NCBI RefSeq assembly: GCF_003609995.1
Contig: NZ_AP018786.1
Span: 1,188,001 to 1,252,000, forward strand
Length of the DNA: 64,000 nt
Direction of reading: 5' to 3'
From: Sutterella megalosphaeroides
Lineage (GTDB): Bacteria > Pseudomonadota > Gammaproteobacteria > Burkholderiales > Burkholderiaceae_F
The notes under the pieces are model-generated. The model did no database searches and was not told the origin of the DNA. It worked only from the letters and a program-made list of their open reading frames with translations. Of this stretch, positions 1 to 64,000 are shown in pieces. A program made the translations under genes and the position numbers. The first letter of the stretch is position 1. Each line of letters starts with the position of its first letter.

Positions 1-83
1 CGATCGAAAACCGTATTGCAACCCTTTCGAACGTTCTCTCGCTCCTGTGAGAACGACGAAAAAAAGGAGTGCGTCCCCGGGGA

Positions 84-115
84 CCCTGCGGCATGCCGTA
101 CGGCATGCCGCAGGG
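84..115. repeat. Perfect 32-bp palindrome
   Basis: Two 15-bp arms (CCCTGCGGCATGCCG and its reverse complement) flank a central TA, so the whole element is self-complementary. It lies between whatever gene ends left of the window and the terminator that starts at 137. It has no T-run of its own. It may be a cruciform, a protein-binding palindrome or a transcript-end structure; the function is unknown. Confidence 0.7.
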
Positions 116-136
116 GAGCGGGGTCGAAACGGAGGT

Positions 137-175
137 AGCCGGAAAGCCGATACATATCGGGTTTCCGGCTTTTTT
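137..175 (+). terminator. Intrinsic terminator of a gene left of the window
   Basis: A long stem pairs AGCCGGAAA with TTTCCGGCT around an inner CCGAT/ATCGG stem, followed directly by a run of six T. No rightward gene in the window precedes it, so it probably ends a + strand transcript entering from beyond position 1. Confidence 0.7.
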
Positions 176-190
176 CTCGTCCTGCGGACA

Positions 191-222
191 TGAAAAAGCC
201 GACGCCCCGAAGGGTGCCGGCT
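191..222 (-). terminator. Terminator downstream of the porin gene
   Basis: The arms AAAAGCCG and CGGCTTTT flank a short GC-rich loop. It reads as a terminator in both directions and on the minus strand sits about 100 bases past the porin stop codon. Confidence 0.6.
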
Positions 223-325
223 TTTGGGGTTCCGGAACTATCCGTTGGACTCCGAGCCCTCGCGGGAGCGCCGCGAAGCACTCCCCGAGGGGCTCAAGCG
301 AGGCCGTACGGAAGGACCTCTCGGA

Positions 326-1477
326 TTAGAAGCGGTGAACGATACCCGAGGTGAGTTCGTAGCCGCTCGGCTTGGCGGAGTCGCCCCCCTGCAGTTCGAC
401 CTTTTCCTGCGAGTAGCCGCCCATCACGTAGACCGCCGTACGCTTCGAGAGGGGATAGTCGTAGCCCGCGGAGGCCACCCAGCGCGTGAAGTCTGTGTTC
501 TGGCGGTTGTCCATGTCGCGGTAGGCGAGAGCGCCCTTGAGGACGCCGTTGCCGGCGGGAACGTGAATGCCGAGGCCGACGCCGAAGCCGTCCACGAAGC
601 CGTAGCCCGAACCCTGGGTGATGTCGAGGATGCCTTCCTTGCCGACGCCCGAGCGGACGGCCGTGTTGAGTTCCATATCGCCGAAGAACTGCGTGAAGGC
701 GAGGAACTTGATGTTGTTTTCAAGCGAGTAGTTGCCGCCGAACGTCACGGTCCAGCCGTCGTTCTTCGACGGATTGGCGCCGGCATTGCGGTACGTGCCG
801 TACATCGTCGTGTCGCCGACGAGGACGAGTTCGAGCGGGCCCTGCATGTAGCGGGCGGCAAGAGCGGCGTAGCGGTCGGATTCGCCGCCGTGGCCTTCGG
901 TACCGACAGCGGCGGAGTTGTTCTTGAAGGAGTACATCGCGTAGCCCGTGAAGCCCGCGAAGGTCGGGGTGACGTAGCTCACCGCGTTGTCTACGCGCGT
1001 CCAGGAGGAGGCCGTCACGTGGCCCGAACCGAAGGCGACGGTGTAGTTCGCGAAGAGCGGATCGATCGCGCGGAAGAGGCCGTCGGCGCCGAGCGTGCTG
1101 CCGAAGACGGGCATCAAACCGAAGGAGAGCTTGCCCCAGGGGCCGTGAAGGTCGACGTGCGATTCGCGACCGAAGAGCTTGCCGCCCTGGTCGAGGCTGC
1201 CGTCGTCGGACTTGATGCCCGATTCGAGCACGAAGCCCACCTTATAGCCGTTGCCGAGGTCTTCGGAACCCTTGATGCCGAAGCGGGAACCGAATTCCTT
1301 GGCGTTTTCCATCGTGAAGGAATCGGTCGAATCGATGCCGGGGCGGTCGGCGTCGCTGTGCACGTAGGAAAGGCTCGTGTCGATGAGGCCGTAGACTTCG
1401 ACTTCGGCGGCGGTGGCGGTAAAGGAAAGGCCCGCGAGAGCGGCGCCGAGGGTCACGGCAAGAAGACTCTTCTTCAT
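326..1477 (-). CDS. Outer-membrane general porin, Gram-negative trimeric porin family
   Basis: A 383-residue porin forming a beta-barrel diffusion channel in the outer membrane. The start at 1477 is chosen because it begins a clear signal peptide (MKKSLLAVTLGAALAGLSF) ending TATAA, with the mature protein opening EVEVYGLIDTSLSYV, typical of betaproteobacterial porins. The protein ends GIVHRF; the terminal Phe is the usual BAM recognition signal. The reading frame is open for a further 70 codons upstream, but that extension has no signal peptide and is unlikely to be translated. It is transcribed alone, away from the Crp-like regulator at 2020. A second porin of the same architecture lies at 28797. 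Substrate preference cannot be read from the sequence. Confidence 0.9.
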   Translation of the reverse strand: MKKSLLAVTLGAALAGLSFTATAAEVEVYGLIDTSLSYVHSDADRPGIDSTDSFTMENAKEFGSRFGIKGSEDLGNGYKVGFVLESGIKSDDGSLDQGGKLFGRESHVDLHGPWGKLSFGLMPVFGSTLGADGLFRAIDPLFANYTVAFGSGHVTASSWTRVDNAVSYVTPTFAGFTGYAMYSFKNNSAAVGTEGHGGESDRYAALAARYMQGPLELVLVGDTTMYGTYRNAGANPSKNDGWTVTFGGNYSLENNIKFLAFTQFFGDMELNTAVRSGVGKEGILDITQGSGYGFVDGFGVGLGIHVPAGNGVLKGALAYRDMDNRQNTDFTRWVASAGYDYPLSKRTAVYVMGGYSQEKVELQGGDSAKPSGYELTSGIVHRF

Positions 1478-2019
1478 GATGGGGGTCCTGCAAAAAGGAT
1501 TTGAAAACGTCGCGAAGCCGCTCGGCTCCGCAGAAGGCTCACCGATCGACGTTGATCGTCGTCGGTCGGCTCGGGCCTTCGTTGTTGAAGGCACAATTTT
1601 CGGGGTCGAAACACGTATCAAACACCCAAATACTTGGGAGTCGAACAAAAGGAAAAACCCTGTAGTACGGCGAATTCCCTGCGGCACAGGGAATCCACTA
1701 GAATTGCCGGATAGGCAACACGTCGAAAAAAGACCGAATGCAAGTGTTGGTAAAATACAACACTACGGTTTTCAGGCTGTCCTACGGGTGTTGTGCCCCG
1801 GAAAAGACCTTGCGGTAGGACCAACCGAGAGGTAGGACACAAGACGAAATCGTATGACAAAAGAGGAAAAGAAAACATTCCGATCGACGGAGAAAATTGC
1901 CGTCGTCGAACTTCCGCTGAGACGCGTCGGGCACGAGCCCGGTACCGGTCACAAAGGGACCGGCGGGAGGCGTCGAGGCGCAGCCGGTCGATCGGATATT
2001 TCACTAAAGGAGAGACGCC
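1478..2019. other. Divergent regulatory region between porin and Crp-like gene
   Basis: No convincing gene in 542 bases. It holds an inverted repeat GTGTTG-N8-CAACAC at 1744-1763, further CAACAC/GTGTTG copies near 1703 and 1789, and inverted copies of GTCCTAC/GTAGGAC at about 1779 and 1831. These are candidate operators for the two divergent genes. A good ribosome-binding site (AAGGAGAG) precedes the start at 2020. Confidence 0.5.
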
Positions 2020-2886
2020 ATGCGCCGCTTTACCGACGCGTGGATCGACGCCGTCGGGCTCAAGCGCTTTGCCGGGCCCTGGTCGTCGCCGCGCGGACCG
2101 AGACTTCCGATCCTTCCCTGGATTGCCGTACCGCTCCACCCGATCATTCGCGAGTTTTTCGAGACTTGCGGTCGGGAGGTGCACTTTGCGCCCGGTGAAA
2201 AGTTCTTTCCCACGACGCAGGTGACCCATTTCATCACGGTGACGTCGGGCCTGACGGGGCGTGTTGCGGCGGTCCTCGACGGTCGAAGCGGCTCGGGTGC
2301 GATGGCCCTTTCGCCCGCGGGGCGCTTTGCGGCGGGGAACCTGAATTGGGTGACGAGGCGTCCGGCGATCGGTCGCTACTATGCGCTTTCGCAGTGCACC
2401 GTGCGCATGATCCCGCATGTCGATGCGGAAGAGCGGATTCTTGCGCGCGACGACGCGAACGATTTTCTCCGCATTCTCTACACGCAGTTCGAACTCGGGA
2501 ACCTCTCCGACCGCATGGCCTTTTCGACGCTTGCGCTTCTCCAGGCGCCCTTGCGTCTTCAGGCTTTTTTCCTTGCGTGGTCGGTCTTTTACGGCACGAT
2601 TCGGGAAGAGGGCGGTCGACACATCGTTCGGATGCCCTCGCCCGGACGTCGGGCGCACATCGAAGACGTACTCTCGGTTTCTTCCGTCACGATGGACAAA
2701 CTCTCTTCGCACCTGCACGCGGAAGCCGCCTTCGAGCGCGACGGGGAGTTCGTGACGTTCGACGCCGCGTGGTTGCAGGAAGCGCACGACTGGATGCGCG
2801 CCTGCGACGGGGACGGTGTGCTCTACCCGAGGCCCAGGTCCGTGATCGACTTTCTCTACGGCGCGCAAGCGGGCGAGTACGCGTGA
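2020..2886 (+). CDS. Crp/Fnr-like transcriptional regulator, divergent
   Basis: A 288-residue soluble protein. The N-terminal half resembles a cyclic-nucleotide-binding (cupin-like) effector domain: the stretch with EVHFAPGEKFF, VTHFITVTSGLTGRV and AALDGRSG-like turns has the spacing of Crp/Fnr beta-roll modules. The C-terminal part (about residues 200-270, IEDVLSVSSVTMDKLSSHLH) would be the winged helix. No Cys cluster for an Fe-S centre is visible, so it is not a classical Fnr. The start is supported by AAGGAGAG eight bases upstream. Sutterellaceae carry many divergent Crp-like regulators; the target genes are unknown, though the divergent porin is an obvious candidate. Confidence 0.55.
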   Translation: MRRFTDAWIDAVGLKRFAGPWSSPRGPRLPILPWIAVPLHPIIREFFETCGREVHFAPGEKFFPTTQVTHFITVTSGLTGRVAAVLDGRSGSGAMALSPAGRFAAGNLNWVTRRPAIGRYYALSQCTVRMIPHVDAEERILARDDANDFLRILYTQFELGNLSDRMAFSTLALLQAPLRLQAFFLAWSVFYGTIREEGGRHIVRMPSPGRRAHIEDVLSVSSVTMDKLSSHLHAEAAFERDGEFVTFDAAWLQEAHDWMRACDGDGVLYPRPRSVIDFLYGAQAGEYA

Positions 2887-3043
2887 GTCGCAAAGCACGG
2901 GTGCCTGCCCGTGCTCAAGCGAAGAGGGTCCGTAAGGTCGGAAAAACCCTGTGAAGAGCGCAGAGCGCCTCTCCTTCCCGCATTCCCTATACTTGACGGG
3001 CACCCCGTTCCGGAGTCGATCGGCCGGGTCTCGGAATTGAGGC

Positions 3044-3907
3044 ATGTCAACGGTCGCGTCGGAACGGTCCGAAACAGACAACGCATTTTCCCGACTCATG
3101 ACCGAATTCGATACGAACGATACCGACGTCAAGGAAGAGCTGCCCGAGAACGCCGACTATCTCACGCAACTCCTCGACACGCTTGAAACTGCGAGTGCGA
3201 CCGAACGCGACAAAGGCACGCGCTTCGAAACGCTCGTCCGAGACTGGCTTCGCAAGGAGCCCACCTATTCGGACCTCTTTACCGACGTGCAAACCTGGAA
3301 GGATTGGGCGTCGAGTCATCCCGACCTCGCCGTCAACGCACGCGACATCGGGATCGACCTCGTAGGCACGAACGCGGACGGCCCGGGCTACACCGCGATC
3401 CAGTGCAAGCTTTACGCGCGCAATGCGAGCGTCCCGAAGGCGGGCATCGACTCCTTCCTCGCCGCTTCGGCGAAGCCCTTCTTCACGCGCCGTTTTTTGG
3501 TGGCGACGAACGAAAAGTGGTCCGAAAACGTCGCGAACGAACTCCATCAGCAGACGATTCCCGTCACGCTCATCACGCGTCGCGAACTCGAGACGTCCGT
3601 CGTCGACTGGTCCGAGTACCTGAAGTCGGGCCGTGTGGTCGAACGCCCGAAGCGCACGCCCCGGCCCTATCAGCTGAACGCGATTGCCAATGTTGTCAAA
3701 GGGTTTGAAACCTCCGACCGCGGCAAGCTCATCATGGCCTGCGGTACCGGAAAGACCTTTACGTCAATGAAAATTGCAGAAGAATCAAGCATTTACCCCC
3801 CCCCCACCAGAATGCTAGAGGTCGGTTCGTACTTTTTCTCGTCCCCTCGCTCTCCCTTCTTTCTCAGACGCTCTCCGACTGGAAGCAGCAGTGCTCGTGC
3901 CGTCTGA
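3044..3907 (+). CDS. Type ISP restriction-modification enzyme, N-terminal part (frame ends after poly-C tract)
   Basis: The 287 codons before and just past a 10-C tract. Residues about 55-190 form an Mrr-like nuclease domain: D105 in GIDLVG and Q120/K122 in AIQCKLY give the D...QxK active-site pattern. Residues 208-245 begin a superfamily 2 helicase (RPYQLNAI, then Walker A ACGTGKT at 232-238). After ESSIYPPP the frame turns to nonsense and stops at 3907, while the next base frame continues the helicase (FVLFLVPSLSLLSQTL). As sequenced, only a truncated nuclease piece is made. With 11 or 8 C the product would be one chain of about 1,695 residues, the usual size and domain order of LlaGI-type ISP enzymes. 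A later start at Met19 is possible. Confidence 0.85.
   Translation: MSTVASERSETDNAFSRLMTEFDTNDTDVKEELPENADYLTQLLDTLETASATERDKGTRFETLVRDWLRKEPTYSDLFTDVQTWKDWASSHPDLAVNARDIGIDLVGTNADGPGYTAIQCKLYARNASVPKAGIDSFLAASAKPFFTRRFLVATNEKWSENVANELHQQTIPVTLITRRELETSVVDWSEYLKSGRVVERPKRTPRPYQLNAIANVVKGFETSDRGKLIMACGTGKTFTSMKIAEESSIYPPPTRMLEVGSYFFSSPRSPFFLRRSPTGSSSARAV
3796..3805 (+). repeat. Poly-C tract (10 C): likely phase-variation switch of the type ISP enzyme
   Basis: Ten consecutive C inside the coding sequence, between helicase motif I and motif Ia. Upstream coding uses codons at positions equal to 2 mod 3; downstream homologous coding uses positions equal to 1 mod 3. Gain of one C or loss of two restores a continuous frame through 3044-8136. 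Homopolymeric C/G tracts of this length are classic slipped-strand contingency loci. A base-calling error at the homopolymer is the competing explanation. Confidence 0.8.
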
Positions 3908-3969
3908 ATGCCTTTGCCGTCTGTTCCGACGCGTCGACGGGTAAGGCCAACCTCGAAGACATCGAACAG

Positions 3970-6900
3970 TTGACGGTCGGAAGCGAGCTCGCTTATCCCG
4001 CCACCACGGACGCGAAAACACTCGCCGATCGCGTTGCCCGCGCCCTCAACGACCACGACGCTCTCACGGTCGTTTTCTCCACCTACCATTCGATCGACGT
4101 CCTGCACGAAGCGCAGCAGAAGTACGGAATGGCCGACTTCGGTCTCATCATCTGCGACGAAGCGCACCGTACGGCCGGCGGTCACTACGTCGAAGGCGAA
4201 GAGGACTCCCCGTTCCAGCGCATCCACGACGCGAACTACGTTCGCGGTAAAAAGCGCCTCTACATGACGGCCACCCCTAAGATTTACGGGGGAGAAGCCA
4301 AAGCCCAGCAAGACGCGGGCGAAGTCGTTCTCTATTCGATGGACGACGAGAAGGTGTTCGGCAAAACCTTCCATACGATCTCCTTTTCCGAGGCCGTCCG
4401 TTTGGGGAGTCTGGTTGACTACAAGGTGATCGTCCTTACGATCGAAGAAAACGTCCTCAAAAAGTACGCCGAGGGACGCGACGACCTGGAGCTCGTGCGC
4501 GACGGCGGGTTGCCCGTGAAGCACGCGGCCAAGGTGATCGGCTGCTGGCGTGCGCTCTCCAAGGTCGACCTGAAGGGCGAACGTTCGATTTTCGACGACG
4601 TTCGCGCGATGAAGCGCGCCGTGGGGTTCGCGCAGATCATCGACGCGCCGAAGGGGCGCAATCTCGACCGTACCTCGTCGAAGCTCTTCGCGGCGAATTT
4701 CGAAAACGTCGTCGAAGCTTTCAAGAAGGAAAACTTCCTCACGTTGAACGCCAAGGACCCGACCTACAGCCGGGCCGCCTACGCGGCCGAGTTCCCGCTC
4801 GAGTGCGACTGCAAGCATATCGACGGGTCGATGAACGCCACAGAAAAAACGGCGCTTCTCGACTGGCTGCGCGAGGAGCCCGCCAAAAACCGCTGCAAGA
4901 TCCTCTTCAACGTTCGGTGCCTTTCGGAAGGGGTCGACGTGCCGGCGCTCGACGCGGTGCTCTTTCTCTCGCCCCGCAAGTCGCAGGTCGAGGTCGTTCA
5001 GACCGTGGGTCGCGTCATGCGCATCGCGCCCAACGCCGGTAAGAAGCGCGGCTACGTCATCCTGCCCGTCGTGACGCCGCCCGGGCTTGCGGGTGAAGAT
5101 GCTCTGAACAACAACAAAGAATTCGACGTTGTTTGGCAGGTGCTCCGGGCCCTGAAGTCGATCGACAACGAGTTCGGTGCGGCGGTGGACCCGCAGCTCG
5201 GCAAGATCAACTCCGACAAGATCGAGGTCGTGAGCCTCACGGAAAAGAAGCTCAACAAAAAACCGAAGGCCTCCGGCGCAACCGGTCCGAAAGGCAAACG
5301 AGGGTCGAAGCCCGAAGGCACGACCGACACCGGAGATCAGGGGAGCCTTTTCGAACGCGACGAAGTGTTCGAAGAACACATCCGCAGCCGCATCCTGAAG
5401 CGCGTCGGCAACCGACGCGAGTGGGGCGACTGGGCCGAGGACGTGGGCCTCTTCTGCGAAAAGCAGGTCGCTCACATCGAGAAGGTCCTCCGCGAAAGCG
5501 AAACGTCCCGCGCGGCGTTCGAGAGTTTCAAGAAAGAACTGAAGGCGACGTTGAACGGCGAGCTTTCGGACAAAGAAATCGTCGACATGCTCGGACAGCA
5601 CGTCGTGACGCAACCGATCCTCGACGCGCTCTTTACGATTCGCGACGACACGGGGAACATCATCTACGAATTCTCAAAGCACAACCCGATCGCCCGGGCG
5701 ATGACCGCGATGGTCGATTCGCTCGACAAGGACGGGATGCGCACGGCAGCGAGCTCGCTCAAGGATTTCTACGAGTCGGTGCAAATCCGCATGCGCAACG
5801 TCAAGACCGCGGTCGAGCGACAGACCGTCATCAAGGACCTCTTCGAGAAGTTCTTCAAGGCGGCTTTCCCGAAGCTTCAGGAAAAGCTCGGCATTGTCTA
5901 TACGCCGGTCGAGGTGGTTGACTTCATCAACCGCTCGGTGGCGGACCTCATGAAGCAGGAGTTCGGCACGAACCTCTACGACGACGGGGTGCACATCCTC
6001 GACCCGTTCTCGGGAACGGGGACCTTCCTCGCCCGCCTCATGCAGAGCGGCCTCATCCCGCAGGACAAGCTCCCGAAGAAGTTCGCGACCGAGCTGCACG
6101 GGAACGAAATCGTCCCGCTCGCCTACTACGTCGCCTCGATGAACCTCGAGGGGGTCTTCCATGAGCTCTGCCCGAACCAGCCCTACGCGCCCAACAACGT
6201 CATGCTCTGGACGGACACCTTTGCCGACCACGGCAACCCCGATGTCTTCAAGACGGCGCTTGGGGAAAACAACGAGCGGCTCGAAAGTCTCGAGAAGACG
6301 GATGTGCGGGTCATCCTGGGGAATCCGCCGTATTCTGCGGGTCAGAAATCACAAAATGACAATAATCAAAATGAGCACTATGAGAGTCTGGATGCTCGCA
6401 TCGATGAAACTTACTCGGCCCGTACGGATGTGACGCTGAAGAAGCTGAAGGATTCATATATCCGGGCGTATCGTTGGGCATCGGATCGAATCGGTGATAA
6501 GGGGATTATCGGGTTTGTGGCAAATGCAAGTTGGTTGACGAGTAGTAGCGCTAACGGCATGAGGAAGTGCATTTCCGAAGAGTTTAATTCCATTTATGTA
6601 TACAACTTAAAGGGAAATCAGAGAACATCAAAGGAACAGTCTCGTAAGGAGGGTGGTAAGATTTTTGGTGAGGGTAGTCGTTCTGCCATCGCTATTGTTT
6701 TATTGATCAAGAACCCTGACCATAATGGAAAAGAGGGGATTTTCTATTATGAGGTTGATGATTATCTAAGTAAGGCTGAAAAGCTTGAAGGACTGTCTCG
6801 AACCGGTTCGATGCTTAATGTGCCTGTAAGGATTATTATTCCGGATGAATATGGCGATTGGTTTGAACATCGAGAGGGAACGTTTTCAAAATACTATCCG

Positions 6901-8136
6901 ATTTTTGACTCAAAATCGGACGTTCCTGCAATCTTTGATGAGAAAATCGTCGGTGTAAGTACAAATCGCGACAAATGGGTTTGGGGATCGTCTACGACGC
7001 AAATCGCGAAGAATATTGATAGAATTAAAGAATCTTACACTCGCGCATTGGGTGTGATGAAAACGTCGAGGACTCCCAGTAATAAGGAGAAAATTACCGA
7101 GGCCAGAGCTGCCGTGCAGGGTGATATTGCATGGAGTTGTGGATTATTGAGGCGGTTGGAAAGGTTTGAAGCTGTTTCTGGATTTGATCTCGGCAAGATG
7201 AGGTTGGCCGCATATAGACCATTTGTTGTTCAAAATCTCTACTATGATCGAGAATCCTTTGTTGAGAGGCCTGGACGGTGGAGCCAGGTTTTTCGGGATG
7301 ATTTTACGAAGAATCTAATAATTTGTTTTAATCAAAACTGGACAGGTGAAGGGCAAATTGTCGTGATGACAAATCGTATTGCAGATTTGCATTTCAATGG
7401 CGATACGCAGTGTTTTCCTAGGTGGATTCCCAGGGTGACAGATTTTGCTCAGGGGAGCCTTTGCCTGGGATATGAGGACGATGATCGGGAGAGCGGCTTT
7501 TCGAAAGATGCACTGCCGCATTTCCAGAGGGCCTATCCCGGTCACACGATCACCGAAGACGATCTCTTCTACTACATCTACGGGATTCTGCATTCGGAAG
7601 AATATCGAACGCGCTACGCGAACAACCTCATAAAAGAGCTGCCCCGCATCCCGCGGGTGGCGACCTACGAGCAGTTCCGAGCGTTCGCGGATGCGGGGCG
7701 AAAGTTGGCGGATCTTCACGTCAACTACGAACACGTCGCTCCTTATGCGGGCGTGAAGCTCGTGAAGAAGGAGGGGAATGCCGACTACCGCGTGGAACAG
7801 ATGAAGTGGGGGAAGATCCCCGGGAAGAAAGGGAACGCCGCGAAGGACAAGACCCGACTCGTCTACAACGACTGGCTCACCATCGAGAACATCCCGCCGG
7901 AGGCCCAGGAGTATGTTGTCAACACGAAGTCGGCTCTCGACTGGGTTGTGGAACGTGCATGCGTTTCGGTTGATAAGGACTCGGGAATCGTCAACGATTT
8001 CAACGACTACGCGGCCGAAATCGGGGACCCGCGCTACCCGTTGGATCTTTTCCTGAAAGTGATCACGGTGAGCCTCGAAACCGTGAAGATTGTGAAGGGA
8101 CTGCCCGCGCTTGAGATCCACCCGTTGGATGCCTAA
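3970..8136 (+). CDS. Type ISP restriction-modification enzyme, helicase, N6-adenine methyltransferase and recognition part
   Basis: Continuation of the enzyme begun at 3044. The frame is already open from just before the poly-C tract; 3970 is only its first ATG. It carries DEAH (about residues 63-66, CDEAHRTAGG), helicase motif VI (QTVGRVMRIAP), a coupler, methyltransferase motif I DPFSGTGTF (about 678) and motif IV NPPY (about 785), marking gamma-class N6-adenine methylation. The C-terminal part is the target-recognition domain. Single-chain type ISP enzymes methylate one strand of an asymmetric site and translocate before cutting. Base composition falls sharply from about 6340 to 7495, right after NPPY, then returns to normal, suggesting exchange of the recognition module. 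Translation of this part requires a tract of 8 or 11 C. Confidence 0.85.
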   Translation: MTVGSELAYPATTDAKTLADRVARALNDHDALTVVFSTYHSIDVLHEAQQKYGMADFGLIICDEAHRTAGGHYVEGEEDSPFQRIHDANYVRGKKRLYMTATPKIYGGEAKAQQDAGEVVLYSMDDEKVFGKTFHTISFSEAVRLGSLVDYKVIVLTIEENVLKKYAEGRDDLELVRDGGLPVKHAAKVIGCWRALSKVDLKGERSIFDDVRAMKRAVGFAQIIDAPKGRNLDRTSSKLFAANFENVVEAFKKENFLTLNAKDPTYSRAAYAAEFPLECDCKHIDGSMNATEKTALLDWLREEPAKNRCKILFNVRCLSEGVDVPALDAVLFLSPRKSQVEVVQTVGRVMRIAPNAGKKRGYVILPVVTPPGLAGEDALNNNKEFDVVWQVLRALKSIDNEFGAAVDPQLGKINSDKIEVVSLTEKKLNKKPKASGATGPKGKRGSKPEGTTDTGDQGSLFERDEVFEEHIRSRILKRVGNRREWGDWAEDVGLFCEKQVAHIEKVLRESETSRAAFESFKKELKATLNGELSDKEIVDMLGQHVVTQPILDALFTIRDDTGNIIYEFSKHNPIARAMTAMVDSLDKDGMRTAASSLKDFYESVQIRMRNVKTAVERQTVIKDLFEKFFKAAFPKLQEKLGIVYTPVEVVDFINRSVADLMKQEFGTNLYDDGVHILDPFSGTGTFLARLMQSGLIPQDKLPKKFATELHGNEIVPLAYYVASMNLEGVFHELCPNQPYAPNNVMLWTDTFADHGNPDVFKTALGENNERLESLEKTDVRVILGNPPYSAGQKSQNDNNQNEHYESLDARIDETYSARTDVTLKKLKDSYIRAYRWASDRIGDKGIIGFVANASWLTSSSANGMRKCISEEFNSIYVYNLKGNQRTSKEQSRKEGGKIFGEGSRSAIAIVLLIKNPDHNGKEGIFYYEVDDYLSKAEKLEGLSRTGSMLNVPVRIIIPDEYGDWFEHREGTFSKYYPIFDSKSDVPAIFDEKIVGVSTNRDKWVWGSSTTQIAKNIDRIKESYTRALGVMKTSRTPSNKEKITEARAAVQGDIAWSCGLLRRLERFEAVSGFDLGKMRLAAYRPFVVQNLYYDRESFVERPGRWSQVFRDDFTKNLIICFNQNWTGEGQIVVMTNRIADLHFNGDTQCFPRWIPRVTDFAQGSLCLGYEDDDRESGFSKDALPHFQRAYPGHTITEDDLFYYIYGILHSEEYRTRYANNLIKELPRIPRVATYEQFRAFADAGRKLADLHVNYEHVAPYAGVKLVKKEGNADYRVEQMKWGKIPGKKGNAAKDKTRLVYNDWLTIENIPPEAQEYVVNTKSALDWVVERACVSVDKDSGIVNDFNDYAAEIGDPRYPLDLFLKVITVSLETVKIVKGLPALEIHPLDA
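6340..7495 (+). other. AT-rich mosaic segment covering the recognition region of the type ISP enzyme
   Basis: Hand counts of single 60-base rows give 37/60 G+C at 5941, 25/60 at 6601 and 20/60 at 6721. Flanking rows on both sides look like the rest of the window. The frame stays intact through the segment, so it is an in-frame replacement rather than an insertion. It starts just after the catalytic NPPY motif and ends before the C-terminal domain. Confidence 0.75.
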
Positions 8137-8225
8137 GCCCGACTTCCCGCCCGGGCGGCGATGCCGCAACCGGGCGGAGTTCGATTGAAGGGTGTTTTAT
8201 TCGCACACGCTTCGAACCTTCGAGC

Positions 8226-8255
8226 AAAAAGGCCTCCCCGCATGGGGAGGCCTTT
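8226..8255 (-). terminator. Terminator between convergent genes
   Basis: A 12-bp perfect stem (AAAGGCCTCCCC / GGGGAGGCCTTT) with loop GCAT. The T-run is stronger on the minus strand, where it follows the flavocytochrome gene at 8291; it may also end the restriction-modification transcript. Confidence 0.8.
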
Positions 8256-8290
8256 GGGTTGCTCGGTGACGAAACCTGGTCGAAAGCGCG

Positions 8291-10087
8291 TTACTTCGAG
8301 TTCTTGACGGCGCTTTCGCCCGCCACGTAGCCCGAGACGATCGCCCACGTGTTCATGAGGGTCGTCATCGAGTCGGCGCCGTTCGCGCCGCCCACCACGC
8401 AGCCCGCACCGTAGAGGTTGCCGACGGGCTTGCCGTCCTTACGGAGAATCTGCATGTCGGCGTTGGCGCGCAGGCCGCCGAGCGTCGTCTGGTAGCGGGC
8501 CTTCTGTTCGACGATGTGGTAGGGACCTTCGCCGATTTCAACGAGCGTCGTGCGGCCGAAGGCCTTGTCTTCGCCCGCCTTGACGGCGGCGTTCCAGTCC
8601 TTCACGGTCTGCACGAGCCCTTCCGGGTCGATCCCCATTTCCTTGGCGCACACGTCGAGTTCGCCCGTGCAGATCACGGGGCGGCCGTTGTTGCGAAGCG
8701 ACTTCCAGGCTTCGAACGTCGAGGCGTCGGGCACGGTATGGTCGTCGACCGCCTTCTTGACGTAGGCTTCCCAGGCCTTCTGGTCCATCACCAGGTACAT
8801 GATGTGATTCTTCTGCGCGAGGGTCGCTTCGGTCAGTTCGCCGAGCGACTTGTTTTCGTTCACGCAGCGCTTGCCGTCCGTGTTGACGAAAATGGCGCTG
8901 CCGCGCACGGCGAAGGTCGAGGAGCCCGTCGTGTCCATGGAGCGGCCGGGCTGGACTTCGACGCCGTTCGGGTAGGTCTTGACGTACTCAAGGTTGATCG
9001 TGTCGGCGCCGATCGCCGTCCCCATCTTGAAGCCGTCGCCCGTTTCGGTCGGGATCCCGTAAAAGAGCACGTCCTGCATGCGTTCGGGGAGCATCGACTT
9101 CACGGCGCCGTAGCCGCCCGAGGCGAGCACGAAGGACTTGGCGTCGAACCGGTAGTTCTGGCCCTTGAGGCCCGTCGCCTTGACGCCCGTGACGTTGCCG
9201 TCCTTGTCGGTGATGAATTCGGTCGCGCGCATGTCCGTCATCAGAACGCCGCCGTGCTTGGCGAAGATGTCGAGCATGGTCTTTTGCCAGCCGACGGAGT
9301 TACCCTTCGCGGAAATCTGGCGGTGCGCGCTGTGGTCGGGGAACTGAACCCAGGCCGCGCCGTAGGCGACCTTCAGATCGTCGATGAGCCAGTCGCCGAC
9401 TTCGCCCGTGTGTTCGCTCACCATCTTGGCAAGGACCGGGTCGTTGGCGTTCTTGCCGACGCGCAGCATGTCCTTGTAGAGGAGTTCGGGCGAGTCGTTC
9501 GTTTCCTTCATCTCTTCGCGCTGGTAGCGGGTGCCCGTCGCGGCGAGCCCGCCGTGATTGAGGGCGGAGACGCCGCCCGCGGCGGGACGCTTTTCGATGA
9601 GGATCACTTTCGCACCCGATTCGGCCGCTTTGACGGCGGCGGTGATGCCGCTGTTGCCCGCACCGATCACAAGAATGTCGGACGTGACGTCCTTGACGGG
9701 AAGCGAGGCCGCGCTCTTGTCGTCGACCTTCTTCAAGTAGGGCTTCGTGTCGACGCCCGCCGAGACGAGCGCGGCGAGCACGGCCTGCTTGATCGCCTCG
9801 GACGTGAGCGTTGCGCCGCCCACCGCATCGACGGCCGCGGACTGTTCGGCGGTGACCGCTGCGGGAATACGTTCGAGGGCGGGATCGGCAATGCCGGTCG
9901 ATTCTTTGTGGGACACCACCTTCACCGCCGTGATTTTGCCGTCCGTAAGCGTGACCGCCACCTTCACGGCGCCGTTGCGACCCTGGGCTTCGCCCGTATA
10001 GGTGCCGCTGGCGGCGGCCAATGCCACGGAACTGCCGAAGGCGGCAACGAGCGTGGCGGCAAGCAGGGTGCGGGTGAATTTCTTCAT
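8291..10087 (-). CDS. Periplasmic FMN-binding/FAD flavoprotein reductase, fumarate-reductase family, atypical active site
   Basis: 598 residues: a Sec signal peptide (to about residue 25), an FMN-binding domain (about 30-120) with a flavinylation-like motif DAVGGATLTS, then an FAD_binding_2 reductase domain opening VIGAGNSG. The family passes electrons to small organic acceptors (fumarate, urocanate and others) in the periplasm. Compared with Shewanella Fcc3, the fumarate-binding residues look absent: the usual HTMGG is QTTLGG, NRLGG is replaced by GANGADS, and the catalytic-Arg segment reads NENKSLGE. Fumarate is therefore unlikely; the substrate is unknown. A good ribosome site (AAGGAGAAATTC) precedes the start. 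It lies 102 bases after the flavoprotein at 10190 in the same direction and may share its operon. Confidence 0.85.
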   Translation of the reverse strand: MKKFTRTLLAATLVAAFGSSVALAAASGTYTGEAQGRNGAVKVAVTLTDGKITAVKVVSHKESTGIADPALERIPAAVTAEQSAAVDAVGGATLTSEAIKQAVLAALVSAGVDTKPYLKKVDDKSAASLPVKDVTSDILVIGAGNSGITAAVKAAESGAKVILIEKRPAAGGVSALNHGGLAATGTRYQREEMKETNDSPELLYKDMLRVGKNANDPVLAKMVSEHTGEVGDWLIDDLKVAYGAAWVQFPDHSAHRQISAKGNSVGWQKTMLDIFAKHGGVLMTDMRATEFITDKDGNVTGVKATGLKGQNYRFDAKSFVLASGGYGAVKSMLPERMQDVLFYGIPTETGDGFKMGTAIGADTINLEYVKTYPNGVEVQPGRSMDTTGSSTFAVRGSAIFVNTDGKRCVNENKSLGELTEATLAQKNHIMYLVMDQKAWEAYVKKAVDDHTVPDASTFEAWKSLRNNGRPVICTGELDVCAKEMGIDPEGLVQTVKDWNAAVKAGEDKAFGRTTLVEIGEGPYHIVEQKARYQTTLGGLRANADMQILRKDGKPVGNLYGAGCVVGGANGADSMTTLMNTWAIVSGYVAGESAVKNSK

Positions 10088-10189
10088 GAATTTCTCCTTT
10101 GTCGTTCGATGGTGCTCGACGGGGACGTGGTCGGTCGTCTCCCGCGTCGAGCTTTGAAGAAAGTATGAAGCGCCCGGCTGCGCTCGTCT

Positions 10190-11734
10190 TTATACGGCTG
10201 TATAAGTCGAGACTCCAAGGATCGATTCCGCTGCGGCGTGCCCGAATACGAAGGCGTCGGCAAGACCGCACCCGCCCAATTGGTTTTCGCCGTGCAGCCC
10301 CCCGACGGCTTCGCCCGCGGCCCAGAGCCCCGGAATGACGACTCCTTCGTCATCGAGCACGCGTCCGACGGCGTCGACGTCGATGCCGCCCGACGTGGCG
10401 TGCACGGTCATCGCCACGGTGCTCATCCAAAAGGGCGGACGGGCGATGGGATGCGCGTTGCGAACGTTTTTCCCGAATTCGTCCCGACCCTCGCGAATGC
10501 CCCGGTTGTAGCGCTCGACCGTCTCGCAAAGCACGGCGCCCGAAAGTCCCGCCTGGCGCGCGAGGTCCTCGAGCGAGTCGGCGCTCACCGCGTCGCCCGA
10601 TTCGACCGCAAGCACCGCCTCCTGCTGAATCGAGCGGTTGTAGCTTCGGAAGCCGTCGTCGTCGATGAGAATGCGGGCCAGCCCTCCGGGCAGCGCCGTC
10701 ACGCGGTCGCGAATCGCATCGCGTCGTCCGTCTTCGGCGACGAACCGTCGGCCGTCGGCGTCAAGAAGAATGAAGCGCTCGACGTCGTTGTGAAAGCGAA
10801 CGCGGCGTTTTCCTCCGGGCGGGCACCCCGGCTGGCACTGAACGACGTCCATGTCGCGAAGCCGCGCGCCCGCGTCCCGGGCGGCGAGAAGCATTTCGCC
10901 CGTGGCTCCGGGCGCGTTGTCGTGCCCGAGGTGCGCGTATCGGGGAGCGAAGCGCTCGAGCATGGCGCCGGAAGCCGAAAAGCCTCCCGACGCAATCAGA
11001 ATGCCGAGCTTTCCCGTGAAACGCGCAAGACTGCCGTCGGCCCGCCGTGCGAGCACGTTCTCAACGCGTGCCACGCCCTGAGCGGTCATGCGGGATCCGA
11101 GGGCGAGCGCACGGCACTCGGTTTCGAGGCGAACGCCGAGTTGCAGGGCTCGGGCGGAGAGTTGCCGCACGTAGCCTTCTCCGTTCGGCATCACGGGGCG
11201 GTAGTTTCGGGGAAAGAGCGACCCCGAGATTTCGTAGACCTCGCGCCCGAACGTGACGCCGAGCCCTTCGAGCCAGCGCATCACGGGGCCCGCCTCAAGC
11301 GCGAGGCGCATCAAGCGGGCGGAGTCGGCTTTCGGGCCCGCATTGGCGTAGAGAAGCCCGTAGAAATCTTCGACGCCGTCCGAAATGCCCGCTGCCCCCT
11401 GACGCTCGGGCTCGACGGCGGCGTAGTAGCCGCTCGCAAGGAGCGTGTTGCCGCCGATCGAAGGCATCTTTTCGAGGACGATGACGCTCGCTCCGATTTC
11501 GGCCGCTCGGGCCGCGGCGGCGAGTCCCGCACCGCCCGCTCCCACGATCACGATGTCGGCCGCGCGTTCCGTCGGCAGGTTCGGCGCGGGGCGACTTTCG
11601 TCGAAAATGCCCGCCTCGTCGGCGCTTCGGGAGGAGGAAGACGGTCGGCAGCCGGACGCGGCGAGGAGGGAAACGGCCGCCGCACCACCGAGCAGTCGGC
11701 GGCGTTCGAGGTCGGGTAGAACAATCGAACGCAC
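10190..11734 (-). CDS. FAD-binding flavoprotein reductase with twin-Arg/lipoprotein-like leader
   Basis: 514 residues, GTG start, five bases after the response-regulator stop, so probably translationally coupled. The leader RRRLLGGAAAVSLLAASGC looks like a Tat signal with a lipobox Cys, predicting a membrane-tethered exported protein. The FAD site is VIVGAGGAGLAAAARAAE. There is no FMN-binding domain, unlike its neighbour at 8291, which might serve as electron donor or partner. Active-site comparison: HATSGG keeps the His and GRRDA keeps an Arg, but NRLGG is NQLGG, losing the second substrate Arg. It is therefore a fumarate-reductase-fold enzyme for an unknown acceptor. Being in the operon of a TtrSR-like system suggests induction by its substrate. 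Confidence 0.85.
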   Translation of the reverse strand: MRSIVLPDLERRRLLGGAAAVSLLAASGCRPSSSSRSADEAGIFDESRPAPNLPTERAADIVIVGAGGAGLAAAARAAEIGASVIVLEKMPSIGGNTLLASGYYAAVEPERQGAAGISDGVEDFYGLLYANAGPKADSARLMRLALEAGPVMRWLEGLGVTFGREVYEISGSLFPRNYRPVMPNGEGYVRQLSARALQLGVRLETECRALALGSRMTAQGVARVENVLARRADGSLARFTGKLGILIASGGFSASGAMLERFAPRYAHLGHDNAPGATGEMLLAARDAGARLRDMDVVQCQPGCPPGGKRRVRFHNDVERFILLDADGRRFVAEDGRRDAIRDRVTALPGGLARILIDDDGFRSYNRSIQQEAVLAVESGDAVSADSLEDLARQAGLSGAVLCETVERYNRGIREGRDEFGKNVRNAHPIARPPFWMSTVAMTVHATSGGIDVDAVGRVLDDEGVVIPGLWAAGEAVGGLHGENQLGGCGLADAFVFGHAAAESILGVSTYTAV

Positions 11735-11739
11735 GGGTC

Positions 11740-12408
11740 TTACTCCGAAAGCAGTCGGGCTTCGATGCCGCTCAGGAGCCCGCGCTCCGCATGCGCGTCG
11801 GGAATTCCCGCCGCGTCGAGCACGGCTTTGATTTCGACGGCCGATCGGACCTCAAGTTTCGCGTACACCGCGGAGCGGTGGATTTTGACGGCCTGTTCCG
11901 ATACCCCGAGTCGGGCGGCGATGACTTTGTTGGGGTCGCCTTTGACGGCCTCGAGCGCGACGTCGAGCTCCCGGGGCGTAAGTGCGTCGACGCGTTCGCG
12001 TGCGAGCGCGCGTTCTCGGGAACGGCGTCGCGCGTCGAGATTCCAGGCGAAAAGCTCCCGCGCGGCGCGTGCGAGCTTTTCGGGATCGACGGGCTTCGTG
12101 AAAAAGTCCGCGGCACCGTTTTTGACGGCCAAAAGCGCCATCTCGATGTCGCCGTGTCCCGAGAGAAAGACGACGGGTTGGTCGAACCCGAGCGAGGGCA
12201 TGCGAGCGTGGCATTCGAGGCCCGCCATGCCCGCCATGCGGATGTCCATCACGACGCAGCCGGGAACGGCCGGGTCGTCGCGGCGCAAAAACTCTTCCGC
12301 GCTTTCGTAGCCGACGGCGCGAAGGTCGGCCATGCTCAAAGAAAAAAGCAGCGCGTTGCGCAGAGCGTCGTCATCGTCGACGAGGCGAACAAGCGGTGTG
12401 GTCAACAT
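11740..12408 (-). CDS. FixJ/TtrR-type response regulator
   Basis: 222 residues: a receiver domain (acidic cluster VDDDD near residue 10, phospho-acceptor in VMDIRM near 56, Thr/Lys in LSGHG and TKPVD) followed by a LuxR-type helix-turn-helix (LTPRELDVALEAVKG...VIAARLGVSEQAVKIHR). This is the FixJ/TtrR subgroup. The start overlaps the histidine-kinase stop by seven bases, and the flavoprotein gene follows five bases after its own stop. It most likely activates this operon and perhaps the divergent peroxidase at 14531. Confidence 0.9.
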   Translation of the reverse strand: MLTTPLVRLVDDDDALRNALLFSLSMADLRAVGYESAEEFLRRDDPAVPGCVVMDIRMAGMAGLECHARMPSLGFDQPVVFLSGHGDIEMALLAVKNGAADFFTKPVDPEKLARAARELFAWNLDARRRSRERALARERVDALTPRELDVALEAVKGDPNKVIAARLGVSEQAVKIHRSAVYAKLEVRSAVEIKAVLDAAGIPDAHAERGLLSGIEARLLSE

Positions 12409-14378
12409 GAGGTCGGTTCCGAAAGACGGGCGGTGGTGTTTTCAAGGGATCCGTCGGGTGCGGGGTTCTTTTCTTCAGATACGAGCATCGGGAGGCGAAT
12501 TTGCACGGTGAGGCCGTTCGAGGGGGGAGCGGCACGACGAAAGGCGAGACTTCCGCCGTGCGCTTCGACGATGCGCCGCACGATGTGAAGGCCCAGGCCG
12601 AGCGAATCGGGTTTCAGACTTTTGACCGGAGTTGAAAGTCGCCGGAAAACCTCTTCAGCGACCGGTCCGTCGGGAGAACCTTCGTCCGAAACCTCAAGCG
12701 TTGCAAAGCGCGGAGCGAACCTCGCTCTCTTGGCGTTTCCCGATGCTTCAGGGACAAGGACTTCGCCGCACTCGAACGCTTTCACGAGGATTCTGCGCTT
12801 TCCGCTCGGGCGATCGGTCATCGCGGCGGCTGCATTGCGAAAGAGGTTGACGAGAACGAGTTCGAGCTCCAGAGGTTCGCCCGAAACCGAGAGCGTATCG
12901 GGTACGTCGATGCGTACGTCGACGCCCTCGCCGAGCGAGCCGTGTCCGAAGATCTCCCGGGCTCGGGCGACGAGCCCCGCAAGTTCCACGCGGCGGTGAC
13001 GGCGGGCTCCCGCTTTGGCATAGCTTCGCACGCGTTCGACGATGTCGGAGACGCGCTCGGCTTCGTCAATCAGCCGATCGGCGGCCGAAACGAGCGTCGG
13101 TCCGAGTTCGGGCGAGGGGGTCTTGCCGAGACGTCCGGCCGCCATCCGAATTCCGCCCGCATATGCGACGACGGCCGACAGAGGTTGGCGCACTTCGTGC
13201 GCGAACATGCTCGAGAGTCCCGAAACAACGCTTGAGCGTTCAAGTTGCGTGAGGCGCTCCCGCGCTTCTCGCGCGGTTGCGGCGGCACGTTCCTTCTCGG
13301 CGATCGCGGCCCGAAGCGCCCGGGTACGCTTTTCGACGAGCCGTTCGGCCGCAACGGAATGGAGCGCCAAGAGCATCAGAGCGAGAAAGACGGCGATGAT
13401 CCATCGCTTGTAGCGTTGCCAAAAATGCAGGAGCGTCGGTTCTTCGGTGACGGGCCGGTAGGGACCGATCCGGAGTTCCCGGTAGAGGTCCGCCGCTTTC
13501 GTGAAGTCGCTCGCAATGCGCCAACGCTCGCCCGCACGAAAGGGTTTCGCGCCGAGAAGCGTCACCGAGAGCGTGCTCGCCAGGTCGGCGCTTGTTCCCG
13601 TCGAGACGCCGAAGACGATGTCGGGCAAAAGCGGCGCGGAGTGCCGGCAGGGAAAACCGTCGGAGACGCTGTCGCCCAAAACGACGAGTTCGCCCTCGCG
13701 CACGACGTTCATCGCCACGAGCGACTCGAGCCGACAGGCGGGCACGACCGCGACGTCGACCGCCGCTTGTTGCACGAGCTGGATCGGGTCGGGCGGCATG
13801 TAGCCCGTGAAGCGCACTTCGGCGTTCCAGCCGGGTTCGAGCGCGCCGATCCCGTTAAGAAGTCCCCGAAACGCGAGCCAAGTGGAAAAGTCCCCCGGGG
13901 CTTCGGAGGCGATCCGTTTGCCGGGAACGTCCGAGAGCGTGCGGATCGGGCTGCCGCGCCGAACGACGACCGCAACCCCCGCCGCTTTGGAGGGATCTTC
14001 GACGTAGGGCGGCGTGCGGGCGGCAATCTGTTGGGCGCCGCTCTCAAGTTGCAGTACGCCGAAAAGAGCGCTGTCGGCAAAGAACGCGTCGACGCGCCGC
14101 TCGCGCACGGCGCGTGAAAGCGCTTCGGGCGTGTAAATCGTTGTCCTGAACCGCGTCTCGGGGTGCTCGCCGCGCAAAAGCCGCATGGTCGGAGCGAAGG
14201 ATTCGATCAAAAAATCGGGCCCGAGATTGTCCTGGAGTCCGATGCGCACCTCGGGCGGAAGGTCCGCGGCCTGTGCGGGGAGAAGGACCGCACCGAGCAG
14301 AGCGAAGATCGAGCCGAGGACGAGGATCCGAGAGCGCATTGGAGGTGAGAGGAAAAGGTGATCTGTCGATTTTCCCAT
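12402..14378 (-). CDS. TtrS-like sensor histidine kinase with periplasmic PhnD-type binding domain
   Basis: 658 residues. After a signal sequence (MRSRILVLGSIFALLGAVLL) comes a periplasmic substrate-binding domain of the PhnD/TtrS type (about 40-320, VRIGLQDNLGPDFLIESFAP ...), one membrane helix (WIIAVFLALMLLALHSVA), a coiled linker, an HisKA H-box (FAHEVRQPLS) and a HATPase domain (NLFRNAAAAM; LGLGLHIVRRIVEAHGG). TtrS senses tetrathionate in Salmonella; the ligand here is more likely the acceptor used by the co-transcribed flavoprotein. The start at 14378 is preferred over Met14 because AGGA lies eight bases upstream, while Met14 has no ribosome site. Confidence 0.88.
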   Translation of the reverse strand: MGKSTDHLFLSPPMRSRILVLGSIFALLGAVLLPAQAADLPPEVRIGLQDNLGPDFLIESFAPTMRLLRGEHPETRFRTTIYTPEALSRAVRERRVDAFFADSALFGVLQLESGAQQIAARTPPYVEDPSKAAGVAVVVRRGSPIRTLSDVPGKRIASEAPGDFSTWLAFRGLLNGIGALEPGWNAEVRFTGYMPPDPIQLVQQAAVDVAVVPACRLESLVAMNVVREGELVVLGDSVSDGFPCRHSAPLLPDIVFGVSTGTSADLASTLSVTLLGAKPFRAGERWRIASDFTKAADLYRELRIGPYRPVTEEPTLLHFWQRYKRWIIAVFLALMLLALHSVAAERLVEKRTRALRAAIAEKERAAATAREARERLTQLERSSVVSGLSSMFAHEVRQPLSAVVAYAGGIRMAAGRLGKTPSPELGPTLVSAADRLIDEAERVSDIVERVRSYAKAGARRHRRVELAGLVARAREIFGHGSLGEGVDVRIDVPDTLSVSGEPLELELVLVNLFRNAAAAMTDRPSGKRRILVKAFECGEVLVPEASGNAKRARFAPRFATLEVSDEGSPDGPVAEEVFRRLSTPVKSLKPDSLGLGLHIVRRIVEAHGGSLAFRRAAPPSNGLTVQIRLPMLVSEEKNPAPDGSLENTTARLSEPTSC

Positions 14379-14428
14379 ACTTCGTCCTACGCATGGAGAA
14401 TCCCTATTGTCCTCTTAGATAATTAAAA

Positions 14429-14459
14429 TTAGCTATCAAAAGTAGTAGGGTCATATAAT
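14429..14459 (+). promoter_or_regulatory. Probable promoter of the cytochrome c peroxidase gene
   Basis: A perfect TATAAT at 14454-14459 in an AT-rich stretch quite unlike the surrounding DNA. The -35 is unclear (TTAGCT at 14429 with a 19-base spacer). ATCAA at 14435 could be half of an Fnr-type site, but the other half is not recognisable. Confidence 0.45.
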
Positions 14460-14530
14460 TATTTCGGCGTCGACGAGCTTCATTCGCTCGTCGTAGAGAC
14501 CACTCACAGACCACCCACAAGGAACGCCCC

Positions 14531-15541
14531 ATGACCAAGACCCTTCTTGCGGCCGCCGTCGGCGCCGTGATCGGCCTCTCTTCCTTCTCCGCGCTTGCCG
14601 CCGAACCCGTCGACCCGATCGAGCCCGTTGAGGTGAAGAACCCCGCGCTCGTCGAACTCGGGAAGATGCTCTTTTTCGAACCCCGCCTCTCGCGCTCGGG
14701 CCTTCTTTCCTGCAACAGCTGCCACAACCTCTCGACGGGCGGCGTCGACAACCTGAAGACCTCGATCGGCGACTACTGGGCCCAGGGTCCGATCAACTCC
14801 CCGACGGTTCTCAATTCCTACGGTCAGATCGCACAATTCTGGAACGGCCGCGCGAAGACGCTCGCCGAACAGGCCGCCGGCCCGATCGCCAACCCCCTCG
14901 AAATGGCCTCCACGCACGAGCTCGCCGTTCAGGTGATCGGCTCGATCCCGGGCTATGCCGAACACTTCAAGAAGGCCTTCGGCGACGAAAAGGTCGACAT
15001 CGGCCGCATCACGGACGCGATCGCCGAGTTCGAACGCACGCTCGTGACGCCCAACGCCCGCTTCGACAAGTGGTTGAAGGGCGACGCGAAGGCGATCACG
15101 GACTTTGAACTGAAGGGCTACCAGCTCTTCAAGAGCTCGGGTTGCATGATCTGCCACAACGGCGCGCTCTTGGGCGGCCAGAGCTTCCAGAAGATGGGTG
15201 CGGTGCGTGCCTACGAAACGACCAACACGGACGAAGGCGTCAAGGCCATTTCCGGTCGCGACCAGGACCGCATGACCTTCAAGGTGCCGCAGCTCCGCAA
15301 CGTCGAACTCACCTACCCGTACTTCCACGACGGCGAAGCGAAGACCCTTGAAAAGGCCGTCCAGGTGATGGGCGACGTTCAGCTCGGGAAGCGCTACACC
15401 GACGAAGAAACGGCTCAGATCGTCGCCTTCCTGAAGACCCTGACGGGCGAACAGCCGAAGATCGTTCTGCCGATCCTTCCGCCCTCGGGCCCCGAAACGC
15501 CCGAATTCAACCCCTGGGCTCCGAAGCCCGACGCGAAGTAA
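14531..15541 (+). CDS. Periplasmic di-haem cytochrome c peroxidase
   Basis: 336 residues with a Sec signal peptide cut near SALAA-EP. Two haem c motifs: CNSCH at 61-65 (low-potential, peroxidatic haem) and CMICH at 205-209 (electron-transferring haem). Length and motif spacing match bacterial CcpA/MauG-family peroxidases, which reduce hydrogen peroxide with electrons from small cytochromes. The start is supported by AAGGAACG upstream. It is divergent from the TtrS-like kinase with a 152-base AT-rich spacer. In anaerobes such enzymes can use peroxide as a terminal acceptor. A hairpin terminator follows. Confidence 0.93.
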   Translation: MTKTLLAAAVGAVIGLSSFSALAAEPVDPIEPVEVKNPALVELGKMLFFEPRLSRSGLLSCNSCHNLSTGGVDNLKTSIGDYWAQGPINSPTVLNSYGQIAQFWNGRAKTLAEQAAGPIANPLEMASTHELAVQVIGSIPGYAEHFKKAFGDEKVDIGRITDAIAEFERTLVTPNARFDKWLKGDAKAITDFELKGYQLFKSSGCMICHNGALLGGQSFQKMGAVRAYETTNTDEGVKAISGRDQDRMTFKVPQLRNVELTYPYFHDGEAKTLEKAVQVMGDVQLGKRYTDEETAQIVAFLKTLTGEQPKIVLPILPPSGPETPEFNPWAPKPDAK

Positions 15542-15594
15542 GTCGTTGACGACCGACGGAGGACGCAAGTCCTCCGCCGACTTCCGAACGCCCC

Positions 15595-15630
15595 GGCTCC
15601 CGTCCGTACCGGACAGGGAGCTTTTTCTTT
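15595..15630 (+). terminator. Terminator of the peroxidase gene
   Basis: Stem GGCTCCC...GGGAGC with an inner GTCCG/CGGAC stem, followed by TTTTTCTTTT. A second hairpin without a T-run (CGGAGGAC-GCAA-GTCCTCCG, 15557-15576) precedes it. Confidence 0.75.
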
Positions 15631-15780
15631 TCGGGGAGTGTCCGAAGACGGAAGAAACGCAGACGAGGAGGCGGAAGGCGTCTGATCCCGTCGGTTCTCG
15701 AACATCGTGCGCCGGCCCGCGCTCAAGTCCCGATCGAACCTCGCACGCTCCCTCGGGGCCTTGCCGGTTTTGCCGGCCTC

Positions 15781-15826
15781 AAAAAGACCGCCGGGGATGC
15801 CTCTTTTCGAGGCACCCCCGGCGGGA
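15781..15826 (-). terminator. Terminator of the feo operon
   Basis: A long stem (CCGCCGGGG-ATGCCTC / GAGGCA-CCCCCGGCGG, loop TTTT). On the minus strand it is followed by TCTTTTTG and lies about 60 bases past the feoB stop. Confidence 0.75.
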
Positions 15827-15887
15827 TCGGAGACACGGTTTCGAAGGTTTCGGCTGCCGTGAGTCGTTCTCAACCTTCAGCGCGCGT

Positions 15888-18227
15888 TCAGCGTTCGGCG
15901 ACGATCGGAATCACGCGCGGGCGCTTCGCCGCGTCGCGCTTCGCGAAGGACTTCATGTAGAACCACATGAAGACGAGGACGAGAAGCGAGACGCCGATTG
16001 CCACGGTCGCGTAGATGGGATCGGCCGAGAAGTTGACGACGCGGTAGAAGATCGTCGCGGCCGAGAAGCCGAGCGCCGTCGTCCACACGCAGGCAAAGAC
16101 CGTCCAGGCCGTACCGACTTCGCGGTAGACGGCGGCGATGGCGGCGCAGCAGGGCATGTAGAGAAGCACGAGGAGGAGGTAGGCAAAGGCGGCCGACTGC
16201 GACGCAAAGAGCGTGCGGATCGTGTCGATCGTACCCGTGGAGACTTCCTGTTCTTCGGCGGCTGCGGCTTCGTCCGAGAGGTCGCCCACCGTAATGCCGA
16301 GGGGGTCGACGAGAGCGGAGCCGAGGCCCGCGAGGTTTTCACCCGTGACGGAAAGCGCTTCGCCGAGCGTCGCCGTGAAGGAGAAGCCTTCGTCTTCTTC
16401 GGCGGCACCTTCTTCGGCCGCGTTTGCGGCGCCCATTTGGTCGTAGAGCGAATTGAGCGTGCCCACGACGGTTTCCTTCGCGAAGATGCCCGTGAAGATG
16501 CCGACGGCGGCAGGCCAATTCTGTTCTTCAACGCCCATCGGTTCGAGGATCGGCACGATCGTGCGGCCGACCGACGACAAGACCGACTTTTCGGTGTCTT
16601 CATTACCGAAGGAGCCGTCGGTACCGAGCGAATTGAGGAAGGAGATCGCGGCGACGATGACGACGATCACCTTGCCGGCACGGAACATGAAGCCCGAGAC
16701 GCGATCCTTGGTGCGGGTGAGGACACCCTTCAGGGTCGGGATGTGGTAGGGCGGAATTTCCATGACGAAGGCGGACGCCGCACCGGGAAGGGCACTCTTC
16801 TTGAGGAGGAACCCGGTCAGAACCGCGGCGACGATCCCGATCAGATAGAGCGCGAACACAAGGTTCTGCCCGTTCGTGGGGAAAAAGGCCGTCGCAAAGA
16901 GGACGTAGACGGGCAAACGCGCGCCGCAACTCATGAAGGGCGCCATCATCACGGTGATGATCCGATCCGACGCCCGGTCCATGGTGCGCGCGGCCATGAT
17001 GGCGGGCACGTTGCAGCCAAAGCCCACGATCAAGGGAACGAAGGCCTTGCCGGGGAGCCCGATCGCACGCATCATGCGGTCCATGACGAAAGCGGCACGG
17101 GCCATGTAGCCCGAATCTTCAAGGACGGCAAGGAACAAATAGAGGAAGAAGACGACCGGAATGAAGGTGGAGACCGTCTGAAGACCCCCGCCCACGCCGT
17201 TCGCAAGGAAGACGCGCAGCCAGTCGGGCGTTCCGATCGAAGCGAGAAATTCGCTTAAACCCTCGACCATGACGCCGCCCACGAGAATGTCGAAGAAGTC
17301 AATGAAGGCCCCGCCCACGTTCTGCGTGAAGAGGAACATCACGTACATGATGAGAAGGAAGATCGGGAGCCCCAACCAACGGTTGAGCACCACGCGGTCG
17401 ATGCGGTCCGTCATCGTTTCGGAAACTTCGCCCTTGCGCGTGACGGCGGCCTCGGTCACCTGAGCGACGAAGTCGTAGCGCGAGCCCGCGATCGCGATGT
17501 CGAGGTCCCCGTCGTAGGCGGCGTTCATCGCGTCGATGATTTCCGCAACGCGCGCACGGGTCGCTTCGGGGAGGCGCTCCGCCAAACCCGGCGCGCCTTC
17601 AAGGAGCTGCAGCGCGTACCAGTCGGGGCGCTTCGCTTCGTCCGCTTTGAGAAGGTCGGAAATCTTGCGCACGGCCGCGGTCGTCTTTTCGTCGAATTCG
17701 ACGCCGAGAGGCGGAATGCTCGGACGGGCGATGAAGTCGGAGAGGGCCTGCTTGAGTTCGTCCAAGCCCTTTTCGCGCGAAGCGACGATCCCGACCACGG
17801 GGCAGCCGAGGCGACGGGAAAGCGCGTCGAGGTCGATCGAGAGGCGGTGCTGCTTCGCAATGTCGAGCATGTTCACGACGACGATCATCGGAACGCGCAT
17901 TTCGATCAACTGCGCCGTGAGGTAGAGGTTGCGTTCGAGGTTCGAAGCGTCGACGATGTTCACGACTGCTTCGGCTTCGTCCGAGAGGATGTAGTCGCGC
18001 GCGATGCGTTCGTCTTCGCTCGTCGACGAGGAGGGCGTGATCGAGTAGATCCCCGGCAGGTCGACGAGGTCGATCTCGTCGCCGCCGAGCTTGAAGTGCC
18101 CGACCTTCTTGTCGACCGTGACGCCCGGCCAGTTGCCGACGTGTTGGCGCGAGCCCGTGAGGGCGTTGAAAAGCGTGGTCTTGCCGCAGTTGGGATTGCC
18201 GACGACGCATAAGGTACGTGTGGTCAT
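15888..18227 (-). CDS. feoB: Ferrous iron transporter FeoB
   Basis: 779 residues. The N-terminal G domain has G1 GNPNCGKTT (10-18), DLPGIYS (G3) and NMLD (G4); a helical GDI-like domain follows, then the polytopic membrane part with the Gate motifs (GFGCNVPAIMAARTM and the later GIFAKETVVGTLNSLY). It imports Fe2+ across the inner membrane. The C-terminus ends in a basic tail without the Cys-rich segment seen in some FeoBs, and no FeoC is present. It follows two FeoA genes and shares their Fur-box promoter. Confidence 0.97.
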   Translation of the reverse strand: MTTRTLCVVGNPNCGKTTLFNALTGSRQHVGNWPGVTVDKKVGHFKLGGDEIDLVDLPGIYSITPSSSTSEDERIARDYILSDEAEAVVNIVDASNLERNLYLTAQLIEMRVPMIVVVNMLDIAKQHRLSIDLDALSRRLGCPVVGIVASREKGLDELKQALSDFIARPSIPPLGVEFDEKTTAAVRKISDLLKADEAKRPDWYALQLLEGAPGLAERLPEATRARVAEIIDAMNAAYDGDLDIAIAGSRYDFVAQVTEAAVTRKGEVSETMTDRIDRVVLNRWLGLPIFLLIMYVMFLFTQNVGGAFIDFFDILVGGVMVEGLSEFLASIGTPDWLRVFLANGVGGGLQTVSTFIPVVFFLYLFLAVLEDSGYMARAAFVMDRMMRAIGLPGKAFVPLIVGFGCNVPAIMAARTMDRASDRIITVMMAPFMSCGARLPVYVLFATAFFPTNGQNLVFALYLIGIVAAVLTGFLLKKSALPGAASAFVMEIPPYHIPTLKGVLTRTKDRVSGFMFRAGKVIVVIVAAISFLNSLGTDGSFGNEDTEKSVLSSVGRTIVPILEPMGVEEQNWPAAVGIFTGIFAKETVVGTLNSLYDQMGAANAAEEGAAEEDEGFSFTATLGEALSVTGENLAGLGSALVDPLGITVGDLSDEAAAAEEQEVSTGTIDTIRTLFASQSAAFAYLLLVLLYMPCCAAIAAVYREVGTAWTVFACVWTTALGFSAATIFYRVVNFSADPIYATVAIGVSLLVLVFMWFYMKSFAKRDAAKRPRVIPIVAER

Positions 18228-18340
18228 ACGTGTTTTCTCGGATTCGGTTGAGGGGACGGCCTCGGGCGAGAGCTCTCGGGCGGGGACCGTCGGGAAGAAA
18301 TGAAGACGGAATCGTTTCCGGATTCAAGCGAATGGGGCGA

Positions 18341-18568
18341 TTAGGGCGACTCGACCTCGAGAAGCGCCGCTTCGTCCTTGCGAAGGCTCACGAAGCTGCC
18401 GCGCACGCGCAGCTCCACTGGGTCGCCGAGGGGCGCCACGCGCACGATCTCGAAGGCGGTGCCCGGGGTGAGCCCGAGCGTCACGAGACGACGGCGGTAT
18501 TCGGGGTGTTCTTTTCCGAGCGCGACGATGCGCCCTTTGGCGCCGACGGGAAGATGTTGGATTTCCAT
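18341..18568 (-). CDS. feoA: FeoA-domain protein (proximal to feoB)
   Basis: 75 residues with an SH3-like FeoA core (VGAKGRIVALG ... RRLVTLGLTPGTAFEIVRVAPLGDPVELRVRGS...LR). The start at 18568 begins MEIQHLPVGAKG; the frame is open far upstream but that stretch is not FeoA-like. FeoA binds FeoB's cytosolic face and supports Fe2+ transport. It sits 113 bases before feoB. Confidence 0.9.
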   Translation of the reverse strand: MEIQHLPVGAKGRIVALGKEHPEYRRRLVTLGLTPGTAFEIVRVAPLGDPVELRVRGSFVSLRKDEAALLEVESP

Positions 18569-18654
18569 GGTTGTTGTCCTGAAGATTGGAGAAACGGCGT
18601 CGGCGGCCTCTCGGGCGGGTCGTCGGCGAGGTTGGACGGGGGAGCCGTCCGAAA

Positions 18655-18906
18655 TCAGCAAACGTAAATTTTTCGGGCCGTCTCGCGATCGACCCCGATG
18701 CGACCGCACCCGATGCCGAGCATCAGGGGACCTTCGTCGCCGCCTTCGAGCGGCGTTACGGGGCCGCCCACCCGAAGACCGAGCTCCGTCAGTCGGGCGG
18801 CCTCGCCTTCGGGGAGCTTCACGCGCACGACCGTGACGGTCTGACGAAGCGGAGATTCCGTGAGCGGACGGGGACGACGCGAAAGGTCGGAAGTGGTGGC
18901 GGGCAT
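18655..18906 (-). CDS. feoA: Second FeoA-domain protein, first gene of the feo operon
   Basis: 83 residues, FeoA-like (VRVKLPEGEAARLTELGLRVGGPVTPLEG ... GCGRIGVDRETARKIYV). It carries two Cys, in GCG and at the C-terminal residue, unlike the second FeoA. Tandem feoA-feoA-feoB operons occur in several anaerobic lineages. It lies 86 bases before the next feoA and about 110 bases after the Fur box, and is the first gene of the transcript. Confidence 0.85.
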   Translation of the reverse strand: MPATTSDLSRRPRPLTESPLRQTVTVVRVKLPEGEAARLTELGLRVGGPVTPLEGGDEGPLMLGIGCGRIGVDRETARKIYVC

Positions 18907-19012
18907 GTCGTACCTCCCTGAGATGCGTACGTATCAAAAACAAAGAAGAAAACGGTCGACGCCTCCGCGGCGGTTCTCATCGCGGGCGCGATGCATCGAT
19001 AATGCGCATATT

Positions 19013-19035
19013 ACTGATAATTATTCTCAATTTCA
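19013..19035 (-). promoter_or_regulatory. Fur box upstream of the feo operon
   Basis: TGATAATTATTCTCA at 19015-19029 matches the 7-1-7 Fur consensus TGATAATNATTATCA at all but one non-spacer position, in an AT-rich island of otherwise GC-rich DNA. It predicts iron-dependent repression of feoA-feoA-feoB. The rest of the 384-base gap (18907-19290) holds only this site and the terminator at 19187. Confidence 0.78.
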
Positions 19036-19186
19036 ATTGTGGAAAATATTTATTCCGAAGGAATGCGGAGGTTTTCGACTAAAACGGCCTGATTTTCAAT
19101 TTGAGTAAACGATTTTGCGGTTGGAAGAGATTGAATTGGTCCGCGTCGCGGCGCCCGGACGGCAGGCTTCGGTTCCCCGGGGGACG

Positions 19187-19224
19187 AAAAAATCGGGCGA
19201 CCCGACACTGTGTCCGGTCGCCCG
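19187..19224 (-). terminator. Terminator of the LtaS-like gene
   Basis: Stem CGGGCGACC / GGTCGCCCG with loop CGACACTGTGTCC. On the minus strand it is followed by ATTTTTTCG, about 65 bases past the stop at 19291. Confidence 0.8.
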
Positions 19225-19290
19225 TTGAAGCGGTTCAGGGTTCGAGCGCAACCTTCGTTCGGGTTTGGCTCGTCCTTTGAACTCAACGGA

Positions 19291-20541
19291 TTACGGGTTT
19301 CTTGCTGCCGTCTTGGCCGCTCGCACGCTTTCGCGCACGGTCATGTCGGCCAGACCGTGTTTGGCCTGCGCGGCACGAGCCATACGATCCATGAGAGGCG
19401 TGCAGGGCGAAACGCGCACGAGCTGCTCGGGGCGCTCGGGATCAGGATTCGGGCGAAAGCACTCGTACGTGCCGTCCGCGTTGAGAATCGCCGCGCCCCA
19501 CGTGCCGACGGCGAACCCGTGGCTCGTGGGCCCGAAAAAGGAGTCCGCGAGGTCGACCGTCGAGGGCGCCAGAAGGTTGCGCCCCTCGAAGTCGGCGGGC
19601 GTTTTTCCGAGAACGAGCGCGTTGAGGGTCGGGAAGATGTCGCGGTGTCCGACGGGGCGGTCCGTGTCGACCGATCGGCGCGCTTCGGCGGAGAGGAGCT
19701 TCTCGGGAATCCAGAATATGAGCGGAACGCCCATCTGGCGAAGCCAATAACCGTCGGGGTCGTAGGTGAAGCGCGCGTTGTGGTCGCCCGTGGCCGCCAC
19801 CACCGTATGCTCGAGCTGGCCCGACACACGCAGGTCGCGCACGAACCGCCCGAGAGCGTTCGCGGAGTACCGATAGGTTTGTTGCATCGCGCGCGTGTCT
19901 TCGGGCGACTTTTGCCGTACGTAGGCGGGAAGTCGCGAGGGATCGACGGGCGGCACCTCGGCGCCGTCGGGAACGCGGTGCGGCGGGTGGTTGGTGGTCG
20001 AAAGAAGAACGAGGAAGAGTTTTTCGCCTTTGCGGTCCGCTTCGTCGAGAAGCTCCAACGCGTAGCGGAACATCCATTCGTCGCCGACGCCCCAGGTGCC
20101 CGATTCGGCCTGCGGGTAGCGTGCGCTCAAAGCGGCCGCGCCGTAGACGGCATCGAACCCCTGAGTGGGAAAGGTTTCCGCGATCGAACGCCAGCCTTCG
20201 GGGCCCGAGGTGAGGAAAATCGTGCGGTAGCCCGCATCGCGGTAGGCGCGAATTCGCGAGACGGAGAGCGGTTTGCGACCGTAGACGGTCTGAGTGAGGG
20301 GCGTCAAAGGCGTGTCGAAAAGAATGCCTTCGAGCGACGGAAAGGTGCCCGAGCCGATGCAGATGCCTTTTCGAAAGAGGAGTGCGTTTCGGAGTTCGGG
20401 TTCGAGAAGACCGAGTTGGTCGTTGCCTGTTCCGTGTGTTTCAAATTGCTCGCGGCCCATCGATTCCATGAGCGCGAAGACGACGTGAGTATTTTTCAGG
20501 CGCTGAGGCGCGTCAGAAAATGCCGGCCCGGCGGGGGGGGG
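19291..20541 (-). CDS. LtaS/OpgB-like sulfatase-fold transferase, catalytic part (frame begins at poly-C tract)
   Basis: The periplasmic alkaline-phosphatase-fold domain of a membrane phosphoglycerol/phosphoethanolamine-type transferase. Visible landmarks: metal-binding ALMESMG, nucleophile Thr in GTFPSLEG, STTNHPPH, and metal-binding ATGDHNAR. It is in a different frame from the five-helix membrane part at 20513-21385; the two join only if the 9-C tract becomes 8 or 11. The left boundary is the stop; the right boundary is drawn at the tract because upstream codons in this frame are not protein-like. Related enzymes decorate LPS, periplasmic glucans or teichoic acids; the acceptor is unknown here. 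Confidence 0.8.
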   Translation of the reverse strand, partial: PPPAGPAFSDAPQRLKNTHVVFALMESMGREQFETHGTGNDQLGLLEPELRNALLFRKGICIGSGTFPSLEGILFDTPLTPLTQTVYGRKPLSVSRIRAYRDAGYRTIFLTSGPEGWRSIAETFPTQGFDAVYGAAALSARYPQAESGTWGVGDEWMFRYALELLDEADRKGEKLFLVLLSTTNHPPHRVPDGAEVPPVDPSRLPAYVRQKSPEDTRAMQQTYRYSANALGRFVRDLRVSGQLEHTVVAATGDHNARFTYDPDGYWLRQMGVPLIFWIPEKLLSAEARRSVDTDRPVGHRDIFPTLNALVLGKTPADFEGRNLLAPSTVDLADSFFGPTSHGFAVGTWGAAILNADGTYECFRPNPDPERPEQLVRVSPCTPLMDRMARAAQAKHGLADMTVRESVRAAKTAARNP

Positions 20542-21385
20542 TAAATTGATGTTTATCAGTAGGATAGGATGCCTCAGCTTCGCCTTCGATTCTATCCGTT
20601 TCGCTCGCAACGCGCAGAGCCTCGTGCGCGCTTTCGCGCGTCGGGAAACCCAACTTGGCGAGACCTTCGAGAGGATCCCCGTCGGGACGCACGGCGGCCA
20701 ACATCCGAAATTCCTTGTAGGCGGTATAGAGCGCCGCGGGGCCGTTCGGAACCGTCGCATTCACAAACGGATGAGGCGACACCGAAAAATCCTGCTGACG
20801 CAACGGGAAGGTCCCCAGGCTTCCGCGCACGGCAACGGCCAGAAGAAGCGTTCCGGCAACGGCCGTCAAGACGACGCGCGTGAGCTTTTCGGTCGACGGT
20901 TCGGCGCTATTGCGCAGAAGCCGCCCGGCCAAGACGGGCGGAAGCGCCACGAGCAGGAGGACGGCCGCGAGGTACTCGAACACCGGCCAGTCTTCGAGCA
21001 GTGTGGCGACGATCGCCTTCGTGTCGTCCTGAAAAAGCCCGAAGACGACGGCGTTGACGGGCGTCGCGTAAAAGCCGTAGTAGCCGAAGTTGACGACGTC
21101 GAGAAGCGCCGTGACGGCATAGCCCGCGACACCCGCGACGGCCGCCGCCCGACGAAGCGCCGGAAAGCGAATGCCTGCGATCAGAAGCACCCAGGCGGGC
21201 AAAAGCGCGATCGCAAGCCACTTGAGGTCGACGCGCAGCCCCGTGACGAGCCCCGGGATCGCATCCGCCCAGGTGAGCGTCTCGGGGCGGTACGTCCCGA
21301 AAAAGACGAGTCGCACGACGGAGAGTGCGACGATCGATAGAAAAAAGAAAAGCGCCGCGCGCTTTGTATGGTTTGTCCAAGTCAT
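20513..21385 (-). CDS. LtaS/OpgB-like transferase, membrane N-terminal part (frame ends after poly-C tract)
   Basis: 290 codons. Five predicted membrane helices (for example ALFFFLSIVALSVVRLVFFG, LAIALLPAWVLLIAGI, and a last one near VVLTAVAGTLLLAVAVRG), then a periplasmic linker containing VSPHPFVNATVPNGPAALY, the arrangement of LtaS-like enzymes. Just past the linker the frame runs into the C tract (HQFTPPRRAGIF) and stops. The catalytic domain continues one base out of frame. As sequenced, only a membrane stub is made. It lies 162 bases after the methyltransferase-HNH gene, in the same direction. Confidence 0.8.
   Translation of the reverse strand: MTWTNHTKRAALFFFLSIVALSVVRLVFFGTYRPETLTWADAIPGLVTGLRVDLKWLAIALLPAWVLLIAGIRFPALRRAAAVAGVAGYAVTALLDVVNFGYYGFYATPVNAVVFGLFQDDTKAIVATLLEDWPVFEYLAAVLLLVALPPVLAGRLLRNSAEPSTEKLTRVVLTAVAGTLLLAVAVRGSLGTFPLRQQDFSVSPHPFVNATVPNGPAALYTAYKEFRMLAAVRPDGDPLEGLAKLGFPTRESAHEALRVASETDRIEGEAEASYPTDKHQFTPPRRAGIF
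20533..20541 (-). repeat. Poly-C tract (9 C on coding strand): likely phase-variation switch of the LtaS-like gene
   Basis: Nine G on the + strand, nine C in the coding direction, at the junction of the membrane and catalytic parts. Upstream coding reads ACC-CCC-CCC-C; downstream coding starts GCC-GGG directly after the tract, so the two agree only when the number of C minus two is a multiple of three (8 or 11). This is the same base, a similar length and the same two ON lengths as the restriction-modification tract at 3796. Confidence 0.8.
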
Positions 21386-21547
21386 GTCGATCGGTTGAGG
21401 TATGGAAAATCGATGGTGGGTTGAGAAACGAAAAAACGAAGTCGGGTTCTCGGCGCTCTTGGGAGGCCTTGAGCCCGATCCGGTGGGGGTTGATGGGAAG
21501 GTGAAATGCTGTTGGATTGTCGGCAGATCGAAGATCCGCCCCGGGCC

Positions 21548-23596
21548 TCACGGACTCGGCGCGCTCGGGCGCCAGCGGTCCGCATGGTACTGGAGTGCCA
21601 CGGTGTCGGTCGCTTCCAGCAGTGCGTCGAAGAGCTTCGTCTCCCAGCGCGGCTCGCGCACGGCCGAAAGGCCCGCCGCGGGAAAGGCCGACGCCGCCTG
21701 GGCGAAAAAGAGCGCCTCGTACCGGTCGGCAAGAAGCGTCCAGTCGTCGAAGACGCGGTTTCTGCTCTCGTAAAGGAGCGCCGCGCTCGGCAGCCGATCG
21801 CTTTTCCCGCGGTTGACGGAACTCTCCGCGGGAAGGAGGTTCCAGAGGTCGTTCGAGCGGCTCTTCGCCCAGGGGATCACGTGGTCGACGTCGAGCGTCC
21901 GGTCGGTGAGCGGCAGCTCCGACCAGACGCACACGAGTCCCTGATTGCGAATGCGGTCGAGGTACACGGTGCGCGCAAGGGTCGTACTGCGTTGGTCGGG
22001 CTCGGGAATGAGGCGCTCCAGAATCTCGGAGCTCGTGTGCGTCGCACCCGACAACACCGAAAAGCGGTGCGAAAGCTTCGCCCAGCCGAGTGCGACCGAG
22101 TCGGTGAGCCACGGGGCGACCGCCGTCAATTCCCGCCAGAGGTCGGCGGGGAAAACGAGTTCCCCGCAGCGCAGGCGAAAGTCGTCGGGCGTTGCGGGCT
22201 TCGTCGTACGACGCTTCCCGCCGCCGGCGACGTCCTCGTACGGGCGCACGGAAAAGAGGCGGTTCGCGTCCGAGAGTACGGTGAGAAGATTTTCCGAGAG
22301 GGAATTCCCCGCGTAGCGCACGGGCCCGTCTTTGACGGTGCTCGCGACGCTTGTGACGAGTTTCGCGTAGAGGGTCCGACGCCGAACGCGTAGGTCGTAT
22401 TCCTTGGAGTCCTTCGCCCGGAGGGGCCCGAGGGCGGTCTCGGTCCAAGCGCCCGAATAGAGGTCTTGCTTCAAGCGCCAGAGGTCGCCCTGATAATCGC
22501 GAATCAAATCGAAAAGGGGCGCCACGAACCCAGGCCGACGACTCCCGCTCACCTGGCGCGGTGCGTCCTTGAGAAGGTCGTCGTCGGACTTCTTCGGCGC
22601 CCGGACGACTTCCGGCGCATAAAGCCGCCAGTAGTTTTCGATCCAGAGCTCCACCACGCCGTAAAAGGGCACGGCAACCCGCGGGTCGGCGAGGATCCGA
22701 AGCGCGGCGTCCGACGCGGTGCTCGTCGTGCTCGCCGCGATGTGCCGCATTTCCTTGTCCGACAAAAAGCGAACGCCGCCCGAGGAGCGGATGTTGAGGT
22801 CGCACAGGGTTTTGAGGAGGGCGAACTTGTAGGTGGCCGTTTTGGAATCCTGTTCGACGATCCCGAAAAGGCTCGTTCCCGCCCGCACGCGCCCCGTTTC
22901 GCGCAGAAAAACCATCGTGCGCCAGAGGGCGGGGGTCGGTTTCGGGCCCGCTTCGATCGGGTCGGAGAGCGCCACGAGCGAAAAGCCGAGGCGCTCGAAA
23001 AGCGACGTGTAGTGTGCGGCGGGCAGGTTGGAGAAAAACCGTCCGGAGGTCGCTCCGTCCCCGGGGTGCTCCGTCGGGACGGCAACGAGCACGACCCCTT
23101 TTTCGCTCGTGACCGATGCGATGAAGGCCGCCGTCTCGTAGAGTTCCGAAGCGTCGAGGTGCTGAAGAACGCCCGAGGAGGTGACGACGTCGAAGGGCTT
23201 CGCGGCCCCCAACGCGTGAAGGGCCGCGGCCGTGTCGACGCGCAGGCCTTCGGAGGGCGGAAGCTCGAGATGCACGAACCGAAGGCTCCCGGGCGCCGCG
23301 CCCGTTCCGGTCGCACCCGATCCCGCGAGGCGCTGCGCTTCGGCGAGCATGGCTTCCGACCCGTCCGTCGCCGTCACGTCGGCGCCCAAGCGTGCCATGA
23401 AGCGCGCGTCCCGTCCCGAGCCGCAGCCGAGCTCCAAAACGCGCGCGCCGGGAAGGACCCAGCGTCGGTAGAGGGTTTCGAGGGCTTCGGGCGGACGGCT
23501 TTCGGGCGACGCACCGAGCGACTCGTACCGCGCGCAGTAGGTCGGGGCGTCCGCCTCGTAGGCGGCGAGCGTGGCGTTTCGGGTGAGCTCGGACAT
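21548..23596 (-). CDS. SAM-dependent methyltransferase fused to HNH endonuclease
   Basis: 682 residues. The N-terminal domain is a class I methyltransferase (motif I VLELGCGSGRD at 53-63, acidic motif II in VTATDGSEAM, later SSGVLQHLD), looking like a small-molecule or RNA/protein methylase rather than an adenine DNA methylase because no NPPY/DPPY is seen. The C-terminus carries an HNH nuclease (LDVDHVIPWA with H572, N586 in LWNLLP, N595 in SVNRGKS). The middle 300 residues are not recognised. The start at 23596 is chosen because the methyltransferase begins there; a TTG at 23659 would add 21 residues. Neither has a strong ribosome site. Fused methyl/HNH architecture suggests genome defence or a modification-linked nuclease. 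Confidence 0.75.
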   Translation of the reverse strand: MSELTRNATLAAYEADAPTYCARYESLGASPESRPPEALETLYRRWVLPGARVLELGCGSGRDARFMARLGADVTATDGSEAMLAEAQRLAGSGATGTGAAPGSLRFVHLELPPSEGLRVDTAAALHALGAAKPFDVVTSSGVLQHLDASELYETAAFIASVTSEKGVVLVAVPTEHPGDGATSGRFFSNLPAAHYTSLFERLGFSLVALSDPIEAGPKPTPALWRTMVFLRETGRVRAGTSLFGIVEQDSKTATYKFALLKTLCDLNIRSSGGVRFLSDKEMRHIAASTTSTASDAALRILADPRVAVPFYGVVELWIENYWRLYAPEVVRAPKKSDDDLLKDAPRQVSGSRRPGFVAPLFDLIRDYQGDLWRLKQDLYSGAWTETALGPLRAKDSKEYDLRVRRRTLYAKLVTSVASTVKDGPVRYAGNSLSENLLTVLSDANRLFSVRPYEDVAGGGKRRTTKPATPDDFRLRCGELVFPADLWRELTAVAPWLTDSVALGWAKLSHRFSVLSGATHTSSEILERLIPEPDQRSTTLARTVYLDRIRNQGLVCVWSELPLTDRTLDVDHVIPWAKSRSNDLWNLLPAESSVNRGKSDRLPSAALLYESRNRVFDDWTLLADRYEALFFAQAASAFPAAGLSAVREPRWETKLFDALLEATDTVALQYHADRWRPSAPSP

Positions 23597-23887
23597 GAGC
23601 AGGAAAAACAAGCGTTGAGGGTTTGGGATCTTTGAGGCGGTCGGAGCCTCTTTGTTCAATAGCCTATCCGAAAAGGCAACCGACCGTGTGTCCTACCGTT
23701 GCGGAAGGGTTACACTCAGGGGGCACCCGGAAGGATTTTCGGAGAAAACGCACGAACCCGACCGCAAACACGGAAAAGAGCAGGCAACACGAGCGAAGCG
23801 CCCGCTTGCCCGTTTCTCGCGCGATGCTTTGCGACCGACGCCTCGACGGAGGCTGCAGGGAGGAGTCTTTGTATAGAGTCCTTCTAT

Positions 23888-23903
23888 TGAAAATTATTTT
23901 TCA
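23888..23903 (+). promoter_or_regulatory. Candidate operator upstream of dps (Fur-like)
   Basis: Inverted repeat TGAAAA-TTAT-TTTTCA in an AT-rich patch about 180 bases before the dps start. It resembles a degenerate Fur box; OxyR or another regulator cannot be excluded. The remainder of the 483-base gap 23597-24079 shows no gene. Confidence 0.4.
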
Positions 23904-24079
23904 TTAGAAAGTTGCAATTTCCGGCGAGACGTGTTAGGATGACTCCAACAGCTCGGGAGGCTCACTTCTCGGCCCGAACCGTTTCGGTTCGCCCCGATCG
24001 ATCTCCGGAGCCTCCGATCCCGTCAGGAGCCGACGTCCCGAAGGACTTCCGCTTCGCAACTCTTCTGAGGAGAATTCGC

Positions 24080-24562
24080 ATGTCGAACTGCAAGATCAAT
24101 ACCTACCTCGCCAACCTCGCCGTCTGGACGGTCAAGCTTCACAACCTTCACTGGAACGTGACGGGCCACATCTTCAAGCCCCTCCACGAATACACGGAAG
24201 CTCTCTACGACGAAGCCTTCGAAGCTTACGACGCCGTCGCCGAAGTCCTCAAGATGCGCGATCGCATGCCCCTCTCCACGATGAAGGCCTACCTTGAAGC
24301 CGCCACGATCGAAGAAGTCGATCCGCGCGACTTCACCTGCTGCGAAGTCGTTTCGATGGTCGAAGCCGACATGCAGACGATGATGAAGCTCGCTCTCGAA
24401 ATCCGCAACGAAGCCGCCGAACGCGACGACTTCCAGGTTCAGAGCCTCTTCGAAGGTTACATCGAAGGCTTCACGAAGCAGCTCTGGTTCATCCGCGCCA
24501 TGAAGAAGGAAGGCGGCGCTCAGGAATGCTGCGGCGGTTCCTGCGGTTGCGGCGGCCACTAA
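24080..24562 (+). CDS. dps: Dps/ferritin-like DNA-binding protein with Cys-rich tail
   Basis: 160 residues forming a ferritin-like four-helix bundle that oxidises and stores iron and protects DNA from peroxide. Ferroxidase landmarks: HNLHWNVTG near the start and DEAFEAYDAVAEVLKMR about 26 residues later. The start is set by TGAGGAG ten bases upstream and by homology beginning at KINTYLANLAVWTVKLH. The last residues read ECCGGSCGCGGH: four Cys and a His, not a usual Dps tail, possibly a metal or redox site. Monocistronic, with its own terminator. Confidence 0.9.
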   Translation: MSNCKINTYLANLAVWTVKLHNLHWNVTGHIFKPLHEYTEALYDEAFEAYDAVAEVLKMRDRMPLSTMKAYLEAATIEEVDPRDFTCCEVVSMVEADMQTMMKLALEIRNEAAERDDFQVQSLFEGYIEGFTKQLWFIRAMKKEGGAQECCGGSCGCGGH

Positions 24563-24633
24563 TCGCCCGACCCCGGTTCGGAGGCGCAGCCGTTAGGCGT
24601 CTCCGACCGCGCAACACAATTTGAAGTCCGATT

Positions 24634-24672
24634 CGGCCCGAACCTCTCGAAGGTTCGGGCCGAGTTGTTTTT
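24634..24672 (+). terminator. Terminator of dps
   Basis: A perfect 12-bp stem CGGCCCGAACCT/AGGTTCGGGCCG with loop CTCGA region, followed by GAGTTGTTTTT. Confidence 0.8.
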
Positions 24673-24683
24673 GCGGGACGCGC

Positions 24684-25571
24684 TCACGTCCGCTTTCGCG
24701 CGTTTTGCATCTGCACGCAGCCCGCCGCGACTTCCGAGAGGACGATGAGGGCCATGCCGAGAAACGCGCCCGGACCGATGTCGTCCTTGAAAAGGAAAAG
24801 CCCGAAAAGCGTGCTGAAGAGAATCCCCGAAAACTGAAGGTTCGCGCAGAGAAGCGGCCGTCCGCGGCTCCAGCCCTGCGTTTGCGCGAGCTGCGAGCAG
24901 ACGGTGCAAAGCCCCACGGCGACGAGTTCCGGGGTCGTCGCGAGTGTTTCGACGGACGTCTCCGAGGTTGCCCACCAGAGAAGCGTTGCCGTGGCGAGCG
25001 ACCCGCAGCCGAAATAGAACGCGGTCCGAAAGACGGGCTCGCCCATCCCTCCGAGCCTGCGAAGCGCGAGTCCGGAAACCGCGGCGCAGAGCGCGGCGGC
25101 CAGTGCGAGAAGCGCGAAGAAACCGTCTTCGTCGTGAAACGTGGGACAAAGCGTGAGATAAACGCCGAGAAACCCGAGGAGGATCGCTGCGAGCGACCGT
25201 CGGTCGAACGCCTCGCCCGATTTTGCCCCCGATCTTGCTCCCGCGTATTGTCGCACGGCAACCAAGGCCGCCACGAAAAGCGGGGACGCCGCAAAGAGCG
25301 TTTGGGAGGTGGCGATCGGAAGCGCCTGCACGGTCACGATGTTGAGAAGCAGCGCCGTGACGCCCGCCCCGGTACGAAGCAAATGAAGCCGCGGAACGCG
25401 CGTGCGAAGCGCGACGCCGCTTGTGCGCGCGAGGCCGTAGAGAACGAGTGCGAGAAAGACGGAGCGCACGAAGAAAATGTCCGCAACACCGAGTTCGGAC
25501 GGGGTGAGTTTGACGAAGACGTAGGTCAAAACCGTCAAAAAAGTGCCCGCAAGAATCCAGAGGGATTGCAT
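24684..25571 (-). CDS. EamA/DMT-family membrane transporter
   Basis: 295 residues, about ten membrane helices in the two-repeat EamA pattern (SLWILAGTFLTVLTYVFVKL at the start; a second repeat after LGFLGVYLTLCPTF). DMT exporters move amino acids and other metabolites out of the cell. The ATG overlaps the last base set of the LysR stop codon (TAATG), so it is translationally coupled to the LysR gene at 25571-26563. Substrate unknown. Confidence 0.85.
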   Translation of the reverse strand: MQSLWILAGTFLTVLTYVFVKLTPSELGVADIFFVRSVFLALVLYGLARTSGVALRTRVPRLHLLRTGAGVTALLLNIVTVQALPIATSQTLFAASPLFVAALVAVRQYAGARSGAKSGEAFDRRSLAAILLGFLGVYLTLCPTFHDEDGFFALLALAAALCAAVSGLALRRLGGMGEPVFRTAFYFGCGSLATATLLWWATSETSVETLATTPELVAVGLCTVCSQLAQTQGWSRGRPLLCANLQFSGILFSTLFGLFLFKDDIGPGAFLGMALIVLSEVAAGCVQMQNARKRT

Positions 25572-26563
25572 TATTCGAGGCTCCCCGAAAGTACGGCCTT
25601 CGCGTTCTTTGCGATCAAATCGAGAAGCACGGAACGAATGAGTTCGAACGCCGGATCCTTTTGCGTGCGCTCGTGCCAGGCGAGCTGCACGGTGAGTTCG
25701 GGCGCTTCGCGCGTCACGGGAAGGATGTCGATGCGTGAGGTGTCGAAAGCAAGCCGCGCGGTGACTTCGGGGACGATCGCGTAGTGCTCGGTCCCTTCGA
25801 GAGAGAGCGGAACGCTCAGGAAAAAGGGCGTGACGAGCGCGATTTTCGAGGGGTCGCGCGGGTTGAAGTAACCGTTCCCGGGACCGTTCGGCCGGCGGTA
25901 GCGGTCGGGCTGGGTGTTGACGAGCACCTGCGAGAAGCGCTCGAGATCGTGCCGCGTAAGCGCTCCCCTTCGTCGGGCAACGCCTGAGAGTGGATGGTCC
26001 TTCGCGACGATGCAGGCGTACGGGGTCGTGAGGGCTGCGGCCGAGCGGACGTCGGGCGGTAGCCCCTGCCGCGCGACGAAAAGCAGATCGAGCTTGTCGT
26101 CGCGAAGCAAATCGAACATATGTTCGTCGGCCTGCGTCACCTGAAAGGTGACGTGCGGAAAGGTTCGGGCGAATTGCGCGTGCACGGACGCGAGCGTCGC
26201 CGCAAACGCGTTGTCGTAGCACGCGAGCCGCACCGTGCGCTTCAAGCGTGCGGGCTCAAGCGGCCCCGTGCTTCGAAGCTCTTCGAGGAGTCGCAGTATC
26301 CGCACGACGCCTTCGTACTTTTCTTTGGCCGATCGGTCGGGCAGCATCGAAGCGCCCGAACGCACGAAAAGCGGCGCGTCCCAATAGGCCCGCAGGCGCG
26401 CGAGCATGCGGTTCGCGCTCGAGAGGCTCACGCCGAGTTGCTCGGCCGTGCGCGGCAGCGACCCCGTACGGTAGAGCGTGACGAAAAAGTAGAGCGCGGC
26501 GGGATCGATATCCCGCGCGAAGTCGGGGATCGAACTGGTGGGCTCGGTACGTTCGCTTGACAT
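25571..26563 (-). CDS. LysR-family transcriptional regulator
   Basis: 330 residues from Met at 26563 (an upstream ATG would add 21 residues that precede the helix-turn-helix and are not conserved-looking). Winged helix: ALYFFVTLYRTGSLPRTAEQLGVSLSSANRMLARLR. The effector domain follows from about 95 (TVRLACYDNAFAATLASVHAQFA). It is divergent from the flavocytochrome at 26712 with a 148-base AT-rich gap, the usual LysR arrangement, and coupled to the EamA transporter. It probably controls the flavocytochrome, the exporter or both in response to the acceptor. Confidence 0.9.
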   Translation of the reverse strand: MSSERTEPTSSIPDFARDIDPAALYFFVTLYRTGSLPRTAEQLGVSLSSANRMLARLRAYWDAPLFVRSGASMLPDRSAKEKYEGVVRILRLLEELRSTGPLEPARLKRTVRLACYDNAFAATLASVHAQFARTFPHVTFQVTQADEHMFDLLRDDKLDLLFVARQGLPPDVRSAAALTTPYACIVAKDHPLSGVARRRGALTRHDLERFSQVLVNTQPDRYRRPNGPGNGYFNPRDPSKIALVTPFFLSVPLSLEGTEHYAIVPEVTARLAFDTSRIDILPVTREAPELTVQLAWHERTQKDPAFELIRSVLLDLIAKNAKAVLSGSLE

Positions 26564-26711
26564 GGTTTCACTTCGAAAAATGACATCGGAAGCCAAGAAT
26601 CTTCCTATAGTCTGACATTTTAACAAGATTTACATTTTCTCCATCGATCGGGAGTCGCCCACGCGACGCCCGCATGCGGTCCGAAGGTCCGATTTTTCAG
26701 GAGAAATTTTC

Positions 26712-28631
26712 ATGAAGTTCAAAGTGATGCGCCTCTCGGCGCTCGCCCGCGCGACGGCTGCGACCGTCGCTCTCGTTGCCGCGAACGGCGTTGTTTCCGC
26801 CATGACCCCGGGCACCTACGGTGCGACGGTTCCCGCCCGCAACGGCGCGATGACGGTCGAAGTGACGGTCGAAGCCAACGCGATCAAGGACGTTCGCGTC
26901 ACGAAGCACGAGGAAACGCCCGGGATCGGGTCGCTCGCGATCGAGGCGATCCCGGCGCGCATGGTTGAATTGCAGACGGCGGGCGTGGACGGCGTCACGG
27001 GTGCGACCGTTACCTCGGACGCTCTCAAGCGCGGCGTCGAAGAAGCCCTCAAGAAGGCGGGTGCGGAACCGGGCTTCTTTGCCAAGAAGTCGCCCGTCGC
27101 CAAGGCCGCCGCGCCGCTTGTCACCCAGGCCGACGTAATCGTCGTGGGCGGGGGCGGCGCGGGCATGGTCGCGGCCGCCACCGCGGTCGACGGCGGCGCC
27201 TCCGTGATCGTTCTCGAAAAGATGGCAATGTTGGGCGGCAACACGGCCCGCTCCGAAGGCAATATGTCCGCGATCGACCCCGAGCCCGAAAAGTTCCTCG
27301 ACATGACGCCCGCCGTGCGCGCCATCATCGCGAAGTACACCGACCGTCCCGCCTGCTCGAAGGAAGCGGCCGAACTCCAGAAGGTCGTCAAGGAACAGTT
27401 GGCCGCGCACGATGCCGCGGGCAAAAAGTACCTCTTCGACTCGCCCGAACTCTTCGCCCTTCAGACGATCATGGGCGGGGACTGCAAGAACGATCCGAAG
27501 CTCGTTCTCGCGATGGCGAAAAACGCCACGGCCGCGATGCTCTGGCTCGACGAGCAGTCCGACATGACCTGGAAGCACGTGCCGCGCCATTGGATCGACG
27601 TCGGTATCGGCGGGATCTACCCGCGCGGTCAGTGGCCGCGCAAGGCCGACGGCGAAACTCCGATTTCGACCTACGACGCGTACATCAAGCCTCTTGCCGA
27701 GAAGGTGACCGCGGCGGGCAACCCCATCTATACCTCGACCAAAGTGACCGAAATCGTGCGCGACGCTTCGGGACGCGTCACGGGTGTTCGTGCCGAAAAG
27801 GACGGAAAGGTCGTCGAATTCAAGGGCAAGAACGTCGTGCTTGCCGCGGGCGGCTACGGCGCGAACCTTGAGATGGTCAAAAAGTACAACAACATCAGCG
27901 TGCGCGCCACGTCGAACCAGCCGGGCGCCACGGGCGAAGTGATCGAAGAAGCCGTCAAAGCGGGCGCCGCGCTCGAAGGCATGGAATGGATCCAGATCCA
28001 TCCGCACGGCAACCCCAAGAACGGCGAACTCGAATCCGCCATTGCGGGTCGTCCCCAGGACACGCCCTACGTCAACGTCGACGGCGTTCGCTTCATCGAC
28101 GAAACGGGCCGTCGCGACGAACTTTCGCACGCCATTCTCGAGCAGCCCGGCAAGGTTGTCTACGCGATCTTCGACCGCCGCACGATCGACGAAGGCAAGG
28201 TGCGCGAAGACCTCATGACGTCGGCTCTCGAGCGCGGATTCGCCTTCAAGGCGGAGACCCTCGCCGATCTCGCGAACGCGGCCGGCATCAAGAGCGACGC
28301 CTTCGTGAAGACGATCGATGCCTACAACGTCGCGACCCGCAAGCAAGACGCTTCGAGCCTTCCCGTCACGAAGATCCTCTTCGGTCTGACGGTTGAAAAG
28401 GCGCCTTTCTACGCCGTGCCGATTACGACGACCATTCACCACACGATGGGCGGCATTCGCATCAACGAAAAGACGCAGGTTCTCGACGCGAAGGGCGAAC
28501 CGATCCCGGGTCTTTACGCCGCGGGCGAAGTGACGGGCGGCATCCACGGCACGAACCGCCTCGGGCGCAACGCGCTCACGGACCTTCTCGTCTTCGGGCA
28601 TATCGCCGGGCAGGAAGTCTCGAAAAAGTAA
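26712..28631 (+). CDS. Periplasmic FMN/FAD flavocytochrome-type fumarate reductase
   Basis: 639 residues: a signal peptide to about residue 30, an FMN-binding domain (GTYGATVPARNGAMTVEV ... flavinylation-like DGVTGATVTSDA) and an FAD_binding_2 domain (VIVVGGGGAGMVAAATA). Unlike the two related proteins at 8291 and 10190, the fumarate-type residues look intact: HTMGG, GTNRLGRNAL and GRRDE. No haem motif is present, so electrons probably arrive through the covalent FMN. Fumarate, or a close enoate such as methacrylate, is the likely acceptor. The start has GGAGAAATTTTC upstream. Divergent from the LysR gene; a porin follows 165 bases later. Confidence 0.9.
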   Translation: MKFKVMRLSALARATAATVALVAANGVVSAMTPGTYGATVPARNGAMTVEVTVEANAIKDVRVTKHEETPGIGSLAIEAIPARMVELQTAGVDGVTGATVTSDALKRGVEEALKKAGAEPGFFAKKSPVAKAAAPLVTQADVIVVGGGGAGMVAAATAVDGGASVIVLEKMAMLGGNTARSEGNMSAIDPEPEKFLDMTPAVRAIIAKYTDRPACSKEAAELQKVVKEQLAAHDAAGKKYLFDSPELFALQTIMGGDCKNDPKLVLAMAKNATAAMLWLDEQSDMTWKHVPRHWIDVGIGGIYPRGQWPRKADGETPISTYDAYIKPLAEKVTAAGNPIYTSTKVTEIVRDASGRVTGVRAEKDGKVVEFKGKNVVLAAGGYGANLEMVKKYNNISVRATSNQPGATGEVIEEAVKAGAALEGMEWIQIHPHGNPKNGELESAIAGRPQDTPYVNVDGVRFIDETGRRDELSHAILEQPGKVVYAIFDRRTIDEGKVREDLMTSALERGFAFKAETLADLANAAGIKSDAFVKTIDAYNVATRKQDASSLPVTKILFGLTVEKAPFYAVPITTTIHHTMGGIRINEKTQVLDAKGEPIPGLYAAGEVTGGIHGTNRLGRNALTDLLVFGHIAGQEVSKK

Positions 28632-28796
28632 GTTCCGCTTCGTTCGGCTTCGATTTGCTCCGACGGGGGCGTGCGTCTTCGGCGCCGCCCCTTCCCGTTC
28701 CCGTTCGTACGACGACCAGGACCGAGTGCGGCGTTCGCCTCGGTCCGGTCGGTCGTGCACCTCCTTTCATCGATTCCCATTTCCATTACCGTTCCC

Positions 28797-29933
28797 ATGC
28801 AGATTCACCGCATTTTGGTCGCGGCAACCGCGACCGCTTTGGCTTCCGCGAGTGCCCTCGCCGCCGACCTGACCGTCTACGGCGTCGTCAATACGGGCCT
28901 TTCCTACACCCATGCCGAAACGAGCGTTTCGGAAAGCACCGACACGTTCGAACTCGACAGCGGCAACTACCTCGGCAACCGCTTCGGCCTCAAAGGCGAA
29001 GAGACGATTTCGCCCGACCTCAAGGCGGGCTTCATCCTTGAAAACGGTTTTTCGGCTGACACGGGTTCGCTTTCAGATGGCGGCCGCATGTTCGGTCGCG
29101 AAGCGTCGCTTTACCTCACGAACGAGACCTTCGGGACGCTGCGCTTCGGTCGCCTGACCGTGATGACCGCCTCGACCGGTTCCTCGGGTCTCATGGCGGG
29201 GAAGTTTTCCGCGCTGAGCACCGGCTGGGGCGTTGTCTGGGGCCACAACGCCGTATTTACGGGTAAGTTCGGGCGTATGGACAACATGATCATGTATTCC
29301 TCGCCGAAGTTCGCGGGGCTGCAGCTCCATGCGCAGTATTCGTCCGGGATCGATCAGGCGACGGAAAAGACGGTCGAGGAAAATTCCGGTTCGTCGACCC
29401 GCTACATGGGGCTTGGCCTTCAGTACTTCAACGGCCCGTTCTCGACGATTGAGGTCGTTGACAGCCACCGCTACGCCGACACGTCGGAGGACCCGGGCGT
29501 CACCGCCAACGGCAGCGTCGCTTACGACTTCGGTGTCGCGAAATTCTTCCTTACGGGCCAGTACTTCCGCGACATGCGCTACCTCGGCAAGGCCGCGGTC
29601 GACGCCGAAGTGAGCGCCGCGAACGTCTTCGGCAACAACGTTGCCAAGGACGGCTTCGCGCTCAATGTCGGCGCCACGGCACCCGTTGCGGGCGGGAAGC
29701 TCTACGGCGCGATCGGCTGGATGGACGCGGAAAACGCGAAAAATTCCGACGCCTCGATGCGCCGCCTCACGCTCTCGGCGGGTTACGACTTCAACCTCTC
29801 GAAGCGTACGGTCGTCTACGCGGGTGCGGGCTACATGCTCGACATGTACGACGAATTTGGCACGAACGTGCGCGCGTCGAACGACGACGCCGCAAAGTAC
29901 GGCGTCACCTTCGGGCTCTCGCACCGCTTCTGA
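28797..29933 (+). CDS. Outer-membrane porin, Gram-negative trimeric porin family
   Basis: 378 residues. Signal peptide MQIHRILVAATATALASASA ending ALAA, mature start DLTVYGVVNTGLSYTHAE, C-terminal GLSHRF. The start at 28797 lacks an obvious Shine-Dalgarno, but the upstream in-frame codons do not resemble a porin or a leader. Same family as the porin at 326, moderately diverged. It follows the flavocytochrome at 26712 and may deliver that enzyme's substrate into the periplasm. Confidence 0.9.
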   Translation: MQIHRILVAATATALASASALAADLTVYGVVNTGLSYTHAETSVSESTDTFELDSGNYLGNRFGLKGEETISPDLKAGFILENGFSADTGSLSDGGRMFGREASLYLTNETFGTLRFGRLTVMTASTGSSGLMAGKFSALSTGWGVVWGHNAVFTGKFGRMDNMIMYSSPKFAGLQLHAQYSSGIDQATEKTVEENSGSSTRYMGLGLQYFNGPFSTIEVVDSHRYADTSEDPGVTANGSVAYDFGVAKFFLTGQYFRDMRYLGKAAVDAEVSAANVFGNNVAKDGFALNVGATAPVAGGKLYGAIGWMDAENAKNSDASMRRLTLSAGYDFNLSKRTVVYAGAGYMLDMYDEFGTNVRASNDDAAKYGVTFGLSHRF

Positions 29934-30113
29934 GGGCGGTCGATGTCGGTCGGACGCGGACTTCCCGCGTCCGACGGAAGAGAGCTCTGAAACTCAAACC
30001 CTCGCAAACACCGGGTTTTGCGGGGGTTGGGTTCGTTTTGAGCCCGGTACGCTCAGGTTGTTTCACATCCTTCGGGCGGAAGCTTTTCCTTACCGCCCGT
30101 TCGACTCAGCGAC

Positions 30114-31463
30114 TCATCGCCACGCGAAGTGTTCGCGCACGAGCGCTTCGGGTCGTCCGCCCGCACGTTGCCAGGCTTCGGCGACGCTTCGGGCGAGACC
30201 CTCGCCCGCGCAGAGCGCGATCGTTTCGGGGCGTTCCTCGGCAAAGAGCGCATCGGGCGAGAAGCGCGTGCCGCGGCTTTCGAACACCTCCACCCGAACG
30301 CCCGCGCGTTCGGCGCGCTCGAGAACCTCGGTCATGAGGGGCTCGGAGGCCTTGTCGCGCACGCACCAGAGAAGGCGCGTCGGAGGGCGGTTCGCTTCGG
30401 GCTCGTTCGCACGGTGTTCGAGCCAGGCAATGAACGGTGCCACGCCGATACCCGCCGCAATCCACACCGAGTCGCCCGTCATCCGATCGGGCGAGAACGC
30501 GCCCCAAGGACCTTCGAGGCGCAAGGTGTCACCCGATTCGAGCTCGGGAATGCAGCCCTCCGTAAAGTCGCCGAGGTGTTTGACGGCGAAGACAAGGCGC
30601 CGCCCGTCGACGGACACGATCGAAAACGGGTGCTTTTCTCCCTTGAAGGCGCCGCTCGCGGGCGCAAGGAACGCGAACTGCCCGGCACTCGCTCGGATGG
30701 GAGAGGCCGTTTCCACGGTGACAAGCGTGACGCTTCCGCGATTTTCCGTGTTCACTACCCGCGCGTCGACGGTCTTCGAGCGTCCCGCCCCCGGCACAAG
30801 GAGCACGATCGACGCGACGCAGCCGACGACCGTAATCGCGATGTTGAGAAGTCCGTAGGGCGTGAGGAAATCGGCCGCATCCATCAAGCGCACGGAATGA
30901 ACCGAGAGGCCGAGGAAGATGACGGAAAAGAGTTTGTGGGTCGTGAGCCACCGGGCGTAGCCGAGGCGCTTCACGTACGAGAGAAGCCCGAGCGCGACCA
31001 TGAGCACGGTGAGCCACAGGCCCGACGTTTCGGAAAAGGGCCGAAGCGCGGCCCAAAACGCGTCGAACCCTTCGAGCACCGTGCCCGAACTCTGGGGTTT
31101 CGGGGCGGACGGAACTGCAAGTACGGTGAGAATCGGGCCCGCCCAGGATTTGACCAGCCAGTGGACGACGGAAAGCACGATCGCGGCGACGCCGAGACGG
31201 CGGTGCCAGAGGTAGAGGGCGTCGAGCGGCGTTTTCATCCAGCGCTCGATCCCGGCGGGACGTGCGGCGATGACAAGCGCCAAGGCCATCCAAAGCCAGG
31301 CGATCGTGCCTGTCACGTAGAAAAGTTCGTGAATGATCGATCGGGTCGTCACTTCGGGCGGCACGATGGCAAGGTTGATCGCCCACAGCAGGACGGTAAA
31401 AAGCGTGAGACCGGCAATGACGGCGGGGGCTCCGTGTTTGGCGGGGGAAGTGTTTTTCAACAT
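30114..31463 (-). CDS. Ferric-reductase-like transmembrane oxidoreductase (FAD/NAD-binding)
   Basis: 449 residues. A six-helix ferric-reductase-type membrane domain (start AVIAGLTLFTVLLWAINLA; haem-ligand-type His in YLWHRRLG, SVVHWLV, THKLF, LSVHSVR), then an FAD domain (HPFSIVSV) and an NAD(P)-binding domain (AAGIGVAPFIAWL ... LWCVRD). It would pass electrons from cytosolic NAD(P)H across the inner membrane to Fe3+ or another acceptor. The start at 31463 is fixed by AAGGAG seven bases upstream. A repeated TGTAAAG/CTTTACA element lies about 190 bases upstream. Confidence 0.88.
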   Translation of the reverse strand: MLKNTSPAKHGAPAVIAGLTLFTVLLWAINLAIVPPEVTTRSIIHELFYVTGTIAWLWMALALVIAARPAGIERWMKTPLDALYLWHRRLGVAAIVLSVVHWLVKSWAGPILTVLAVPSAPKPQSSGTVLEGFDAFWAALRPFSETSGLWLTVLMVALGLLSYVKRLGYARWLTTHKLFSVIFLGLSVHSVRLMDAADFLTPYGLLNIAITVVGCVASIVLLVPGAGRSKTVDARVVNTENRGSVTLVTVETASPIRASAGQFAFLAPASGAFKGEKHPFSIVSVDGRRLVFAVKHLGDFTEGCIPELESGDTLRLEGPWGAFSPDRMTGDSVWIAAGIGVAPFIAWLEHRANEPEANRPPTRLLWCVRDKASEPLMTEVLERAERAGVRVEVFESRGTRFSPDALFAEERPETIALCAGEGLARSVAEAWQRAGGRPEALVREHFAWR

Positions 31464-31860
31464 GGTCGGCTCCTTTCGGCAGCCGTTGCCCGACGATCGG
31501 TTGGGGCCCGCAAATCTCGTCGGGAATCGGCGCTCGGCATTCGGCATTCGTTCGGGGGGAGGAGAGCCCGATGGCTCTCTCCTTGCCAACCATTCTCTCC
31601 GCGCCTCGAAACGCCGTTTGTGTCTACGGTCGGAATTTGCAAAAGCTGACGCATCGTAAAGCAGTCTTTACAGATGTATCACGGAACTAACTGTAAACAC
31701 TCGAACGACGGGGGCGACTTGAGGACGCTTTTTCCAAAACGAAGAACCCCCGGGAGGCGTTTCTCCCGAGGGTTCCCGAGGCATTCAACCTTGAGCGCTC
31801 AACGGTCGACTCCGTCCGTGCGAGGTCGAATCGAGCCGTTGTGAGGAGGCTTTACGCTTC
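31464..31860. other. Intergenic region upstream of the ferric-reductase gene
   Basis: No gene seen. It contains an inverted repeat GTAAAG-CAGT-CTTTAC at 31656-31671, a third CTGTAAA copy near 31690, and an imperfect hairpin (AACCCCCGGGAG/CTCCCGAGGGTT) at 31745-31774 that probably terminates the amidohydrolase transcript. Confidence 0.5.
31745..31774 (-). terminator. Probable terminator of the amidohydrolase transcript
   Basis: A 12-bp stem with one mismatch, followed on the minus strand by CTTCGTTTTGG. It lies about 90 bases beyond the amidohydrolase stop codon. Confidence 0.5.
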
Positions 31861-33471
31861 TCACGCGCCTTCGCGCTGATAGACGAAGCGCCCTGCCGTC
31901 ATCGTGGCGTCGACCTTCGTACGGCGCAGCTCTTCAACGGGCATCGTGAAGATGTCTTCCGAGAGCACGACGAGGTCGGCGTAGTAGCCCGGCAAGAGGC
32001 GCCCCTTCACGTTTTCTTCGAAGGACGCGTAGGCGCCTTCGAGCGTGTAGGCGTCGACCGCCTCTTCGACCGTGAGGCACTCTTCGGGGTGCCAGCCGCC
32101 TTCGGGGGTTCCGTCGAGCGTGCGACGGGTGACGGCGCAGTAGAGGTTGTCGATCGGGTTCATGTCTTCGATCGGGCTGTCGGTGCCGAAGCTCATATGG
32201 ATGCCGAGCTTTTGCATCGTGCCGAAGGCGTACGAGGTGGATGCGAGGTCCTTTCCGACGCGGTCTTCGACGATGCGGGTGTCGTAGTGGAGGAAAATCG
32301 GCTGCACGAGCGCGAGGATGTCGTTCTTCGTGAAGCGTTCGACCAAGGGACGGTCCGTGATCTGCACGTGCACGATCCCGAGGCGCAGCGGATTCGAGCC
32401 GTTCGTCACTTTGTCGTAGGCGTCGAGCATGCGTTCGACCGCGAGGTCCCCGATCGCGTGAACGGCGACCGAGCACTTGTTTTCAACAGCAATCCCGACA
32501 AGTTCGTCGATCTGCTCGGGCGTGAGGGTCGCGATCCCGGAAGTCGTCGGGTCGTCGTTGTAAGGGTGGCGCATGAGCGCGGTGCGCGCGCCGAGCGAGC
32601 CGTCGATGAAGAGCTTCAAGGGGCCGAAGCGGTGCATGGGCGTACCCGTCCCCGTCACGTGACCCGCGGCGAGGAACGCCCGATAGTCGTCGGGGTTGTG
32701 GAAGTGCGACTGATGGTAGACGCGGGTTGAGGCACCTTCCGCGGCGACGCGCTCGTAGGCTTCGAGCGTACGCTCCCAGGAGCCGGGACGCAGGTCGCAG
32801 GTTTGCACCGAGGTGACGCCCGTTTCGGCGGCGTGCGCCATGCCGATGCGGATGAGTTCGACGAGTTCGTCCACCGAGCGCTCCGCCATCAGGGCGCGGA
32901 TCGGCTTGCGGGCGTTTTCGGCGAAGATCCCGTTGGGGTTTCCTTCGGCATCGCGACCGATCGAGCCGCCTTCGGGGTCGGGAGTCTCCGCCGTGATCCC
33001 CGCAAGGCGCACGGCCGCGGTGTTGGCGGTGAGGAGGTGCCCGCAGGCGCGCTCGAAGATGATCGGGTAGTCGGTCGAAATGTCGTCGAGGTCGGCTGCG
33101 GTCAAAAGACGCGATTCGTCTTCGAAGTAGTCTTGGTTCCAGCCCATGCCGTGAAGGACCGTGCCCGGGGCGGGCTTGCGCTCGGCAATGTAGCGACGGG
33201 CGATTTCCTTCACTTCGGCGATGCTCTTTGCGGTATGAAGGCGAATGTCGGAAAGCGCGATCCCCGTGTTGAGCAGGTGCTGGTGCGAATCGTTGAAGCC
33301 CGGAACGATCGTGCGGCCGCACGCGTCGAAGGTTTCGTATTCGGCGGGAGCTTGAGCAAGCACCTCTTCGTTCGTGCCGACGGCGCGAACGATCCCGTCT
33401 TCGACGAGAAGGGCCCGGGCGAAGCGCCCGCGTTCAAGGTAGATCTTGGCGTTCAGAATGACGGTGGCCAT
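31861..33471 (-). CDS. YtcJ-like metal-dependent amidohydrolase
   Basis: 536 residues. The start at 33471 (MATVILNAKIYLERG) has AAGGATTC upstream. Amidohydrolase family 3 features: FNDSHQHLLNTG (HxH-like metal ligands), a probable carboxylated-Lys region, DGSLGARTALM, VAVHAIGDLAVERML (His ligand) and FGTDSPIEDMNP (Asp ligand). The family hydrolyses amide or related bonds in small molecules; the physiological substrate is usually unknown. It follows the riboswitch-controlled permease by 129 bases in the same direction and may be co-transcribed, which would hint at an amino-acid-derived substrate. Confidence 0.85.
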   Translation of the reverse strand: MATVILNAKIYLERGRFARALLVEDGIVRAVGTNEEVLAQAPAEYETFDACGRTIVPGFNDSHQHLLNTGIALSDIRLHTAKSIAEVKEIARRYIAERKPAPGTVLHGMGWNQDYFEDESRLLTAADLDDISTDYPIIFERACGHLLTANTAAVRLAGITAETPDPEGGSIGRDAEGNPNGIFAENARKPIRALMAERSVDELVELIRIGMAHAAETGVTSVQTCDLRPGSWERTLEAYERVAAEGASTRVYHQSHFHNPDDYRAFLAAGHVTGTGTPMHRFGPLKLFIDGSLGARTALMRHPYNDDPTTSGIATLTPEQIDELVGIAVENKCSVAVHAIGDLAVERMLDAYDKVTNGSNPLRLGIVHVQITDRPLVERFTKNDILALVQPIFLHYDTRIVEDRVGKDLASTSYAFGTMQKLGIHMSFGTDSPIEDMNPIDNLYCAVTRRTLDGTPEGGWHPEECLTVEEAVDAYTLEGAYASFEENVKGRLLPGYYADLVVLSEDIFTMPVEELRRTKVDATMTAGRFVYQREGA

Positions 33472-33600
33472 GGGGGAATCCTTCGAAAAAAGGGTCACAC
33501 GGGGGTGGATGGTTGAAATGTAGAACTCGGGGAGAAGACTCCGCGCGACCGCTCCTTGGCAGTCATCGGTCGCGCGGTGTTTCGGACAGGTGCTTTAGGA

Positions 33601-35013
33601 TTATTCGCTTCCGAGGGCGTCCTTCCCTTCGAGGGCGCGTTCCTTTTCAAGCGCGTCGTGGCGACGGCGGAAGAAAAGTTCGTAGATCACGAGCCCGCCG
33701 AGCGGCACGAGAAGGCCGAGAAGCGCCGTCACGGGATCCTGCTCGAGGGTGTTCAAAGCCAGACCGATCATGACGAGGCAGATGAGAATCGTCGTGAAGG
33801 GATAGAGCCAAACACGGTAGGGGCGCTCCATCGTCGGGTACTTGCGGCGCAACACGATCACGGAGAAGAAGGTGAGGCCGTGGAAGATGATCCCGCAGAG
33901 GGCGACGAGGCTCGTCAATTCGGAGAGCGTGCGCGAGCACACGAGAATCGAGGCCATCACCGCGGAAGCGATCTGGGCGTTCATCGGGGTGCGGTACGTC
34001 GGATGGAGCTTCGCGAGGCTCGGGAACAGAGCGCCGTCGCGGGCCATGGCGAAGTACATGCGCGGGAAGACCATGATGCAGCCGTTCAAGGAATTGAAGA
34101 TGGCGAGAATCATGGCGGCACCCACGACGATCATGCCCGCGGAACCGAAGAGTTCCTTCGCGGCCGCCGTGCCGAGGTAGTAGTCGCCGCTTTCAACGAG
34201 CTGCTGAATCGTCTCGAAAGGGAGGACGCGATAGACCGCATAGTTGAAGAGCACGTAGAGAATCGCCACGCCCGTGATCGAGAGAATGAGAGCAAGCGGA
34301 ATGTTGCGCTTCGGGTTCTTGATTTCTTCGGCGATCGTGTTGAGGTTCGTCCAGCCTTCATAAGCCCAGAGGGTCGCGATGACGGCAAAGCCCACCATGC
34401 TGCAGAGTTCGAGGAAGGAGGGCGCGGCATGCGTTTCCGGAAGCTCGAAGGTGAGAAGGTCGGGCGACTGCGTCCCCATGGCAAGACCGCACACGAGAAT
34501 GAGCACGATCGGGAGCATCTTCAAAATCATGAAGAGGTTCTGCACGGTGCTTCCCAACTTCACACCTCGGATGTTGAGGACCGTGAGAAGGAAGATCGAC
34601 GCGAGAGCGATCCCCTTTTGCACCAGGGGGTCGAGCGGATAGATGCTCGAGAGCGCCGCCCCGAACGCCACGGCCAAAGCCGCGATCGAGCCCGAGGAGG
34701 AGAGGAAGAAATTCGTGATGCCGCACATGAAGGCGACGCGTTCGCCGTAGGCTTCGCGCAGGTACACGTAGTAGCCGCCCGCCTTGGGCATCATCGCGCC
34801 GAGTTCGGCAAAGCAGATGCCGCTCAGAAGCGTCACGAGGCCGCCGATAAGCCAAACGAGGAGCGCGAGGCCGAGGTTCATCCCGGAGCGCTGCAGAACG
34901 ATCGCACCGATATAAAAGATCCCGGAGCCGATCATGATGCCGGCGAGCACGGAGATGCCGCCGAAGAGGCTCACTTCGCGCTTCATTGTTGCGGGTTCGT
35001 GGGAATTGGACAC
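33601..35013 (-). CDS. APC-superfamily amino-acid permease under lysine riboswitch control
   Basis: 470 residues with about 12 membrane helices. The first helix carries the APC/LAT substrate-loop signature (GGISVLAGIMIGSGIFYIGA); later GYYVYLREAYG and the unwound-helix region AYEGWTNLNTIAEEIKNPKRN are typical. The GTG start at 35013 is preferred over ATG at 34986 because GGAG lies eight bases upstream of it. A lysine riboswitch with its terminator precedes the gene, so the cargo is most likely lysine or a close analogue. That assignment comes from the RNA, not from the protein. Confidence 0.88.
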   Translation of the reverse strand: MSNSHEPATMKREVSLFGGISVLAGIMIGSGIFYIGAIVLQRSGMNLGLALLVWLIGGLVTLLSGICFAELGAMMPKAGGYYVYLREAYGERVAFMCGITNFFLSSSGSIAALAVAFGAALSSIYPLDPLVQKGIALASIFLLTVLNIRGVKLGSTVQNLFMILKMLPIVLILVCGLAMGTQSPDLLTFELPETHAAPSFLELCSMVGFAVIATLWAYEGWTNLNTIAEEIKNPKRNIPLALILSITGVAILYVLFNYAVYRVLPFETIQQLVESGDYYLGTAAAKELFGSAGMIVVGAAMILAIFNSLNGCIMVFPRMYFAMARDGALFPSLAKLHPTYRTPMNAQIASAVMASILVCSRTLSELTSLVALCGIIFHGLTFFSVIVLRRKYPTMERPYRVWLYPFTTILICLVMIGLALNTLEQDPVTALLGLLVPLGGLVIYELFFRRRHDALEKERALEGKDALGSE

Positions 35014-35055
35014 GGGGTTTCTCCGAAAAAGGGGAAAAGGGTCGAAAAAAATACA

Positions 35056-35096
35056 AACGAAAAAGCCGCACTCACCATCGTCGGTGATGCGGCTTA
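35056..35096 (-). terminator. Riboswitch-associated terminator hairpin
   Basis: Stem AAGCCGCA-TCACC / GGTGA-TGCGGCTT, followed on the minus strand by TTTTTCG. It lies in the leader between the riboswitch and the permease start, so it is probably the expression platform: lysine binding would favour termination. Confidence 0.75.
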
Positions 35097-35193
35097 TAAG
35101 AGAACCCGTCCTCGGCCCGTGCGCCCGCGCCCCTTCCGAGACGACCGAAGCGCTGTCGGACGCCGAAAACGGAGGGCTCGATGTCGCAAGCTC

Positions 35194-35366
35194 CGCCGAT
35201 AGCGCCTCCGACGAAGCGAAGCTTCGCCGGGAGTCACCGACGTATTTCGCCGGTGCCCAACGCAGGGACGCACCCGTCCGAACGTTTCGGCGGGTTGACC
35301 TTTCACCGTCGTCTCCGGGTGTCCCCTCGAACGGCTACTCATTCGCCCCGCGCCTCTATCCACAAC
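35194..35366 (-). promoter_or_regulatory. Lysine riboswitch (L box)
   Basis: On the minus strand the conserved core appears in order: GATAGAGGCGCG (P1 and loop), AGTA, GAAAGG, CCGCCGAA, a P3 closing TTGG, a P4 hairpin ACCGGCGAAA..GTCGGT, a P5 hairpin (CGGCGAAG / CTTCGTCGG) and the closing GGAGGCGCTATC whose CTATC pairs with the first GATAG. This matches the B. subtilis lysC leader element by element. Identified by eye; a covariance search would settle it. Confidence 0.87.
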
Positions 35367-35660
35367 TTTCTGTCCGATAACTTTCGCACGGCAACGCGCA
35401 CTGCGGGGACGAGGGAAATCCTGTAAACATAACTTTTGTTCCATCCTTTCAGTCGCATCAAAGCGAGTGGGCGATTTGGATTAGGGGTTCTTGAGTAACT
35501 TCGGGTAGGGAATATCCCTCGAACTCGGTCGGAATGCGTGCAAGTCCGAATCGGCCGCAGGGATGCGGCCCCGTAGAATGGCCCCAAGCACGATCGGGCC
35601 CGCAAGAACGAGCCCCGACCGTACTCCGAAGAGCTTCCAAGACCTTCCGTGGTGCCCGCC

Positions 35661-37457
35661 ATGACCCCGTCCGTCCTTTCTCCCGTTCGATCTTCGTTCC
35701 GACCGTCGTCGTTCGCGCTCGCGTGCGCCGTTGCCCTTGCGGCTTCGCTTTCGACTTCCGTCACAGCGGCGGGTTCGACCCCGACCGCGTCTGCTCCGGA
35801 GCGCGCCGCCTGCACCGCGTGCCACACGGTGACGCCCAATCTGAGCGCGCACAGCCCGCGTGAAATCCATGCGCTCCACGCGGGCGACCTTGCCCGACCC
35901 GAAGGCGACTGCCTCCAGTGCCACGAGGACGACGGACGTTTTCTCGTCGCTCGGGCGAATGCGTGCTCCGGGTGCCACGCGGACTTTGCCAAGAAAGCTC
36001 CCCACGACGCGAAAAAGCTTTCGGACGCCGAGTGTGCCTCCTGCCATACGACGGACGCCGTGCGCGCGGCGCACTTGGGCGCCAAGGAAACGACCGCGCG
36101 CGAAGGACTCAAGTCGCTCGTCTCCGTTGACGTGACCGACGCGAAAATCGTGCGCGAAGCGGATGCGGCGTATGCCGAGGTCACGTTCCGGCTCTTGGAC
36201 GCCGAAGGGCAACCCGTTCCGCTCGCAACGAAAGACCCCGCGGACGCCCCGTGGATCAAGAATCTCCAGCTCTACGTCAATTGGGACGCGGAAAGCGACT
36301 TCACGATGAGTCGCGGGACGCCGATTTTCGTGAAGTCGAACAAACGCGACGTCACGCAAAAGGGGCTCGGGCGCACGCCCGCGGGCGAGCGCGAACGGAC
36401 GCCTCTTTTCCGCACGGACGGCGAACATTTCACCTACCGCGTGGGCCCCGTCGTGCTTGAGGACCGCTTTTCGACGTCCTCCCCGAAAGCAGGGAAGGTG
36501 GGTGTCGTGAGCAACCGTCTGATCTACTGCTTCGACGACGCGAAAAAGCTCGCGGCGTGCGACAGCGGTCGCGACCGTAAGAACGCCGCCTGGAACGACC
36601 TCTGGGTGTTCGACGAAAAGGGGCTCGTTCCGCACGAACGCCTCACGGCCCTGCGCCCGACGATTACGTCGAACGCCAAGTGCGGGACCTGTCACGGCTA
36701 CAACGCCGAGCACGACGAAACCGAAATCAATTGTCGCAGTTGCCACTCGCAGGTGACGAAGAAAAACAAGCACTACGCGGATACGACCTGCTACTCGGGG
36801 CACGACGACGAAAACGGGCGCCATACGACGCCCTTCAAGCCGAAGAGCTACGCCCCGCGCGCGATGCCGGGCTTCGGCGGGTCGACGAACGACCTGACGC
36901 TCCCGTGCGTCACGTGCCACAATCCGAATACGCCGCCCACGGCCGCGATTCGCGACTACATGACGAACGCCGATTCGCCCGATTTCATCGAGGACCTCGT
37001 GCTCTCGTACCCGGACATGAAGGTCTGGATCCATTCGCTCCATGCGGGGACGCGCCCGAGCCAGCGCGCGGAAGGCGGCGTTCGCGAAGTCAAATGGGCG
37101 AAGTCCCGCGGCGACTGCACGGCCTGCCACGAGGGCGAGAGCTTCGGCCTGGAGCGCCTCGCCAAGGTCGGTCGCCCGCTTGCGCTCGATACGGCGTACG
37201 ACCCCGACTCGAACGCCCATCCTGCGGTCGACTTCACGGTGAACGCCTACGCCTCGCCCATGGCGGCGACGTGCTTCGCGTGCCACGCCTACACGCGGGA
37301 CGCCTACGGGAAACTCGTCAAAAACGAGAAGGCGAAGGCCCACATCGCCGAGATGGGCGGGAAATTCGGCGTCAAGCTCGAAGACCTTCAGCCCGAACGC
37401 TGCAACACCTGCCACACGCCCGAAGCGCTCGGCAAGGCGCACGGGTTGAAGCGCTGA
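35661..37457 (+). CDS. OmcA/MtrC-like decahaem c-type cytochrome
   Basis: 598 residues from ATG at 35661 (a GTG four codons earlier is possible). A signal peptide ends near SVTAA. Ten CXXCH haem motifs are visible in two clusters: CTACH, CLQCH, CSGCH, CASCH, then after a roughly 190-residue beta-rich segment CGTCH, CRSCH, CVTCH, CTACH, CFACH and CNTCH. An eleventh site reads CYSGH, lacking the second Cys. OmcA/MtrC proteins move electrons to extracellular or periplasmic acceptors. No lipobox Cys, MtrA or MtrB is present nearby, so this looks like a soluble periplasmic carrier or an orphan. Confidence 0.88.
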   Translation: MTPSVLSPVRSSFRPSSFALACAVALAASLSTSVTAAGSTPTASAPERAACTACHTVTPNLSAHSPREIHALHAGDLARPEGDCLQCHEDDGRFLVARANACSGCHADFAKKAPHDAKKLSDAECASCHTTDAVRAAHLGAKETTAREGLKSLVSVDVTDAKIVREADAAYAEVTFRLLDAEGQPVPLATKDPADAPWIKNLQLYVNWDAESDFTMSRGTPIFVKSNKRDVTQKGLGRTPAGERERTPLFRTDGEHFTYRVGPVVLEDRFSTSSPKAGKVGVVSNRLIYCFDDAKKLAACDSGRDRKNAAWNDLWVFDEKGLVPHERLTALRPTITSNAKCGTCHGYNAEHDETEINCRSCHSQVTKKNKHYADTTCYSGHDDENGRHTTPFKPKSYAPRAMPGFGGSTNDLTLPCVTCHNPNTPPTAAIRDYMTNADSPDFIEDLVLSYPDMKVWIHSLHAGTRPSQRAEGGVREVKWAKSRGDCTACHEGESFGLERLAKVGRPLALDTAYDPDSNAHPAVDFTVNAYASPMAATCFACHAYTRDAYGKLVKNEKAKAHIAEMGGKFGVKLEDLQPERCNTCHTPEALGKAHGLKR

Positions 37458-37555
37458 CTGAAGCGCTGACGAAGAGATTCCGAAACCCCGAACCGCCGAG
37501 TCCGTGTTGTCTCGGGCGTCGGGCTCCGGTTCGGGGGAGCGGAATCGGGAAGCTG

Positions 37556-37592
37556 AAAAAGACATCGGGGCGGCGCTTGGTGCGTCGCCCCG
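37556..37592 (-). terminator. Terminator of the small membrane protein gene
   Basis: Stem CGGGGCGGCGC / GCGTCGCCCCG with one mismatch, followed on the minus strand by ATGTCTTTTTC. Confidence 0.6.
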
Positions 37593-37635
37593 AGAAGCGT
37601 ATTCGTTGAGGGATTTGTTGAGGGACTCGTTGCGG

Positions 37636-37668
37636 GATCCGTCGGCTTCACGGTCGGCGGATCTTTTT
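37636..37668 (+). terminator. Terminator, probably of the decahaem cytochrome transcript
   Basis: Stem GATCCG / CGGATC with a GC-rich loop, followed by TTTTT. It is the first rightward terminator after the cytochrome stop at 37457. Confidence 0.55.
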
Positions 37669-37691
37669 CGTCGGGCCCGAAGGCGCGAAGC

Positions 37692-38198
37692 TCACTTCTT
37701 CTTCGCGTCGCCGCCCGCAAGATAGAGGCCCGCGAAAATCATCATGACCGCAAACGGCACGGCGGGTTCGCTGTCCGGAAGATTCATGAAGATCAAGAGG
37801 AGCGCAAAGCCGAGCGCGGCGACGCCGTACCCGACGAGGCGCCCGAAGGGGGTCGCAGACCGGGCGTCCTTACGACGACCGGTGCGCTTGCGGCCGATCG
37901 GCGACGTGAGGACGGCTCCGTCCGACGTGCCCGAACCGGTCGAACTGTTCGAGCCGCTCGAATGGCCCGAGGGGAGCGACATCACGGCATCCCGGGCGCG
38001 CTTTCGGAGGCTCTCAAGGAGTGCGGCCGTGGCGCTCGCGCGGGGCTCGTCGCTCTCTTCAAGGACCTCTTCCATGTCGGAGAGCGACATGCGGCCGCTG
38101 TTGGCGGCTTTCAAAAGCGCGGCCTGATCGGCCTGAAGGGCTTCGACGTAGGCGACGAAGTCACCGTTTTTGGGTTCGAGCGACGTCGGGTCACGCAT
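37692..38198 (-). CDS. Hypothetical protein with two C-terminal membrane helices
   Basis: 168 residues, not recognised. The N-terminal 80 residues are helical and acidic (ALQADQAALLKAANSGRMS ...), then a Ser/Gly-rich linker (HSSGSNSSTGSGTSDG), a basic patch (GRKRTGRRKDAR) and two membrane helices (VGYGVAALGFALLLIFMNL; VPFAVMMIFAGLYLAGG) ending in KKK. The basic patch before the helices predicts a cytoplasmic N-terminus. Codon use matches its neighbours. Flanked by terminators on both sides, so probably its own transcript. Confidence 0.65.
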   Translation of the reverse strand: MRDPTSLEPKNGDFVAYVEALQADQAALLKAANSGRMSLSDMEEVLEESDEPRASATAALLESLRKRARDAVMSLPSGHSSGSNSSTGSGTSDGAVLTSPIGRKRTGRRKDARSATPFGRLVGYGVAALGFALLLIFMNLPDSEPAVPFAVMMIFAGLYLAGGDAKKK

Positions 38199-38265
38199 GA
38201 AGAATCTCCCGGGAAAAGAAAGTCGAAGAGCCTAGACGGAAGGCATCCGAGGCTTTCCGCAGCGC

Positions 38266-38314
38266 GAAAAAACGCTCCCTTCCTCACTTCAGTATATCGG
38301 CGGGAAGGGAGCGT
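38266..38314 (-). terminator. Terminator of the metal ATPase gene
   Basis: A 12-bp perfect stem ACGCTCCCTTCC / GGAAGGGAGCGT, followed on the minus strand by GTTTTTTCG, 28 bases after the stop. Confidence 0.85.
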
Positions 38315-38341
38315 CGTCGGGGTTTCGGCTGCGGGTTGAGC

Positions 38342-40759
<2,418 letters not shown>

Positions 40760-40850
40760 GGTCTCAAAATCCGAAAAAGTCGGGAGAGGGCGGGAGGCGC
40801 ATCGAACGAAAAAGCACGTCCGGCCGTCTCTTTGAAAATCGTTCTGAGCG

Positions 40851-40882
40851 TATTGAACACCTTGAAGCGGTTACAAGGTCAA
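40851..40882 (-). promoter_or_regulatory. MerR-type operator/promoter of the metal ATPase
   Basis: On the minus strand TTGACC (-35, complement of 40877-40882) and a weak -10 (TCAATA, complement of 40851-40856) are separated by a 20-base spacer that holds the dyad ACCTTG-N9-CAAGGT (40859-40879). An over-long spacer carrying an inverted repeat is the hallmark of MerR-activated promoters such as zntA. Confidence 0.8.
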
Positions 40883-40983
40883 GGGGATTTTTAGGCATAA
40901 TGGAAAAAACGCTCCGCGAGCCCACGGCTGCTCTCGGTCGCTTTCCGCTCTTCCCTTTTTCGACTTCTTGAAGGAGTCCGACA

Positions 40984-41463
40984 GTGCGCATTCGAGAACT
41001 CGCGCAGGCCACGGGGCACACGCCCGAGGCGATTCGCTACTACGAAAAAATCGGTCTCATCGCGCCCGCGCGGCGCGAGGCGAACAACTACCGCTCGTAC
41101 GGCGAGGAGCACGTGCGGGTGCTCGACTTCATCCGTCACTGCCGCAACATCGACTTGGGGCTCGAAGAAATCCGAACGCTCCTCGAAGCCCGGGCGGGTA
41201 CGCTCGAAGAAGCGCACTGCGCCCACGAACTCATTCACGAGCACCTGAAAGAAGTGGATGCGCGCATTGCGGACTTGCTCGAACTCAAAGGCCACCTCGA
41301 AGCGCTCGCCGCACGATGCGGGGGCGACCATTCGGACGGACGGCGCTGCGCGATTCTCGAAGGGCTCGAGTCGGGCGACGCGGAAGCGGGTTGTTGCACG
41401 AGCGAATTTCACGAGCGGCCCGAGCGAGCGGAAAGGCTCGAACGCTTCGGCGAACGCCGTTAA
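40984..41463 (+). CDS. MerR-family metal-responsive regulator, CadR/PbrR/ZntR type
   Basis: 159 residues, GTG start with AAGGAG eight bases upstream. Winged helix MRIRELAQATGHTPEAIRYYEKIGLIAPARR, a long dimerisation helix, and a C-terminal metal site: Cys in EAHCAHE, RCGGDHSDGRRC and the tail AGCCTSEFHE. The pattern of Cys and His in the loop and a metal-binding tail fits CadR/PbrR. It is divergent from the P-type ATPase and should activate it through the operator at 40859-40879. Confidence 0.9.
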   Translation: MRIRELAQATGHTPEAIRYYEKIGLIAPARREANNYRSYGEEHVRVLDFIRHCRNIDLGLEEIRTLLEARAGTLEEAHCAHELIHEHLKEVDARIADLLELKGHLEALAARCGGDHSDGRRCAILEGLESGDAEAGCCTSEFHERPERAERLERFGERR

Positions 41464-41565
41464 GCCCCAAGGCCCTCAAAGACCTTCAAAGACCGTCATA
41501 GGTTTCCTTGACCGACGGGCCTCCTTCGATATAATCGAAAAACTTTCTCATTCAGGAAAACCCTC

Positions 41566-42159
41566 ATGACCGACGCAGCCGTTACGTTTTCCACCGCCGG
41601 CATTCTCATTGCCGTTGCGGCTCCGCTTCTTCTCACCGTCGCACTCGCTCTCGTCGCGCGCGCCGTTCCGCCCGCCGTGCGGGTTCCGGGCGTTGCGGGC
41701 GGCGTCGGCGGTTTGATGCTTGTTTTCTTCTTTTTCCTTGCCGCCGAAGCGACGTTCGTGCTCTTTCAGTTCGGGCGCGCCGCGGGCGAAGCGGCGGGCG
41801 TGATCGCGATGGACGCGAGCTTTGCCTGGCCCGCCCTCAAAACGATCATCCCGCAGGGGGTGGCCGCGGTCGGCATGATTTTGACGCTCCTCCTTTTGAC
41901 CGTGGGTCGCAGCCCCGGGGCGCTCTACGGTGCGGTGGCCGCTTTCTGGGCCGCGGGGCCCGTTGCGGACCTGCTGCGCATGCCCATTCTCGGCATTCCC
42001 TTCGACGTGTCGCAAAACTTCATGGGGATTTCCGCCTTCACGATCATTGCGACCTGCTACCTCCTCTTTTCGACGCGAACGAGCCTTCTCTACGGCACGC
42101 GTTCGGGCCGCCAAATCGCCGCCCGCTACGAAGCGATCCGAAAGACGAACGAAGCGTAA
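41566..42159 (+). CDS. Hypothetical membrane protein
   Basis: 197 residues, about five membrane helices (for example GILIAVAAPLLLTVALALVA, GGLMLVFFFFLAAEATFVLF, VAAVGMILTLLLLTV, ISAFTIIATCYLLFS). It has a short polar C-terminus. Not recognised. It stands between the metal regulator and the isoaspartyl dipeptidase with its own terminator, so no operon partner suggests a job. Confidence 0.7.
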   Translation: MTDAAVTFSTAGILIAVAAPLLLTVALALVARAVPPAVRVPGVAGGVGGLMLVFFFFLAAEATFVLFQFGRAAGEAAGVIAMDASFAWPALKTIIPQGVAAVGMILTLLLLTVGRSPGALYGAVAAFWAAGPVADLLRMPILGIPFDVSQNFMGISAFTIIATCYLLFSTRTSLLYGTRSGRQIAARYEAIRKTNEA

Positions 42160-42176
42160 TTCCACGACTTTCTCGA

Positions 42177-42211
42177 CGAGCGCCCCGACGACGGGCGCTC
42201 GTTTGCATTTT
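42177..42211 (+). terminator. Terminator of the hypothetical membrane protein gene
   Basis: Stem CGAGCGCCC / GGGCGCTCG followed by TTTGCATTTT. A second hairpin (GGGCCCC / GGGGCCC) follows at about 42214-42240. Confidence 0.65.
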
Positions 42212-42291
42212 GCGGGCCCCCTCGGCAACGACGGGGCCCTGTCGGCCGGTCTGAAAACCCGAGATTCTGGCAATTCAAAAAGGAGAATTCC

Positions 42292-43437
42292 ATGCAAAAC
42301 CCGATGCTTCTCAAAAACTGCGACCTCTGGGCGCCCGAACACCTCGGTCGCCGCGACGTGTTCGTCGCGGGCGGCAAGGTCGTTGCGGTCGAACCCGAGC
42401 TCTCGATCGATTTTCCGGGGCTCGAAACGATCGACATGAAGGGTGCGAAGGTCGTGCCGGGCTTGATCGACCAGCACATCCACGTGACGGGCGGGGGCGG
42501 TGAAGGCGGCTGGCAGAGCCGCTGCCCCGAGCTCGTCTTTTCCGAGCTCGTGCGCGCGGGCGTGACGACCTTCCTCGGCGTCTCGGGCACGGACTCGATG
42601 TCGCGCTCGATCGAAAACCTGCTCGCCAAAGTGCGGGGTCTTGCCGCCGAAGGCGCTTCGGGTTGGATGTGGACAAGCAACTACGCGTACCCTCCGACGA
42701 CGATCACGCGCGACGTGAAGACGGACCTCTTTGCGATTCCGGAAGTCTTGGGCGTCAAGATCGCGCTCGGCGACCACCGGTCTTCCTGGCCCACGAAGGA
42801 GGAACTCCTGCGCCTTGCATCCGAAGTGCGCATCGCAGGGATGCTTACGGGTAAGGTCGGTTTCGTGCACGTTCACCTCGGCGACCATCCGACGGCCTTC
42901 GATCTGATGGAAGCCTGCATCGCGACGGGCATTCCCGCGAAGCACTTCCGCCCGACTCACACGGGCCGTCACCCGGAAGTCTTCCGCCGCGCCTGCGAAT
43001 TTGCGAAGGCGGGCGGCATCATCGACATTACGACGGGAGGAGGCAACTACCTGGGGACCGCTGCCGAAACCCTGCGCGCCGCGCTCGCCGCGGGTGTTCC
43101 CGCCGAGCGCATCACGCTCTCGTCGGACGGGCACGGCTCGATGCCGCGCTTTAACGACGCGGGCGAAATGGTGGGCCTTGCCGTGGGTCTCATCAACTGC
43201 AACAAGGAAACGATCGGCGAACTCGCGAAGGACCTCGGCCTCGAAGCGGCTCTGCGCTTCATGACGACGAACGTCGCGCAGGCCCTGAATCTTACGGAAA
43301 AGGGCGCGATCGTTCCGGGGGCGGATGCCGACTTGCTTGTCGTCGACGACGCGTTCGAACCGCAGTGGGTCTTCATGCGCGGTCGCATTGCGATGCGCGA
43401 AGGCGAACTCCTCATGAAGGGGACGTTTGAGGATTAA
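42292..43437 (+). CDS. iadA: Isoaspartyl dipeptidase (beta-aspartyl peptidase)
   Basis: 381 residues, amidohydrolase fold. Metal ligands: DQHIHVTGG (HxH), a later FVHVHLGDHP, the His of RPTHTGRHPEVF and the Asp of LSSDGHGS. TGGGGEGG and TGGGNYLG match IadA family loops. It cleaves beta-aspartyl dipeptides arising from damaged proteins, yielding Asp for use as carbon/nitrogen. The start is supported by AAGGAGAATTCC. Followed 236 bases later by a YddG-like exporter. Confidence 0.92.
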   Translation: MQNPMLLKNCDLWAPEHLGRRDVFVAGGKVVAVEPELSIDFPGLETIDMKGAKVVPGLIDQHIHVTGGGGEGGWQSRCPELVFSELVRAGVTTFLGVSGTDSMSRSIENLLAKVRGLAAEGASGWMWTSNYAYPPTTITRDVKTDLFAIPEVLGVKIALGDHRSSWPTKEELLRLASEVRIAGMLTGKVGFVHVHLGDHPTAFDLMEACIATGIPAKHFRPTHTGRHPEVFRRACEFAKAGGIIDITTGGGNYLGTAAETLRAALAAGVPAERITLSSDGHGSMPRFNDAGEMVGLAVGLINCNKETIGELAKDLGLEAALRFMTTNVAQALNLTEKGAIVPGADADLLVVDDAFEPQWVFMRGRIAMREGELLMKGTFED

Positions 43438-43673
43438 AATCATCGTCTCGCTTGCGATGCGCCGAAGGAACCGTTGCCGTTCGTTCCTTCGCGCTTGAGC
43501 CGTCCGAGACGGCGTACGACGATCCGGCTTGAAGGCGCCCGAAATCGGGTGTGGCAAGTCGGATCGTTGTGCTCCGGCCTCCGAACGCTCGAAAGCGTTT
43601 TTTCCGGATTTTTTCCAAGCTCATCCTCACCACGACTACTTCGCCCGGTACCGCCGGGCGCATCGGAACCACC

Positions 43674-44651
43674 ATGTTTGCCGCCGACTCCACCGCCCGA
43701 AAAGCCACGCTCACGGGACTTCTCGCACCGCTTCTCTGGGGCATGAGCGTCGGGCTCGTGCGCGGAATCAGCGAAGACTTCGGTCTCGCGCGCGGCCTCA
43801 TGGTCCTCTACGGGATCTCGGTCGTCTTTCTCCTTTTCATCCTCGGGCGCCCGAAGCTTTCCGCCTACCCGAAGAAGTACCTCTGGTTCGGGATTCCCGC
43901 CGCGAACCTCTGCTCGATTTGCTTCGGGCTCTCGCTCGCGCTCTCGGACGGGGGTGCGCAGACGATGGAAGTCGGGATGGTCAACTACCTTTGGCCCTGC
44001 CTCACCGTGGTCTTTGCGGTGCTTTTCAACGGCCAAAAGGCGCGGTGGTGGATCGTCCCCGGGTTCTTCGTCACGATCGCGGGCATCGTGACGGTGCTCG
44101 CGGGGGATGCGGGGTTCGATCCCGCGAGCTTTGCGGCCAACGTGCAGAGGAATCCCTGGAGCTACGGCTTGGCGTTCATCGGGGCGGTGGCCTGGGCGGG
44201 CTTTTGTTCGATGACCCGTGCCTGGGCGCGCGGCGAAAATCCGGTCATCGTGATTTTCGTCATCGACTTCGTGATTTTCTTCGTCCTCTGGCTTTTCGGA
44301 GTCGGAGGGGAACCGCAGACGATCGGCTGGAAGGGCGTCGTCTCGGCCGTGCTCGGCGCGATGGCGATGGGCGGAGCGTACGCCGCGTGGACCTACGGCA
44401 CGATGAAGGGAAATCTCACGCTCCTTGCGATCGCCTCCTACTTCACGCCCGTGCTCTCCTGCGTCTTTGCGACCTTCTGGATCGGGGCGGATCTGACGCT
44501 TTCCTTCTGGAAGGGCGTGGCCCTCGTCGTGACGGGGTCGCTCGTTTGCTGGCACGCGACGCGCGGCTCGGCGCCCGCGACGTCGGACGAGGTCTCAACG
44601 GAAGATCGAGGAGCGCCCCTCAAGCGGGCGCCGGCGAGTAGCAAAGCCTGA
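43674..44651 (+). CDS. yddG: YddG-like aromatic amino-acid exporter, EamA/DMT family
   Basis: 325 residues from Met at 43674; upstream in-frame codons are not protein-like. About ten membrane helices. The opening RKATLTGLLAPLLWGMSVGLVRGISEDFG closely resembles E. coli YddG, which exports aromatic amino acids (and paraquat). The C-terminal tail is long and polar. A weak ribosome site (CGGAACC) precedes it. Substrate by resemblance only. Confidence 0.75.
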   Translation: MFAADSTARKATLTGLLAPLLWGMSVGLVRGISEDFGLARGLMVLYGISVVFLLFILGRPKLSAYPKKYLWFGIPAANLCSICFGLSLALSDGGAQTMEVGMVNYLWPCLTVVFAVLFNGQKARWWIVPGFFVTIAGIVTVLAGDAGFDPASFAANVQRNPWSYGLAFIGAVAWAGFCSMTRAWARGENPVIVIFVIDFVIFFVLWLFGVGGEPQTIGWKGVVSAVLGAMAMGGAYAAWTYGTMKGNLTLLAIASYFTPVLSCVFATFWIGADLTLSFWKGVALVVTGSLVCWHATRGSAPATSDEVSTEDRGAPLKRAPASSKA

Positions 44652-44683
44652 AAGAAGCCGGAGAACCGCCGAATGAAGCCGAG

Positions 44684-44722
44684 CGAGCCGATCGATTCCA
44701 AGCGGTCGGCTCGTTCTTTTTC
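44684..44722 (+). terminator. Terminator of the YddG-like gene
   Basis: Stem CGAGCCGATCG / CGGTCGGCTCG with one mismatch, followed by TTCTTTTTCG. Confidence 0.75.
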
Positions 44723-44754
44723 GCTTCGACCGGATTCGAAGCATGCGCATAAAG

Positions 44755-44788
44755 AAAGGGACGATTGCGTGAACAATCGTCCCTTTTC
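44755..44788. terminator. Bidirectional hairpin terminator
   Basis: A near-perfect stem AAAGGGACGATTG / CAATCGTCCCTTT with A and T runs at both ends. It follows the previous terminator closely and could stop transcription in either direction. Confidence 0.7.
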
Positions 44789-45381
44789 CCCCATAACGGA
44801 AGTATCCCCGCGGCGCCTTGTTTCCGCGCTTCCGTATCCCGCCGACGTGCGTCGCCTTTTTCATGCACGTCGAGGAAGACACGATCATACATGAGTCGCG
44901 GCGTTTTGTCGAATCTTTTTCGAAAATTGTCGACAAAACTCGACGAGCCGGAACCCGCGGGCCGAAGGGGACCGCTCGGGCGGGGAGGAGAAAACGTGCG
45001 GGTCCGACCCGGGACACCTGCCCGTGCGTCGCCCCCTGCAACATTTTCTCTGCCCCGGAAAGCGCCTGCGAGCGTCTCGCGTTCTCCGTCAACGCCCGTG
45101 TGTCGGGCCTCAAGGGGCGAGTCCGTCAAGATGCCCGAAATTAGGGAAGGTTGACGGAACCGATCGAGATTCGAGATTGAATTCGCGAAAACCTTAAGGA
45201 AATGGATAAGGGTATAACCCTGAAGCAAAATGTAAAAATAGGTTTACTTCTTCAACAAATCGTGGAAGAATTCGGGCCTCTCCCATTGGGACTACACCCG
45301 TCGGCGATCTCATGCGTCCGAAAACGTGGGCGATTGCTGAAAGTGTGTCCTGATTAACCTTTCAAAGCAGCAGGAAACAAC

Positions 45382-45549
45382 ATGGAGTTCGTAGAGCTTC
45401 TTCTTTTGTGTGTTGCGGTCCTTCTGATGGTCTTCAAGCCCGAGCAGGAAAAGCTCGCCTGGTGGCTGACCGTCGGCGGCTGGGCCGTGGTGGTCTTCAT
45501 GTACGTCGGTCACGTGTCGACGGCCATTCTCGGTCAACTCAATCTCTAA
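45382..45549 (+). CDS. dba: Dba-like small membrane protein
   Basis: 55 residues: MEFVELLLLCVAVLLMVFKP, a short polar stretch, then a second helix WWLTVGGWAVVVFMYVGHV. It starts after AGGAAACAAC and ends 15 bases before the DsbI gene. In Campylobacter jejuni a small hydrophobic protein, Dba, is encoded directly upstream of DsbI and is needed with it; size, hydrophobicity and position match. The sequence similarity itself could not be checked. Easily missed because of its length. Confidence 0.75.
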   Translation: MEFVELLLLCVAVLLMVFKPEQEKLAWWLTVGGWAVVVFMYVGHVSTAILGQLNL

Positions 45550-45564
45550 GGCTAAGGTGACAGC

Positions 45565-47106
45565 ATGACGGACTACTCGCAGCCCGTAAACGAAACGGAC
45601 ATCAAGAAGGCCAAGACCTTCTACGACATCGTCGCCTGGGGCGGTCTTCTGATCGTTCTCCTCCCGGTCGGCATCGCCAACCTCATCCTCGGCTACCTCA
45701 TGGGCGACAGCCCCTGCACGCTCTGCTGGGGTCAGCGTCAGCAGATGGCCTACATCGGCGTCGTCGCTCTCTTCATGGTGCGCTACGGCTTCAAGCCGAA
45801 GTACCTCGCCATGATGCTCGTCATGGCCGCCTGCGGTCTCTACTCCTCCTTCCGCCACCTCGGCAACCACGCCTTCCGCGACGTGGGTCAGGGTTTCGGT
45901 CTCGACATCTTCGGTCTCCATACGCAGTTCTGGGCCGAAGTGGTCTTCTGGTGCGTCGTGATGCTCTTCGGCCTCGCGACCTTCCTCGCCCCGCGCTTTG
46001 ACGCCCTCATCGCCGAAATGCGCGGCAAGCCCTTCCGTCCGCTCACGTCCTTCTACAAGGTCGCGTTCGGCATCGTCGCCTTCATCATCGCCTCGAACAC
46101 CTTCCAGGCGCTCTGGTCGACGGGTCTTCCCCCGAACTGGGGTCAGGGCGATCCGTACCGCTTCTCGTGGGACACGAAGTACGTCAAGTGGTCGGACGCT
46201 TCCTGGGAAGGCATGTGGGCCGGCATCAACTTCCTCGGCCGCCGCGACGTGAAGGATCCGGACTTCGCCTACGCTCCGAACGCGAAGAAGCTCGGTCTTA
46301 CGTTCGAACACGACGCCGAAAAGGGCCCGCTCGCCGTCAACGGCAAGCTTGCCGTGACGAACACCCGTACGATCGAAGGCGTCGACGCCAAGCTCAACAC
46401 GATCGCCAAGATCCGTGGCGAATACGTGGTTGCTTCGAAGTACGACTTCTGGTTCTTGGGCGACGATCTGAAGCCCGCGATCCACGCCGCCATGGACCCC
46501 TGGTTCTCCGCGAACGTGCTCGACATCGTGGGTATGACGGAATTCCGCGACGACGCTATCGTCCTCATGGGTACGAACAAGTCGTTCCTCAAGATCCGCA
46601 AGAACCCCGAAGCCGACGACGTGACGGGTTGGCCCAACTTCACGGCCGGTCGCGATCAGGTTGAAGCGGTGGACGGTTTCGGCCGCGGCCGCATCGGCAC
46701 GGAACGCGCCAAGATGTTCTACGTTCACTCCTCGGCGACCGACGGCAAGTACGTCTATACGGCCACGGTTCCCGACAACAAGGACAAGAAGACGTTCGTG
46801 ATCTCGAAGGCTCTGCAGAAGGACTTCGTTCTCTCGGGCGAATTCACCCCCGAAGCTTCGATGCTCAAGGACGGCCGTACGCTCGGCGAACTCTACGTGA
46901 CCGGCATGGTCTACGAAGACGGCAAGCTCTACGCCGTGTCGAAGAACTACAACGTCCTCGTGACGATCGACCTTGCGAAGGAAGCCGTTGTCGACGTTCA
47001 GGCTCTTCCCGCCGAACTCACCGACATTCGCGGCCTCGTGAAGACGGCCGACGGCTTCGAAGTGCTCGACACGAACCGCATCGTGACGCTCGGCTACGCG
47101 AAGTAA
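45565..47106 (+). CDS. dsbI: DsbI-type disulfide oxidoreductase with large C-terminal periplasmic domain
   Basis: 513 residues. The N-terminal 180 residues are a DsbB-like four-helix membrane domain with the quinone-linked pair CTLC at 51-54 (DSPCTLCWGQRQ). The C-terminal 320 residues are beta-rich with repeated strands (GEYVVASKYDFWFLG, GKYVYTATVPD, GKLYAVSKNY) suggesting a propeller, as in Campylobacter DsbI. DsbB normally has a second Cys pair in its second periplasmic loop; here that loop (HLGNHAFRDVGQGFGLDIF) has none. How it would oxidise a partner is therefore unclear. Preceded by the dba-like gene; no dsbA/dsbL partner is nearby. Confidence 0.85.
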   Translation: MTDYSQPVNETDIKKAKTFYDIVAWGGLLIVLLPVGIANLILGYLMGDSPCTLCWGQRQQMAYIGVVALFMVRYGFKPKYLAMMLVMAACGLYSSFRHLGNHAFRDVGQGFGLDIFGLHTQFWAEVVFWCVVMLFGLATFLAPRFDALIAEMRGKPFRPLTSFYKVAFGIVAFIIASNTFQALWSTGLPPNWGQGDPYRFSWDTKYVKWSDASWEGMWAGINFLGRRDVKDPDFAYAPNAKKLGLTFEHDAEKGPLAVNGKLAVTNTRTIEGVDAKLNTIAKIRGEYVVASKYDFWFLGDDLKPAIHAAMDPWFSANVLDIVGMTEFRDDAIVLMGTNKSFLKIRKNPEADDVTGWPNFTAGRDQVEAVDGFGRGRIGTERAKMFYVHSSATDGKYVYTATVPDNKDKKTFVISKALQKDFVLSGEFTPEASMLKDGRTLGELYVTGMVYEDGKLYAVSKNYNVLVTIDLAKEAVVDVQALPAELTDIRGLVKTADGFEVLDTNRIVTLGYAK

Positions 47107-47189
47107 TCCTTCGCCGCAGAGAGCGTTCGAGGGGGGAAGGGAAAGGCCCGCGCCAGAACCTCCCCCGCCTCGAACACCCGATGCCCCGA

Positions 47190-47227
47190 CCGCAGTCGCT
47201 TCCTTTCGGAAGGGCTGCGGTTTTTTT
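47190..47227 (+). terminator. Terminator of dba-dsbI
   Basis: Stem CCGCAG / CTGCGG with inner TTCC/GGAA, followed by seven T. Confidence 0.85.
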
Positions 47228-47377
47228 CGTTCCGGTCGTTCGGTCGCACCCGTAAATCATCCCGAAAGATCGTCGGGAAAAACCGCGGGGTCGGTACGGG
47301 CGCATGCGGCCTCGCGAACCGCTCCCGCTATACTGAGAGCCGCGATATTTCGAGAAATTTTTCAAAGGATTTCCCCC

Positions 47378-48745
47378 GTGGCTCTTCCCCGATCCGTTCA
47401 GGATGCCGTGCGCTCGCACCGCCTTTTCGACCTCGGCCGACAGGCGCTTTCGTTTGCGGCGCACCGCATGCGCGATACGCAACTCCAGGAAGTCGCCTCC
47501 TCGATGACGCTCGCAACGCTCCTTTCGCTCGTGCCGCTCCTTGCGGTGTCGCTCGCGGTCTTCGCGGCGTTTCCGAGTTTCGAATCGAGCCGCAAGGCGC
47601 TCGAAGAGGCCGTTCTCACAAGCTTTCTGCCGCTCGAATACAGCGAAGTGGTGGTGAAGTATCTGCACGCTTTCAGTCAACAGGCCACGGGGCTCGGGGC
47701 CTTCGGTATCGGGGGCTTGTCGGTGACGGCGCTCCTCTTGATCGACAAATTCTTCGTGACCGTGAACCGCATCTTCAAGGTGCGCACGATGCGCCCGTGG
47801 TCGCAGCGGGCGGTCATCTACTGGGCGCTTCTGACGCTTGCGCCGCTCGCGATCACGTTGTCGCTTACGCTTTCGGGCCAGATGCTCAAGCTCGCCTTCG
47901 GGGAGGATGCGGGCGTTTCGCTCTTTCCGACGTGGGTGCTCGCTCTCTTTCAGATGCTTCTTCAAGGGTTGGGCTACGCGCTTCTCTACAAGCTCGTTCC
48001 CAACTGCCACGTCCCGATGTCCCATGCTCTGACGGGCGGGATGTCGGTTGCGGTCGTGGGGCAGATCGTCAAACAGGGCTTTGAAGTCTACGTGACCGCG
48101 GGAACCCTCTCGACCCTCTACGGCGCGTTCGTCGCATTTCCCGTTTTTTTGCTCTGGCTCTACGTCAACTGGATTCTCGTTTTCTCGGGGGCGGCCGTCA
48201 CGGCCACGATCCCGCTTCTGACTTCCGGTCGTTACGCGGATTCCTACCGTACGGGAAACGACTTTTTGACGGGGGTGGCGCTCCTTCGCGTCATGACGGC
48301 GGAGCGCGCGGCGGGGCGGTCCTCGCTCGGCGTCGAAGAGCTCGCGGACCGGGTCGACTCGTACCCCGAGGCCGTGAGCCGGATCCTTTCGCGCCTTGCG
48401 GACGCGGGCTACGTCGGAGAACTCGCCACGGGCCGCCGGCGCCTGACGCCCGCCTGGGCGCTTTTGGCCGACCCCGAAACGAAGACGCTGCGCGAAGCCT
48501 TCCACGCGCTTTTGGTCGACCCCCACAACACGCTCGTTCGTCCCGAATCGGCGCAGCCCAAAAAGGGCGAAGGGATGCTCTGCGAGTGGTACGACACCTG
48601 GACGCGGGAGCATACGCTCGAAACCCCGTTGTCGGCTCTGCTTGAGGGAGTGAGCCTCGAACGTCGACCCGAAGGCGCAGCCGCCGTCGATTCCTCTTCT
48701 ACCTCCGACGCCCAATCGGCCGACCGCCCGCCGAGCCGCGCATAA
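47378..48745 (+). CDS. YihY/UPF0761 family inner-membrane protein
   Basis: 455 residues, GTG start with AAAGGA upstream. The YihY/BrkB fold (about six membrane helices; opening QEVASSMTLATLLSLVPLLAVSLAVFAAF, later VYVTAGTLSTLYGAFVAFPVFLLWLYVNW) covers about 290 residues. The C-terminal 150 residues include a winged-helix-like segment (GVEELADRVDSYPEAVSRILSRLADAGYVGEL), common in the proteobacterial long form. Earlier called RNase BN in error; the true role is unclear, possibly transport. Confidence 0.88.
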   Translation: MALPRSVQDAVRSHRLFDLGRQALSFAAHRMRDTQLQEVASSMTLATLLSLVPLLAVSLAVFAAFPSFESSRKALEEAVLTSFLPLEYSEVVVKYLHAFSQQATGLGAFGIGGLSVTALLLIDKFFVTVNRIFKVRTMRPWSQRAVIYWALLTLAPLAITLSLTLSGQMLKLAFGEDAGVSLFPTWVLALFQMLLQGLGYALLYKLVPNCHVPMSHALTGGMSVAVVGQIVKQGFEVYVTAGTLSTLYGAFVAFPVFLLWLYVNWILVFSGAAVTATIPLLTSGRYADSYRTGNDFLTGVALLRVMTAERAAGRSSLGVEELADRVDSYPEAVSRILSRLADAGYVGELATGRRRLTPAWALLADPETKTLREAFHALLVDPHNTLVRPESAQPKKGEGMLCEWYDTWTREHTLETPLSALLEGVSLERRPEGAAAVDSSSTSDAQSADRPPSRA

Positions 48746-48970
48746 GCCGCGCGCAAAGCGAAGCCACGCTGTCGAAAGTCTCTCCCGCACGGTAGGCTTC
48801 GCTTAAGAAACGGGTGCTAGAGTGAATCGGTCACGGGGGCCCGACCCAAGGACCCCCGCCCGAGATTTCGTCCGTTCCGTGCGTTCGGTTTGCTTGATGG
48901 CGCCGACCCGTTCGGACCGACCGGCCGAGCGCCCGAACGGACTTCACCACCCGAAAAAAGAGATACACCC

Positions 48971-49723
48971 ATGATTCGCTTTCCGTCGCTTTCCGCGCTC
49001 GGGGCCGCAGCGGCCCTCGCGACGATTCTGGCCGCCCCCGCGGCCTATGCCGGCATCGAAGAGGGCATTCAGGCCGTTCGCAACCAGAAGTTTGACGTCG
49101 CTCAGAAGGAATTCGAGAGCCTCGCCGCGAAGGACGACGCCCGGGCCATGTATTACCTCGGCGAAATGTACTTCAAGGGCTTGGGCCGCAAGGGGCCGGA
49201 ACGCCTGACCGCCGTCTACTGGTGGGAAAAGGGCGCCTACCTCGGGGACGTCGAGTGCCAGCTCGCGCTCGGGAACGTCTTCCGCCAGGGGCTGGGCGTT
49301 CGCGTTCACATGCCGCAGGCCTACCTCTGGGACCTTCAGGCCGCCAAGCAAGGAAGCCCCGTCGGTGAAAAGAACGTGGGCGACTACTACCTCTACGGCA
49401 ACGGCAAGCCCAAGGACGCGCTTGAAGCCGCGAAGTGGTACCGCCGTGCCGCCATGCAGGGCTATCCCGAAGCTCAGGTTGCATTGGCGAACCTTCTCCT
49501 GACGGGCGACGGGATCGAACACGACCGTGCCGCCGCACTCGTCCTCTTCAACGCCGCGGCCGCTCCCGCCGACAAGAACGTGCAGCCCGACCGCAACGCC
49601 GCGGCGGACGCGCGCATTCTGAAGGGGAACCTCTCGCCCGAAGACCTGAAGCGCGCCGAAACGCTCACGCTTGACGCGGTCTACGAAGGCCTCAAGTCGC
49701 TCGAAGATCACCCGACGCCCTGA
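48971..49723 (+). CDS. Secreted Sel1-repeat (TPR-like) protein
   Basis: 250 residues: a signal peptide to AYAG, then tandem Sel1 repeats (ARAMYYLGEMYFKGLG, VECQLALGNVFRQGLG, PVGEKNVGDYYLYGNG, PEAQVALANLLLTGDG). Sel1 repeats are helical scaffolds for protein-protein contacts in the periplasm or envelope. The start at 48971 is chosen at the signal peptide. It stands alone between the YihY gene and a shared terminator, so no partner is suggested. Confidence 0.85.
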   Translation: MIRFPSLSALGAAAALATILAAPAAYAGIEEGIQAVRNQKFDVAQKEFESLAAKDDARAMYYLGEMYFKGLGRKGPERLTAVYWWEKGAYLGDVECQLALGNVFRQGLGVRVHMPQAYLWDLQAAKQGSPVGEKNVGDYYLYGNGKPKDALEAAKWYRRAAMQGYPEAQVALANLLLTGDGIEHDRAAALVLFNAAAAPADKNVQPDRNAAADARILKGNLSPEDLKRAETLTLDAVYEGLKSLEDHPTP

Positions 49724-49773
49724 TGCGTCATTGAGCGTCATGGAGCGGCCCTGAGCCGCTCCTGATCGAAACG

Positions 49774-49810
49774 AAAAAGGCGTCCCTCTTTGCGAAGGAC
49801 GCCTTTTTTC
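49774..49810. terminator. Bidirectional terminator between convergent genes
   Basis: Stem AAAAAGGCGTCC / GGACGCCTTTTTT, loop CTCTTTGCGAA. It serves the Sel1 gene on the + strand and the hybrid kinase on the - strand. Confidence 0.85.
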
Positions 49811-49826
49811 TTTAAGCTCGCGGGCT

Positions 49827-52625
49827 TCAGTTTTCTCGCCTCCCCGTGAATTTCACCACCGCGTCGCGGAGCTTCCCGAAGTCGAGGGGCTTCGCGAGGT
49901 GCCCGTTCATCCCCGCTTCGTAGATCGCGTTGATGTCTTCGAAGTCGACGTTCGCGGTGACGGCGACGATCGGAAGCGAAACCGCATCGGGACGCGTACC
50001 GGCACGCGCGCGGATCGCGGCCGCCGCTTCGAGTCCGTTCATCTCGGGCATGTTGATGTCCATGAGGACGAGATCGATCTCGCCCGGGGTCGAGGCGTCG
50101 AACCGTTCCACCGCCGCGCGGCCGTTCTCGGCCGTTTCGCTTCGGCAGCCGAGCTCGTCGAGAAGTTCCGCGAGCACTTCCTGATTGATGAAGTTGTCTT
50201 CGACGATGAGGCAGAGGGGCTTCGGCTTTTCGCCCGAAGATCCGTCCGTCTTTTCGGTCGCCTTTTCGGTCACCTTTTCATCCGCCTTCACGTCGGACGC
50301 GTCGGTCGGGTTCTTGTCGGCCGGTTCTTTCGTCGCTCCCTTTTCGGGTTCGTTCCCGGACGCGGCTTCGGGCATCACGCTTTCAATCGCGCGCGTCCCC
50401 GCCGCAGTGTCCGCCGCATCGAAGGCGACGGCAGCGGGCGGGAGGTGCGGCGCGGGTACGACCGAACCGCTCGAACCGCCCACCGCGGCCTCGAGCGCCC
50501 GCTTTTCTTCCTGCGTGAGGATCCGAAGCGGCAGCGTCACGATGACGGTCGTTCCTTTGTTGACGACGCTCTCGATCCTCACGTTCCCTTCGAGAATCTG
50601 CAGGAGGGCCTTCACGATCGGCATCCCGAGGCCCGTCCCCTGCACCTCGCGGTTCGCGTAGCGGCGTTCGCGGGCGTAGGGTTCGAAAATCGTCTTGAGG
50701 AACTCGTCGCTCATCCCGATCCCTTCGTCGCGCACGATGAAGCGGAAGACGTCCGCCCCTTCGCGCGGGAGGTGCTCCGCCGTAAAGCGGATGGTGCGCC
50801 CCGGAGGCGTGTACTTGACGGCGTTTGAAAGGAGATTGTTGAGAACGAGTTCGATCCGCACGGGGTCGCTCTCGACCGCAACGTCAAGACCCGAAAAGTC
50901 CGTGAGGAAGCGCTTCTCTTCTTTCTTCGCGGCGACATCGAAGACGTGCGCGATCTTCTCCACAAATGGCGCAAGAAGGAAGGGACGGAGCTCTGCCGTC
51001 TGGTTCCCTTCGCGCGCGGCGGCAAGCTCCAGAAGGTCGTTGACGAGCTTCAGAAGGAGGTTCGCGCCGTGGCGGATGTGCTCGAGCGCGTTTTTCGTCT
51101 TCCCGAGGTTCGCCGCGTCCGTGCCGCGCTCAAGCGCCCGCTCGGCGATCGCGGTCATGTTGCAAATCGCGTTCAAGTGCGTGCGCATCTCGTGCGACAT
51201 CGAATGGAAAAAGAGCTGCTTCGAGCGTTCGCTGCGCCGCGAGGCTTCCAAGGCCGTCTTGAGAAGTTCCGTCTGCGCGGCTTCTCTGCGGTGCTGATCG
51301 GTCGCGTCCGTCATGCGAACGAGCACTTCGTCGGGAAGAAGCGTTTTGTCAAGCAGGAGCGCCAGGTTCATCCACGAACGACCGCCCCGTTGGTCTTCGT
51401 ATTCGAAGGTCCCCCCGAAGGTGTGCGTACCTTCTTCGTAGAGACGCCGCAGACCCGCGAGCGTCATGTGTTTGTCGAATTCCTCAAGGTTCGAGAGCAC
51501 GTAACGATGGAGGTGCGCAAGGAGCAGGGCGTAATTCCCGAATTCGGGGAGCATGCGCCGTACGCGGGCGTTCCCCGAAAGGAGTTCGTAATGGCCCGTT
51601 CGGACGTTCACGGTCGCGACGAGTTCCGACGAGCTGATCATGGCGGTCACGGTATTGGAGACGCGCTTCAGACGCCGGTCGGTTTCGGCAATGCGCACGA
51701 GCCCCCAGAGAACCGCGAGGATGAGCGCGAGGGTCCCGCCGAAAAAGACGGCGTTGAGGGTTTTGAGTTCCCGGTCGAGCTCCGTGGTGGGAACGGCATG
51801 GAGCACCCAACCCCCGACGGGCAGGGGCGACCCGTACACCGAGACGAAGGGCGAATTGGGGCCCGGCGCAATGATCAGATCTTCAAGCTTTTCGCGCGAG
51901 CGAAGGAGCTCCAGCCACTTCGGGACGTAGTCCGCATAGATCTGAAACGACGTGGAGTAGGAGCTGTTTTTGAGGAACGTTTTCCCTTCCGCGTCGGTGA
52001 GGAAGAAACTTCCGCGGGCGCCTTCTTCGGTCGCGACGGACGGGAGCTCGACTTCGGCCGGGTAGAGGTCGAAGACGAACATGAGGTCCTTCGCGCGGTT
52101 GTAGCGCGTCACCGTGATGACGGGGCGGCCCGTTTTGAATTCCTGATAGACGTTCGAGACAATCGGCTCTTCGGTCCGTTTCGCTTGGATGTACCACTCG
52201 CGCGATTCGAGGTTGTAGTCGGACGTGAGCCAGGGCGTCAGTTCCGGAATCGCAATGGCGCGCCCGCCCACCGCCGCACTGACGTTGAGCCCGTTTTTGC
52301 TCCCGAGCATTGTTTCCGCTTGCACGAGAAAGCGTCGGATCCAATCGAGGATCTCCTCGTCCGTGGGCGAGGTGCCCATCAATTTTTCGAGCTGAATGTA
52401 GCCCGCAGCCGCAATCGAGTGAATGACGGCGATGCGGTTCATCTGTTCGCCGCGGTATCCGCGCAGTTCGTAAACGCCGATGTTCTGAAAATCGTCCACG
52501 TACGAGGAGCGCAAGAGCCCGTAAAGGAGTCCGTCCGCAGCGAGGAGGACGACGATGATGAAAATGCGCAGATTGAAGACGGCGTTGAAAACGCGGCCGA
52601 AAAACGTAGGTATGGACTGGTACAT
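49827..52625 (-). CDS. Hybrid sensor histidine kinase with periplasmic Cache-like domain and receiver
   Basis: 932 residues. A membrane helix (IFIIVVLLAADGLLYGLL), a periplasmic dCache-like domain (about 45-285; LESREWYIQAKRTEEPIVSN), a second helix (VFFGGTLALILAVLWGLV), a PAS-like region, then HisKA (FFHSMSHEMRTHLNAI), HATPase (NLLSNAVKYT; DEGIGMS; GTGLGMPIVKALL), a 100-residue Glu/Lys/Ala-rich linker and a receiver (phospho-Asp in LVLMDINMPEMNG). The H-box reads RTHLNA where RTPLNA is usual. It has no DNA-binding output, so it needs a separate partner. It lies 320 bases downstream of the pilus operon and could control surface behaviour. Confidence 0.9.
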   Translation of the reverse strand: MYQSIPTFFGRVFNAVFNLRIFIIVVLLAADGLLYGLLRSSYVDDFQNIGVYELRGYRGEQMNRIAVIHSIAAAGYIQLEKLMGTSPTDEEILDWIRRFLVQAETMLGSKNGLNVSAAVGGRAIAIPELTPWLTSDYNLESREWYIQAKRTEEPIVSNVYQEFKTGRPVITVTRYNRAKDLMFVFDLYPAEVELPSVATEEGARGSFFLTDAEGKTFLKNSSYSTSFQIYADYVPKWLELLRSREKLEDLIIAPGPNSPFVSVYGSPLPVGGWVLHAVPTTELDRELKTLNAVFFGGTLALILAVLWGLVRIAETDRRLKRVSNTVTAMISSSELVATVNVRTGHYELLSGNARVRRMLPEFGNYALLLAHLHRYVLSNLEEFDKHMTLAGLRRLYEEGTHTFGGTFEYEDQRGGRSWMNLALLLDKTLLPDEVLVRMTDATDQHRREAAQTELLKTALEASRRSERSKQLFFHSMSHEMRTHLNAICNMTAIAERALERGTDAANLGKTKNALEHIRHGANLLLKLVNDLLELAAAREGNQTAELRPFLLAPFVEKIAHVFDVAAKKEEKRFLTDFSGLDVAVESDPVRIELVLNNLLSNAVKYTPPGRTIRFTAEHLPREGADVFRFIVRDEGIGMSDEFLKTIFEPYARERRYANREVQGTGLGMPIVKALLQILEGNVRIESVVNKGTTVIVTLPLRILTQEEKRALEAAVGGSSGSVVPAPHLPPAAVAFDAADTAAGTRAIESVMPEAASGNEPEKGATKEPADKNPTDASDVKADEKVTEKATEKTDGSSGEKPKPLCLIVEDNFINQEVLAELLDELGCRSETAENGRAAVERFDASTPGEIDLVLMDINMPEMNGLEAAAAIRARAGTRPDAVSLPIVAVTANVDFEDINAIYEAGMNGHLAKPLDFGKLRDAVVKFTGRREN

Positions 52626-52945
52626 CGATAAGGAGGGCGAAGCGTCGGACGAGACGGATGTCGCGGCGAAACGGGCTCCGTGTACGAAAAAAGCGGTGAT
52701 CGGGTCGAAAAAAGTACGGGTTTGGCGTCAATCCGCGGTACGTGCCGAAAAGGGCGCGGCATGAAGCGGATTGTAAGTCGCATTTTGGTAAACCGTAGAG
52801 GGGTATCTCGCGAAATAGAAGTCTTTTAGTGGTAATTGCCGATAAAAGAGGGCGTTTTAACGGAAATTCAAGGAAGAGAAGAAGGTTTTATCCCTCCTCT
52901 CCTCCTCTTTCGATCGGCCCTTCGGTTGGTTTCGCGTTTCCTTCG
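52626..52945. other. Intergenic region between pilus operon and hybrid kinase
   Basis: 320 bases, no gene or clear hairpin terminator. It holds a pyrimidine-rich stretch at about 52890-52915 and AT-rich sequence at 52790-52860 that could be the kinase promoter. Confidence 0.4.
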
Positions 52946-54316
52946 TCAGACAAACGAAATCATGTCCCACATCGGCATGAAGATCGCCAACGCGAAGAAG
53001 AGAATCACGACCCCGAGGCAGAGAATGAGCATCGGCCCCAAGCTGTCGGTCATCTTCTCGACGGCGACGTTCACTTCGTCGTCGTAGTGTTCGGCCAATT
53101 CTTCGAGCATCGTGTCGAGGCGACTTGCCTGTTCGCCGATCGTGCAAAGGCTCACCGCCAGGGGGCTCATCGAGCGCACCTCGCCGATCGCCTTCGCGAT
53201 CGATTCGCCCTCGCGGATCTTGACCTTCACCTCTTCGAATTCGGCCGCGAAAAACGCGTTGTCGACGGTCGACTTCAAAATATCCATGCTCTCCAGAATC
53301 GAGACGCCGCTCTTCAAAAGAATGCTGAAGAGCGCCGCAAAGCGGGCGATGACGGACTTCTGAACAACCGGCCCCACAATCGGCAGCTTCAAAAGAAGCC
53401 CGTCGATCGTGCGGCGGCCGGCCGAGGACTGCGCCCAACGCCGGAGCACGACGAAGGCGACCGCCAAAACCGCGAGGACGAGCACGCCCCATTCGGAGAG
53501 CACGTGGTGCATGCCGATCGCAACCTGCGTCGCCCACGGGAGCTCGCGCCCCGACTGCGAATAGACGGCCGCGAACTGCGGAACGACGAAGTTGAGAAGC
53601 ACGACGAAGGCGCCCACCATGGCGCCCGCCACCATCTTCGGGTAGCGAACGGCCGAGGCCGTCTTCTGACGGATCTTCTCTTCGTGGGCGAGAAGCTTCA
53701 CGAGGCGCTCCAACACCACGCCCATCGAGCCGCTTTGCTCCCCCGCTTCGATCATCGAGGCATACAAGGGCGGAAAAATCTTCGGGTGCGCGCGAAACGC
53801 GGTCGTCAGGCTCTGCCCTTCGACGATGCGGGCGCGAATGTCTTCGACGGCGGCGCAGAGGTGCTTCTCGGGCGTCTGGTCGCGCAGAATCCGAAAGACG
53901 TCTCCGAGCGGGATCCCCGCCATGAAGAGCGTGCGAAACTGCTTCGTAAAGAGAATGAGCGACTTCGTGTTGACGGGGGTGACGCCGAGGAGCCCTTCGA
54001 GCTTCTCAACGAGCGTTCCCGAGGCGGCCTTCGCGTCCCCGGTCGAAGTCGAACCCGAAGCCGGAGCAGGAGCAGGGCTCGGGGGCACCCCGGGCTTGGC
54101 GGGTTTCGCGGAGCCGCTTTCCCCGTCGAAACCGAAGAGTTCCGCGAGCCCCGACAGGGCCGAAGCGCTCTCCGGGCGGTTAGCCGTGACGGTAAGCGCC
54201 GCGAGCCCGCGCGCAAAGAGCGCCGAGCGAACGGCCTGTTCGTTCTCGGCCGTCATGACCCCCGTCGTTTTCTGCCCTTCGGCATTGAGGGCGACGTACG
54301 TGTAGTCCCTTGCCAT
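52946..54316 (-). CDS. Type IV pilus/type II secretion inner-membrane platform protein (PilC/GspF/MshG)
   Basis: 456 residues. Two GspF domains (LILFTKQFRTLFMAGIPLGD; later VIARFAALFSILLKSGVSI), each followed by membrane helices. The N-terminal 130 residues include a small fold and a Ser/Pro/Ala-rich linker. It anchors the assembly ATPase and extends or retracts the pilus. Last gene of the nine-gene operon, 41 bases after the ATPase stop. Confidence 0.9.
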   Translation of the reverse strand: MARDYTYVALNAEGQKTTGVMTAENEQAVRSALFARGLAALTVTANRPESASALSGLAELFGFDGESGSAKPAKPGVPPSPAPAPASGSTSTGDAKAASGTLVEKLEGLLGVTPVNTKSLILFTKQFRTLFMAGIPLGDVFRILRDQTPEKHLCAAVEDIRARIVEGQSLTTAFRAHPKIFPPLYASMIEAGEQSGSMGVVLERLVKLLAHEEKIRQKTASAVRYPKMVAGAMVGAFVVLLNFVVPQFAAVYSQSGRELPWATQVAIGMHHVLSEWGVLVLAVLAVAFVVLRRWAQSSAGRRTIDGLLLKLPIVGPVVQKSVIARFAALFSILLKSGVSILESMDILKSTVDNAFFAAEFEEVKVKIREGESIAKAIGEVRSMSPLAVSLCTIGEQASRLDTMLEELAEHYDDEVNVAVEKMTDSLGPMLILCLGVVILFFALAIFMPMWDMISFV

Positions 54317-54357
54317 GGTGGTTTATCGAAAAGTTTTCCCAGTCATCGGTTCCGGCT

Positions 54358-56070
54358 TTAAGCCATCGTCACGCGCAGCGCCTCTTCGACCGTCGTGCGA
54401 CCGTCGCGGATCTTGTCGGCGGCGTCTTCGCGCATCGAGTGAAAGCCTTCGGCGCGCGCGGCCTTCTGGACGTCCTGCGGGCTCATGCCGCGCGAAATCT
54501 CCTGACGGATTTCGTCCGACATCGCGAGCACTTCGAAAATCCCGACGCGACCGGCGTAGCCCGTCCCGTTGCAGTGCGGGCACCCGGTGCCGCGGTAGTA
54601 GACCGCCTCGTCGGGTTTGAGCCCGAATCGGGCAAGCAAATCGGCGGGCGGCTGATAGGGCGTGCGGCAGTGCGGGCAAATCGTGCGCACGAGTCGCTGC
54701 GCGAAGGCGCCCAAAAGCACCGACGTCACGAAGTGGGGCTCGACCCCCATGTCCATGAGACGGTAGACCGCACCGAGAGCGTCGTTCGTGTGCAGCGTCG
54801 ACAACACCAAGTGCCCCGTCAACGCCGCCTGCACGGCGATCTTCGCGGTTTCTTCGTCGCGGATTTCCCCCACCATCACGACGTCCGGGTCCTGACGCAG
54901 GATCGAGCGAAGGCCGGATGCGAACGTCATCCCCGCTTTGGTATTCAGCTGCACCTGGCGGATCCCGTCCATTCGGTATTCGACCGGGTCCTCGAGCGTG
55001 ATGATGTTGATGTCGTCGCGCTTGATCATCTGGATGATCGAGTAGAGACTTGTACTCTTACCGGAGCCCGTCGGGCCCGTCGAGAGGATCATCCCCCAGG
55101 GCTTTTTCGCTTCGCGCTCGAGAATCGTGCAGTCGTGCGGATTCATCCCGAGGGCGGGGAACGTGTAGACGCGCTTCGAACTCGTGTCGAGGAGTCGCAT
55201 CACGATGTTTTCGCCGTAAATCGTCGGAAGCGTCGACAAACGCACGTTGATTTCGCGGTCGTCGACGCGCACCGAGAAGCGCCCGTCCTGCGGAGTGCGC
55301 GTCACGGAAATGTCGAGGTTCGCGAGAATCTTGAGACGCGACGCGAGCGCGGGCCCCAGGTTCTTCGGCACGTCGCTCGCCGTACGCAACACGCCCTGGA
55401 TGCGGTAGCGGACGTTCACGATGTTCTTTTCGGGGTTGATATGCACGTCACTCGCCCCGGCACGCACCCCTTCCGCAAGAATCAGGTTCACGATGCGGAT
55501 CACCGGCGCGGCGTCGCCGTCCGCGTCCGTCATGGCGATGAGCTCCGACCCTTCTTCCGAGACGACGCTCACGTCGTCGGCGCCGTCGTCGCGGAACTCC
55601 GTCATCATCGCGTCAAAGGCCGTGTGTTCGCCGTAGACGATGCGGAAGATCCGCCCGAACTCTTCCTTCGTGCAGAGTACGGGTTCGATCTGATGGCGCG
55701 TGAGGTCTTCAAGCGCAAAGAGCTCGTTGAAACCGGGGGCGTCAAGAAGCGCGAGGTACAAAATCCCGTCGCGAACGCACAAGGGTGCGGCTTGACTCTG
55801 CTGCGCGCGGCGCATGGGGAGCAAATCCCGGAGCGCCGGGTCGGTTGCGTACTGCGACGCGTCGTAACGCGGAATCGAGAGCTGCGACGAAATGATGTCG
55901 AGCACGTCGAGTTCGGTGACGATACCGCGATCGATCAGGAATTCGCCGAGACGCATCTTCGCGTTGCGCGCGGAGGCGAGCGCCGCTTCGAGCTGCTCGG
56001 GCGTAAGCTTGCGGCGACGAACGAGTTCTTCGCCGAGTCGGAGTTTTTTCTGAATGCGGGGTACGGGCAT
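54358..56070 (-). CDS. Pilus assembly/secretion ATPase, GspE/PilB/MshE family
   Basis: 570 residues. N-terminal MshEN-type domains (LGEELVRRRKLTPEQLEAAL; LGEFLIDRGIVTELDVLDII) that in MshE bind c-di-GMP, then the hexameric ATPase core: Walker A GPTGSGKST, Asp box ITLEDPVEY, Walker B PDVVMVGEIRDEETA, His box LVLSTLHTND, and a zinc site CPHC/CPHC. It powers pilus extension. Whether it binds c-di-GMP is open; the RLGxx...LxxxLxxQ pattern is only partly visible. Confidence 0.92.
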   Translation of the reverse strand: MPVPRIQKKLRLGEELVRRRKLTPEQLEAALASARNAKMRLGEFLIDRGIVTELDVLDIISSQLSIPRYDASQYATDPALRDLLPMRRAQQSQAAPLCVRDGILYLALLDAPGFNELFALEDLTRHQIEPVLCTKEEFGRIFRIVYGEHTAFDAMMTEFRDDGADDVSVVSEEGSELIAMTDADGDAAPVIRIVNLILAEGVRAGASDVHINPEKNIVNVRYRIQGVLRTASDVPKNLGPALASRLKILANLDISVTRTPQDGRFSVRVDDREINVRLSTLPTIYGENIVMRLLDTSSKRVYTFPALGMNPHDCTILEREAKKPWGMILSTGPTGSGKSTSLYSIIQMIKRDDINIITLEDPVEYRMDGIRQVQLNTKAGMTFASGLRSILRQDPDVVMVGEIRDEETAKIAVQAALTGHLVLSTLHTNDALGAVYRLMDMGVEPHFVTSVLLGAFAQRLVRTICPHCRTPYQPPADLLARFGLKPDEAVYYRGTGCPHCNGTGYAGRVGIFEVLAMSDEIRQEISRGMSPQDVQKAARAEGFHSMREDAADKIRDGRTTVEEALRVTMA

Positions 56071-56130
56071 GTCGGGTTCCGAAAGCGTAAGTGTCGTATG
56101 TGTCGAACGTATTGAACGGGATGCGTGAAA

Positions 56131-57918
56131 TCAGCGCCCGGCGCTCAAGTCGAGCACCTGGGAGCCCGCGGGGACGGGCAGGGGCTGGGCCGCGGAGTTC
56201 GTAGCAGAGTTCGCTGCGGGCTTCGTGCTCGTCTTCGCATCGGCAGACGCATCGGCTTCACGAGCCTCGATCGCTTCTTCGTGCGAAACGGTATCGGTCG
56301 CCCATTCGCTTTGCGCCTTCGTGCTCGAAACCGGGGTCGCGACGTCGCGAAGCGCCGAAGGCGAGGGCGACGGGGGCAGGGGCGTCGGCGTCAAGTTCTG
56401 CTTCGTGCGCGTCGGAAGGATCGTCGGCGTAATGAAGATCAACACTTCTTCCATCGACTGCGTGCGGTTCGTGGAGCCGAAGACGTAGCGGCCGCCCGGC
56501 AGATCGCGCGCTCCGGGAACGCCCGCTTCGGTGTTGACGCCGCGCTCCTTCGTCAAGCCCGAAATGACGATCGTTTCGCCGCTTCGGACCATGACGGTCG
56601 TTTCGGTTTGCTTCTTCACGATGAAGGGGTTCCCCTCGACCGCGCGCGAGCTGTCGACTTCGTCCTTCTTGATGAGGACCTTGAGTTTCAAGTTCGCCCC
56701 GTCGATCACGTTCGGCGTCATTTCAAGGCGCAGCACCGCGTCCTCGAACTTCACGTCGACGTTCCCGTCGGAGTCGCGGCTCACGTACGGAACCTTTTCA
56801 CCGTTTTCGGTGTAGGCCATCTTGTTGTCGAGCGTCGTGATGGAGGGCGAGGAGAGGATGTTGAGAACCCCTTCCTTTTCCATCATGTTGAGCTGCGCTT
56901 CGAGGATGTTGCCGCCCTGACGACCGAGAGCAAAGCCGAGCTTGCCGGCCCCCGTCCCGTTCACGATCGAGCTGTAGTCAAGCCCCAGGTTCGAGCCGAG
57001 GATCCCCGTCGCGGCGTCGGTCGCGGCGTCCTCTGCGGCACCCGAGCCCGTACCAATCCAGCCGCGGTCGCCCCCGCTGATCGTCCCCGAGCGAAGGTTC
57101 CCGCCCCACTGCATGCCGAGTTCGCGGGCCTTTTCCTTCGTCGTTTCGATGATGTGAGCGCGCAACTGCACCTGCGGGCGCGGACGGTCGAGGTGTTCGA
57201 TCAAGGAAATGATGCGGGCCTGCGCGGAGTCCGTCGCCTGCACGATGAGGGCGTTGTTGTGCTGATCGATTTCGATCACGGCGTCGGGGTTCCCCGCCAG
57301 GAACTTCGCGAGCGTCTTCTGGAGTTCCGTCGCGTCCGAATAGCGCACGTTCACGACGCTCACGCCCAAGGGGCCCGTGTTCATCGCGCGGGTTTCCTGA
57401 AGGGCGATTTCGTTGTTGAGAGCCGCCAAGTCGAATTCGCGCTTCTTTTCTTCGATGGTGAGAACCTGCAGAATGCGGCCCGTCCAGCGGTATTCGAGGC
57501 CGTTCGCGGCCAAGACGCTCTTAAAGACGTCGCTCCAGGGTTCGTTCACGACATCAAGCGACACGAACCCCGTCACGGCGGGGGAAATGAGAAGCGAAAC
57601 GTTCGCGGACTTTGCGAGCATGCGAAGGACCACGGGGACGGGCGAATCCTGCGCCTTGAGGGTGACGGGACTCGCAGGGAGGCCCTTCTTGACGGCGCTT
57701 GCAAGGGGCTTCGCTTTTTCCTGCATCAGAACGCGGGGTTCGGGCTGAAGGTCTTCGACGGAAGGCGAAAACCCTTCGCGACCGATCGCCTGCTCCTGCC
57801 AGTGGTGCATGAAGGGGTTGCTCGCTTCGGCATCGGGGTTGCGCGTGGCGCAGCCCGCAAGAAGGACCGTCAAGAGCGAAAGAAGGGTCGTGGTACGGAA
57901 AATGGGACGGGTTGTCAT
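56131..57918 (-). CDS. Outer-membrane secretin, MshL/PilQ/GspD family lipoprotein
   Basis: 595 residues from Met at 57918, with lipobox LLAGC at about residues 18-22. Periplasmic STN/N0 domain (VVNEPWSDVFKSVLAANGLEY), N1 domain (VVNVRYSDATELQKTLAKFL), then the secretin barrel (TTVMVRSGETIVISGLTKE ... EVLIFITPTILP). The C-terminus is a variable Ala/Ser-rich tail. It forms the outer-membrane gate for the pilus. Lipidated, as MshL/PilQ-type secretins often are. Confidence 0.9.
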   Translation of the reverse strand: MTTRPIFRTTTLLSLLTVLLAGCATRNPDAEASNPFMHHWQEQAIGREGFSPSVEDLQPEPRVLMQEKAKPLASAVKKGLPASPVTLKAQDSPVPVVLRMLAKSANVSLLISPAVTGFVSLDVVNEPWSDVFKSVLAANGLEYRWTGRILQVLTIEEKKREFDLAALNNEIALQETRAMNTGPLGVSVVNVRYSDATELQKTLAKFLAGNPDAVIEIDQHNNALIVQATDSAQARIISLIEHLDRPRPQVQLRAHIIETTKEKARELGMQWGGNLRSGTISGGDRGWIGTGSGAAEDAATDAATGILGSNLGLDYSSIVNGTGAGKLGFALGRQGGNILEAQLNMMEKEGVLNILSSPSITTLDNKMAYTENGEKVPYVSRDSDGNVDVKFEDAVLRLEMTPNVIDGANLKLKVLIKKDEVDSSRAVEGNPFIVKKQTETTVMVRSGETIVISGLTKERGVNTEAGVPGARDLPGGRYVFGSTNRTQSMEEVLIFITPTILPTRTKQNLTPTPLPPSPSPSALRDVATPVSSTKAQSEWATDTVSHEEAIEAREADASADAKTSTKPAANSATNSAAQPLPVPAGSQVLDLSAGR

Positions 57919-58011
57919 GGTGTCCGGGGCATGCGTTTTTGCGGAGTCCGGAGCTCTCACTGCGGGGCTCGACGGACTCGGCGGGGTGAATCGGGTGCGT
58001 AGGGTCGTCTG

Positions 58012-58764
58012 TCAGTGTCGAAGCGCGGCCGCGGTGCTTTCAATCCGCTCGCGGCTCGCGGCGGGGCTTCGGAGCGCTTCCTCGCGAATCTTGGGGACGA
58101 CCCCCATGTCGCTCAGTCGCGACCAGGCGTCCGACAAGGGCTCCGCCTTGAGTTCGCTCGAGGAGGCTTGAGAGGCGGAAGCAGTCGAGCCGCTCGAACC
58201 GCTCGAAGCACTCGAAAGGCCGGAGCCCGCCGAGATCGTCTTCTGGCTCGAGGACGCCGCGGCGCCCTGCGTGTAGGCGGCGGGGAGTTCGTCCGTAAAG
58301 AGGACCGTCCTGCGCGCTTCCGTCTGGGGCGCGAAGAGTTCGACCGCGTCGGGCGAAATGGCGGTCACGCGTTCGCCCGTTTCGGCGACGGTGTCGCCGA
58401 CGGCGTAGCCCGTCCCGTTGATGACGGCGTGCGCCCCGTCGGGGAGCGCCAGGAACCCGGTGTAGGTGACGGACGGCAGATTCCCTTCGAGGGTCGAGCG
58501 CGTCTTCGGGTCTTCGTAACGCGTCACGATCGGGCGCTCAATCGGGCGGCGCGCGGTCGCAAAGAGCGCGCGAAAGCCCGTGGGGTCGTTTTCGATGCGG
58601 GGCACGATCGCGTTGACCGCGGCCTGCGCGTGCGCGGGCGTGGGGCGCGTCGGGTCCATCGACGCTTCGCGCGGCTTCGAGAGGAAATTCCAACCGAGGT
58701 CGGCGAGCGCAACGAGCGCGACGACGATCAAGAGGGCAAAGAGTCGCAGTTCGCGGGTGGTCAT
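58012..58764 (-). CDS. Pilus assembly protein, PilP/MshK-like position
   Basis: 250 residues. An N-terminal membrane helix (LRLFALLIVVALVALADLGW) then a periplasmic domain with a beta-rich segment (TYTGFLALPDGAHAVINGTG...VGDTV) like PilP/MshK/GspC homology regions, and a low-complexity Ser/Ala tract (SGLSSASSGSSGSTASAS). The ATG overlaps the previous stop by four bases (ATGA). It probably links the inner-membrane complex to the secretin encoded next. Function by position and fold pattern only. Confidence 0.7.
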   Translation of the reverse strand: MTTRELRLFALLIVVALVALADLGWNFLSKPREASMDPTRPTPAHAQAAVNAIVPRIENDPTGFRALFATARRPIERPIVTRYEDPKTRSTLEGNLPSVTYTGFLALPDGAHAVINGTGYAVGDTVAETGERVTAISPDAVELFAPQTEARRTVLFTDELPAAYTQGAAASSSQKTISAGSGLSSASSGSSGSTASASQASSSELKAEPLSDAWSRLSDMGVVPKIREEALRSPAASRERIESTAAALRH

Positions 58765-59333
58765 TGGAGCTCCTTCAAGAGCGCTTCGGTCGAGTAGCCC
58801 GTCGTAAAGCGCGTGACGAGCTCGATCGTAAAGTTGGGTTCGGGCGAGGCCGCGGTGAGGGTGAAATTCCCCACGTCCTCGATCCACGTCTGGCGGTTCA
58901 CCCAGACGAAGAACATTCGGAAGGCTTCGCTCGACCCGGTGCCGATCCCGTCGACGCGCACGGTCGAGGCGCTCACGAGCGTCGTTGCGTCCGGGATGAA
59001 GCGCGCGTTCTCGATCCCCGACTGCGCGGCGTGGCGTTCAAGCAAAACGAGCACTTCGTGCAGGTCGTTGGGCTCCGGGGTCGAATGTTCCGACGCGAGA
59101 ATCGCGAGAAGCTCGCTGTTTTTCTGACCGATGCGCTCGATCGCCGGGGCGAGAATCTTGTGAGATTCGATCGCGTCCTCAAGAAATTCCGCTTCCGCTT
59201 CGCTTTCCTTGCTCGAGAACCAGAAAACGGCCGCGAGCAGCGTGAAGACAAAGCCCGCGAGGTTGATCGAGGCGATGAGCTTCAGCGGCACCCAGCGCGG
59301 GATGCGCATGTAAAACTTTTGAACGGGTGTCAT
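58761..59333 (-). CDS. Pilus assembly protein, PilO/MshJ-like
   Basis: 190 residues. One membrane helix near residues 18-42 (PLKLIASINLAGFVFTLLAAV), a coiled segment and a periplasmic ferredoxin-like fold. This is the PilO/GspM layout. It starts 12 bases after the PilM-PilN-like gene and overlaps the next gene by four bases. Confidence 0.75.
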   Translation of the reverse strand: MTPVQKFYMRIPRWVPLKLIASINLAGFVFTLLAAVFWFSSKESEAEAEFLEDAIESHKILAPAIERIGQKNSELLAILASEHSTPEPNDLHEVLVLLERHAAQSGIENARFIPDATTLVSASTVRVDGIGTGSSEAFRMFFVWVNRQTWIEDVGNFTLTAASPEPNFTIELVTRFTTGYSTEALLKELQ

Positions 59334-59345
59334 GACTAACCTTCC

Positions 59346-61511
59346 TCAGGGGGCGATGTCGGGGAAAACAAGACGGAAGACCAAACGGTCCGCCTCGGGG
59401 GTGGAGAGTTCGAGCTCCATGTCGTGTGCGTAGGGCTTCGTCTTGAGGCGCTTCAAGAATTTGGCGAGCAAGAGCTCCTGCTCCAACGCATCCCCCACGA
59501 TCAGGCCGTCAAGCTCAATCACGTAGGGGGAAGCCGGAGCTTTGGCGTCCTTACCCTGCTGAGCCGCACCCTTTTGGGGGCTCGGCCGCGGCGGCATGCC
59601 GGATCCCGGCGGGTGCTCGCGGTCCACGCGCGCAACGCGCGTGAGGTACACGCCTTCGGGGCGCAAGACGCTCAGGGTCGCGAGGAACGCCGGATAGCGG
59701 TCCATCGACTTGATGCGGGCTAGTTCCGTCACGAGCCGCTCGTTTTCGTCCTTCTTCGCTTCGAGTCGCGCGACGGTCGCTTCGGGTTGAAGCGTTGCGC
59801 GTACGTCCTGCGCCGCACGGATGTCGGAGAGCGCATGCCACCAGGAAATCCCACCCCAGAGCGCGATCGTGAAGGACGTGAAGCAGAGTCCCAAGGCCCC
59901 GAGCAGAATCGCATGCGTGATGCGCTTCTGGCGCACTTCTTCGCGTCGCTCGTCGGGACACGCAAGAAGATTCGGCACGGAGGGCGACTTGAAGGAAAGA
60001 CCCGCGGCGTCGAAAAGGAGCCCCGCGCGCGGAGAGCGCGAAATCGCGCGCAGAGCCGCCTGCGCTTTGGGGGTTGTGCCTTCGGGAAAGAGAAATTCCG
60101 AGGTGGGCAAACGCAGGTTCTCTTCTACGCGTCGGGCGATCAGGCGCGTGATCGTGTGCGGGGCCGCAATCACGACCCCTTTGACGGGGACGTTGTAGTT
60201 GCGGCGCTCGAAGTAGACGATCGAGCGTTCCACGTAGGCGACAACGCGATCCAGAGCATCCCCGAGCACGGCGTCGACCGCGTCGAGTTCGCCCTCCGTC
60301 AGATTGTGTTCGTTCAGGAGATGCTCGACGCCGCGCGCCGTCGTCGCATCGCCCGGGCCCGCCATGCGGGAGGGCGTCTTCCCGAAGTCGACCGCACAGG
60401 CTTCGCCCTCGGCCGTAAGGTCCGCCGCATGGAGGTGGGCGTCGGAAACCGAGCGCGCCAGCGACAGAATCCCGCAGCCGAGATTGCGTTGCATGAGGAG
60501 GTGCTCTTCGTGGAAGACCGAAAGGAGGCTCGAGTCGGACGAGAACGACAGCACGACGTACGTCTTCCAGGGCGCGTCAAGGAGCCCCGCGTGGGCGTAC
60601 CCGCAGACGGAGAAGGCGTGCGCCGCCACACCCGCCAAACGAACGCCGTGGCGACCGAAGTCGTTTTGGAGCGCTTCAAGGAGTTCCATGTCGCCCGTAA
60701 GTCCCAGAGCCGCGACCGTGTTCGTGCGCGACGCGTCCCACGTGCCCGTCGTGCGGTAGTCGAAACGCATCGTGTCGGGACGCACGGGGTACTGCTTGCT
60801 CGCCTGCAAAAGGGCGACGGCGTCGAGCTCCTCGCCCTTCAAATCGGGGAGTTCCAGGACGTACGCGTGCGTGCGCTCCGCAGGAGCCTGCATCCAGAGG
60901 TCGACCTTCGACCAGTCGGGGGTGAATTCCTTCACTACTTCGGCAATCCAGTCGAGGCGTTCCTTGGGTTCCACCACGAGCGCCGCCGGGTACGGGAAGT
61001 ACGCGACGTCGTCGATGCGGTTGTTCTTCGTCGGGTCGGTGAGAACGAGCAAAATCCCGTGCGCGTCTTCGGAGACCGCAAGCACCCGACGGGGCTTGTC
61101 GCCGTAGAGCATGCGGGCGATCGGGCTGAAGGAAAGGGGCGTATTTTCGTCGGGGTGCGGCTCGTGCGCGGGCTCCGTCGTTTCGAAAAGCACGACGGGC
61201 GCGCTCGAAGGATTTGCACCCGCAGCCGAATTCGCGTTCGCAGCCGAATTTACGTTCGCATTCGGGTTCGCTCCCGTGCCGATGCGAATGCCGCGCTGCT
61301 CGTCGATCACTTCGTCCCAGGCGGGGGCGTGAGGCTCCGACGAGGCGGCGGGGCGGACGGGCCGGGAAGATTGCACGGAAGGCACGGCCCCGTAGGGGGT
61401 CGACCCTCCCGCAGTTCCCGTCGTGCCCGGGTAGGCGTTCCCCGCGGCAGCTTCGCCCGGGGCGGGCGAGACGCCGTAGGCGTTCGGATATCGGTTGGCG
61501 TTGTCGCTCAT
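59346..61511 (-). CDS. PilM-PilN-like fusion protein of the pilus operon
   Basis: 721 residues, start with GAAGGAAATCGAC upstream. The first 120 residues are low complexity with Asn/Ala repeats (about 61200-61280). Residues about 130-500 look like a PilM/MshI actin-fold domain (LSFSSDSSLLSVFHEEHLL; VVAYVERSIVYFERRNYNV). A single membrane helix follows (HAILLGALGLCFTSFTIALW), then a PilN-like periplasmic coiled and ferredoxin-like part. In most type IVa pilus operons PilM and PilN are separate; a fused form resembles GspL of type II secretion. Confidence 0.75.
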   Translation of the reverse strand: MSDNANRYPNAYGVSPAPGEAAAGNAYPGTTGTAGGSTPYGAVPSVQSSRPVRPAASSEPHAPAWDEVIDEQRGIRIGTGANPNANVNSAANANSAAGANPSSAPVVLFETTEPAHEPHPDENTPLSFSPIARMLYGDKPRRVLAVSEDAHGILLVLTDPTKNNRIDDVAYFPYPAALVVEPKERLDWIAEVVKEFTPDWSKVDLWMQAPAERTHAYVLELPDLKGEELDAVALLQASKQYPVRPDTMRFDYRTTGTWDASRTNTVAALGLTGDMELLEALQNDFGRHGVRLAGVAAHAFSVCGYAHAGLLDAPWKTYVVLSFSSDSSLLSVFHEEHLLMQRNLGCGILSLARSVSDAHLHAADLTAEGEACAVDFGKTPSRMAGPGDATTARGVEHLLNEHNLTEGELDAVDAVLGDALDRVVAYVERSIVYFERRNYNVPVKGVVIAAPHTITRLIARRVEENLRLPTSEFLFPEGTTPKAQAALRAISRSPRAGLLFDAAGLSFKSPSVPNLLACPDERREEVRQKRITHAILLGALGLCFTSFTIALWGGISWWHALSDIRAAQDVRATLQPEATVARLEAKKDENERLVTELARIKSMDRYPAFLATLSVLRPEGVYLTRVARVDREHPPGSGMPPRPSPQKGAAQQGKDAKAPASPYVIELDGLIVGDALEQELLLAKFLKRLKTKPYAHDMELELSTPEADRLVFRLVFPDIAP

Positions 61512-61522
61512 GTCGATTTCCT

Positions 61523-62296
61523 TCAAAGAATGATGCTCAACCAGGCCGACCAAATCCGGTCGCCCGCAAGCCACGTGAGGTACGCGGCACCCGAGAGAAA
61601 GGGCCCGAAGGGAAGGCGCATGTCGGAAGGATCGCGCCCGAGAAGGCGCAAAACCAGAAAGACCGCCAACGCCCCGAGGGACGCAAAGAGGACGACCATC
61701 GGAAGGAACATCCCGCCCGTCAGAAAGCCGATCGAAAGCATGAGTTTCGAGTCGCCCAATCCGAGCCCCTCGCGCCCCGAAGCGCGCTCGGAGGCAAACG
61801 AGATGAAGCGGAAAAGCCCCCAACCGATGAGCCCCCCGGCAATGGCGTCAACGGGATCGTGCCCGAGCCAAAGGGCGGCGGGGAGCGCGAGGACCGCGGC
61901 CGGCAACGTCAGCCGGTCGGGAAGAAGGCCGACTTTCAGGTCGATCCCCGAAGCGACGACGTAAATCGACGTGAAGACGAGGTAGACGAGCGATTCGGGC
62001 GTGGCGCCGAAGGTGAAAACGACGAGCGCGAAAAGGACCGCGACGATGATTTCGGACGCGGGGTACCGCACGGACACTTTCATCCCGCAGTGCGCGCACC
62101 GCCCGCGAAGGCAGAGCCACGAGAGGACGGGCTCGAGCTCCAGGGGGCCGAGGGTCGTCCCGCAGCCGTCGCACGCCGAGCGCGGACGCACGATCGAGCG
62201 CCCTTCGGCGCCGCGATCGATGCACACGTTGAAAAAGCTCCCGAAGGCGAGTCCCAAGAGGGCAGCACAGAGCGTGAGAAAAAGATTCGGATCCAT
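61523..62296 (-). CDS. pilD: Prepilin peptidase/N-methyltransferase
   Basis: 257 residues, about eight membrane helices. A cytoplasmic zinc-type site CDGCG...CAHCG, and the two catalytic Asp in GIDLKVGLLPD and GLGDSKLM (GxGD-type aspartyl protease). It removes the leader and N-methylates pilins such as the one at 63668. It sits in the operon between PilT and the PilM-PilN fusion. Confidence 0.93.
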   Translation of the reverse strand: MDPNLFLTLCAALLGLAFGSFFNVCIDRGAEGRSIVRPRSACDGCGTTLGPLELEPVLSWLCLRGRCAHCGMKVSVRYPASEIIVAVLFALVVFTFGATPESLVYLVFTSIYVVASGIDLKVGLLPDRLTLPAAVLALPAALWLGHDPVDAIAGGLIGWGLFRFISFASERASGREGLGLGDSKLMLSIGFLTGGMFLPMVVLFASLGALAVFLVLRLLGRDPSDMRLPFGPFLSGAAYLTWLAGDRIWSAWLSIIL

Positions 62297-62331
62297 GAAG
62301 AAAACGGAAAATCAACTACTCGATCCCGGAC

Positions 62332-63417
62332 TCAAACCGGGAAGCCCGCGCGACGGAGTTCCCCCGCAAGGCTCAGTCGGTCGCGCGCCTGAAGGAGCGC
62401 TTCCTCGGGGGCGACGATGCCCGCCGTCACGAGTTCGGCGAGGTGGTCGTCCATCGTGCGCATTCCGTGGGCGCGGTTCGTCTGCATGACGTTCGGAAGC
62501 TGGAAGGTCTTCCCGTCGCGAATGAGATTGCGCACCGCGGGGTTCGCAACGAGCGTTTCCATCGCCAGAACGCGCCCTCGGACGTCCGAGCGCTTCACGA
62601 GCTGAAGCGAAAGGACCGCTTCGAGGGACTGCGCGAGGCTCGCGCGGATCTGGGCCTGCTGCTCGGCGCGGAACGTATTGATGATGCGGTCGACCGTTTC
62701 GGCGGCGGAGCGCGTGTGGAGCGTCGCGAAAACGAGGTGACCCGTTTCGGCCGCTTCAAGGGCCAGCGCCATCGTTTCGGCGTCGCGCATTTCGCCCACG
62801 ACGATGATGTCCGGGTCTTCGCGAAGGGCCATGCGCAGGGCCGAAGCGAAGGTCGCGGTGTGCGAACCCACTTCGCGTTGGCTCACAAGGCACGCTTCCG
62901 GGGCGTAGAGGAATTCGATCGGGTCTTCGATCGTGAGAATGTGGTCGCGTCGGACGCGGTTCGCGTGATTGACGATCGAGGCCATGGTGGTGGACTTCCC
63001 GCTTCCCGTCGCGCCTGTCACGAGCACAAGGCCGCTCGAAAGAAGCGCGAGGCGCGCGAGATGCTCAGGCAATCCGAGCTCCCGCATGTCGGGAATGCGT
63101 CGGGGAATCCAACGGAGTTCCGCAGAGGTGCCGCCGAGCGTCTTATAGAAGTTCGCGCGGTAAAGCGACGCCCCTAGGGGCTCCCAGCGAAAGTCGATTT
63201 CGCCCGCGGCGTCGAAACGCTTGAAGTCGTCGGGGGAAACCATGCCGGCGAGCGCTTGGCGGAGCTCCTCGTCGGTAAAGGGCGTGTCCGTCAGCGGGAC
63301 GAGTTCGCCCGCGGAGCGGGCGAGGGCGGGACGACCCGCCGCAAGATGAAGGTCCGAGCCGCGCATCGCCTCGAGTCGGGCGAGGAGCTCAAGAATGCGG
63401 GGAATGGGGGCGGACAT
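62332..63417 (-). CDS. pilT: Pilus retraction ATPase PilT
   Basis: 361 residues. Walker A GATGSGKSTT, Asp box LTIEDPIEF, Walker B PDIIVVGEMRDAETM, His box LVFATLHTRSA, and the PilT-type C-terminal region (NVMQTNRAHGMRTMDDHL). It drives pilus retraction and twitching or DNA uptake. It follows the pilin gene after a 250-base gap that holds two hairpins. Confidence 0.92.
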   Translation of the reverse strand: MSAPIPRILELLARLEAMRGSDLHLAAGRPALARSAGELVPLTDTPFTDEELRQALAGMVSPDDFKRFDAAGEIDFRWEPLGASLYRANFYKTLGGTSAELRWIPRRIPDMRELGLPEHLARLALLSSGLVLVTGATGSGKSTTMASIVNHANRVRRDHILTIEDPIEFLYAPEACLVSQREVGSHTATFASALRMALREDPDIIVVGEMRDAETMALALEAAETGHLVFATLHTRSAAETVDRIINTFRAEQQAQIRASLAQSLEAVLSLQLVKRSDVRGRVLAMETLVANPAVRNLIRDGKTFQLPNVMQTNRAHGMRTMDDHLAELVTAGIVAPEEALLQARDRLSLAGELRRAGFPV

Positions 63418-63571
63418 GATTTGGCGGTTGAGGGGTTGAAAGCCCGAAGGCTTGAAGGTCTGGTCGAAGGAAATCGGAACGCGGCGGCTGTCTCAGTGTC
63501 TTGAGAGCCTCGGCGTTCCGTGAATCGGGCCGCGGTTTGCCGCCCGGTTGCCGAAGGGGTCATTTCGGCAA

Positions 63572-63630
63572 GGCGCCCCGCGCGGATCCGTGCTCGAAGA
63601 ATCGAGCGTTGATCCCCCGAGCGGGGCGCT
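63572..63630 (-). repeat. Long inverted repeat between pilin and pilT
   Basis: Outer arms GCGCCCCGC / GCGGGGCGC with inner GCTCGA/TCGAGC pairing. No T-run follows, so it may attenuate, process or stabilise the pilin transcript rather than simply end it. Confidence 0.6.
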
Positions 63631-63636
63631 GTAGTG

Positions 63637-63658
63637 CGTCCGAGGAAAACCTCGGACG
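63637..63658 (-). terminator. Hairpin after the pilin stop
   Basis: A perfect 9-bp stem CGTCCGAGG-AAAA-CCTCGGACG, ten bases after the pilin stop on the minus strand. No T-run, so only terminator-like. Confidence 0.4.
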
Positions 63659-63667
63659 TACGACCGA

Positions 63668-64000
63668 TTAGTTGTTGGCGGAGGTGCTGCAGGACGGGAT
63701 TTGGATCGCGAACGACTGGTGATTGTTGGGGTCGTTCTTCAACGCAACGTCAAGGTTCGGGTTGTTGAATGTGATCGTGTAGTTCGTGCCGTAGGAGCCC
63801 TTCTGAGCTTCACCCGTGGCGGTGGTGATAGCGTTGGAACAGGTTTGGCCCTGGAGGAGCGCCTGCGCGAAGGAGGCGTTGAGGCGGGCCTGGAATTCGG
63901 CGGCGACGGAGGCCATGGCCTTCTTTTCGGCATCGGCCTGGAGGTCGAAGTATTTGGGCACGGCAACGGCGGCAAGGATGCCGATCAGCACGAGCACCAT
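63668..64000 (-). CDS. Type IV major-pilin-like prepilin, N-terminus beyond the window
   Basis: 110 codons visible. The first residues MVLVLIGILAAVAVPKYFDL are the inner part of a prepilin hydrophobic helix; the leader and the G/F cleavage site lie right of the window. The globular part has a Cys pair (GQTCSNAI and IPSCSTS near the C-terminus) that could form the usual D-loop. Similar to MSHA-type pilins. First visible gene of the pilus operon. Confidence 0.85.
   Translation of the reverse strand: MVLVLIGILAAVAVPKYFDLQADAEKKAMASVAAEFQARLNASFAQALLQGQTCSNAITTATGEAQKGSYGTNYTITFNNPNLDVALKNDPNNHQSFAIQIPSCSTSANN

Follow-up and report, generated by a model that had tools for sequence, protein, structure and literature searches.

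A type ISP restriction-modification gene of Sutterella megalosphaeroides as a candidate phase-variable locus, out of frame at a ten-C tract in the deposited genome

A type ISP gene divided between two frames

The genome of Sutterella megalosphaeroides is a single contig of 2.73 Mb, of which we analysed the stretch from 1188001 to 1252000 (the window, 64,000 nucleotides; coordinates given without a locus label count from its first letter). Positions 3044-8136 of the window hold a type ISP restriction-modification gene on the plus strand, whose frame is broken once, at a run of ten C at 3796-3805. The first frame (3044..3907, +; 287 aa plus stop, starting at ATG 3044) encodes an Mrr-type nuclease domain and the beginning of a helicase up to motif I, and the second (3709..8136, +; open to 8133, with its stop reaching 8136) encodes the rest of the helicase, a coupler, an N6-methyltransferase and an ISP specificity domain, its homology starting only downstream of the C tract. 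In the Pfam search the first frame matched Mrr_cat_2 (E 6e-34) and profile positions 3-46 of ResIII. The remainder of ResIII was matched by the second frame, followed on the same strand by Helicase_C (4801..5025, residues 278-352 of the frame counted from 3970), the ISP coupler PF22240 (5422..5811, residues 485-614), the N6-methyltransferase PF02384 (matched part 5827..6384, residues 620-805) and the specificity domain Type_ISP_C, PF18135 (6931..8049, residues 988-1360). The PADLOC profile PDLC03597, which is labelled type IIG, was divided in the same manner, with positions 5-210 in the first frame and 271-1640 in the second.

The domain order is thus that of a type ISP enzyme (Mrr nuclease, helicase-translocase, coupler, N6-methyltransferase, specificity domain) spread over two frames, and the catalytic and helicase motif set of the type (PD-QxK, Walker A, DEAH, motif VI, DPFxGTG, NPPY) is present. 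On the plus strand we located the nuclease motif D..QxK (3350-3409), the helicase Walker A (3743-3757), motif Ia (3841-3852), DEAH (4156-4167) and motif VI (4999-5022), and the methyltransferase motifs DPFSGTG (6001-6021) and NPPY (6322-6333). The same chain order is found in the type ISP enzymes LlaGI (PDB 5ffj) and LlaBIII (PDB 4xqk), which share with the window gene the ISP coupler and the C-terminal domains. The second frame is similar to both over its full length (E 8e-259 and E 2e-242, respectively). The window gene differs in having its frame divided where an insert carries a C tract; no slippage tract is known to us in either of the two enzymes.

Type ISP homologues have one frame each, of about 1,600-1,700 codons, and the type is defined by a single polypeptide; the deposited sequence of the window gene has two frames, and we file it as a type ISP member in a broken state. 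Enzymes of this type also translocate at the expense of ATP, cut between sites arranged head to head and methylate adenine at an asymmetric site. The initial annotation had placed the sole defect of the gene at a frame mismatch between helicase motifs I and Ia, which is borne out here, since the tract lies between Walker A and motif Ia, the motifs checked are intact and no other frame defect was found over about 5 kb. Between 3806 and 8133 there are no stops in one frame, compared to 49 and 58 in the other two, so that the 1442 codons downstream of the tract are open throughout. The arithmetic of the two open frames also agrees with its proposal that 8 or 11 C would restore about 1,695 codons.

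Aligned to the homologue in genome G051 (L014), the window gene has a 23-base insert between motifs I and Ia (3785..3807, +), and the tract lies inside it. The spacing from Walker A to motif Ia, (V/M)PS(L/I), was 20 residues in 26 of the 28 loci that matched the pattern (57 scanned) and in all nine that matched among ten further loci. This amounts to a fixed spacing in 35 of 37 measurable homologue loci. Loci in which the pattern found no match do not enter this count; they comprise shorter relatives, incomplete genes and also entire ISP genes (for example L030, L101, L104 and L127). Because the two exceptions have 25 and 30 residues at this place, the loop between motifs I and Ia tolerates insertion, and the in-frame form of the window gene, whose loop would exceed the usual 20 residues by 7 or 8, would fall within the natural range. 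A C10 inside the window alone is not remarkable, which counts against a switch: dinucleotide shuffles of the window contained 0.22 such runs on average, with at least one in 13 of 100 shuffles. Shuffling of the window was therefore too weak to argue from, and the decay of run lengths across the whole genome was used instead (see below).

Tracts and rearrangements in other type ISP genes

Type ISP matches were found in 7 of 67 family genomes, a patchy distribution, and no C/G run of at least 8 was seen in the ISP loci from the other six ISP-bearing genomes. Runs of this length inside an ISP frame occurred in four genes, including that of the window, among 73 loci, which overlap and include partial genes and shorter relatives. 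In ten further loci, seven passed a whole-gene filter, which missed one of the four genes (L102), and none of the seven had a C/G run of at least 8. The absence of such a tract from most of the ISP genes examined counts against a switch. Two of the remaining tract-bearing genes, L102 and L103, are the two ISP genes of genome G112, which belongs to the same class as the window genome. In L103 the motif I-Ia loop holds an insert unlike that of the window gene; it includes a C8 run, at which the frame breaks, and a second C8 follows further downstream within the open frame. L102 carries a G9 run in the methyltransferase region with its frame of 1611 codons unbroken, and the fourth gene, L028 from an Anaerobiospirillum MAG, has a G9 run in an N-terminal insert, likewise with the frame unbroken.

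A tree was built on the part of the gene downstream of the tract, for which 36 of 43 loci gave usable sequence. The window gene grouped with those of S. massiliensis, P. secunda and Ca. Aphodousia (support 100), and L103 paired with the other G112 gene (92, under the star level of the tool) in a separate group of 27 rows. On the simplest reading of these sequences, the tracts in the motif I-Ia loop of the window gene and of L103 would be of independent origin. A search of plasmids returned 172 records with ISP relatives.

These comparisons bear on the possibility that the window gene does not switch but was broken recently and is being lost. Such decay would agree with the patchy distribution of type ISP genes in the family and with the broken state being the sole one known from an assembly, but it fits poorly with 1442 downstream codons free of stops and with all checked motifs intact. 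It would also have to explain why the break lies at a revertible repeat, which random loss would seldom hit, and why L103 provides a parallel in the same loop; we regard it as very unlikely. A gene that is switched off at its tract is the reading that we pursue here.

The relatives closest in the tree have a different feature, an inverted, head-to-head partial copy comprising the methyltransferase end and the specificity domain, which adjoins the ISP gene in P. secunda (L027:529-2613, -), Ca. Aphodousia (L024:1-1758, -) and S. massiliensis (L026:3-1433, -). The spare copies are 74-92% alike to the ISP gene in blocks that flank a diverged core on both sides; in Aphodousia two stretches, of 130 and 111 bases, match exactly. 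As judged from the sequences, this arrangement would permit inversion or conversion and is a likely one for specificity switching; no recombinase was identified in an unsystematic inspection. In the genome of S. megalosphaeroides itself no second ISP match was found, nor any long inverted repeat in the first 14 kb of the window. However, an AT-rich block (6331..7480, +) overlaps the specificity region, at 43% GC versus 57-62% in the other coding segments, and would fit a specificity segment acquired in a past exchange. Other ISP loci appear rearranged in other ways. In G009 the nuclease-helicase-coupler part (L107:4258-7332, -) and the methyltransferase-specificity part (L107:7966-9990, +) are on opposite strands, and a frame of 1219 codons (L108:84-3740) has a type V secretion ESPR at its start and Type_ISP_C at its end, which may reflect either a rearrangement or an assembly chimera.

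Long C/G runs in the genome and in the family

We investigated the lengths of C/G runs in the whole S. megalosphaeroides genome on both strands. Exact lengths of 7 and 8 were found in 32 and 5 runs, respectively, and another 12 runs reached at least 9 (9 in four, 10 in six, 12 in one and 18 in one). If run numbers continued to fall off as they do from 7 to 8, 0.93 runs of at least 9 would be expected (Poisson P 3.5e-10); with a slower decay, at a ratio of 0.3, the expectation is 2.1 (P 2.7e-6). The window gene thus has one mark of a contingency gene, a long simple repeat in the coding frame, in a genome where such repeats exceed chance.

Several of the other long runs lie in or beside fimbrial, porin and membrane-sulfatase genes or long open frames. 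Within the window, a C9 on the coding strand (20533-20541, -) breaks a membrane-sulfatase gene into two pieces (20516-21547 and 19294-20760, -), of which the first is membrane-type without a Pfam match and the second contains the sulfatase domain. Sulfatase matches were found in 16 of 67 family genomes, its own included, and no run of at least 7 was seen at the corresponding site in 12 family orthologues, one of which (L206) aligned in the wrong frame and was disregarded. In the orthologue L215 there is a C/G run of 9, perhaps close to the start of the gene. A further C10 (L039:5505-5514) is found near the start of a fimbrial subunit gene, within its open frame and beside usher genes. At L040, ATGAAATTTA followed by C9 (L040:5365-5373) stands just before a frame of 1476 codons without a Pfam match, to which the closest ATG on the upstream side is not in frame. 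Two C10 runs are upstream of coding regions, one 134 bases before a porin gene (L035:5596-5605) and one before a frame of over 1800 codons (L037:5515-5524), the start of which is presumably ESPR-like (type V signal region). The remaining six of the 12 runs fall in intergenic stretches or at the ends of predicted genes, where they could be assigned at all. Near the tract at L034 we noted what we take, by eye, to be an 'FNR-like' box. The longest run found in the genome, 18 bases of C/G, lies between a Mur-ligase-domain gene and a SPOR-domain gene (L041:5657-5674).

Some sequencing methods count homopolymers poorly, and long C runs are prone to error. The run in the ISP gene might accordingly be real and yet miscounted, with the majority length in the sequenced strain in frame, the gene ON and the break an assembly error. 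Three observations argue against this. The insert and the run are absent from the homologues, so the site is odd at any exact length; a separate assembly, that of G112, has both a run and a break in this loop; and the fimbrial gene, if no other, has a coding tract that is in frame, which means that the assembly does not break every tract. We consider a miscount quite improbable, and a break that reflects the OFF state of a switch is again the reading preferred.

C runs of at least 10 were present in 46 of 67 family genomes. A type IIG restriction-modification gene, for which the homologue search matched 3 of the 67 genomes, is broken in G050 at TTTA-C10 (L057:656-665), where the profile match is divided as well, the upstream part ending at profile position 189 and the downstream part starting at 192. 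In G063 the homologue has C9 at the same site and is open across it, the gene being in more than one piece, and in G001 a homologue that is 80% identical has no tract at the site and an open frame. We had considered that tracts always arrive as insertions, but rejected this since the tract in the type IIG gene stands in place of a tract-free stretch and adds no codon. An uncharacterised two-part gene has C8 in one member of the pair G002 and G003 (L046:1505-1512) and C10 at the same place in the other (L047, -), out of frame in both, with identities of 58% and 50% for its two parts. The tract states of this gene and of the type IIG gene are differences between species, not between isolates. 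Beside glycosyltransferase domains, frame breaks were seen at a C9 (L058:1505-1513) and a C8 (L048:1505-1512) in two family genomes.

The long tracts also often have a characteristic 5′ context. Across the 67 genomes the pattern TTWA-C8 gave 47 matches, compared to 14 for the reversed control. A general TTTA leader was rejected, since among 30 tracts of at least C10, taken one per genome and none from the genus of the window, only one was preceded by TTWA and 13 by TA. In 30 family genomes (L173-L202), TA precedes 16 of 35 runs of at least 9, compared to 0-4% of shorter runs, and in the genome of S. megalosphaeroides it precedes 6 of the 12.

A proposed slippage switch in a type ISP enzyme

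We propose that the type ISP gene is a phase-variable (contingency) locus that is OFF in the deposited assembly, and we put the probability of this at a little over three in four. The C10 would act from its insert within the loop that separates helicase motif I from Ia and that is permissive to insertion; there, a slipped-strand change in the run would bring the downstream helicase, methyltransferase and specificity domains into or out of frame with the nuclease. With the frames mismatched as deposited, normal translation should yield only the 287-aa nuclease and part-helicase piece, the OFF state, and this product, in which the helicase ends after motif I, is for that reason probably inert. 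We infer that the run changes length in living cells and that the in-frame form is active; the gain would be a population whose cells differ in restricting phage and other DNA and, perhaps, in methylation. The proposal draws support from the tract and frame break in the same loop of the distant ISP gene L103, from the unbroken G9 tracts in L028 and L102, from the excess of long C/G runs in the genome and from the type IIG gene whose tract differs between genomes (C10, C9 or absent). The long runs in or beside fimbrial, porin and membrane-sulfatase genes and the C8 and C10 of the G002/G003 gene point in the same direction. The initial annotation, which had also read the locus as a slippage switch that is off, was right in kind and is partly supported: the switch is still the best reading and has gained independent support, although length change at the tract and a methylation-driven regulon (phasevarion) would be extrapolations, the latter a purely speculative one.

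Whether the whole enzyme would be switched depends on the fate of the second frame. A shorter methyltransferase-specificity protein might still be made in the out-of-frame state, by internal initiation or slippage, so that the tract would switch restriction and some methylation would persist. The tract does separate the nuclease from the methyltransferase, and in Helicobacter pylori the C-terminal fragment HP0669, which consists of methyltransferase and specificity domains, is reported to be an active methylase on its own when overexpressed (PMC3936762). Against this, the in-frame starts after the tract have Shine-Dalgarno matches of at most 4 bases, and that only at ATG 5737, in a scan of such low power that the start at 3044 also scores 0. 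Such a partial switch seems unlikely, though less so than either a miscount or gene loss. As the second frame holds the methyltransferase and specificity domain and the HP0669 fragment can methylate, the joint loss of nuclease and methylase that would follow from a switch of the whole enzyme is only likely.

Slippage-switched restriction-modification enzymes of types I and III are documented. Those of type IIG are likewise described (PMC3936762, PMC4889913). The closest working parallel to the window gene is Cj0031 of Campylobacter jejuni, a single-chain type IIG nuclease-methylase with an in-frame poly-G switch and many homologues without the tract, for which the authors predict the joint loss of both activities (PMC4889913). 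It differs in that it has no translocase, and in that switching, methylation and expression changes were measured there. In H. pylori, a proline-encoding homopolymeric C tract switches the single-chain type IIG enzyme JHP1272/HP1353-HP1354 on and off (PMC3936762), although this enzyme is not of type ISP and has a second tract that changes specificity. The type ISP genes HP0667-HP0669/JHP0612-JHP0613 of H. pylori are likewise broken by frameshifts, and those of HP0667-HP0669, unlike that of the window gene, are stated in the same source not to be due to sequence repeats (PMC3936762). Searches of the open-licence literature for type ISP with phase variation, or with inverted repeats or recombination, returned no slippage-switched type ISP enzyme among the partial texts covered; nothing relevant was found there for Sutterella phase variation, as judged by titles and the first part of abstracts, nor anything for invertible PglX.

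A broader proposal, for which we see the balance as even, is that type ISP genes are recurrent contingency loci with two routes of variation. Poly-C/G slippage would switch the whole enzyme and would have originated repeatedly in the motif I-Ia loop, and the inverted spare specificity domains of Parasutterella secunda, Ca. Aphodousia and Sutterella massiliensis could switch recognition. The slippage route of the Sutterellaceae would then fall within a wider, uncharted poly-C contingency set, in which the long tracts have a distinct 5′-TA context. The repeated use of one loop and the poly-C repertoire of the family are what raise the interest of the locus. If confirmed, the switch would add a translocating single-chain enzyme to the slippage-switched restriction-modification enzymes and would make one helicase loop a repeated switch site. 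The Sutterellaceae, which are gut commensals, would become candidate carriers of an extensive poly-C contingency repertoire, where seemingly broken genes may merely be switched off.
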